Assembly: GCF_003172875.1 (NCBI RefSeq)
Contig: NZ_QGKM01000021.1
Coordinates: forward strand, 1-34,625
Source of the DNA: Leucothrix pacifica
GTDB lineage: Bacteria > Pseudomonadota > Gammaproteobacteria > Thiotrichales > Thiotrichaceae
DNA length: 34,625 nucleotides
Direction: 5' to 3'
In this document: positions 1-34,625 of the stretch, in pieces
Numbering within the stretch: position 1 is the first letter of the stretch
Layout: each line of letters starts with the position of its first letter
Position numbers and translations under genes: made by a program
The notes under the pieces: generated by a model
The model's database searches: none
What the model saw: the letters and a program-made list of their open reading frames with translations, nothing else
What the model was told of the DNA's origin: nothing

Positions 1-210
1 ACTACTCTTGACCATAGCTCTGGTTTGATTGCCACCGAATTGCGTTACCTGTGCCGCTGCGTGCCATGTTGAACCTGATGTTAGTTCGTCACGCTCGACC
101 AGTGCTACGTCAGTCCAGCCTTCGCGAGTCAGGTGATACAGGGTTGAACAACCGGCGATACCGCCACCAATGACAACAACTCGTGCGTGAGACTTAATTT
201 CTTGCGCCAT
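1..210 (-). CDS. FAD-dependent oxidoreductase, DadA/sarcosine dehydrogenase-like (5' end only)
   Basis: The first 70 residues are visible; the rest lies beyond the left edge. After a short polar lead the protein shows the dinucleotide-binding strand-turn-helix VVVIGGGIAG (residues 11-20), then VALVERDELTSGSTWHAAAQ (about 38-57). This GSTWHAA pattern is typical of the DAO-type FAD oxidoreductases that demethylate sarcosine or dimethylglycine, often fused to a GcvT-like folate domain. The start ATG at 210 follows a good ribosome site (AAGGCGG). It is transcribed away from the truncated epimerase. The LysR regulator 1 kb away is of the GcvA type, which often controls glycine/one-carbon genes, so a link is possible but inferred. 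Exact substrate cannot be told from the N-terminus. Confidence 0.85.
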   Translation of the reverse strand, partial: MAQEIKSHARVVVIGGGIAGCSTLYHLTREGWTDVALVERDELTSGSTWHAAAQVTQFGGNQTRAMVKSS

Positions 211-478
211 AATTCCGCCTTAGCATTTTCGGGTTTGAGAACCACTCATCATCTGAAAATTCTTGTGGAGTGACAAACCGAAATTTCTGAATCATAGTTT
301 AAAATTACTGAACTATAAAAAATCAACTGGCCGATAGGCATCAATATGCAAAGCTTTTTTTATTAAAAGGCAAGAGAAAATACCTCCCAAACAGTCAATC
401 CCGACAAATAAACTCTATACTGGAGTCGAGTCATATCAGATCTTCAATGCACTGACCAGCTACGCTAATTTCGATGAG
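211..478. other. Intergenic region with promoter space and degraded epimerase 5' end
   Basis: This stretch separates the divergent oxidoreductase and epimerase genes. It is AT-rich and should hold the oxidoreductase promoter. The epimerase frame is open upstream of its TTG back past 341 but contains no ATG, GTG or TTG. Weak epimerase-like coding (NALTSYANFDEL, about 446-481) appears just ahead of the TTG. No Rossmann glycine motif is found in any plus-strand frame here. Confidence 0.5.
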
Positions 479-1183
479 TTGGAACCCGGCACCGGCGTGC
501 CACGCTTTGATGCCGTGGTTCATTTTGCAGCCGTACCGCGCATATTGATTAATCCCGACAATGAAACCTTTCGCGTCAATACCATGGGAACCTATAACGT
601 GATTGAGGCGGCAACTAAACTGGGTATTCAAAAAATTGTCATCGCCTCCTCTGAAACCACTTACGGTGTCTGTTTTGCTGATGGCGAAGTTGATCCACCC
701 TATTTACCTGTGGATGAGGAGTGTCCGATTGACCCGCCAGATAGTTACGCCTTATCAAAAGTGGTGAATGAAAAAACAGCTCAGGCGTTTCACCGACGAA
801 CTGGTTACGACATCTATGCCTTGCGGATTGGCAATGTAATTGAGCCTCACGAATATGCTGAAAACTTCCCTGGATATTTTGAGAATCCTGCAGTGCGTCG
901 GCGTAATATTTTCTGCTATATCGATGCACGAGACCTTGGACAAATTGTTGATCGTTGCCTGAAAACGGATGGTTTGGGTTTTCAGGTCTTCAATGCTGGC
1001 AATGATAATAATTCTGTGGATCCTCCGGCAGCAGAGCTTGCTGCCACATACTTCCCCAATGCACCCTTAAAACATGAGCTTGAAGGTGAAGAAGCCCTGT
1101 ATTCAAACCGTAAAATTCGTGAAGTATTAGGGTTTAAAGAGCAACACAACTGGCGAAACTACGTAAAACCTAGTCACGAGTGA
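479..1183 (+). CDS. NAD(P)-dependent epimerase/dehydratase, N-terminally truncated (probable pseudogene)
   Basis: The 234 residues match the extended-SDR (NAD-dependent epimerase) fold from its middle onward: FDAVVHFAAVPR (strand 4), TYNVIEAATKLGIQKIV (helix and strand), ASSETTYG with the catalytic Ser/Thr, and the YALSK active-site Tyr-Lys. The C-terminal part YIDARDLGQIV and YSNRKIREVLGF is also typical. Full-length members have about 290-310 residues and open with a GxxGxxG NAD-binding motif near residue 10. Here that first 55-60 residues is absent, and the only start is a TTG with no clear ribosome site. Without the Rossmann turn the product should not bind NAD(P). I read it as the 3' remnant of a once intact sugar-nucleotide or uronate dehydrogenase-like gene. 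A sequencing error could not by itself restore it, because no glycine motif lies upstream. Confidence 0.75.
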   Translation: MEPGTGVPRFDAVVHFAAVPRILINPDNETFRVNTMGTYNVIEAATKLGIQKIVIASSETTYGVCFADGEVDPPYLPVDEECPIDPPDSYALSKVVNEKTAQAFHRRTGYDIYALRIGNVIEPHEYAENFPGYFENPAVRRRNIFCYIDARDLGQIVDRCLKTDGLGFQVFNAGNDNNSVDPPAAELAATYFPNAPLKHELEGEEALYSNRKIREVLGFKEQHNWRNYVKPSHE

Positions 1184-1200
1184 TGAAACGGGAGTGACAA

Positions 1201-1252
1201 TCATCAGGTACTGCTTTATGGTTTAATTCTATTAAATCACCCTGCCTGATGA
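1201..1252. repeat. 8-bp inverted repeat ahead of the LysR gene
   Basis: TCATCAGG (1201-1208) and CCTGATGA (1245-1252) are perfect reverse complements, 36 bases apart, ending four bases before the LysR start codon. It could be a site for autoregulation or a long-loop hairpin that ends epimerase transcription. No U-tract follows, so a terminator is less likely. Confidence 0.35.
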
Positions 1253-1255
1253 CTG

Positions 1256-2179
1256 ATGAAACACTCACTCCCGCCACTCGATAGCCTTAAAGCTTTCGAA
1301 GCTGCTGCCCGCCACTTAAGCTTTAGTCTTGCCGCAGATGAGCTATGCATCACCAAAGGTGCAGTCAGCCACCAAATCCGCAAACTAGAAGAGCAATTAC
1401 AATGCCGTCTGTTTAAACGCGCAGTGCGGCAAGTGTACTTAACCGATGCGGGTCAGACTTTATTGCACACCACGCAGCGCTTATTTAAAGACTTAGGCGA
1501 TACCCTGTCTCAGTTAAGTGGTGAGAATCAACAGGCAGGAGTTAGTATTGCTGCGACGACTTATGTGGCAGCGCGCTGGCTGTCATCACGAATTAGCCAG
1601 TTTAACGAGCAGCATCCTGATGTGACGATTTTACTGCAACACTCAGTGAACTCTGCGGATTTCAAACTGGGCGATGTCGATCTGGCGATCCGCTGGGGAC
1701 CTTGCAAAGGTCGCGCAGACAGGAATCGCTTTGGAGAGATTCCTATGGGGTTGTTTCCGGCTGCCAGCCCTCAGCTATTGGCTCGCTATGGTATTGATAA
1801 TGCAATCGCCACGATCAAGCCCTTTGCAGCTGCACAATTACTGGAAGCGCCATTTAATCAAATGACTTTATTGTGCGAAGACAGACCGCAAGACACTTGG
1901 CAGGAGTGGCTAGACGCCAATATGCCCGAACCTCTCGGACTGGAAAATCCACGGCGCGTCATTAGTGATGCCAATGTACGGGTGCAGGCTGCGGTTGATG
2001 GCCAGGGGCTGATTATGGCAGACGATTTGATGCGAAATGAGTTGAACAATGAGCTTCTGATTACGCCATTTTTGGAGGTACTGGAAGGCTATGGCTATGC
2101 GTTGATGAGCTCGCCTACGCGGATTCATGGAGGGAATGCGTCGCTCGTCAAAGAATGGTTTCAAGAGCATTCACACTAG
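1256..2179 (+). CDS. LysR-family transcriptional regulator, GcvA-like
   Basis: The protein has 307 residues, the usual LysR length. The N-terminal winged helix-turn-helix covers about residues 1-65: PLDSLKAFEAAARHLSFSLA, then the recognition helix region with KGAVSHQIRKLEEQL, then LFKR and LTDAGQ. The PLxxLxxFEAAARxxSF opening and AVSHQI are hallmarks of the GcvA/AmpR branch. Residues 90-305 form the LysR_substrate domain, including VDLAIRWGPC and a late DGQGLIMAD strand. The effector is not readable from sequence. Regulators of this branch commonly act on a divergent or adjacent catabolic gene. The nearest candidates are the truncated epimerase and, beyond it, the FAD oxidoreductase. The ATG at 1256 is chosen because homologues begin a few residues before the PPLDSL segment. 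Confidence 0.92.
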   Translation: MKHSLPPLDSLKAFEAAARHLSFSLAADELCITKGAVSHQIRKLEEQLQCRLFKRAVRQVYLTDAGQTLLHTTQRLFKDLGDTLSQLSGENQQAGVSIAATTYVAARWLSSRISQFNEQHPDVTILLQHSVNSADFKLGDVDLAIRWGPCKGRADRNRFGEIPMGLFPAASPQLLARYGIDNAIATIKPFAAAQLLEAPFNQMTLLCEDRPQDTWQEWLDANMPEPLGLENPRRVISDANVRVQAAVDGQGLIMADDLMRNELNNELLITPFLEVLEGYGYALMSSPTRIHGGNASLVKEWFQEHSH

Positions 2180-2204
2180 CTCGCCTCTAGCAATCAATAT
2201 ACAA

Positions 2205-2223
2205 AAAGGTCATAATAACCTTT
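2205..2223. promoter_or_regulatory. Palindromic operator candidate for the toxin-antitoxin operon
   Basis: AAAGGT (2205-2210) and ACCTTT (2218-2223) are perfect 6-bp inverted arms around CATAATA. The site sits about 30 bases upstream of the antitoxin start, where Phd/YefM-type antitoxins normally bind to repress their own operon. The role is inferred from position. Confidence 0.45.
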
Positions 2224-2251
2224 ATAACCAACTAAAATAAGGAGTACCACC

Positions 2252-2536
2252 ATGTCAACCACCGCAATTTCTGTTGCTGATGCTAAAAGTCGGATTTCCG
2301 AACTAATTGCTAAAAGCCAACACACCCACACTCGTTTTATGATTACACGACGCAATAAACCTGTCGCTGCCTTAGTTAGCCTGGAAGACTTACAGCGCCT
2401 TGAACAATACGAAGAAAGACAAGGCTTGGCTGCAATCGCAGGAACATGGGAAGGCTTTGACGAAGTTGAATCTGGCATCGGCGATATAGCAACCTTACGC
2501 AGCTCAGGAGGGATGGGACGAGATGTATCTCTTTGA
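2252..2536 (+). CDS. Type II antitoxin, Phd/YefM family
   Basis: This 94-residue protein has the Phd/YefM fold. The N-terminal DNA-binding part shows SVADAKSRISELIAKSQ (7-23), then a hairpin with RFMITRRNKPVAALVSLEDL (30-49), where RRNKPVAALV is the family signature. The C-terminal tail is acidic and flexible, as expected for the toxin-neutralising segment. A clear ribosome site (AAGGAG) lies eight bases before the ATG. The stop overlaps the downstream PIN-domain gene by 14 bp, so the two are translationally coupled. The antitoxin should bind and inactivate the PIN toxin and, with it, repress the operon, likely at the palindrome just upstream. Confidence 0.93.
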   Translation: MSTTAISVADAKSRISELIAKSQHTHTRFMITRRNKPVAALVSLEDLQRLEQYEERQGLAAIAGTWEGFDEVESGIGDIATLRSSGGMGRDVSL

Positions 2537-2924
2537 TACGGATATTTTGACCAACATTGTTAAACCTCGCCCTTCTCCTCGTTTGTTACAACGTCTCGGA
2601 GAGGTGTCACAATCACAACAATTTGTGTCTACTATTACAATCTCAGAGATTGTTTACGGTGCCGAGAAAAGTCACCGACCTGCTTACCACCTAAACAACC
2701 TAGAGAATGTGTTATTACCTGCCGTGAATATAGCAGGCTTTGATGCTAAAGCGGCTTATGTGTGCGGACGGATTCGTGCTGATCTGGAGAAAAAAGGGAC
2801 TCCGCTGGATCTGGCTGATCTGGAAATAGCATCGATAGCAATTGCTAATGACTTTATATTAGTGACTAATAATACTCGGCATTTCGAGCGAATTGAGCAG
2901 CTCCGGTATGAGAATTGGCTGTGA
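2523..2924 (+). CDS. vapC: PIN-domain ribonuclease toxin, VapC type
   Basis: This 133-residue protein matches VapC toxins in length and in its acidic active site. MYLFDTDIL supplies the first aspartates (D5, D7), TISEIVYGAE supplies E42, and PLDLADLEIAS supplies D96/D99. VTNNTRHF near residue 114 is the usual last motif. PIN toxins are Mg-dependent RNases, many of which cut initiator tRNA or rRNA; the target here is not predictable. It is partnered with the overlapping Phd-type antitoxin, a common pairing in proteobacteria. All key residues appear intact, so the module is probably functional. Confidence 0.93.
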   Translation: MYLFDTDILTNIVKPRPSPRLLQRLGEVSQSQQFVSTITISEIVYGAEKSHRPAYHLNNLENVLLPAVNIAGFDAKAAYVCGRIRADLEKKGTPLDLADLEIASIAIANDFILVTNNTRHFERIEQLRYENWL

Positions 2925-3072
2925 GCTTCAGTTTTCTACTCAAACCTCACAAGATAGCCGAACTATTACTTCAATCGCAGCACGTAAACTCACTACCAAC
3001 AATAATTACCACATCTGAAATCAGCAACGCTGCGTAAATAAGTACAACTCTCTCATACCAATAAACATAAAA

Positions 3073-3867
3073 ATGATTAAAACCTCTTTTACCCTTATTC
3101 TATTTTCACTGGCGATTAGTACATTAAGTGTGCCTACCTTAGCCGCAGAAACAACCCCAAAAACTGATTTTCCAGAATCATTCACCACATCTGCTACCGC
3201 CAAAGTAGGCATAAAATCAGCCTGGTACGATAATGCTACAACCCGCTACGCCCACGGTGTACTAGGCGACGCCATCGAAGCCGGTTCACTACACGCAAAA
3301 ACCACTGATGGTCGCACGCTGTCAGTCACACTCGATACAGCACATGTATTTGAAGACATCAAAACCCGCTTAGCCGACCTTGACGGTGATGGCCGTAATG
3401 AGATTATTACCATACGCAGCCACAATCAAAAAGGTGGTCAAATAGCGGTTTATGGCGTCACTGCAAGTTCGCCCAATACATTGTCTTTAGTCGCCAGCAC
3501 GCCTTACATTGGCCAAACTTACCGTTGGTTAGCGCCTGTTGGTATTGCAGATTTTAATAAAGATGGTGCGATGGATATCGCTTATATTGATCGTCCACAT
3601 TTGGCCAAAATACTTCGGGTGTGGAGCTATAAAAACGGTGGCCTAAGCCAAGTGGCACAAGCACAAGGTCTGACCAATCACAGTATCGGGCATGATTATA
3701 TTACGGGTGGTGTGCAACGATGTGGAGCAGATGCTTCAATGATTACGGTGGACTCCAACTGGACGCGCCTGATCAAAACTACATATGGCGGCGGCAAACT
3801 GACGAGTCAGGACATTGGCTCCTATACCGGTGCAGCCAGTGCAAGTGCTGCTTTAAACTGTCAATAA
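3073..3867 (+). CDS. Secreted FG-GAP/VCBS repeat protein
   Basis: Residues 1-24 form a signal peptide (hydrophobic ILFSLAISTLSV, cleavage near TLAA). Two calcium-binding FG-GAP-type repeats are visible: LADLDGDGRNEI at about 100-111 and IADFNKDGAMDIAYID at about 158-173, each with the DxDxDG-like loop. The remainder fits a partial beta-propeller. It is only 264 residues, too short for a full seven-blade propeller. It is probably exported and may bind ligands or surfaces. No ribosome site is obvious and no operon partner is evident. It converges with the DUF2277 gene 19 bases downstream. Confidence 0.8.
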   Translation: MIKTSFTLILFSLAISTLSVPTLAAETTPKTDFPESFTTSATAKVGIKSAWYDNATTRYAHGVLGDAIEAGSLHAKTTDGRTLSVTLDTAHVFEDIKTRLADLDGDGRNEIITIRSHNQKGGQIAVYGVTASSPNTLSLVASTPYIGQTYRWLAPVGIADFNKDGAMDIAYIDRPHLAKILRVWSYKNGGLSQVAQAQGLTNHSIGHDYITGGVQRCGADASMITVDSNWTRLIKTTYGGGKLTSQDIGSYTGAASASAALNCQ

Positions 3868-3886
3868 TCACGAGTCTACAAGTCAG

Positions 3887-4156
3887 TTAAGTCCCAAAAC
3901 GCTTGGCTGACCGCGCCTTAGCTTTCTCAGCCTCTAACTCCCGATTCTTTGGCGTCGCATTGATCAACAGAGAGTCGATCAACTCCCTCGCGGCTGCTTC
4001 AACTTTCTCAACAGCACGTTCAAACGCTAACTCATTGGCTCTAGAAGGCTTTGTTGTGCCACTTAATTTGCGAACGAATTGTAATGCTGAAGCATGTACT
4101 TCTGCATCCGTTGCAGGTGGCTCGAAGTTGGCAAGTGTTTTAATATTCCGGCACAT
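3887..4156 (-). CDS. DUF2277 family protein
   Basis: This 89-residue protein is an end-to-end match to the DUF2277 pattern: MCRNIKTLANFEPPATDAEV at the N-terminus, ALQFVRKLSGTTKPSRANE in the middle and a helical, charged C-terminus. The family is small, cytosolic and of unknown function, and is widespread in bacteria. A ribosome site (AAGGAA) precedes the ATG at 4156 by seven bases. It stands alone, convergent with the FG-GAP gene and divergent from the lectin/DUF4174 gene. Confidence 0.92.
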   Translation of the reverse strand: MCRNIKTLANFEPPATDAEVHASALQFVRKLSGTTKPSRANELAFERAVEKVEAAARELIDSLLINATPKNRELEAEKAKARSAKRFGT

Positions 4157-4416
4157 AATAATTCCTTAAGGTCGATGAAGCTAGCTCAATCATAAGGCAT
4201 ACCTCCACTATCATAAACTCACCAATCAGAAATACGGTATACTTGAAGTCATTGTAAATTAATGTAATTTTCATGATACATCGTGCCTAAGTATTATAAT
4301 TTGAGTAGACATAATTGAGCCGTGTACACACACGAGCACCCTTTGCCTGTACCGACTCATCCATCAAACCCATACTCAGATCAGGCGCAGAGTCCTGACA
4401 CCAAGGAATCACACTT

Positions 4417-5340
4417 ATGATGAAACTCACTTTATTACCGCTTACAGCTATCGCATTTCTTTCCGTTGCGGGCACCTCTCAGGCAGCTGCTCCTGATTTA
4501 AAAACACCCGGCCCGGTGATTTATCTGGCTGATAATCTTGATGAAGCGGATAATCTGGGCTGGTGCATCGATACTGTGGGGCGTGGGTTTTCTGACAAAT
4601 TACACACGCACTCCTGCAAGCCGAATGGCGGTGATGTGCAATTCATGCATAGCGCTGACACACTACAAATAAGCTCAGCCACCTATGACAATAAGTGTGC
4701 GACTATGTTAGATGCTGTTCCGAAGGCTGGCACTAAACTGGGTCTGTTGGATTGCCAAGCGAATGCAGCGAGTCAACAATTCGACTACAGCACTACCGAG
4801 GGTACTTTTCACCCCAATAGCAATGCTGACTTATGTCTAAGTGTTGGCAACGGTAGTCGCTCAGCGGGGCCATTTATGTCAAGAGATTTATCGCTTACTG
4901 CTTGCGATAGTACGGATACAAAATTCAAACAATGGAAGATCCTAATGAAACCAGTTGAGCAACTATCTGCAACCAAGGCATTGAGTGAATTCGCTTGGAA
5001 AAAGCGTCAGATAGTCGTGTTTACGCCTAGCGCTGATGACCCGAGAATGCGCAATTTCAATACGATTCAACGTAACTTCGCGGATGACTTTGCAGAGCGC
5101 TTTTTACAGGTTTGGGTAGCTGAGGCTGACAAGCGAGTCACACTTGCCGGTAAGCCAAGAAGCGATGTATCAGCCGAGAGCTTTTATCAGCGTTTTCAGG
5201 TAAAGCCGAATGAATTTCGAATCGTACTGATAGGTTATGATCAGGGTGAAAAACTCAGGCAGTCAGAGCTCAATATAGATTACCTACTGGGTACCATTGA
5301 CCAAATGCCAATGCGCCAGCAGGAGATGCGTTCGCAGTAA
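4417..5340 (+). CDS. Secreted ricin-type lectin / DUF4174 fusion protein
   Basis: A signal peptide covers residues 1-24 (LTLLPLTAIAFLSVAG, cleavage near SQAA). Residues about 30-185 look like a ricin-type beta-trefoil: GWCIDTVG, KCATMLDAV, LCLSVGNG and a closing FKQWKI, with several cysteines. From about residue 188 the sequence changes to DUF4174: FAWKKRQIVVFTPSADDPRM at the start, and FRIVLIGYDQGEKLRQSE with the highly typical closing IDQMPMRQQEMRSQ. DUF4174 proteins are thioredoxin-like periplasmic proteins of unknown role. The lectin part suggests carbohydrate binding outside the cytoplasm. AAGGA at 4403 sets the start at the first of two adjacent ATG codons. The fusion order is seen directly; the function is not known. 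Confidence 0.8.
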   Translation: MMKLTLLPLTAIAFLSVAGTSQAAAPDLKTPGPVIYLADNLDEADNLGWCIDTVGRGFSDKLHTHSCKPNGGDVQFMHSADTLQISSATYDNKCATMLDAVPKAGTKLGLLDCQANAASQQFDYSTTEGTFHPNSNADLCLSVGNGSRSAGPFMSRDLSLTACDSTDTKFKQWKILMKPVEQLSATKALSEFAWKKRQIVVFTPSADDPRMRNFNTIQRNFADDFAERFLQVWVAEADKRVTLAGKPRSDVSAESFYQRFQVKPNEFRIVLIGYDQGEKLRQSELNIDYLLGTIDQMPMRQQEMRSQ

Positions 5341-5367
5341 TCAGTAAGCAATCATCGCGTGAAGCGA

Positions 5368-6195
5368 CTAGCTCCAGGCAAACATACTCGACTTAACCTT
5401 CAGAATCTCAAGTTCGTACACATCAGAACAAGCCGTGTTAACTACGCCATAACAAACCTGTAGTGGCAATAGATGCTCTTCACGAGGATGGCAGAAACGC
5501 GCGCCCTTAGCCTCTTCCCAATCGATAAGTCGCTGGGTTCGCTCCTGTTCAGGCAAGTCACGACTGCTGCAAGTCTCGATTAGCCAAGCCTCAAAAGACT
5601 CATTCAAATCCTTCGAATTAGCTGTCTTATTTAAGAAGAACGCTTTCATATTGTGGAATGAAAATCCTGAGCCAAGCACCAATACATTCTTCTTATGAAG
5701 TGACTGTAAAGCTCGACCCATTTCGACATGTACTTCAGCATCTAGCGAGTTTACTAAGGACAACTGAATACAGGGAATATCCGCTTCCGGATACATAATC
5801 GTCAGGGGCACAAATAAGCCGTGATCGAAGCCACGCGAATCATCTAACTTAGCCTCAATACCGCTAGCACTCAACGACTCATAGATCTCACTAGCCAATT
5901 CAGGCTTACCCGGACAAGGATACTTAACCTCGTAAGTCTCAGGCGGGAATCCATAATAATCGTAAATCAGCGATGGATTCGCAGCGGAGGTAATCGTAGG
6001 GACAGACTCCTCCCAATGCGCACTCACCACCACAATTGCGTCCGGTTTTGGAAAGCTGGCAGTGATCTCTTTCAGGCAAGTCACCATCTCCTGATGGCCC
6101 GGATCATCCAGTAGAGGCATCGGGCCACCACCGTGAGAAATGAACAGTGCTTTAGGTAAAGATCTCAAATTAAATACTCGCTTTAATACCGTCAA
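5368..6195 (-). CDS. Class III extradiol ring-cleavage dioxygenase, DODA (YgiD-like) family
   Basis: This 275-residue protein belongs to the LigB-type, DODA-like extradiol dioxygenases. Metal and active-site histidines appear in order: H21 in LFISHGGGP, H60 in VVVSAHWEES, H125 in GFDHGLFVP and H181 in GFSFHNMKAF. The family opens catechol-type rings such as DOPA with non-haem Fe(II) or uses Zn(II); the substrate here is unknown. The gene overlaps the NmrA-like reductase by 26 bp, so both are co-transcribed and perhaps act on the same aromatic or quinone compound. The start is uncertain: TTG at 6195 has an AGGA ahead of it, while TTG at 6168 just after the neighbour's stop is the alternative. 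Confidence 0.9.
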   Translation of the reverse strand: MTVLKRVFNLRSLPKALFISHGGGPMPLLDDPGHQEMVTCLKEITASFPKPDAIVVVSAHWEESVPTITSAANPSLIYDYYGFPPETYEVKYPCPGKPELASEIYESLSASGIEAKLDDSRGFDHGLFVPLTIMYPEADIPCIQLSLVNSLDAEVHVEMGRALQSLHKKNVLVLGSGFSFHNMKAFFLNKTANSKDLNESFEAWLIETCSSRDLPEQERTQRLIDWEEAKGARFCHPREEHLLPLQVCYGVVNTACSDVYELEILKVKSSMFAWS

Positions 6196-7021
6196 AAAAG
6201 TCCTGCCAGCTTATATGCTCACGACCCGCAGCGATAGAGAATTGACTTGGATTATTAGATTTACCTTCACGAATTCCTTGGTAGATTCCAGCAATAACCG
6301 TACCGATGAAATCACCTAATTCTGCAACACGATCTTCGCGATAATCCTCCACTGACATTGCTGTATAACTCAGGTCAACGCCATAGGCATCACTCATATA
6401 ATCGGCGAGTTGAGACTGTGTGATAGCTTCACCATGTAAGTTATAAGTCTGGCCATTATGCTTGTCTTCAGTGAGTATTCTGGCGTAGGCATAAGCCAGT
6501 TCCGTACGGGTTGTATAGCCACACTTACCATCTGCCGCGCAGTTGAAAATACCACCAGCTTTTACGTAGTTATCTACGTACTCAAGATCCGGTTCTATGT
6601 AAATGCCATTGCGACCGATCACCCAATCTAAACCACTATTGATTACATCCTGTTCGGTCTGACGGTTGCTCTGAATAACAGGAGAAAATGCAGTATCCTC
6701 CTCTGCTCCCTGAACACTGGTGTAAACGATCTTTTTCACACCGTTTTTCTTAGCAGCCTCAATCACATTGCGGTGTTGTTGAATCCGCGCATCCGGTGCA
6801 TCCATGCCAGACACTAACAGTATGACATCAACAGATTTTAAAGATGCTTCCAAGGCTTCAGGATCATTGTAATCACCCGGTCGTACCTCAATACCCAAAC
6901 CTTTAGCATTATCGGGAGTGCGCGCTAAACCAATGATGTCCTGTTTAGGCATCACCTCAGCCAGTGCATTAACAATCTCTGTTCCTAATTTTCCGCTTGC
7001 TGCGGTCACCGCGATTTTCAT
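6170..7021 (-). CDS. NmrA/QorB-like NAD(P)H-dependent quinone reductase (SDR fold)
   Basis: The 283-residue protein starts MKIAVTAASGKLG, the atypical-SDR NAD(P)-binding turn (GASGxxG type). It continues with ILLVSGMDAP, NVIEAAKKNGVKKIVYTSVQ and GLDWVIGRNGIYIEP, all typical of the NmrA/QorB (YtfG) group, which reduces quinones or senses NADPH. The C-terminal half, with TYNLHGEAITQSQLADYMS, is the usual substrate part. A strong AGGAGA precedes the ATG by eight bases. The stop lies inside the extradiol dioxygenase gene, giving translational coupling and a likely two-gene aromatic/quinone unit. Length is normal and no defect is seen. Confidence 0.9.
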   Translation of the reverse strand: MKIAVTAASGKLGTEIVNALAEVMPKQDIIGLARTPDNAKGLGIEVRPGDYNDPEALEASLKSVDVILLVSGMDAPDARIQQHRNVIEAAKKNGVKKIVYTSVQGAEEDTAFSPVIQSNRQTEQDVINSGLDWVIGRNGIYIEPDLEYVDNYVKAGGIFNCAADGKCGYTTRTELAYAYARILTEDKHNGQTYNLHGEAITQSQLADYMSDAYGVDLSYTAMSVEDYREDRVAELGDFIGTVIAGIYQGIREGKSNNPSQFSIAAGREHISWQDFFDGIKASI

Positions 7022-7146
7022 GTGGACTCTCCTGAGATAGCTTAATGGTTCAAGAAATAAGCTGTCGATTATGGCTCAAACGGGCATCTCTGATAAGGTA
7101 CGGAAAATCGAATTGATTTATCTGTTTTTGGGCATAATCGATTAAT

Positions 7147-7195
7147 GGTTGATACTGCTAAGCAACCAGAACAGTGCGTATGAACAGTATCAACC
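7147..7195. repeat. Perfect 11-bp inverted repeat in an intergenic region
   Basis: GGTTGATACTG (7147-7157) and CAGTATCAACC (7185-7195) are exact reverse complements with 27 bases between. The repeat lies between the OsmC stop and the NmrA-like start, both minus-strand genes. It could be an operator for the downstream gene pair, whose relatives are often controlled by HxlR-type regulators, or a hairpin in the leader. No U-tract is present, so it is not a simple terminator. Confidence 0.6.
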
Positions 7196-7226
7196 TATTA
7201 GTGCTGCATTAACCTAACAGGTATTT

Positions 7227-7652
7227 TTAGGTGGTCTCTATTGTCATCTCAAGATCAACAGGACATTTCAAAGCCCGTGCAACCATGCAAAGATCATGTG
7301 CCTTCTGCACGATACGGTCAGCTGATTTTTCCTTACCTTCTTCTACAGTAACAACGGGGCGAATAACGATCCGCTTAAAGTTGTAACCCGCCTTCTCTTC
7401 TTTGCTCAATTCCCCTTCTGCCGTTGAGGTGTATGATTTGATTTCCAAACCTGATTTTGAAGAAATCAACAACACATAATTGGCTAAGCAAGCCTCAGCT
7501 GCTACAACCAGAATATGTTCAGGGCAAAACCGATCCGAATCATGCGGAGAACCCACTGGAAGCACAGGCAAATCACCGATTTGAATTTCGCCTTTTTCAG
7601 CCTCACCAGTCCATCTATAGGCTGTCTGATAATTTAGTGGAATGTCACTCAT
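7227..7652 (-). CDS. OsmC/Ohr family protein
   Basis: This 141-residue protein matches OsmC-like proteins in length. The first redox cysteine lies in the central helix (HILVVAAEACLANYVLLI) and is followed by the expected LEIKSYTSTAEGEL strand. The second lies in a late helix (AHDLCMVARALKCPVDLEMT). The family reduces organic hydroperoxides through a cysteine pair in a domain-swapped dimer, though many members are uncharacterised. An AAGGA ribosome site precedes the ATG. It lies 45 bases after a second, unlike OsmC-type gene, which suggests a small oxidative-stress operon with the esterase upstream. Confidence 0.88.
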   Translation of the reverse strand: MSDIPLNYQTAYRWTGEAEKGEIQIGDLPVLPVGSPHDSDRFCPEHILVVAAEACLANYVLLISSKSGLEIKSYTSTAEGELSKEEKAGYNFKRIVIRPVVTVEEGKEKSADRIVQKAHDLCMVARALKCPVDLEMTIETT

Positions 7653-7697
7653 TTTCTTAGTCCTTAATTTTTATACGAATTTCCGTATTTTCTGTTA

Positions 7698-8576
7698 TTA
7701 AATTTCCTGACCATTCAAGTAAGAATGGATAATCATTTCGGTCGCACCACTAAAGCCTTCGCCTGCAAAACACATGGAGAGTGATTGCTTGAAGAAACGA
7801 TTTAACCTTTCCTCAGACTCATCTGACTCGATCATTACAATCGATTTAACAAGATCTGCGTAACTCGCCATCTCAGTGGTATTGACTGCTTCTTCACGAT
7901 AGTTAATCTGCTGCTCCACACGAAAATCTGTGTAGTCTAAATCCATCATGGCGCTTACTAAGGTCACCTGAGAAGTCAGACACAGTGCTGTTCCTGCTGT
8001 CACATACTCCAGTGAGGTCGGAGCGACCGGTATGGCATCAGAGCTATCAACGGTACTTAACTCGTCACTATAAATTTCCCATGTTTCTGACGCTTCATGG
8101 TTAAATGAAACGGTGATTTTCTTCAGTTGAGGTCTGCTTGAATTGCCTGCTGATTCAGACGTTGCCAATATCTGAAACTTCAGATTCGACATGTAATCCA
8201 TAGACTGATCTCCGATACCAACAACCACTTGAGGGATGTAGTCTGATTTCAGTGGCGCATCGGTGATGTAACTTAATTGCAGCCCATCAAGCGTAGAAAC
8301 ATCTGAATCAGTCGTACCCGGAGTGGCACGGTACTTTTCCCAGTGCTCGCCATTCACAACTAACGTTGGCTCAATCGGAATTTCGTTTGCCAAGGCTTCA
8401 CCTGCTGTCCAAGCCTTTAATGCCATATCCTTTAACTGACGAATCGTTTCTTCAGGAGCACTACTCTGGATAATGATGTTAGCCTGCGAGTCATCGAGAA
8501 AACCAACCGCCTCAGCTGACATCATGTCATCCCAATGAAATTTATTGAATACTGTCACTGAATCAGAAGGAATCAA
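7698..8576 (-). CDS. Large OsmC-like protein (about 290 residues)
   Basis: The C-terminal half is OsmC-like: PTSLEYVTAGTALCLTSQVT with the helix cysteine, YTDFRVEQQINYRE, and VKSIVMIESDESEERL followed by a second cysteine in QSLSMCFAGEG. The first 110 residues do not match OsmC and contain an acidic region with VNGEHWEKYRAT. The whole is about twice the size of ordinary OsmC proteins, like a poorly studied branch with an extra N-terminal domain. The start is a TTG with no strong ribosome site, inside a 14-bp overlap with the upstream esterase gene, so re-initiation after that stop is likely. Function is presumably thiol-dependent; substrate unknown. Confidence 0.75.
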   Translation of the reverse strand: MIPSDSVTVFNKFHWDDMMSAEAVGFLDDSQANIIIQSSAPEETIRQLKDMALKAWTAGEALANEIPIEPTLVVNGEHWEKYRATPGTTDSDVSTLDGLQLSYITDAPLKSDYIPQVVVGIGDQSMDYMSNLKFQILATSESAGNSSRPQLKKITVSFNHEASETWEIYSDELSTVDSSDAIPVAPTSLEYVTAGTALCLTSQVTLVSAMMDLDYTDFRVEQQINYREEAVNTTEMASYADLVKSIVMIESDESEERLNRFFKQSLSMCFAGEGFSGATEMIIHSYLNGQEI

Positions 8577-9117
8577 TTAAGGGAATGACTTGTTCAAAAC
8601 GGCTAAAGCCATGATCACCGCCCCGGAAGATCAATTGGTGACAATCACGATAAAAAGCAGCAGCCCGTTTCCAATCCAGAGTTTCATCAGCCATTTCAGC
8701 CATTAAGAAAATATTCTCCGGATCAGCCGGTGCTAACAAATCCATTTTGTTCAAGCTATCAACATGTGCCTGAGTGAACTCATAAGTCTCTTCTGAATGC
8801 CAGGCTTTCTGTGGACCAATCGCTCGTCTCAGCACCAAGCCTGCGTTGACCGCAGGATTAATCACGACTGCTTTCAGATTGTATTTTGCGGAGAGTACCG
8901 TGGCGTAAAAACCACCGAGGGAACTCCCCACTAACTTAGGCGGCGTTGCTGAGTTTTCAATAATCTTACTCAGCAGCTCAATCGCCTCAGCAGGATCAAT
9001 CGGCAAATCCGGACAGACCCACTCATCTTCGCGACCCTGTGCTTTCAACCATTTTAGTAATTGTTGCGCTTTGGTCGAGCGCGAAGAAGAGGTAAAGCCA
9101 TGTATCACTAAAAACAT
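8563..9117 (-). CDS. YqiA/YcfP-like alpha/beta-hydrolase (esterase)
   Basis: A compact 184-residue alpha/beta-hydrolase of the YqiA type. MFLVIHGFTSSSRSTKA carries the oxyanion HG motif. The nucleophile elbow is GSSLGG (S66), VVINPAVNAG follows, and the C-terminal GGDHGFSRF carries the catalytic histidine; MADETLDW supplies the likely acid. YqiA enzymes hydrolyse short acyl esters, with no fixed physiological substrate. An AAGGA ribosome site precedes the ATG. The gene overlaps the large OsmC-like gene by 14 bp and follows the M14 carboxypeptidase by 60 bases on the same strand, so the three may form one transcript. Confidence 0.9.
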   Translation of the reverse strand: MFLVIHGFTSSSRSTKAQQLLKWLKAQGREDEWVCPDLPIDPAEAIELLSKIIENSATPPKLVGSSLGGFYATVLSAKYNLKAVVINPAVNAGLVLRRAIGPQKAWHSEETYEFTQAHVDSLNKMDLLAPADPENIFLMAEMADETLDWKRAAAFYRDCHQLIFRGGDHGFSRFEQVIPLIDSF

Positions 9118-9177
9118 CGATTAATCCTTGTTAGATATGATGACGGTACTAAGTTACATTACGGTACTGCTTGCCAA

Positions 9178-10305
9178 TTACTTGATCTCTGCAATGTGCT
9201 TTGCAATCGGGTACAACATAGAGGCACCTAATTGCATACTACGGTCAGCAGACCAACCGGCTCTTGGCTCAGGGCGGGCAGCATTATCTTTAAATGGCAT
9301 TTCCAGCGTCATTGAAGCAATCTTAAAGTGATCACCCACCCAGTTACTGGCTAAGGTTAAAGACTCATCGCCGAACTTCTTTGGAGGGTAGCCGTGCTCT
9401 GTTTGAAAGTCCGGATTAATCTCTGCAAAGCGACGTTTAAAGGTGGCCTCTTGCGCTAAAATTTTCTCATCCACCGGCAAACCGTCCTGACCCGCAATGA
9501 AATTCCATGGCAAGGTCTCATCACCGTGAATATCAAAGAACAGATCACAACCGATGTCTTGCATGGCTTTTTGCACAAAGAAAACTTCCGGACTGCTTTG
9601 TGTATCAGCCTGTCCCCAGACACGGTTTAAGTTGACGCCTGCGGCATTGGTGCGAAGGTTACCAAGCGTACTACCGTCAGGATTCATATTGGGCACCACG
9701 TAAAATACACAGTCAGAGAACAATGACTCAACCAAGGCATCATCTTCATCTAACAGCCTCAACATATAGCCTTCTGCAAACCACTCTGCCATTGACTCAC
9801 CGGGATGCTGACGAGCGATCAACCAGACACGTTTCTTGTTGCCGTCATCATCACCAATTTGCAATAAATCAATATCACGCCCCAGTATGGTTTGCCCCAG
9901 AACGGTTAAACTACAGTCCGGATGGCATTGAACCTGTGCAACGAGTTGTTGATGACGTTCCAGTGTGTAAGGAGTGAAATAGGCGTAAAACACAGCGTCA
10001 TTATGTGGGGTGTGATTAATCACTAATTGACCATCAACATACTGCGTATCGACCCGAAACCAGTCTTCCTGATCATATGATGCCACGGCTTGATAGCCGT
10101 CCCATCCAGCTGAAAATGCCGCATCACTCGCGTTCTGAATACTCATCGTTAGCGGCATATCACGCACATTCGACACACGAAAATAGAACCACTGATAAAA
10201 ATCAGAGTGGCTGTCAGGACGAATCGTTAGTTGGATATCATCGGCAGAGTCAGCCTTGATAACTTGAATATTGCCGGCATCAATAGTCTGGGTAATGGTT
10301 AGCAT
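9178..10305 (-). CDS. M14 zinc carboxypeptidase, cytosolic carboxypeptidase-like
   Basis: The 375 residues show the architecture of bacterial M14 proteins related to cytosolic carboxypeptidases. An N-terminal beta-sandwich (about 1-115, with WFYFRVSNVR) precedes the peptidase domain. Zinc ligands are H167 and E170 in ARQHPGESMAEWF and H260 in FFDIHGDET. NMNPDGSTLGNLRTN holds the substrate-binding Arg/Asn, and the general-base Glu is in SMTLEMPFKD near residue 335. No signal peptide is seen, so it should act in the cytoplasm, probably trimming C-terminal residues of peptides. Length and motifs are complete. It heads a run of minus-strand genes; its ribosome site is weak. Confidence 0.9.
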   Translation of the reverse strand: MLTITQTIDAGNIQVIKADSADDIQLTIRPDSHSDFYQWFYFRVSNVRDMPLTMSIQNASDAAFSAGWDGYQAVASYDQEDWFRVDTQYVDGQLVINHTPHNDAVFYAYFTPYTLERHQQLVAQVQCHPDCSLTVLGQTILGRDIDLLQIGDDDGNKKRVWLIARQHPGESMAEWFAEGYMLRLLDEDDALVESLFSDCVFYVVPNMNPDGSTLGNLRTNAAGVNLNRVWGQADTQSSPEVFFVQKAMQDIGCDLFFDIHGDETLPWNFIAGQDGLPVDEKILAQEATFKRRFAEINPDFQTEHGYPPKKFGDESLTLASNWVGDHFKIASMTLEMPFKDNAARPEPRAGWSADRSMQLGASMLYPIAKHIAEIK

Positions 10306-10385
10306 CAGGAGTCCATGAATAGCTTAAATTGGACTCTGATTGTAGGGGATTAGCTAAAGATAATCACGACTAATGAAGCCTGATA

Positions 10386-11642
10386 CTAGACCACTTCGAT
10401 TGGCTGTTTTGTACGTTTTTTTCGTTGCAGCTTCTCAGCGACTTTAGGTATTACAAGTAGGTCCGGCTTTATCAGCTTGCGCTTAGCGCCCGGTTGCTCT
10501 TTAAAGAAGATGCAATGCCCGCCAGCTTGTTTCGCTTTGTACATTTGCTTGTCAGCACATTGGATCATGTCATCCAAACTTGGCGTAATTATCCCCGGCA
10601 GATAGCTGCAGCCTCCAATACTGGAGCTAATATTATGAACGTTATCACCATCAACAATAGGTAACTCGATCATATCCAGTAGCAAGCGCGCTGACTTGTA
10701 AGCACTCTCCTCGCTGTAGGCGCCGCGCAAGCGTGTTAACACAATGATTTCATCACCACCAATGCGTATTGCATCACCTTTATCACCCAGCCATTTTTCA
10801 AGTCGCTTGGCAACGGTAATCAACAGCATGTCCCCTGCCTTATGACCATACTGGTCATTCACTGCTTTGAAACCATCCAGATCTAAGTACATCACGATAA
10901 AGGAAAGTTTTTTCTCATCTGCTTCAGCCACATAATCATCAAATAACCCATCTAAACTGCTTCGGTTGTATAGACCTGTTAGTGGATCATGTCCTGCTGC
11001 ATAAATGGCGCGTTTTTCAGAACGTTGAGTATGGTCACGAAACTGCAACAACGCCATTGCCGATAGGGACATGAATATCCCAATAGCCAGCGTCATGCCG
11101 ATAATGAAGCCAATCGCCTGAAACCACTCAAGATGACCAAGGAATGGAAAATCTAACCAATGAACGCCCACTAAAAAACTAAAGACACCCATCATCTTTG
11201 TGCTTTTGTTAATTGGCTCGGCAGTTTTGTAGATAGCGTAAGCGACCATAAAAAATGCACTAGCATTTTCAACTGCGAAAAGTAAGGCACCCAAAAAGGT
11301 CTGCCCGGACAAGGATAATGCGGTCGTTACAGCCAACATCACAGTGGGCACTGCTAGCCATAAGCGAAGATCGAGTTTCTGTTTGATAAATAATAACGTT
11401 CCAATAACAAGTAAGTGATTTACCGTTGTTTGGAGCAGATAAAATATCAACATATTAGAAACAGTTTTTCCATCATCGTGGAATAACATTTGTAGGATGT
11501 AGGCAAAAGATTGTAAAGAAGCGGCACAAGTCCACCAGCCGACGCCCTGTCTGGATGGCATGGTTCTGATGATCAACAATAGCACTGTAATCAATATCAG
11601 CGATGTCGAACTCACTATCATAAGGAATGATATGAGCTGCAT
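10386..11642 (-). CDS. Membrane-bound diguanylate cyclase (GGDEF domain)
   Basis: The N-terminal 215 residues contain about six or seven hydrophobic helices (for example FLMIVSSTSLILITVLLLII and LAIGIFMSLSAMALL) forming a membrane sensor that I cannot assign to a named family. The GGDEF domain follows: HDPLTGLYNRSSLD, DLDGFKAVNDQYGHKAGD and the active-site loop RIGGDEIIVL. The motif is GGDEI rather than GGDEF, a tolerated variant, so it is expected to make cyclic di-GMP. No RxxD inhibitory site was clearly recognised and there is no EAL domain. The C-terminus is a basic tail. I place the start at the ATG at 11642 rather than the adjacent TTG at 11645. Confidence 0.9.
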   Translation of the reverse strand: MQLISFLMIVSSTSLILITVLLLIIRTMPSRQGVGWWTCAASLQSFAYILQMLFHDDGKTVSNMLIFYLLQTTVNHLLVIGTLLFIKQKLDLRLWLAVPTVMLAVTTALSLSGQTFLGALLFAVENASAFFMVAYAIYKTAEPINKSTKMMGVFSFLVGVHWLDFPFLGHLEWFQAIGFIIGMTLAIGIFMSLSAMALLQFRDHTQRSEKRAIYAAGHDPLTGLYNRSSLDGLFDDYVAEADEKKLSFIVMYLDLDGFKAVNDQYGHKAGDMLLITVAKRLEKWLGDKGDAIRIGGDEIIVLTRLRGAYSEESAYKSARLLLDMIELPIVDGDNVHNISSSIGGCSYLPGIITPSLDDMIQCADKQMYKAKQAGGHCIFFKEQPGAKRKLIKPDLLVIPKVAEKLQRKKRTKQPIEVV

Positions 11643-12012
11643 CAAAACATATTGGCTATATATTAGTTAAAATTTTGTAATAAATTAACATAGCCAATAC
11701 GCGGTATTTTTCTTAGACGGTATTGTTACCCCAAACCCTATGACTACTGCCATTCACTATCATTCCAGAGGCGACAATTGAATTTAGTGTTAGATAAAAT
11801 AAGGCCAGGATTATGATTCCTAACCCGAAGCCGTCTTGAGGATTGAGATAAATACTAAGGGCATTTTTACATTCTACATTTACCCAATATTATCATTTCA
11901 CCAACTACCAGACATGTTGTAGAATAGTCGGCTGAATGAATGGTTTTTAGGGGCTATCATCGACATTACAAAACAAGAATTAAACACCAACCTTCGGGCA
12001 CGATACAAAAAA
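11643..12012. other. Gene-free stretch with a possible membrane-protein remnant
   Basis: This 370-base region separates the diguanylate cyclase and the histidine kinase. On the minus strand, ending at a stop at 11713-11715, there is an open frame of about 50 codons with one convincing hydrophobic helix (GIIILALFYLTLNSIVASG). It has no usable start codon, so it may be the 3' remnant of a membrane protein. On the plus strand the kinase frame is open back to a TAG at 11920-11922, again without a standard start codon ahead of the TTG at 12013. Confidence 0.4.
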
Positions 12013-12861
12013 TTGTTCGATAAGATAATCACGCCCGTCATGACCGCGTGCTACCTGAGTCTGGTCTTTATTCTTTGGAAACTGCAACAGTACATAGGCG
12101 ATGAAATGCTGCGTGTACTAAAAGAGCAAATTGAACGCAAAGAAATAGAAAATGAAGCCGAAATGCTACAGCGTGATGCAGCCATTGGCCACTCTACGCG
12201 TGCGATTAACCATGAACTGAATACTCTGATTGGTGTGGCCAACATCAGCACCTTTCAAATCGAGGCTAAAAACAAATCGTCAGACATCACGGAAGAAATT
12301 GAACGACTCAACAAGTCACTCAGTTATATGGGCCGTGTCTCTAGTTTGATACTTGATGGACTAGGCAGCCGGCATGCTTCTAAGCGCATTATATCACTAG
12401 CTGAACTGTGTGATGATCTTAAGCTATTGCTATGTCTGGTCTCTGAGTTTTATCTGGAGCAACTTCGTTTTGAGTTTCCGGAAAACGCAGAAAACTATGA
12501 GTTTGAGGAGCGAACTGGTTCCACCTACCTGATTATTCACAACCTGGTTAAAAACGCTCACGAAGCAGTACTTGACAGGCATGGCAGAGCGCCAAGCGGT
12601 GTCATCAAGATTAAAGCCAGAATTGCTGACGATAATATTTTTCTCTCTGTTTATGATAACGGCATAGGTATGTCGAGTCAGGAAATTGAAGACATCCATA
12701 ACCAGATCAGCATTACCACGAAACTAGATGGTCACGGCCTTGGTCTTAAATTTGTAAAGTCGGAATGTGTAAAAAACGGTATGGATGTTGTGATCAAATC
12801 AGTACCTAATCAGTACAGTTTATTTGAAATCAAAGTGCCAATGCACATACGCACGGACTAA
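12013..12861 (+). CDS. Sensor histidine kinase, short, start uncertain
   Basis: After one hydrophobic segment (PVMTACYLSLVFILWKL, residues 8-24) and a charged coiled-coil linker, the kinase core follows. The H-box is INHELNTLIG (phosphorylated H67), the N-box is IIHNLVKNAHEA (N181), and the G1/G2 boxes are DNGIGMS and GHGLGLKFV. All ATP-binding motifs are present, so catalysis is possible. There is no recognisable sensor domain and no response regulator nearby. The only start in frame is a TTG with no ribosome site. The reading frame stays open and protein-like for 30 further codons upstream (NTNLRARYKKLF), which suggests the true 5' part has been lost. Function: autophosphorylation in an unknown signalling path. 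Confidence 0.75.
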   Translation: MFDKIITPVMTACYLSLVFILWKLQQYIGDEMLRVLKEQIERKEIENEAEMLQRDAAIGHSTRAINHELNTLIGVANISTFQIEAKNKSSDITEEIERLNKSLSYMGRVSSLILDGLGSRHASKRIISLAELCDDLKLLLCLVSEFYLEQLRFEFPENAENYEFEERTGSTYLIIHNLVKNAHEAVLDRHGRAPSGVIKIKARIADDNIFLSVYDNGIGMSSQEIEDIHNQISITTKLDGHGLGLKFVKSECVKNGMDVVIKSVPNQYSLFEIKVPMHIRTD

Positions 12862-12884
12862 AGATACGATAGCCACCGCTTACA

Positions 12885-13562
12885 TTAGGACTTGGCTGCC
12901 AGATATATCGTATGGCGACTCCCCTTACCCTTATGTGCCCTGACCATTTGAGTGCGTACCTTGTAGCCTGCTTTTTTAAGTTGCGCGCTAAACTTAGGAT
13001 CGTTCCAGGCTGACCAAATGGCTAACATCCCGCTGGGATACAAGGTCTCGCGTATAGCCCGCAAACTGCCCAATGAGTATAAACTATCATTATCCGCATG
13101 GGTAAAGCCCTCAGGCCCGTTGTCCACATCTAACAGTACGGCATGATAGGCCTGTTTCTTACGCTTAAATAATGCCGACACATCACCCTGATAAACCACC
13201 GTACGGCTGTTATCTAACGGTCTACCGGCACACTCACCCAGATCGCCTTTATTCCACTCGATAACATCAGGAACCAACTCCGCAACCGTAACCTGTGTAC
13301 TCGCTTTGGTCGCCAGTAATGCAGCTTCTAAGGTAAAACCCATACCCAGACCGCCAACCAACACGCTGGCATTTTCCAATTGCTTAATGTGAGCGCAGCC
13401 TAAGTCCGCCAATGCCCGTTCTGAACAACGTACCCGACTGTTCATCAACTCACCACGCGCCCCTTTTAAGTGAATAGAAAACTCATCACCGCGTTGTGTC
13501 AGTCTAAGCACTCCGCCGTCATTGGGAATCGCGGCTTCGCCTAATAATGTCCATGGGATCAT
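12885..13562 (-). CDS. Spermidine synthase-like SAM-fold protein
   Basis: The protein shows the Rossmann SAM-binding turn VLVGGLGMGFTLEAAL, then VTVAELVPDVIEWN, and the acidic strand AVLLDVDNGPEGF, which is the pattern of spermidine-synthase-related proteins annotated in many proteobacteria. It is 226 residues from the ATG at 13562 (a TTG three codons earlier is also open), shorter than the roughly 280 of true SpeE. It lacks the SpeE N-terminal beta domain. Its actual role as aminopropyl- or methyltransferase is unknown. It converges with the kinase, 23 bases apart. Confidence 0.85.
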   Translation of the reverse strand: MIPWTLLGEAAIPNDGGVLRLTQRGDEFSIHLKGARGELMNSRVRCSERALADLGCAHIKQLENASVLVGGLGMGFTLEAALLATKASTQVTVAELVPDVIEWNKGDLGECAGRPLDNSRTVVYQGDVSALFKRKKQAYHAVLLDVDNGPEGFTHADNDSLYSLGSLRAIRETLYPSGMLAIWSAWNDPKFSAQLKKAGYKVRTQMVRAHKGKGSRHTIYLAAKS

Positions 13563-13707
13563 AGTATGCAAGTTTCTGAATGGAATAAGCGGCAGTAGCT
13601 TAAACTATTTATAGTGATGTAGCAGTTATTCGTGGCAGAAATATTCATTTAATGGCGCGATTAAAACTATCAAGCTTATGATCGCAGAAACCTGCTAATT
13701 AACATTA

Positions 13708-13747
13708 AAAAATCCCCGATGAAACGAGCGTTCAAACGGGGATTTTT
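13708..13747 (-). terminator. Rho-independent terminator
   Basis: AAAAATCCCCG (13708-13718) and CGGGGATTTTT (13737-13747) form an 11-bp perfect stem with an 18-base loop. On the minus strand the stem ends in a run of U. It follows the stop of the MATE fragment and would terminate the minus-strand transcript coming from 14.5 kb. The A/T ends make it usable in both directions. Confidence 0.85.
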
Positions 13748-13768
13748 ATAAGTCATTTGGAGGCTGCC

Positions 13769-13978
13769 CTACTTAGTTAGACGACTCAGCATCTCTGGGT
13801 GGTCTTCCACCAGGCCGGCCATTGCGCTTGCCAAAGGCAAAGCCACTAATAAAGCCAGACTTCCCAAAGCCGCTCCGGCAAGTCCCATGGCCGGTAGCCC
13901 AAAGTACCCGTAGATCAGAACCACACTGATGACAACATTGACCGGGATTTCCATCAGGAAACCATTAAGTACTTGCAT
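13769..13978 (-). pseudogene. MATE-family transporter fragment
   Basis: The 69 residues contain two membrane helices with the pattern typical of MATE/NorM efflux proteins: NVVISVVLIYGYFGLPAMG, then LAGAALGSLALLVA. In full-length MATE proteins (about 450 residues) this is one internal segment followed by many more helices. Here the frame has a stop just upstream (about 14000) and ends after an acidic tail. It is probably a leftover internal piece rather than a working transporter. An independent small membrane protein is the alternative. Confidence 0.5.
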
Positions 13979-14034
13979 TAGGCTTAGATGGCACCGTTAT
14001 TGACAGAGAAGGTGGTATGGCTAATACAACAACC

Positions 14035-14313
14035 TTACTTATTACCCCAAATTTTAGAGACAGCGCGTTCAGAGCCTAAGGTACCAACCACCAGTGCCGT
14101 TACCGCAATGGCCAAAAACACGACGGCCGGAATCAACGCGCCGATCTGCCCGAATGACAGCCCCAAACTGGCAGCAACAATCGATAGGAATAAGAAAAGA
14201 CACCCCAGCACCACTAACACTGTTCGGTGTGATTTTTTATAGGTAAAGGGCTCATCCCCTTTTTCAAAGATATTGAGCAGTGGCGCAAATAACTTACTTA
14301 AAATACTTTTCAC
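14035..14313 (-). CDS. Small two-helix membrane protein, unknown
   Basis: This 92-residue protein has a basic N-terminus, KKSHRTVLVVLGCLFLFLSI (about 26-45) leading into the first helix, and a second helix LIPAVVFLAIAVTALVVGTL (about 60-79). I do not recognise the family. The GTG start at 14313 is preceded by an AGGG-type ribosome site. It lies between the MATE and CHMI fragments in the same orientation and is probably transcribed with them up to the terminator at 13.7 kb. Two clean transmembrane segments and an intact frame make it a plausible real gene, though its setting among remnants leaves doubt. Confidence 0.6.
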   Translation of the reverse strand: MKSILSKLFAPLLNIFEKGDEPFTYKKSHRTVLVVLGCLFLFLSIVAASLGLSFGQIGALIPAVVFLAIAVTALVVGTLGSERAVSKIWGNK

Positions 14314-14354
14314 GAAACACCCTAATCGCTAATTCAGATTGATATGACTTAATC

Positions 14355-14552
14355 TTAGAGCCTTTTCTTGCTGAAACCTACGCCCTTTTCAAGATCGGCG
14401 ATATCCATACCGATGTTCTCAACGTCTGGAAACAATCCGGCCAATGCCGTGATGACGGATTTTGACAGATTTAACTTTTGCTCTTTGGTTCTGCCTTCCA
14501 GAATGCTGGCGAAAACGTGCATGGTGTCCAGTTGCTCACCGTTAAACAGTAT
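14355..14552 (-). pseudogene. 5-carboxymethyl-2-hydroxymuconate isomerase (CHMI)-like, C-terminal fragment
   Basis: The open frame runs from just after a TAG at 14553-14555 to a TAA at 14355-14357. It reads HVFASILEGRTKEQKLNLSK and then ALAGLFPDVENIGMDIADLE with a basic end. The hVxxxILEGRTxEQK segment followed by a fourth strand with Dxxxxx is the C-terminal half of CHMI-type tautomerases, which have about 115-130 residues. The N-terminal half with the catalytic Pro1 is missing, so this is a dead 3' fragment. The ATG at 14522 could give a 55-residue product. Confidence 0.6.
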
Positions 14553-14708
14553 CTAGCTGCATACTAACCTCACAGCCAATTGTATTTAAAAAACTCACCG
14601 ATTATTATTCATTTATTCACTCCAAACCAATGTTCATCTAAGTTGTCTATTTTCCGGGATATTGGAAGCGACAACTTTTGTGACAAATTATAAAAAAGGA
14701 AACGTTTT

Positions 14709-15551
14709 ATGAAAAAGACGCTTATTGCGATGGCTCTTACTCTTGCTTCGTCTCAGCTAATCGCCGATGAAGTGACTATCAGCACGGGAAGCCGCGGTGG
14801 CTCGTACTACGAGACTGGTGAGCAACTGGCAAGCATCCTCAACGACTTTGACTATGAAACCAAAGTATTGAAGAGCAAAGGCTCTATTTTAAATATTAGT
14901 CGTGTCGCTAACTTCGAAGCTTCACTGGGATTCGCGCAGCTTGATGCGGTTGCGTGGTGGATGAAACAAAATCCAAATCAGGCCAAAAACTTTTCGGTAC
15001 TTGGAAACCTGTTCCCTGAGTGCGTCTACATCGCCGTGAATAAAGATGGACCGATTGATGATGAAGGTGATTTACAATCTACCAAGGGAAAAATTGCGGT
15101 ACAAAAACGCGGCTCTGGTTCAGCAGTCACTTGGGAGTATATGCGTGACTTAAATGCTGGCTATGCTAAATCCCAAACATTCTACAAGGGTGGCATGCAG
15201 GTTTTAAGTCAATTGGCTAACGAACCGGACGGTGAGATCAACGCGTTTTTGTGGGTGAGCAATCCAGAAAAATTAGATCAGCGTTATTTAAAAACCGTAT
15301 TGAATAGTGACCAGTTAGAACTGATTAACGTTAATGACTGGGACTTGAACGATAAACACGAAGAGCTGGGACGCTCGATTTATCGCTTTGAAAAGCCCGA
15401 TGTGAAGAAAGGATTTCTTAACGATAAGGAAATCGAAACCATTTGTATGGACTCTGTCGTGATTGCTGGAAAAGCAGCTGATGAGGACATGGTTGATGAT
15501 GTTGTTGATGTGCTGGTAAATAACCGCACTCGGCTTTTTCCGCCTGAGTAA
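14709..15551 (+). CDS. TAXI-family TRAP transporter substrate-binding protein (orphan)
   Basis: A signal peptide (residues 1-19, LIAMALTLASSQLIA) is followed by the TAXI hallmark VTISTGSRGGSYYETGEQLA. LGFAQLDAVAWW, GKIAVQKRGSGSAVTWEYMR and a C-terminal VVIAGKAADEDMVDDVVDVL complete the periplasmic binding fold. Length (280) is slightly below the usual 310-330. TAXI proteins deliver substrates, often amino or dicarboxylic acids, to a fused DctQM membrane permease. No permease gene is in the window, so the protein is an orphan here. AAGGAA sits about seven bases before the ATG. Neighbouring genes on both sides are remnants, so it may be a survivor of a larger uptake locus. Confidence 0.88.
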   Translation: MKKTLIAMALTLASSQLIADEVTISTGSRGGSYYETGEQLASILNDFDYETKVLKSKGSILNISRVANFEASLGFAQLDAVAWWMKQNPNQAKNFSVLGNLFPECVYIAVNKDGPIDDEGDLQSTKGKIAVQKRGSGSAVTWEYMRDLNAGYAKSQTFYKGGMQVLSQLANEPDGEINAFLWVSNPEKLDQRYLKTVLNSDQLELINVNDWDLNDKHEELGRSIYRFEKPDVKKGFLNDKEIETICMDSVVIAGKAADEDMVDDVVDVLVNNRTRLFPPE

Positions 15552-15564
15552 ATCACTTAGCTTA

Positions 15565-15589
15565 GTAGGGCAACAACACGCTGCCCTAC
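15565..15589. terminator. Hairpin downstream of the TAXI gene
   Basis: GTAGGGCA (15565-15572) and TGCCCTAC (15582-15589) form a perfect 8-bp stem with a 9-base loop, 13 bases after the TAXI stop. No U-tract follows, so it may only be a weak or mRNA-stabilising hairpin between convergent genes. Confidence 0.5.
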
Positions 15590-15607
15590 CAACTAATCTA
15601 TAACGAT

Positions 15608-16129
15608 TTAGCGCTTCGCTTCAACCGCAAAGTAACCCGTCCAGCGATAAGTCGTTCCACCAAACTCAACCGATGTCTCCGTCTGTTCTGTGACATCCGC
15701 GCTGTTGTTAACCATCACTAGTAATGACAAGTCATCACCAATGATCTCAACGACTGAGGCATCAGCGCTAAAGCCAATCACATTGACTGCATTGAATTTA
15801 CCCGTTGTACCGTGACAAACTTCTGTCGACTCGTCGAAGAAACCGTGAGTCTCAACAACACTCGCAAACAAAGTATCTTTTGCATTGCGACGAAGCACCA
15901 AGCTTGTCTCACTACGTAAGTTAAACTCAGGGTCATTGGCACCTGTACGTGTGAAGAACAAAGTTTCATCGCTAGATGAAGTTCCCAACCATGTCTAGAA
16001 ACTCTTGTTCTGCAACCATGTCACAAGGCTAGTGTCTGCATCCGCAGTCCCTTATGCTTCATTCCAAAGATGCTGGTAACCGAAGTCTTCGCCTAAAGTC
16101 TTAAGCCTAATGCCATGTACTTGTCCGTA
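15608..16129 (-). pseudogene. PL17 oligoalginate lyase remnant with two in-frame stops
   Basis: One continuous frame reads LKTLGEDFGYQHLWNEA, stop (16052-16054), GTADADTSLVTWLQNKSF, stop (15995-15997), TWLGTSSSDETLFFTRTG, then ANDPEFNLRSETSLVLRR and a beta-rich tail to 15608. GYQHLW, FTRxGANDPxFNLR and VxETHGFF are characteristic of the C-terminal heparinase-II/III-like domain of PL17 alginate (oligoalginate) lyases, exolytic enzymes of about 700 residues. Two stops inside conserved protein, and loss of everything upstream of about 16130, mark it as a pseudogene. The last 126 residues remain open from a TTG but have no ribosome site and no catalytic residues. Confidence 0.75.
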
Positions 16130-16257
16130 TCACGAATAAGTGCATCGAGGCTTTGCCCCATTAAGCTATCGTTGCCCAATTCTTTCTGGATAGCTTCAAT
16201 TTCTTGAGGGTTCATTAAAACAGGCGTTGTATTTGAAAGCAATCGGATCAGGAAACG
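16093..16257 (-). pseudogene. Unidentified gene 3' fragment
   Basis: In another frame a 54-residue segment runs from a stop at 16258-16260 to a TAG at 16093-16095. It reads like normal protein (TTPVLMNPQEIEAIQKELG, then DSLMGQSLDALIRDTDKY and a short end). It overlaps the beginning of the alginate lyase remnant, as if two genes were joined near 16.1 kb. I do not recognise the family. The remaining bases to 16323 show nothing else. Confidence 0.35.
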
Positions 16258-16323
16258 TTAGTAATAACAGTACATGTCACTCACCATGGCAACACTCCTA
16301 CCACAGCGATAAACAACAGTAAG

Positions 16324-18318
16324 CTAGTCATCATCCAGCAAAGGCTTGCCCTTCACATCCGAATAAGTTGCCCGACATTTTGGAAACTCAGAACATCCCC
16401 AAAACGGTGTTTTCTGCTTATTCTGCCGCAAAACCAAATGCCCTTTGGCGCACACCGGACAACTCAAAGTATTCACATGCAGATCCAAACCCTGAGCTTT
16501 CACCCGCTCAATTTCGTCCGCAATAATGCCATCGACCTCATCGATCAGCTCCTGATAGTCCAACAGGCCCGACTCGATAAGCCGTTGTTTCTGATGCCAC
16601 AGTGCCGTCAAATCAGGCTTCACCGCAAACGCCGGCAACGCATCATGAAACTCCCGACCAATACTGGTACTGATCACCACACCATCGCGCTCCTCAATGT
16701 ACTCCCGTGAGAACAATGTCTCGATATGACCATGTCGTGTGCCCGGTGTACCAATACCCACCGACTCACCGTGCTGAGTCGCATCCTTCTCAAGCAGCAG
16801 GCGTTTGATCTCAGGATCTGTCACGTAATTAGCCACCCGTGTCAGATCCAGCAGCAAAGTCTTCATGGTGTAACGCGGTGGCGGCAGTGTTTGTTGCGTA
16901 TTAGTTTTGATCGACAGCAACTTTCCGCGATCAAAATGGGTAATTAACTCCAGATTATTCTCAGGAATATCTTCAAAGCGATCACTCGCCTCATCCCAGT
17001 CCGTAATCGCGCGCCAACCTTGATCAACAGCGACTTTGCCCAATGTTTTAAAGGCATGATCACCAATACGGACATTAATCTCCGTCACCCGCAGCCGTTG
17101 CTCAGGATAAAACTGCGCCATATACGCTGAACTAATGAGCTTATAAATACGTAGCTCTGCCCCGCTCAACTGACCAACATCCGGCACACTGACGGTTGGA
17201 ATAATCGCGTGGTGTGCCGCCACTTTGTCAGAATCAAACGCCGCACTACGACGTTGACTATCGCAAACCTCAGCCTCCGGAAAAGCCGTTTTCAGTTTAT
17301 CAAGCAACACCGAGGCCTCGCGATAACGCTCCGCACTCAGGTAGCGGCAATCACTTCGGTTATAGGTAATCGCTTTGTATTGATCGCGCAGTCGCTGGGT
17401 GATTTCCAGCACAACCCGTGGCGCATAGCCAAACTTACCCGCCGCTTCAGCCTGCAGACTCAATAAACTGTGTGGCAGCGGTGGAGCGACCTTATGCTCC
17501 TGTGTCGTCACAGCATCAATCTTAACGGGAGCATTGCTTAACTCAGCCACCAATTGATCCGCAAACGAGGCATCAATCAAGCGCTGCGAAGGATCAACCA
17601 GATCACCCGCCTTTGGAATATAACGCGCAGTCAACTGCTTGCCCTGCACTTCAATCGTCGCCTCCACCGATTGATACTGGTATGGACGATACTCATCATG
17701 TGCCTTGTCTCGCGCCACGATCAAGCCAAGAATCGGCGTCTGCACACGCCCCACTGACAACATGCCAACATAACCCTGCTTGCGCGCCAACAAGGTATAA
17801 GCACGTGTCAGGTTAAAACCATAATGCTGATCACACACCGCTCGCGCTAAGGCTGACAGAGACATGCCACGGTATAAATTATTGCTGCCCATACTCAGCG
17901 AGGCACGCAGGATTGCAGCCGGGTTATTATCATTTATCAGAATACGCAGAACCGGTTTATCCAGCCGCGCGTACTCAATCACCTCATCCACCAAACGCTG
18001 GCCTTCAGGGTCAGGCTCTCCGGCATTCACCAACTCTTCTGCCGAGCGGGCTAAGTCAATGATTTCGGTCAGGTGTTCGCGGTGCTGATCTTGCGGCGTA
18101 TAACTAATCGGCCACTCCATCGGCAGATAGTCCAGCGACCATTTTTGATAAGCCTCATCATGCTCTTCTGGCTTGCGTAATCGCAGTAAATGCCCGGACA
18201 ACCACGTCACTTTCTCATCACCGATATCAAAGCAGATACCATCCGGTACTGACGGGCCACCCAGCGCCACCGAGATAGACATCGCAGTTTCTTTTTTCTC
18301 AGCAATATATAAGCGCAT
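16324..18318 (-). CDS. topB: DNA topoisomerase III
   Basis: The protein (664 residues from the ATG at 18318) is a type IA topoisomerase of the TopB group. Toprim starts MRLYIAEKKETA with the conserved Glu7. GMLSVGRVQTPILGLIVARD is the diagnostic core motif. The catalytic tyrosine is Y319 in AITYNRSDCRYL. A C-terminal four-cysteine zinc ribbon follows (CPVCAKGH, then WGCSEFPKC). It relaxes negative supercoils and decatenates DNA. Two departures stand out: the acidic triad reads GEPDPEGQ (E101, D103, E105) where DxDxE is usual, and the tyrosine motif has N where P is usual. I reject the longer upstream start because homologues begin at MRLYIAE. It is divergent from the DUF2061 gene. Confidence 0.93.
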   Translation of the reverse strand: MRLYIAEKKETAMSISVALGGPSVPDGICFDIGDEKVTWLSGHLLRLRKPEEHDEAYQKWSLDYLPMEWPISYTPQDQHREHLTEIIDLARSAEELVNAGEPDPEGQRLVDEVIEYARLDKPVLRILINDNNPAAILRASLSMGSNNLYRGMSLSALARAVCDQHYGFNLTRAYTLLARKQGYVGMLSVGRVQTPILGLIVARDKAHDEYRPYQYQSVEATIEVQGKQLTARYIPKAGDLVDPSQRLIDASFADQLVAELSNAPVKIDAVTTQEHKVAPPLPHSLLSLQAEAAGKFGYAPRVVLEITQRLRDQYKAITYNRSDCRYLSAERYREASVLLDKLKTAFPEAEVCDSQRRSAAFDSDKVAAHHAIIPTVSVPDVGQLSGAELRIYKLISSAYMAQFYPEQRLRVTEINVRIGDHAFKTLGKVAVDQGWRAITDWDEASDRFEDIPENNLELITHFDRGKLLSIKTNTQQTLPPPRYTMKTLLLDLTRVANYVTDPEIKRLLLEKDATQHGESVGIGTPGTRHGHIETLFSREYIEERDGVVISTSIGREFHDALPAFAVKPDLTALWHQKQRLIESGLLDYQELIDEVDGIIADEIERVKAQGLDLHVNTLSCPVCAKGHLVLRQNKQKTPFWGCSEFPKCRATYSDVKGKPLLDDD

Positions 18319-18353
18319 AGGTGTCCCGATGAGGCATTTAAGAAAGACCAATA

Positions 18354-18578
18354 ATGTCGACTATTATAGCCTTATTCTACGCACTTTATGCTTGTGAATG
18401 TGTGTGTTCCACTGTGGCTTATTTAATTACCGGTAGTGTCGTCATGGGGGGTGCAGTCGCCTTAGTCGAATCAGCCATCAACACCGTTGCGTTCTACTTT
18501 CATGAAAAACTATGGAATAAGTTCGATATACCAGAACTATTGTCACACCTGACGGTTGTCGCCAGTCACCGGGTTTAG
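18354..18578 (+). CDS. DUF2061 small membrane protein
   Basis: The 74 residues fit DUF2061: a first hydrophobic helix (TIIALFYALYACECVCSTVA), a short LITGSVVMGGA loop, a second helix and the family signature AFYFHEKLWNKF (YxHExxW). The family is a two-helix inner-membrane protein of unknown role. It starts 36 bases from the divergent topoisomerase start, so their promoters must overlap. No strong ribosome site is seen. Confidence 0.75.
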   Translation: MSTIIALFYALYACECVCSTVAYLITGSVVMGGAVALVESAINTVAFYFHEKLWNKFDIPELLSHLTVVASHRV

Positions 18579-18649
18579 GTACTAGCCAAAAGAGATAGGG
18601 ATGGTTACAGTAACGACTCAAACTCATTGGAAACCACAGGGAAGTGACC

Positions 18650-19849
18650 ATGCAGGCGATTCAGAATTTGAGCAAGGATTTAAGCGAAGAGCGATTAAGT
18701 ACATTAGACGCAGCGGATTATGCTTTACCCGATGAATTACTCAGCAGGATAATGACGCCCGCACTGGTGATTTACGCGGACAAAGTGGAACACAATATTC
18801 AGGCAATGCTGTCCTACATGGGCGGCAATGCCTCACGCTGGCGCCCTCACCTAAAAACCACCAAATCCCCTTATGTCTACGGCTTATTGATTGATGCCGG
18901 AGTGCGCCATTTTAAATGCGCTACCGTGCGTGAAGCAGGCTGCTTGCTGGATGTACTGGCAAAGCGTGGCATATCAGATGCTGATTTACTCATCGCATAC
19001 CCACTGCAAGGCCCGGCTTTGAGCGTCGCAGGTGAACTGGCTGAAACCTTCCCCTCAACCCATATATCCGTCCTTAGTGAAGACCCCGAACACATCGCCC
19101 AAATACCGCACACACTGGGTATTTTTGTCGATGTCAATCCGCAAATGAACCGCACCGGCATACCACTAACCGACTATCAAAGCATCCATACCGTCGCGCA
19201 AGCAGCGGGCAAACGCTTTCGTGGACTACACTTTTACGACGGTCATATTCACGATGAAGCCGCGGCCCAGCGACGCGAAGCATCCCATGCCCTGTACACC
19301 CAAATCAGCGAGACCATCGGCCAATTAGCGATTGATGGACTGCCATGTGACGAGCTGATCACCAGTGGAACACCAACATTTCGATACGCTCTGGATTACC
19401 CCGGATTCGCGGATGGCAATATCGCAGACAGTGAAGTGATACATCGAGTATCCCCCGGCACCGTAGTCTTCCATGACTTTCAGTACGACTCACTACTGGA
19501 AGATCTCGAATTAAAACCGGCAGCCATGCTGTTATCCCGCGTTATCAGTCATCCGCGAGGAGACCTTGTGACCTGTGATGCCGGCTCCAAATCCATCGCT
19601 GCAGAAGCCGGTCACCCCGTAGCCTTTGTACTGGATCACCCGGAATTAGTTGCCCGGCCACCCAGCGAAGAGCACTTACCGCTGCACTGTAACAGCACCA
19701 ACAAACCAAAGCGCGGCGATACACTCCTGCTAATACCACGACACATCTGCCCGACAGTCAATCTCGCAGAGCAAGCATTACTCATGAAAGCAGACGGTAC
19801 CGCAGAAGTGATTGAGATCACAGCACGGGCGCACGATTTATTCGTGTGA
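18650..19849 (+). CDS. PLP-dependent D-serine dehydratase / D-threonine aldolase-like enzyme
   Basis: This fold-type III PLP enzyme has an alanine-racemase-like barrel and a metal-binding C-terminal domain. The PLP lysine is K69 in RPHLKTTKSP. FVDVNPQMNRTG and LHFYDGHIHD are barrel motifs. The metal site is H365-I-C367 in IPRHICPTVN. In this family the HxC pair is reported for eukaryotic D-serine dehydratase and D-threo-3-hydroxyaspartate dehydratase, and HxD for D-threonine aldolase, so dehydratase activity is somewhat favoured. I choose ATG 18650 (AGGGA seven bases before) over GTG 18644. The 3' end overlaps the convergent aminotransferase by 12 bp, suggesting an ancient pairing in D- or hydroxy-amino acid catabolism. 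Confidence 0.88.
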   Translation: MQAIQNLSKDLSEERLSTLDAADYALPDELLSRIMTPALVIYADKVEHNIQAMLSYMGGNASRWRPHLKTTKSPYVYGLLIDAGVRHFKCATVREAGCLLDVLAKRGISDADLLIAYPLQGPALSVAGELAETFPSTHISVLSEDPEHIAQIPHTLGIFVDVNPQMNRTGIPLTDYQSIHTVAQAAGKRFRGLHFYDGHIHDEAAAQRREASHALYTQISETIGQLAIDGLPCDELITSGTPTFRYALDYPGFADGNIADSEVIHRVSPGTVVFHDFQYDSLLEDLELKPAAMLLSRVISHPRGDLVTCDAGSKSIAAEAGHPVAFVLDHPELVARPPSEEHLPLHCNSTNKPKRGDTLLLIPRHICPTVNLAEQALLMKADGTAEVIEITARAHDLFV

Positions 19850-21175
19850 AGACTTTGCCGCGATCGCCTCAGCCATCGACTGATCAGCCACCGCTTCCAG
19901 CCATGCCAAATCAACGTCTTTATGCGCCTCACAGATAAACCAAGGCTCGCGTGAATCCGGCTCCAGCATCACACCATGCTTAATCAGATTCATGGCAAAC
20001 TCGGTATACAAAGCGCTGTCAGTCTCTTTCCAATCGCGATAATTGGTTGGCACTGCCTCACCAAAATGAATACCAAACATCGCATCCGGCCCGGCAAATT
20101 TATGCGCAATACCGTGCTTGGTGAACACACGGCTCAACACCTGCTGAATCGCCGCGCCAGCGTTGTTAATCGTCCCATACGCATCCGTTTCATTAAGGAT
20201 GGTCAGCGTCGCTTTTGCCGCACTCAGCGCAATCATATTCGCCGTATAAGTACCACCGTGCGTAACACCTTTGGCATTGAAGCTAATGATATCCATCACA
20301 TCCGCACGTCCACCAAACGCCGCAACCGCGTAACCATTACCCATCGCTTTGGCATAAGTCGTCAGATCAGCCTTAATGCCGTACAACTCCTGCACACCAC
20401 CTTTAGCCACCCGAAAGCCTGTCTTGACCTCATCCATAATCAATAAAGACCCATTCGAGTCGCACATGCTGCGTAAGGTTTGCATGTACTCAGGCGTCGA
20501 AGCGATGCTACCGCAGTTACCCAAAATCGGCTCAATAATGATAGCAGCGATATCATGCCCAACACGCGTAAACACCTCATCAATCGCGGCAAAGTCATTT
20601 AACGGCACGGTCTCTAAATGCTCGCGACTTGCCTCCGGAATGCCTACCCCAAAAGCAGCAATTTCTGGCGGTTGAGCGGATTGGCTATCCCAGTTATCAA
20701 CGTCAGACTTCCACATCATTTCATCGTACAGGCCATGAAAACCACCTTCGACCACCACGATTTTATTACGGCCGGTAAAACCACGCGCGGTGCGCACTGC
20801 ACCCAATACCGCTTCAGTGCCCGAGTTAGCGAAGCGCATTTTCTCGATATTTGGACACATTGATTTGACCAACTCCACCACCTCAGAATCAAGGTCAGTC
20901 GAGAAGCCGGACATGGTGCCGCGCTCAGTAATCACCTCAATCACCGCCTGGTCTACCCGCGAATCACGATAGCCCAGAATGATCGGGCCATAGGCCAAAC
21001 GGAAGTCTACAAAAGTCTGATCATCAGCATCCGTAATGGTGCAACCCTTGCTGCTTTTTACAAATACCGTGTTGTCTTCACCCCAGTAGCGGTAGTTATC
21101 GGCAACACCCATCGGCATATTATTGTGTGATTGTTTTAGCAGGCGCTCAGTATTTGGTTTCGCTGGATTGCTCAT
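19838..21175 (-). CDS. Class III aminotransferase, glutamate-1-semialdehyde aminomutase-like
   Basis: The 445 residues carry the class III hallmarks: FVDFRLAYGPIILGYRD near the N-terminus, ANSGTEAVLGAVRTARGFTG (phosphate-binding region), IIIEPILGN, LLIMDEVKTGFR (D of the PLP ring), and the Schiff-base lysine K276 in TYAKAMGNGY. It belongs to the branch near HemL but is longer. The YRYWGEDNTVFV opening is seen in aminotransferases of secondary or catabolic pathways rather than haem synthesis. Substrate unknown. It converges on the D-serine dehydratase-like gene with a 12-bp overlap of stop regions. No transporter or regulator accompanies the pair. Confidence 0.9.
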   Translation of the reverse strand: MSNPAKPNTERLLKQSHNNMPMGVADNYRYWGEDNTVFVKSSKGCTITDADDQTFVDFRLAYGPIILGYRDSRVDQAVIEVITERGTMSGFSTDLDSEVVELVKSMCPNIEKMRFANSGTEAVLGAVRTARGFTGRNKIVVVEGGFHGLYDEMMWKSDVDNWDSQSAQPPEIAAFGVGIPEASREHLETVPLNDFAAIDEVFTRVGHDIAAIIIEPILGNCGSIASTPEYMQTLRSMCDSNGSLLIMDEVKTGFRVAKGGVQELYGIKADLTTYAKAMGNGYAVAAFGGRADVMDIISFNAKGVTHGGTYTANMIALSAAKATLTILNETDAYGTINNAGAAIQQVLSRVFTKHGIAHKFAGPDAMFGIHFGEAVPTNYRDWKETDSALYTEFAMNLIKHGVMLEPDSREPWFICEAHKDVDLAWLEAVADQSMAEAIAAKSSHE

Positions 21176-21293
21176 GTATCTGGTCTTTGAAAAAGTAAAT
21201 GGCGCGCATCATACCGTGTCACCATTAAGGATGCATGACAGAAAAACTGAACGGCGGGTATAAGCAGATTGATACTACTGAGTTCGACACAAT

Positions 21294-21331
21294 AAAAACC
21301 TGTGGCTCAGGTCAGTTTTGACCCGAGTCAC
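21294..21331 (-). terminator. Terminator of the AAA_14/DUF4143 gene
   Basis: A 13-base stem (21302-21314 with 21319-21331, one wobble and one mismatch on the minus-strand RNA) with a 4-base loop begins one base after the ATPase stop codon. A run of five U (21298-21294) follows three bases after the stem. The shape is that of a rho-independent terminator. Confidence 0.65.
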
Positions 21332-22492
21332 TTACTTAAAAACCCGCCCGGCAAACATTCTCCAGCCGATCACATCCACCCCGCTACGCTGATAGTTATC
21401 CTCCCCACCATGCACTAACCAAGGCGTCAGCGCCTCATCCCCTGCAAACTTAGCGGCCTTCTGCCCTGCTTTAATATAATCACTGGTTACTGTTGCGCCG
21501 GACTTGATTTCAATGGGTTGCAGCTTGCCATCTTTTTCATAAACCAGATCCGCCTCCACCCCATTATTATCTCGCCAAAAATACAGATCCGCTGCTTCAC
21601 CGGCGTTATAACGCGCTTTAAGCGCCTCACCGATCACCCACGTTTCAAACAACGCACCCCGTAAAGGGTGTAAAGCCAGAACCTCTTCTGTGCGTATTCC
21701 CAATAACCAACACGCCAAACCTGTATCCACAAAATATAGCTTGGGCGTTTTCACCAAACGCTTACCAAAGTTCTTGTGATACGGCGGCAATAAATACACC
21801 AAATCACTCGACTGCAATACCGACATCCAAGCCTGTGCGACTTTATTGGTAATCCCCGCTTCACCTGCCAAGGCATTTAGATTCAGCAAACTCCCCGTCC
21901 GCCCTGCGCACAAGCGCAAGAAGCGCTGGAATGTTGTGAGATCCTGAACATTGATCAACTGGCGCACATCGCGCTCGACATAGGTTGCGATGTAACTGGC
22001 AAACCAGTCTTGGGGATTGATCATCTGGGCATGTAGCGCGGGATAACCACCAGTGAGCAAAACAGCATTTAAACGATGAGATGATAAATTGGGAATCTCT
22101 GAAGATGACAATGGCAACAAGCGCGTGACACCGGCACGTCCCGCTAAAGACTGCGAAACACCCGCCAACAAACCGAACTGTTGCGAACCCGTGAGAATAA
22201 AACGCCCTGCCTGACGATCTTCGTCCACCATCCCCTGAAGGTAGGAAAACAGATCTGGCCAGTGTTGCGCTTCATCAAAAATAGCGCCCTCGCTAAAACG
22301 TGCCAAAAAGCCCTTTGGGTCATCTTCTGCAAATAAGCGCTCTGAAGGGTCTTCCAAAGTGACATAGGGTTTATCCGCAAACAGTGAACGTACCAGGGTG
22401 GTTTTTCCGGATTGGCGCGGGCCTGTCACTGTAATAACGGGGAATGAAGTTGTTAAGCGCTGTAAAGTATTGGTGAGTGCTCTGGAGATCAT
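21332..22492 (-). CDS. AAA_14 / DUF4143 ATP-binding protein
   Basis: From the ATG at 22492 the protein has 386 residues. Walker A is TGPRQSGKTT (about 23-32), Walker B is GAIFDEAQHWPDL, and a sensor strand RFILTGSQQFGLL follows. Together these define the AAA_14 domain. The C-terminal DUF4143 domain shows LYFVDTGLACWLLGI, ALFETWVIGEAL and the nuclease-like core YFWRDNNGVEADLVYE with PIEIKSG, which resembles a PD-(D/E)xK site. The family is common, patchily distributed and poorly characterised, with proposed links to mobile or defence functions. The start codon lies directly behind a perfect inverted repeat that encloses the ribosome site, suggesting post-transcriptional control. An intact terminator follows the stop. 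Confidence 0.92.
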   Translation of the reverse strand: MISRALTNTLQRLTTSFPVITVTGPRQSGKTTLVRSLFADKPYVTLEDPSERLFAEDDPKGFLARFSEGAIFDEAQHWPDLFSYLQGMVDEDRQAGRFILTGSQQFGLLAGVSQSLAGRAGVTRLLPLSSSEIPNLSSHRLNAVLLTGGYPALHAQMINPQDWFASYIATYVERDVRQLINVQDLTTFQRFLRLCAGRTGSLLNLNALAGEAGITNKVAQAWMSVLQSSDLVYLLPPYHKNFGKRLVKTPKLYFVDTGLACWLLGIRTEEVLALHPLRGALFETWVIGEALKARYNAGEAADLYFWRDNNGVEADLVYEKDGKLQPIEIKSGATVTSDYIKAGQKAAKFAGDEALTPWLVHGGEDNYQRSGVDVIGWRMFAGRVFK

Positions 22493-22494
22493 TT

Positions 22495-22529
22495 TATACA
22501 ATTTTCCTGATTTAGAACTAAATTGTATA
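22495..22529 (-). promoter_or_regulatory. 10-bp perfect inverted repeat enclosing the ribosome site
   Basis: TATACAATTT (22495-22504) and AAATTGTATA (22520-22529) are exact reverse complements with a 15-base loop, ending two bases before the ATPase start codon. On the minus-strand RNA the likely ribosome site (AGGA) lies at the end of the loop, against the stem. It may act as an operator or as an RNA hairpin limiting translation. Confidence 0.6.
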
Positions 22530-22700
22530 GATAAAACCAAGCAATGCCAACTGAAGCAGCTACTTAGCTATCGTTTGTCAGAGGTGTAAAGTCTTCGAAT
22601 TAGTCATGATGAAGTAAGCGACTCATTTAGTATAACTATTCCGCCAAAATTGCTATTCTTCCGAAACTCCTCATAGCAAAACAGTCACCCATGCAAAAAT

Positions 22701-22724
22701 ATTCAAATATTCAAATATTCAAAT
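22701..22724 (+). repeat. Three tandem copies of an 8-bp unit (ATTCAAAT)
   Basis: ATTCAAAT occurs three times in direct succession, just inside the apparent 5' end of the next gene. From the ATG at 22691 translation stops at TAG 22724-22726. Removing two copies, or adding one, would bring this ATG into frame with the large gene. Eight is not a multiple of three, so copy number sets the frame. Confidence 0.9.
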
Positions 22725-22820
22725 AGTATTACCCAGCTATTAGAACATTGCGAAGCGCAGAGCGGCTATGCCTGTGACATCAGCTATGACGAAAGTCTCG
22801 CGACAGATTCAACCGTCCGC

Positions 22821-23456
22821 ATGGCAGGCCGAAACGGACTACAGCGACACCAGATCATCCTAAAACAACACAACGATAAAGCCGACTACTACGTCGCGTG
22901 GCAGGCCGTTTTCATTCTGCGTCAATTCAGTGTGGATGAAGCGAATCGCGCCAATATCACCCAAGACCCGGCAGGGTTTGAACGCACCAAAGCCGAACTC
23001 GCCACACTCCACCCCAGCATGCAAAGCGGTGAGCTGGACAACTTCGCCAACCACATCCTCGGCGGCATTATCACGCAGTTGCGCTCCGTCCCCGTTGGTA
23101 TCCTGGTTGATACCTACTTGTTTCGGGAATACGAGGAGTTAAGAGAGATTCAGGAAGTAGTGCTGACTCAGCAAGTTCATGAGTATTGGGCCGCACTCAA
23201 TATCGATAAATCCCAGTTTCCACAAACCATCATACTCGCCAATCAACACATGAACGCGGCACATGCGGCCATGGTGGATTACCAGTTCCCCTCACCCGAA
23301 CTCACCGCACCATACAAGGTGGCAGGTATGGAGGCGATTTCAGTGGAATTACTGGATCTTTGCCTTAAGCACAATAGTGACGGTGATCAGGATAAAGCCC
23401 TTATTGATGAGTGGGCAAAACGCCTTAACATCCAACACCTCTATCGCTGGGTATAG
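22821..23456 (+). CDS. Unrecognised protein with frame-disrupted 5' end
   Basis: I do not recognise a family. From the first in-frame ATG the product has 211 residues: a basic start (GRNGLQRHQIILKQH), then a strand-helix region with YYVAWQAVFILRQF, and mostly helical sequence to a tryptophan-valine end. Coding continues convincingly upstream in the same frame (SITQLLEHCEAQSGYACDIS), so the true start is probably ATG 22691, presently out of frame because of the three 8-bp repeats. One repeat copy would give about 249 residues. The stop lies two bases before the TPR gene start, so the two form an operon. With the TPR partner it may belong to an accessory or defence module; this is inference. 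Confidence 0.7.
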   Translation: MAGRNGLQRHQIILKQHNDKADYYVAWQAVFILRQFSVDEANRANITQDPAGFERTKAELATLHPSMQSGELDNFANHILGGIITQLRSVPVGILVDTYLFREYEELREIQEVVLTQQVHEYWAALNIDKSQFPQTIILANQHMNAAHAAMVDYQFPSPELTAPYKVAGMEAISVELLDLCLKHNSDGDQDKALIDEWAKRLNIQHLYRWV

Positions 23457-23458
23457 CC

Positions 23459-24559
23459 ATGTCTAAAGCACCCTTTGAATTAGCCCTGAGCTACGACACC
23501 GTCAACACATCCGACTACCCATCAGATGCTCAAACCGTGGGTTCTACTGCATTCAATCAGCAGCTGCGTGAACAACTGGAAAAGCAATACCAGTCACTCG
23601 GTGGCGATCTTAAACTCGTCTTTGGTGAGCACAGCGTACTGATTAAATGGCACGCCGGAGACTCTGTTGAGCAACAACGCGCACAAGCCTTAGGTTTTTT
23701 AAAAGCGGGCGAATATAGCCAAGCGATTCCCCTGTTAAATGCAATTCTTGAACATGATCCGAACGACACGGACAGCTTGTATAACCTTGGCATGGTGTAT
23801 AGCGATCAGGGCAAACTTGATGATGCGGTTAGCCTCCTGACGAAAGCCACGGAAACCGACCCGAAACATTACCATGCGTTTGTGGCCTTAGGCGTCGCTC
23901 ATCTGAGACAAGGACAGGTTGAGCCTGCTGAGACGGCCTTGAAGCAAGCCCTTAGCATTGAGTCTGATGATCCTTATGCGCTGCGAACGTTGGCAGCCAT
24001 ACACATGCAGAAGCAGGACTATATTTCTGCGATCAGTGTATTACGACATGCCCTGAGTTTGTTGCCGAGTGATTCGATTAGCTTGTTAAATCTCGCCACC
24101 TGCTTGTTTAAAACCGGGCAAGACAAAAACATTAGCGAAGCCAAAGAAATGGCCGCCGCCCTTATCGCCACCAATACGGGCAATGAGATCGAAGAAAAAG
24201 CCAAAGACCTGCAACGACAAATTGGCTATCACCAGTTCCGTAAAGACTCTGGCGAGCACGAAAACTCAGACGCGGTGTTTTATTGCATTGACGCCTTGAG
24301 GCGACTTAAAGACGCCAGTGACAAAGAAGCCGCTGCCGTTGCACTCGAAGTGGCTCAGCTCGGTCAAAACGGCCTCAACATTAATGACCCTGAAGTGACT
24401 TACACCATAAAAAGCTTCCCCGGCGACTTCACTGGACTTGCATTGGTTTGCCTGCTGCATGTGGCCGTTCAGAAAGTCTCACCGGGCAGTAACTCGGGGT
24501 TTGATGTGCAGGAGAAGTATGAGATTGCGAAAGGTTTGTTTGAAGCTAAGCAAAGATGA
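23459..24559 (+). CDS. Tetratricopeptide repeat (TPR) protein
   Basis: After an N-terminal part of about 65 residues without repeats (FELALSYDTVN, FGEHSVLIKW), residues 75-215 hold about four TPR units. Examples are ALGFLKAGEYSQAIPLLNAI, DTDSLYNLGMVYSDQGKLDD, HAFVALGVAHLRQGQVEPAE and ALRTLAAIHMQKQDYISAIS, each with the expected small and aromatic residues. Residues 230-366 form another helical domain that I do not recognise. TPR domains serve protein-protein binding. It is translationally linked to the upstream unknown gene (two-base gap), and the two products probably interact. No signal peptide or membrane helix is visible. Confidence 0.85.
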   Translation: MSKAPFELALSYDTVNTSDYPSDAQTVGSTAFNQQLREQLEKQYQSLGGDLKLVFGEHSVLIKWHAGDSVEQQRAQALGFLKAGEYSQAIPLLNAILEHDPNDTDSLYNLGMVYSDQGKLDDAVSLLTKATETDPKHYHAFVALGVAHLRQGQVEPAETALKQALSIESDDPYALRTLAAIHMQKQDYISAISVLRHALSLLPSDSISLLNLATCLFKTGQDKNISEAKEMAAALIATNTGNEIEEKAKDLQRQIGYHQFRKDSGEHENSDAVFYCIDALRRLKDASDKEAAAVALEVAQLGQNGLNINDPEVTYTIKSFPGDFTGLALVCLLHVAVQKVSPGSNSGFDVQEKYEIAKGLFEAKQR

Positions 24560-24605
24560 TCAAAATAGCAGACATCACAGACCACCAGATTCAGCTAGCC
24601 AACCT

Positions 24606-24878
24606 TCATTCAGCAAGGCCCAAGCGCTCTCTTGCTCCATCAAGCGTTACTGTACGCCCTTCCCTGACATCCATTAAACCCTGAACAATCGCATTGAAGA
24701 AGTCACGCTGCTCTTGTACTTCTTCATAACTATTCAAGTCCTGAACAACCGCGACACCACGTCCACGACTCGTTAATAGAACGGGGCGATGTGTTTGAGC
24801 GGTATGCTTTACGATCTTGCCAGGATTGACTTTTAACTCTGTCAAAGGAACAACATCTTGAGAGAATCGAGTCGACAT
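24606..24878 (-). CDS. Type II antitoxin, Phd/YefM family (orphan)
   Basis: The 90-residue protein begins MSTRFSQDVVPLTELKVNPG and has the Phd/YefM hairpin THRPVLLTSRGRGVAVVQDL. The C-terminal segment after YEEVQEQRDFF is helical and acidic. I choose the ATG at 24878, which has AAGG eight bases upstream and matches the usual start of relatives, over ATG 24893. A RelE/ParE-type toxin would be expected downstream on the same strand, but the 46 bases to the TPR gene hold none, only stops. It is therefore an orphan antitoxin or the survivor of a broken module. Confidence 0.85.
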   Translation of the reverse strand: MSTRFSQDVVPLTELKVNPGKIVKHTAQTHRPVLLTSRGRGVAVVQDLNSYEEVQEQRDFFNAIVQGLMDVREGRTVTLDGARERLGLAE

Positions 24879-24994
24879 ACCTTGCACCTTCATATATTAA
24901 GTGACCTGATAATAGCACCAGTTAAGCGCCCAAAAAAACAACTCAACCAGTCATCAATAACGATAAAGCTGCGCCAAAGAGCAATATAATTTAC

Positions 24995-25023
24995 TTAGAC
25001 CTTACCAAATGAAGTGATATAAT
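24995..25023 (+). promoter_or_regulatory. Sigma70-type promoter of the restriction operon
   Basis: TTAGAC (24995-25000) and a perfect TATAAT (25018-25023) are separated by exactly 17 bases, 57 bases before the first operon start codon. No other promoter of this quality was noticed before the downstream genes, so it likely drives all four. Confidence 0.7.
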
Positions 25024-25079
25024 ATTCAGCTTGGGGCAAGCATTTACCGCAAGAAAATTACAAGGATGACGGGGTAAAA

Positions 25080-28000
25080 ATGTATTTAATTGACAACATC
25101 AATGACCGTTTAGGTGATGACTTAAAAAAAACAATTAAAACAGGCTCAAAACTCCAAATTGCCGCATCATGCTTTTCTATATATGCCTACGAAGCACTCA
25201 AAGACGAGCTTGAAAGTATCGAATCATTAGAGTTCATCTTCACATCACCAACCTTTGTAGAATCCGAAGTCGCAGACAAATTCAGAAAAGAGAAACGCGA
25301 GTTCTTCATCCCCAAAGAAGAGCGCGAAAAAAGCTTCTACGGGAGTGAATTTGAAATACACCTAAAAAACAAACTTACCCAGAAAGCGATTGCCAAAGAG
25401 TGTGCCAACTGGATCAGGCGGAAAGTGACGTTTCGTTCAAATACAACTGGCTCACCCATGCAACAAATGGCCATTTTGAGAACTGAGGTAAACGAGCAAG
25501 TATATTTCCCTTTACAAGGCTTCACCGCGGTTGATCTCGGTTACCAAGCAGGAAATGCCGCATCGAACTTTGTTAACCGCCTCGAGCCACCCATAACAAA
25601 AGGCTACATAAATGTTTTTGAGCAACTCTGGGACAACCCTGAACAAGTTGATGATGTAACAGAAAGGTTAATTAACCATATCTCAACGGTTTACCAAGAA
25701 AACTCCCCCGAGCGAATCTACTTTCAGCTTCTCTACAACATTTTCAGTGAGTTCCTGGAAGATATCAATGAAGACGTATTGCCCAATGACAAAACCGGAT
25801 ATAAAAACAGCTTGGTCTGGAATAAGCTGTTTAACTTCCAGCGTGATGCCGCTACGGGCATTATCAACAAACTCGAAACATTCAATGGCTGCATACTTGC
25901 TGATAGTGTTGGATTAGGTAAAACCTACACTGCACTGGCAGTTATGAAATATTACGAGCTACGTAATAAGTCTGTGCTTCTCTTGTGCCCCAAAAAGCTC
26001 TCGGACAATTGGCTTAACTTCAACCGAAACCTACTTACTAACCCATTCGTTAAAGATCGGTTCGCTTATGATGTGCTTTGTCACACAGACTTACAAAGAA
26101 CCTCTGGTGAGTCATTGGGTATGCCTCTCGACCGTGTCAACTGGGGAAATTACGATCTCGTTGTTATTGACGAGTCCCATAATTTCAGAAATAACAACGC
26201 TCAAAAAGACAAAGAAAACCGTTACCAAACTCTGATGAATAAAGTCATTAGAGCAGGTGTGAAAACGAAAGTACTCATGCTCTCAGCAACGCCTGTCAAC
26301 AATCGCTTTAGTGACTTACGCAACCAACTCGCCTTAGCTTATGAAGGTGACTCTAAGTCAATGCAGGAACAAGTAGGGACAACGCACAGTATTGAAGATA
26401 TATTCAAACGCGCCCAAACATCCTTCAACCACTGGGCAGAGCTACCACCCGATGACAGGACAGCTGCGCGATTACTCGATGCGCTCGATTTTGACTTCTT
26501 CAAACTACTAGATAGCGTAACAATTGCTCGCTCCAGAAAGCACATTGAAACCTTCTACGATACGAGCGAAATTGGCCGCTTCCCTGAGCGTAGAAAACCA
26601 CTTTCTTTTCACCCACCATTAACAACACGAGAAGATGTCATAGGGTTTAATGATATTTTCAAAAATCTTTCACAGCTTAAAATGGCCGTGTATGCCCCAA
26701 TAAGCTACATACTCCCCAGCCGGCTTAAAAAGTATGAAGACATCTACGATACAAATGTCAGTGACGGGAAAAGCACACTGCGACAAGCTGACCGTGAGAA
26801 GGCGCTTCAGCGACTGATGACAATAAACCTCCTCAAACGACTAGAAAGCTCTGTTCACGCTTTTCGTATGACACTACAAGGACTTAGCGATACGCTAACA
26901 ACTGCGCTCGAAAGTATAGAGCGCTTTAAGCAAAGTGGGAAAGATGCAGGCTTTGGCTACGAGTTTCCCGATGGTGAAAGTTCCGACTTCGATTTTGAGG
27001 ATGAAAATGACCTAGAAGGAATCAACTCTGGTTTTGCTACAGGCGGAAAAGTACAAATCGATCTGGCTGATATGGATTTAGCAACATGGGAATACCACCT
27101 GTGGGAAGATTTATCTCACATTACAGATCTGCTTGATGAAATGGAAAAGGTGACACCTGAGTACGATGCAAAGCTGAATCATCTCAAGAGTCACCTTCGT
27201 CAAAAGTGGGCAACCCCAATCAACCCAGGTAACAAAAAGGTACTTATCTTTACAGCATTCGCTGATACGGCTGATTACTTATACGATAACCTAGCATCTG
27301 ATACTTTAGAGACTTACCAACTTCACTCAGGGAAAGTCACCGGCTCAAGCTCTGCAAAATCGACTCTCGGTAAAGGCTACGACTTTCAAACACTACTCAC
27401 ATTGTTTTCCCCAGTGTCAAAAGAGAAGTCGAACGTAATTCCAGAGGAACCAAATGAACTTGATATACTCATTGGCACAGACTGTATTTCGGAGGGTCAA
27501 AACCTCCAAGATTGTGACTACCTCATCAATTATGACATTCACTGGAATCCGGTCAGAATTATCCAGCGCTTTGGGCGTGTAGATCGTATCGGATCGTCAA
27601 ATGAAAGTATCCAACTTGTTAATTACTGGCCGGACATAAGCCTTGATGAATACATCAATCTAAAAGAGCGTGTGGAAAACCGAATGGTCATTTCGGACAT
27701 TACCGCAACAGGTGATGACAACGTCTTGAAAGCAGAAGCAAACGACGTTGCTTACCGAAAAAAGCAGCTCAAAAAAATGAAAGATGAAGTAATTGACATG
27801 GAAGATGTTAGTGGTGGCGTGTCAATAACCGACTTGGGCTTGAATGAGTTTCGTATGGACTTACTCAATTACATAAAAACCAATGGTGATATGCGTGCTG
27901 CACCGAATGGAATGCATGCTGTTGTTCCTGCAAACCCTGAGAAAGGGTTACTACCCGGTGTTATTTACTCGCTACGAAACCGCAACCACAGTGTCAATAT

Positions 28001-28355
28001 AAACCAACAAAACCGCTTGCACCCATACTACCTGATTTATATTTCAGAAGACGGTGAGGTCATCATCAATCACATGCAAGTGAGACCGCTTCTGGATCAC
28101 GTCAGAGCCGCTTGTAAAGGAAGAACTGAGCCTATCCCATCAGCCTTTGAGCATTTTAATACCGTTACAAAAGATGGTCGTGACATGCATTTTTACTCTG
28201 ATTTACTTGATAAAGCTATTGCCTCAATGATCGAAGTAAAAGAAACCAAGGATATTGAAAGCCTGTTTGGAAACAGAGAAACCACAGCAAAACAACATGA
28301 TATTGCGGGATTAGATGACTTTGAACTGATTAACTTTATCGTTGTGGTGGATTGA
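25080..28355 (+). CDS. PLD-like domain / SNF2-family DEAD-box helicase
   Basis: The 1091 residues fall into a phospholipase-D-like N-terminal part (about 1-175) and a SNF2-type superfamily 2 helicase. In the first part LQIAASCFSIYAYEALKDEL and EFIFTSPTFVES fit the fold, but only a lone HLK (94-96) recalls the HxKxxxxD motif and the Asp is absent, so phosphodiesterase activity is doubtful. Helicase motifs are complete: I, DSVGLGKT (275-282); II, DESH (364-367); III, LMLSATPVNNR; then FTAFADTADYLYDNL; V, GTDCISEGQNLQ; VI, QRFGRVDR (829-836). It should translocate on DNA using ATP. It heads a four-gene operon with DUF4391 and a type III restriction pair and is absent from classical type III systems. 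Confidence 0.93.
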   Translation: MYLIDNINDRLGDDLKKTIKTGSKLQIAASCFSIYAYEALKDELESIESLEFIFTSPTFVESEVADKFRKEKREFFIPKEEREKSFYGSEFEIHLKNKLTQKAIAKECANWIRRKVTFRSNTTGSPMQQMAILRTEVNEQVYFPLQGFTAVDLGYQAGNAASNFVNRLEPPITKGYINVFEQLWDNPEQVDDVTERLINHISTVYQENSPERIYFQLLYNIFSEFLEDINEDVLPNDKTGYKNSLVWNKLFNFQRDAATGIINKLETFNGCILADSVGLGKTYTALAVMKYYELRNKSVLLLCPKKLSDNWLNFNRNLLTNPFVKDRFAYDVLCHTDLQRTSGESLGMPLDRVNWGNYDLVVIDESHNFRNNNAQKDKENRYQTLMNKVIRAGVKTKVLMLSATPVNNRFSDLRNQLALAYEGDSKSMQEQVGTTHSIEDIFKRAQTSFNHWAELPPDDRTAARLLDALDFDFFKLLDSVTIARSRKHIETFYDTSEIGRFPERRKPLSFHPPLTTREDVIGFNDIFKNLSQLKMAVYAPISYILPSRLKKYEDIYDTNVSDGKSTLRQADREKALQRLMTINLLKRLESSVHAFRMTLQGLSDTLTTALESIERFKQSGKDAGFGYEFPDGESSDFDFEDENDLEGINSGFATGGKVQIDLADMDLATWEYHLWEDLSHITDLLDEMEKVTPEYDAKLNHLKSHLRQKWATPINPGNKKVLIFTAFADTADYLYDNLASDTLETYQLHSGKVTGSSSAKSTLGKGYDFQTLLTLFSPVSKEKSNVIPEEPNELDILIGTDCISEGQNLQDCDYLINYDIHWNPVRIIQRFGRVDRIGSSNESIQLVNYWPDISLDEYINLKERVENRMVISDITATGDDNVLKAEANDVAYRKKQLKKMKDEVIDMEDVSGGVSITDLGLNEFRMDLLNYIKTNGDMRAAPNGMHAVVPANPEKGLLPGVIYSLRNRNHSVNINQQNRLHPYYLIYISEDGEVIINHMQVRPLLDHVRAACKGRTEPIPSAFEHFNTVTKDGRDMHFYSDLLDKAIASMIEVKETKDIESLFGNRETTAKQHDIAGLDDFELINFIVVVD

Positions 28356-28364
28356 GCAATCACT

Positions 28365-29057
28365 ATGTCCTTTATACCTTTTAAATTCCCCCCTTCAACT
28401 GAACTTACACCACTTGGTAAAAGAGTTCCGAAGGAGACTATTTATCAGCAAACTGACCCCAGCAATGAAATTAAGCAGCTTTTTGTAAATCAAATTGCTG
28501 AGATACGCTGGCGCCATAAACTGGCGAGTGACACGTTGAATATACCTGCGACGGCTGAAGTATCTGAGATTCAGGTGTTTGATATTACGTTGAAGCCCGA
28601 TGTTTCATCACTTGACCTTCGAGTCTTAGAAACCCTCGATAAAACCATTCCATCAACAATTTATTACCAAATTTATGATGCGCAGAAAAAAACAGTGCAA
28701 TGCATCATGGCTGCCAAACGGGCGAATGTCCGAAACGAAAAGCAAATGATTATCCAAGATTACTTTAGTACTGAATGGGTAAAGCTCACTGATGAATACC
28801 AGAATATACCCATTGCTGTAGACCTGACTAGTTTATATCAGGCGCTACTGCGTAGCCTATTAACTGAGCCTGCCCTGCCCAATGAAAGCTTGACTTCACA
28901 GCTAGAACGAATTGCTCTACTGAAGCAATACCGACTATCGCTATCAAAGTTGCAAAACCAACTCAAGCGAGAGAAACAATTTAATCGAAAAGTTGATGTT
29001 AATAAAAAGATCAACCAACTTAAAATACAGATAGAGAGAAACACAGCGCATGGATAA
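28365..29057 (+). CDS. DUF4391 domain protein
   Basis: The 230-residue protein fits DUF4391: a short basic N-terminus, FVNQIAEIRWRHKLASDTLN, VFDITLKPDVSSLDLRVLET and TIYYQIYDAQKKTVQCIMAA. The final 55 residues are lysine-rich and predicted coiled coil (LLKQYRLSLSKLQNQLKREK). The family has no assigned function but is often found beside SNF2 helicases and type III methyltransferases. It starts nine bases after the helicase stop and overlaps the mod gene by 8 bp, so translation is coupled. It may be an adaptor between the PLD/helicase protein and the Mod-Res complex; this is inference. Confidence 0.88.
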   Translation: MSFIPFKFPPSTELTPLGKRVPKETIYQQTDPSNEIKQLFVNQIAEIRWRHKLASDTLNIPATAEVSEIQVFDITLKPDVSSLDLRVLETLDKTIPSTIYYQIYDAQKKTVQCIMAAKRANVRNEKQMIIQDYFSTEWVKLTDEYQNIPIAVDLTSLYQALLRSLLTEPALPNESLTSQLERIALLKQYRLSLSKLQNQLKREKQFNRKVDVNKKINQLKIQIERNTAHG

Positions 29058-31050
29058 ACTTAAAATGCACAGCCCTGATCTTGCAGACCAGAATATTAAT
29101 AAAATTGCCGACCTATTTCCTCACTGTATTACTGAAGCCAAAGACGAGGACGGTAATATCCGTAAAGCAATTGATTTTGATCTTCTGCGACAAGAACTAT
29201 CCCGTGAAATAGTCGAAGGGCCACAAGAAAGGTATCAACTTAATTGGCCAGGTAAGCGTGAGGCTTTGCTAACCGCTAACGCTCCTATATCAAAGACACT
29301 ACGACCATGCCGAGAAGAAAGTGTTGATTTTGATACCACAGAAAACCTGTTTATTGAAGGTGATAATTTAGACGCACTGAAGCTACTTCAAGAAACATAC
29401 CTAGGTGCTATTAAAATGGCTTACTTAGACCCTCCTTATAATAGAAAAAAAGGTGAGAACTTAGTTTATAGAGATAGCTTTGTCGGTAGTACATATGATT
29501 ACTTAGTAGATACAAATCAAGTTGATGATGAAGATAAAAAACTTGTAAGCAACTCAGATTCAAACGGTCGTTTCCACTCTGACTGGCTTACGATGATTTA
29601 CCTAAGAATTAAGTTAACTAAAAATATTTTATCCGATGATGGAATCATCGCAATTTCAATTGATGATAGTGAAACATCTAATATACGACAGTTATGTGAC
29701 TGGGTGTTTGGCGAGTCAAATTTTGTGGGCACTATAATTTGGAAAAATGTTACTGATAATAATCCTACTAATATTGCAATAGAACATGAAAGCATTCATG
29801 TATATGCGAAGTCTAAATCAAAACTAGAAAAGAGTTGGAAGTCAAAAATATCTTCAATAAAAGATGTACTCATAAATATCGGAAATGAGCTAAATTGTAA
29901 GTATTCAGAACAGCATGACTTACAAAAAGCATACACAAAATGGTTCAAAGTGAACAAATCTGAACTTGGCCCACTAGATAGATATAAATACATTGATGAA
30001 GGTGGAATATACACAGGTAGCCAAAGCGTACACAACCCGGGAAAAGAAGGATATAGATACAATATTTTACACCCTGTAACAGGAGAAAACTGCAAACAAC
30101 CACTCATGGGTTATAGGTTTCCGGAAAGTACAATGATAAAGCTCCTAGAGGACGATAAAGTCTTATTTGGAGATGATCACAACAAAACTATTGAACTAAA
30201 AGTCTATGCAAAAGATTTCACAGACAAGCTCTCCAGTGTTTTTCACTTAGATGGAAGAACAGGCCCTTACGACCTAAAACAACTTTTCCCAGAGACTAAA
30301 AAAGCCTTCTCTAACCCTAAACCTGTAAAACTCATGGAGCGGCTATTAACTTTTATGGTTGGTAGAAATGAAATATGTATAGACCTTTTCGCCGGCTCAG
30401 CGAGTACTGCTCATGCACTTATGGGGCTAAATATTGATGGTGGAAGAAGAAAGTTTATTGAGCTCCAGTACCCAGAAGAAATTACAGGTAAAACTAAAGA
30501 CTCAAAGCTATCATTAAAGCTATGTAAGGATTTAAACTTGCCCCCAAAAATATCTGAGATTTCAAAAGAAAGAATAAGGCGTTCGGCAAAAAAAATTCTT
30601 GATGAGAACAAAAATACCGAAGGTATAGAAGAACTTGATACTGGATTTAGAGTTCTAAAAATCGATAGCAGCAATATGACCGATGTCTATTACAACCCAG
30701 ACCAAATAATTCAAGGCGGCCTATTCGATAACATCGATAATGTAAAATCAGACCGTACAGAAGAAGATTTATTGTTTCAGGTCATGCTCGACTGGGGAGT
30801 GGACTTAACTCTTCCAATTAACAGAGAGTCTATAGACAATAAGACGGTATTTTTTGTAGATAATAACTCACTGGTTGCCTGCTTTGATAACAATGGTGGT
30901 GTCACGGAAGATTTTGTGAAAGAACTTGCCCAACATGAACCACTTCGTGTTGTATTTCGTGATGGTGGCTTTGCTTCAGACAGTACAAAAATCAATGTAG
31001 AGCAAATCTTCAAACAACTATCTCCAATGACCGATGTGAAGTCTATTTAA
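29050..31050 (+). CDS. mod: Type III restriction-modification DNA methyltransferase (Mod)
   Basis: The 666 residues form a beta-class N6-adenine methyltransferase. Catalytic motif IV is YLDPPYNR (DPPY at 127-130), preceded by [20 protein letters not shown], and the SAM-binding motif I is DLFAGSAST at about 445-452, in the order typical of type III Mod. The target-recognition region lies between them. Mod both methylates one strand of an asymmetric site and gives the Res subunit its specificity. It overlaps DUF4391 by 8 bp, and res follows 14 bases later. The middle of the gene (about 29.4-30.7 kb) is strikingly AT-rich, with AGA/ATA/AAA codons, unlike both ends and the neighbouring genes. Confidence 0.95.
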
Positions 31051-31064
31051 GGAGTATTTTAACC

Positions 31065-34000
31065 ATGAAGCTCCAATTTAAGCATCAGAAATACCAAGCA
31101 AATTCAGTACAGTCGGTTATCGAGTGTTTCAAAGGTCAAGTTCCGACAAAAGAAGGGATCGATTATAAAATTGACCCCGGTGTTGTCGCACGCGGAGAGA
31201 GTCGCTCGACTGTTAGTCACGTCGATGGTTTTCGAAACGCTGAAATACAAATCAGCTCCGAGCAATTACTAAAAAATGTTCAAGAAAACCAAAGACATCA
31301 AAACCTGCCACAGTCAACAGAGCTAGTAAAAACTAAGGCCAGTCCTATCAACCTTGATATTGAAATGGAGACTGGCACAGGTAAAACCTATTGTTATATC
31401 AAAACCATGTTTGAGCTTAACCAAGAATATGGTTGGACTAAGTTTATTATCGTTGTACCGAGTATTGCCATTCGTGAAGGTGTACAAAAGTCGTTTTCAA
31501 TAACAAAAGAGCACTTTTTACAGCTCTACAGTAAGCAAGCCAGGTCTTTCATTTATGATTCCAAACAACTTCATCAGATAGAAAGCTTTTCATCAGATGC
31601 CGGTATCAACGTCATGATTATCAATGTTCAGGCGTTTAACGCACGTGGCAAAGATGCCAGACGTATTTATGAAGAGCTGGATGGCTTTCAAACACGCCGT
31701 CCTATTGATGTAATAAAAGCAAATCGTCCAATCATGATATTGGATGAGCCCCAAAAGATGGAAGGCAAAAAGACGCTGGACTCTTTTGCAGAATTTAATC
31801 CCTTGTTTATGCTTCGCTATTCTGCAACACATAAGACAGAACACAATAAAGTGTTCCGTCTTGATGCACTTGATGCCTACAACCAAAAGCTGGTGAAAAA
31901 GATTGAAGTGCGAGGTGTCACTGTTAAAGGTTTAGCAGGTACTAATGCGTACCTGTTCTTTAGTCACATCGATATATTCAAAAACAAGCCCCCTGTCGCC
32001 CAAGTAGAATTTGAGCAGAAATTAAAAGGCGGTGGCATTAAGCGTGTCTTCCGCAACCTAAAGAAAGGCGATAACTTATACGACCTATCGAACGAACTAG
32101 ACCAGTACAAAGATAACTTTATCGTCGCTAATATTGATGCAAACACAGATGTCATTAGCTTTCTAAACGGTGTCGAGCTTACTGTTGGTGATGCTGTCGG
32201 CAATGTCAACGAGTCAGCGATTCGTCGTATTCAAATCCGTGAGGCCGTGCGTGCTCACCTTGAGAAAGAACGGCAACTTCACACTCTTGGCATCAAAGTA
32301 CTCTCTCTTTTCTTTATTGATCAAGTGGCTAAGTACCGTGACTATGAACAAGCTGATGAAAAAGGTGAGTATGCCCGTATCTTCGAGGAAGAGTATCAGC
32401 TTGCATTGAACGACTTCAGGGAAATCTTTGATGACGCATACCAAAAGTACTTATCTGGCATTGATGCCGAAAAAACCCATAAAGGTTACTTTTCTATTGA
32501 TAAAAATTCTAAGCGCTTAGTTGATTCAAAATTGGCTGCTCGCTCGACGGATACGGATGATGTTGCAGCATATGACCTTATCCTTAAACAAAAGGAACGC
32601 CTTCTCAGTTTTAAAGAACCGACCCGTTTTATCTTTTCACACTCCGCACTAAAGGAAGGCTGGGATAACCCCAATGTCTTTGTTATTTGTGCCCTAAAGA
32701 AGAGTGACAATAGGATTACTCGTCGCCAAGAAGTTGGGCGTGGACTCCGTTTGTGTGTTAACCAGCATGGTGAGCGTATGGATACACCCACACTGGTTCA
32801 TGACATCAACCGTCTCACAGTTATTGCGAGTGAAAGTTACAAAGACTTTGTAACAGCCCTTCAAAAGGAAACTATCGACTCGCTTTCAGCTAGACCGCGA
32901 AAAGCGGATCAAGAATACTTTACTGGCAAGGTATTCACGACATCGGAAGGTGATGTAGAAGTTAACGAGGTGATGGCTAAGCTCATCTACAAATACTTAG
33001 TACGCAATGATTATGTAAATGACGAAGATGATCATATTAGCGAGACATATCACCAAGCAAAGACCGATGAAAAACTGGCAGAGCTACCCGAACCCTTACA
33101 GCCCTATGCTCAACAAGTGTTTGAACTCATAGACACGGTTTATTCTGATAAGACGCTCCCTCTCCCGGAGGACAGCCGAAAAAATAAAACCAACCCACTC
33201 AATGATAATTTTGACAAAAAGGAGTTTCAGGAGCTTTGGGCACGCATCAATCATAAAGCCATTTACAATGTTGACTTTGACTCAAACGAGTTGATTAAAA
33301 AAGCAATTCCAGCACTCGATATGAAGTTAGTTGTTGATAGGCTTCACTATAATGTTGTGCGAGGAGAACAAGTTGACAATGTTAGTTACGACAAGATGAA
33401 ATCTGGTCAAGGCTTTAAGATCAAGGAAACAGAAACCGACTCCCTCCATTCATCCATACAGTCACATGTGAAATATGACTTACTTGGGAAAATATCTGAT
33501 GGCACTAAGCTCACGCGCCGCACAGTTGCCAGTATCCTGCAAGGCATGTCTGAGCGTGCTTTTCTTCAGTTTAAAATGAATCCTGAGGATTTTATTTCAA
33601 AAGCAGTTAATTTGATTAATGAGCAAAAGGCGACAGTTATTATTGAGCACCTTGCTTATGACACAATCGATGACAAGTTTGACCGCGACATTTTTACCGC
33701 AAACCAAAGCAAACAAGACTTCACCAATGCCGGTGAGCCGCTCAAGCGTCATATTTACGATTACTTAGTCACCGACTCAAATACTGAGCGTAACTTTGCG
33801 AAAGAACTGGAAGCTGCGCAACACGTGACGGTTTATGCCAAACTCCCGAACGGTTTTTTCATCCCAACACCCGTGGGTGATTACAATCCCGACTGGGCAA
33901 TTGCCTTTAAGGAAGGTTCGGTAAAACACATTTACTTTATCGCTGAAACTAAAGGTAGCATGGACTCTTTGCAGCTACGCGAGGTTGAAACGACAAAGAT

Positions 34001-34112
34001 TGAATGTGCGAAAAAGTTTTTTAGTAACATTGCTAAAAGTAACCCGGAACAAGCGGTCAAATATGATGTTGTCGATACATTCGAAAGCTTGATGACGATG
34101 GTTAGGCAGTAA
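31065..34112 (+). CDS. res: Type III restriction enzyme, helicase-nuclease subunit (Res)
   Basis: At 1015 residues it has the length of type III Res. Walker A is METGTGKT (101-108), motif II is the type III variant DEPQ (227-230), followed by [10 protein letters not shown], and motif VI is [10 protein letters not shown] (553-562). Near the C-terminus a PD-(D/E)xK nuclease shows NPDWAIAF (D943) and AETKGS (E961, K963). All catalytic residues are present, so the enzyme should cut unmethylated DNA after ATP-driven communication between two sites, together with Mod. AAGGAG precedes the ATG by nine bases. It closes the four-gene operon; its sequence is less AT-rich than the middle of mod. Confidence 0.96.
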
Positions 34113-34171
34113 TAAATGAGTAGTAGCTTAATCGCTAAATGAAGTCAAAGTACCTAAAACGGAGTTTATCA

Positions 34172-34378
34172 ATGAGTCCGCCAGAGAGAAAAGATATGAA
34201 AACACCATCAAAAACTGACTGGAAACGCTTGGCTGCAATGGAAGATAAAGACATCGATACAAGCGACATTCCTGAGCTTGGCGATGTTTTTTTCCAGAAT
34301 GCGGCACTCAGAGTACCTGTCAAAAAGCCGGTAGCCCCTTCCCTGAAACGACACTGGATGAAGTCACAACTTGCCTAA
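34172..34378 (+). pseudogene. BrnA-type antitoxin, C-terminally degraded
   Basis: From the ATG at 34172 (GGAG seven bases upstream; ATG 34139 is the longer choice) the product reads SKTDWKRLAAMEDKDIDTSD, IPELGDVFFQNA and then LRVPVKKPV. The TDWxRLxAMxDxDIDxSDIPELxxxFF segment is the BrnA antitoxin N-terminal pattern. The expected DNA-binding tail (RLDxDVxxWFK...) is replaced by unrelated SLKRHWMKSQLA and a stop. No BrnT toxin lies upstream. It appears to be a broken antitoxin. Confidence 0.65.
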
Positions 34379-34441
34379 AATACACAAACAAACCCAAATC
34401 ATTATCTGACATGCAAGACGCCATCAAGAAAGGCGTAAAGT
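34336..34441 (+). pseudogene. AbrB/VapB-type antitoxin C-terminal remnant
   Basis: In the +1 frame relative to BrnA the sequence reads PFPETTLDEVTTCLKY, then KPKSLSDMQDAIKKGVK. This LDEVxxxLKYxxKPxSLxDMxxAIxxGV pattern is the C-terminal tail of AbrB-fold antitoxins. The N-terminal DNA-binding half is missing. It sits directly between the BrnA fragment and the Uma2 fragment. Confidence 0.5.
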
Positions 34442-34442
34442 C

Positions 34443-34625
34443 TCCTCCGCCTCCACCATGCGCAAGGACTACTTGGAAAAAGCCCTGAGCTATCAATCCA
34501 TTGATTCGTTAAAAGCCTACCTGATCGTCTCACAAGACAAACCACAAGTGGACATGCTGCTACGCAATGCAGAAGGCACTTGGGATTTACAGCAGTTTAA
34601 TGACCTTGAAGACGATATTGAGTTG
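34443..34625 (+). pseudogene. Uma2 family endonuclease, 3' fragment (continues past window)
   Basis: From about 34443 the frame reads SSASTMRKDYLEKALSYQSI, DSLKAYLIVSQDKPQVDMLL and then RNAEGTWDLQQFNDLEDD to the window edge. S-ST followed by DYLEKxLxYQSIxSLxAYLIVSQD is the second half of Uma2 (DUF820) nucleases. The first half, with the acidic PD...E active-site residues, is absent, so the fragment should be inactive. The first ATG in frame is at 34458. Confidence 0.65.

Follow-up and report, generated by a model that had tools for sequence, protein, structure and literature searches.

A SNF2-family helicase (HEL) and a DUF4391 protein occur together with the type III methylase Mod and restriction subunit Res, and across loci the four proteins diverge together, with only the recognition domain between the two ends of Mod going its own way. 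The HELs of these four-gene loci lack a nuclease motif that their methylase-paired relatives retain. We found this arrangement in the window, the whole 34,625-nucleotide stretch of DNA analyzed here. The explanation that we favor, and to which we give somewhat better than even standing, is that the four genes encode a variant type III restriction-modification (R-M) system of four subunits, in which HEL and DUF4391 form a second motor docked on Mod-Res that aids cutting by Res. A widespread branch of type III systems would then have two constant extra subunits, which annotation handles as separate genes, and if HEL-DUF4391 broadens cutting by Mod-Res, this would alter both the understanding and the counting of type III restriction. 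DUF4391, too, acquires a likely role from the four-gene system, and HEL would be a clean example of how a nuclease domain decays when a partner does the cutting.

Operon layout and the Mod-Res pair

The gene order HEL-DUF4391-Mod-Res, with spacings of 9, -8, and 14 nucleotides, is as the initial annotation gave it. A TPR gene precedes HEL in the window. The features are as follows.

24996..25023, + strand: promoter-like site, TAGACC-16-TATAAT with TG before the -10 (10 of 12 matches, TG-extended)
25080..28355, + strand: HEL, SNF2-family helicase, 1091 aa (ORF list)
25080..25784, + strand: degenerate PLD/HKD domain, HEL residues 1-235 (alignment with HKD-intact relatives)
25458..25526, + strand: HEL residues ~127-149, with MQQ... 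and PLQGFT where intact relatives have HxK..D and GSSNxT (alignment)
28365..29057, + strand: DUF4391 protein, 230 aa (PF14335 match)
28890..29048, + strand: C-terminal helical hairpin of DUF4391, residues 176-228, with conserved EKQFNRKV near the turn
29050..31050, + strand: Mod, type III adenine methylase, 666 aa (PADLOC and EcoP15I Mod matches)
29851..30219, + strand: target-recognition domain (TRD) of Mod, residues ~268-390, EcoP15I-like
31065..34112, + strand: Res, type III restriction subunit, 1015 aa (PADLOC and EcoP15I Res matches)
33747..34076, + strand: endonuclease domain of Res (PF19778), residues 895-1004 (E 1.2e-32)

The HEL and DUF4391 reading frames overlap by 4 nucleotides in 56 of 79 HEL-DUF4391 loci. 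The earlier claim of one strong promoter holds to the extent that a TG-extended 10/12 match lies upstream of HEL, and it is plausible from the sequence that this site drives the operon; the scanned region has 16 promoter-like sites against 21.1 expected from shuffles, a count not above chance, which weakens the claim.

Pfam identified SNF2-rel_dom, Helicase_C, DUF4391, N6_N4_Mtase, ResIII, and RE_endonuc in the window's proteins. The PADLOC run proposed with the initial annotation assigned Mod to MTase_III (E 6e-204), Res to REase_III (1087 bits), and HEL, among the best 25 of its 41 families, to C3a139, "HKD+Snf2" (E 4.1e-125), a label whose meaning was not found in a full-text literature search; DUF4391 had no match in PADLOC-DB. 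Mod, which also matches EcoP15I Mod (E 2.7e-132), is a type III Mod by its features: a beta-class adenine methylase with an inserted recognition domain and DPPY. DPPY is present in the window and in 83/83 complete loci, and the motif I pattern fits the window and 55 of the 83. The window's TRD is identical to residues 263-384 of EcoP15I at 81 of 122 positions (66%), and Mod probably recognizes CAGCAG. Res matches EcoP15I Res (E 2e-74) and scores 363 bits against the NCBIfam type III endonuclease model, below the cut-off of 564. It has the type III architecture of an SF2 motor, found by Pfam as PF04851, and a C-terminal PD-(D/E)XK-type endonuclease. Its Walker A motif is present in the window and in 82 of the 83 complete loci, and the DEP, motif VI, and D..ExK-type patterns are present in the window and in all 83. 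The patterns found in the window thus bear out the description of Mod and Res as a complete type III pair with all catalytic motifs.

Co-occurrence and co-divergence of the four genes

A neighborhood survey, also proposed earlier, clearly refutes random placement of HEL and DUF4391 beside Mod-Res. HEL adjoins DUF4391 in 79 of 80 DUF4391 contigs, the best 80 of 239 and hence skewed towards near relatives of the query; surveys of the class and phylum are fairer, each confined to the class or phylum to which the window belongs. Across 369 genomes there were 14 strong HELs, 11 of them with DUF4391, and the other three comprise two with a methylase bearing a DUF4391-like N terminus and one that ends at a contig edge. 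HEL lies beside DUF4391 in all 21 viral-contig loci with a near-full DUF4391, and also in HEL-first surveys. The four-gene branch is present in many phyla and on plasmids of Listeria, Enterococcus, Lactococcus, Acinetobacter, and E. coli, as well as on one archaeal plasmid; HEL occurs in 103 plasmid records. Because natural copies of the operon are found in 10 of 5,426 complete E. coli genomes, the system is testable in that host. Two decayed loci were also seen: L022 keeps DUF4391-Mod-Res with HEL reduced to a remnant, and G205 has a degraded DUF4391 and no Mod or Res.

Among the 83 complete loci, HEL, DUF4391, Res, and both Mod ends co-diverge (r 0.80-0.97), whereas distances for the Mod TRD are uncoupled from those of the other parts (r 0.06-0.10). 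The same co-divergence, TRD excepted, is found within the clade around the window. With near pairs excluded in that clade, correlations with the HEL core fall to 0.56 for DUF4391, 0.59 for the Res motor, 0.28 and 0.38 for the Mod ends, and 0.04 for the TRD, a drop that counts against the explanation that we favor. That these parts diverge in step while the TRD is freely swapped argues that HEL and DUF4391 are specificity-independent parts and not passengers. Co-occurrence and co-divergence together support the earlier proposal that the four genes are one functional unit.

DUF4391 itself is a confident family member (163.4 bits against PF14335, over the curated cut-off of 29.9), and its AlphaFold2 model has a mean pLDDT of 93.8. 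Searches for a known fold of its alpha/beta domain gave nothing convincing beyond helical hairpins: a profile search against PDB sequences gave weak matches only (best E 0.15), Foldseek with the model returned nothing at E 0.001 in PDB or BFVD, and VIA-align rows mostly span the hairpin alone (best Z 7.6). A role as specificity factor was rejected. DUF4391 distances do not track TRD distances (r 0.01, Mantel p 0.42), and in the five complete loci with the window's TRD the DUF4391 domain is 33-36% identical to that of the window, with the rest at a mean of 32%, computed without any TRD sharer.

Loss of the HEL nuclease motif and possible roles of HEL-DUF4391

The motor of HEL appears intact, as Walker A, DESH, SATP, and motif VI are kept in the window and in 83/83 complete loci. 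The initial annotation described a 1091-residue SNF2 helicase with a PLD-like N terminus that seemed to lack the HKD aspartate. The length, the SNF2 assignment, and the absence of the aspartate stand. The PLD domain is degenerate, as Pfam at E 0.001 detects no PLD in the HEL of the window, and the loss is wider than described, since the H, the K, and the GSSN loop are also gone. A pattern search of all 124 HELs of at least 900 aa found the HKD motif (HxK..D with a GSxN loop) in 0 of 110 four-gene HELs, one of which lacks the region and many of which are close relatives, so that these are not 110 independent events, compared with 5 of 5 methylase-paired, Res-less relatives. Pfam PLDc_2 scored above its cut-off in all five paired HELs, and Pfam found no PLD in the three four-gene HELs scanned alongside (L104, L182, and L183). 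This difference strengthens the suggestion of binding rather than cutting, and the nuclease domain of HEL is probably dead and now only binds. The AlphaFold2 model of HEL is poor (mean pLDDT 57.4, from an alignment of 35 close rows).

In the helicase-core tree, four-gene HELs form a single clade (support 1.0), sister to the methylase-paired HELs of L115 and L213. Res of four-gene loci forms two clades with classical Res between them; two separate unions with Mod-Res, or a loss, could account for this. The DUF4391 model matches the methylase N termini in three of the four paired loci tested, with scores below the Pfam cut-off, and homology by hhalign is weak (probability 5.7%). Our best reading of these comparisons is that an ancestral system of helicase-nuclease and methylase would have adopted type III Mod-Res and abandoned its own nuclease.

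In the mechanism that we propose, Mod would read and methylate the site through its exchangeable recognition domain, and Res, as in EcoP15I, would provide the nuclease together with a motor of its own. HEL would be a second, SNF2-type DNA motor, and DUF4391 the connector that docks it onto the Mod ends and Res. Where Mod-Res encounters unmethylated DNA, such as that of an infecting phage, HEL-DUF4391 may travel along or remodel the DNA, clearing bound proteins or joining complexes, so that Res would cut where Mod-Res by itself would not. Of the three roles raised by the initial annotation, a remodelling arm, a regulator, or an independent layer, we favor an arm of the same complex because of the shared descent of HEL-DUF4391 with Res and the Mod ends and the loss of the HEL nuclease motif. 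Counting against it, Mod-Res can work without HEL-DUF4391, as EcoP15I and HEL-less relatives of Res indicate; 15 of 26 Res-positive genomes have no strong HEL. More tentatively, and with rather less than even expectation, we speculate that this is a hybrid class with two motors in one complex, whose ancestor shed its nuclease and methylase and kept the helicase and a DUF4391 connector (the ancestral methylase having borne a DUF4391-like domain), and which restricts where classical type III enzymes cannot, for example at single or wrongly oriented sites, with specificity changed by TRD swap.

A control arm would equally explain why HEL-DUF4391 co-diverges with Res and the Mod ends. In this reading HEL-DUF4391 would restrain Res or strip Mod-Res from DNA as long as the host genome is not yet methylated, and such control would fit a plasmid-borne system that moves between hosts. 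We nevertheless regard it as unlikely, since the Res-less paired loci keep a HEL with an active-looking nuclease motif, which points to restriction rather than control as the ancestral job of HEL. Rather improbable, too, is a separate defense layer with nothing but the operon in common, for which Mod methylation would mark self, a use of methylation that has been proposed for DISARM-like systems. HEL relatives in paired loci do act with a methylase and no Res; in the four-gene loci, however, HEL would need Res for cutting, its own motif being gone, and HEL and DUF4391 distances track Res as well as the Mod ends. That the two are passengers travelling with Mod-Res by chance is highly improbable, for although other genes do insert into such operons, and L022 and G205 are incomplete, the inserted genes vary by locus, whereas HEL and DUF4391 stay in place from phylum to phylum and on the archaeal plasmid.

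Comparison with known systems

A full-text literature search, with most subscription papers outside its scope, found, among the papers listed, no description of the four-gene system and a sole mention of DUF4391, in a table. DISARM likewise has a SNF2 helicase (DrmD) next to an adenine methylase (DrmMI), but HEL scores 147 bits against the NCBIfam DrmD model, far under the cut-off of 610, and PADLOC gave no DrmB or DrmC match for DUF4391, Mod, or Res. PbeABCD and Type-2 BREX-related (BR) systems have a helicase with an N-terminal HKD/PLD domain, mostly considered active, alongside a DNA-modification enzyme, with an ABC ATPase and a DndE-like protein or a DUF499 ATPase and DUF3780 as partners (PMC10853773, PMC12839542). 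Here, in contrast, the HKD motif is lost and the partner is Mod-Res. HKD-intact HEL relatives match PADLOC PbeA weakly, and Pfam found neither DUF499 nor DUF3780 in the four proteins, the preceding TPR gene, or ten further ORFs of the window.

The two-gene loci L115, L116, L188, L213, and L235 pair HEL with an Eco57I/type IIG-like methylase. They share the helicase family, but their HKD motif is intact and type III Mod and Res are absent, unlike in the four-gene loci; a DUF4391-like N-terminal stretch is present in three or more of the tested methylases. Type III enzymes, as described, comprise two subunits, methylate one strand, and need two inverted unmethylated sites for cutting. The Mod and Res of EcoP15I and EcoP1I are homologous to those of the window over most of their length and have the same catalytic motifs. 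EcoP1I (L181) consists of mod and res only, whereas the window's operon adds HEL and DUF4391 as constant subunits. The system of the window thus goes beyond Mod and Res alone and is a variant of type III R-M, not a classical member.

Conservation of the HEL-DUF4391-Mod-Res unit

The initial annotation had placed four genes on one strand, separated by 9, -8 and 14 nt, and ORF calls in the window agree in number, order, strand and spacing. Pfam and PADLOC identify the first product, HEL, as an SNF2 helicase (PADLOC C3a139, "HKD+Snf2") and name the other genes as DUF4391, a type III methylase (Mod) and a type III restriction subunit (Res), the last two being relatives of EcoP15I. The window's assembly holds a single DUF4391 match. 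The operon and the two genes ahead of it are as follows.

23459-24559 (+), TPR protein gene
24606-24893 (-), Phd/YefM-type antitoxin-like ORF
25080-34112 (+), HEL, DUF4391, Mod and Res

The unit was tested from both ends, by surveys that started from DUF4391 and by surveys that started from HEL and did not require DUF4391 to be present. The proposal that the two added genes belong with Mod and Res was borne out by the neighbourhood survey: among the best 80 of 239 DUF4391 places in a collection with one genome per species, 79 have HEL on the same strand within 700 nt. One of these (locus L022) keeps merely a 62-aa HEL remnant, and in the exception, L023, just 478 nt precede DUF4391. In these best 80 of 239, Mod lies downstream in 77, a few of them fragmentary, and both Mod and Res are present in 64; 13 of the 16 loci without Res have less than 3.8 kb remaining, and L023, L034 and L088 have no Res despite 7-10 kb. 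A 4-nt overlap between the ORFs of HEL and DUF4391, present in 56 of the 79, is a sign of coupled translation. Record titles of the 80 span several proteobacterial classes, Planctomycetota, Verrucomicrobia, Synergistota, Chlorobi, Bacteroidota and others.

Within the window's class, DUF4391 was matched at E 0.001 in 15 of 369 genomes, 13 of them above the cut-off. One of the 13, G205, has a degraded DUF4391 with about 260 nt of contig upstream and neither Mod nor Res in the 9 kb downstream. HEL was found at 1e-40 in 18 of the 369 genomes, and 14 HELs exceed 800 bits. DUF4391 follows immediately in 10 of these 14. In G303 a further gene, which we read as DUF262-like, intervenes in an operon spread across two contigs; in G329 the locus stops at the contig edge; and in G183 and G254 a methylase with a DUF4391-like N-terminus, matched below the cut-off, stands directly behind HEL in place of DUF4391. 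The order is not absolute, as G356 (L110) has Mod, Res, HEL, DUF4391. At phylum level (22 HEL matches at 1e-60 in 398 genomes), 18 of 19 newly opened strong loci carry DUF4391, 16 with Mod and two stopping at a contig edge; the remaining one, L213, has a methylase instead. L232, with a weak HEL (228 bits), has neither DUF4391 nor a methylase.

Two slots beside Mod accept a changing set of effector-like genes, and the largest add-on cluster, AlbA/Schlafen with HATPase, has 10 of its 11 members between Mod and Res. Schlafen and OLD families are among the backup effectors of BREX-type systems named in excerpts of PMC12839542.

Add-on genes by slot (one member per cluster identified by Pfam)
Mostly between DUF4391 and Mod: UvrD-like; OLD + DUF2130; SIR2 + HerA; Abi_2; KilA-N
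Mostly between Mod and Res: AlbA/Schlafen with HATPase; Fic; YhcG nuclease; RhuM; Bro-N; weak PLD match; AAA_21

A degenerate HKD domain and co-inherited parts

Related helicases have a PLD/HKD domain to which the N-terminus of HEL can be aligned, but in HEL other residues stand in place of the motif and of the GSSN loop. Among 124 HELs, the HKD pattern occurs in all five that adjoin a large N6-methylase without Mod and Res and in none of 110 four-gene HELs (the region is missing from one of the 110). It is also present in two distant relatives, L138 and L232, among nine HELs that are cut or unclassified. The aligned column holds aspartate in only three of the five methylase-paired HELs. PLDc_2 exceeds its Pfam cut-off in all five, and it was not matched in the window HEL or in three four-gene HELs scanned alongside. 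In a tree of 46 helicase cores with outgroups of our choosing, the four-gene HELs form one clade (support 1.0) whose sister is the HKD-intact L115/L213.

Two-gene loci: HKD-intact SNF2 helicase and Eco57I/IIG-like methylase
L115:4604-10802
L116:2-5144
L188:8521-14103
L213:3954-11237
L235:4250-10913

These two-gene loci may constitute a separate restriction system that has no name yet. Their methylases are of the Eco57I/type IIG sort, two being cut by contig ends and that of L213 split into two ORFs. The Pfam DUF4391 model matches three of four methylase N-termini below the curated cut-off (best E 1.5e-5), and hhalign gives a weak alignment (E 0.0066, probability 5.7%), so that a shared origin of DUF4391 and the methylase N-terminus is probable rather than proven.

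Divergence was compared across the 83 loci in which each of the four genes is complete; all 83 retain the HEL motor motifs. Pairwise-distance correlations among HEL, DUF4391, Res and both Mod ends are 0.80-0.97, whereas values for the Mod target-recognition domain (TRD) against those parts are just 0.06-0.10. Against the methylase core of Mod the TRD gives 0.38, and the core itself gives 0.44-0.51 against the other parts. In the 64-locus clade around the window, DUF4391-HEL, DUF4391-Res and HEL-Res stand at 0.81, 0.75 and 0.78 (Mantel p 0.001) and TRD-DUF4391 and TRD-HEL at 0.01 and 0.00 (p 0.42-0.43). With close pairs removed, the values drop: against the HEL core, DUF4391 gives 0.56, the Res motor 0.59, the two Mod ends 0.38 and 0.28, and the TRD 0.04. 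Inheritance of the system is therefore largely as a whole, with exchange of its DNA-reading domain. DUF4391 is the fastest-changing part after the TRD (mean identity 0.38-0.41 vs 0.66 for the HEL core), and its divergence does not track the TRD. In EcoP15I, according to excerpts of PMC4490356, dimer formation is aided by the Mod N-terminus, and Res is held by one Mod subunit through its C-terminus; the corresponding Mod ends are those that follow HEL and DUF4391.

Because HKD is lost from HEL where the nuclease-bearing Res is present, the motor motifs are kept, and HEL, DUF4391, Res and the docking Mod ends are co-inherited, a single complex is the simplest account: DUF4391 would dock HEL onto Mod-Res, and HEL would contribute a second motor. 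The benefit might be to clear DNA-bound proteins, to bring complexes together, or to make Res able to cut at arrangements of sites that classical enzymes leave uncut. In the DUF4391 model (mean pLDDT 93.8), an alpha/beta domain is joined by a helical hairpin that has a conserved EKQFNRKV near the turn, a shape that would suit a connector; structure searches with it matched no known fold. The window Mod likely recognizes CAGCAG, since its TRD shares 81 of 122 residues with the EcoP15I TRD and retains those named around the unpaired thymine (EcoP15I Asn232, Asn233 and Pro324).

Mobile copies and history of Mod-Res

HEL matches 103 plasmid records. We opened 17 plasmid loci through HEL or DUF4391 matches: 16, including the archaeal L234, carry HEL, DUF4391 and Mod in this order, 15 of them with a full Res and L233 with a truncated one, and the 17th (Planktothrix) is a HEL-methylase pair. 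E. coli copies are plasmid-borne in 10 of 11 places, as in L004 on pLAO18 (IncFIB), which from its size and gene names looks like a phage-plasmid. DUF4391 is near-full in 21 of 23 viral-contig matches, with HEL ahead in all 21, Mod in 18 and Res in 16, the rest stopping at the locus edge; all four genes are present in L008, a record labelled phage. Two IMG/VR viral contigs, L261 (2437-2739), which also encodes a portal protein, and L262 (6518-6820), carry an identical 100-aa ORF with the DUF4391 hairpin motif alone, KEKQFNRKIEIN, and lack HEL, Mod and Res around it. The product might be an anti-restriction protein with which phages imitate the hairpin; alternatively, it may be an ordinary coiled coil.

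In the midpoint-rooted Res tree, the four-gene Res sequences form two clades with classical Res between them, and the HELs of the same loci form one. Either the same HEL-DUF4391 pair acquired Mod-Res on two occasions, or the pair has been lost from some of the type III systems. Strong HEL is absent from 15 of 26 Res-positive genomes of the class sample. Of the loci with the closest Res, three (L170-L172) break off at Mod or shortly ahead of it; L173 and L174 lack HEL, and their Mod genes are broken. At L175:5530-17592 (G201), a type III Mod-Res lies beside a GmrSD-like protein, a DrmD-like SNF2 helicase (716 bits to PADLOC DrmD and different from HEL) and a WYL gene; here type III may have combined, in parallel, with another helicase.

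Relation to known systems

We found no description of the four-gene system in the literature searched, and DUF4391 has no match in PADLOC or NCBIfam; in excerpts of PMC7784981 it appears in a table of domains tied to host strains non-permissive for the epibiont TM7x. HEL-DUF4391-Mod-Res is type III restriction in a new form, since Mod and Res fit the family's features but do not stand alone. As far as the excerpted sources describe them, PbeA and the Type-2 BREX-related helicase-HKD systems differ in having other partners and, in most cases, an HKD regarded as active (PMC10853773, PMC12839542), and MORC-linked restriction-modification operons, a few of which have an HKD domain on the helicase, differ in gene set (PMC2292703).
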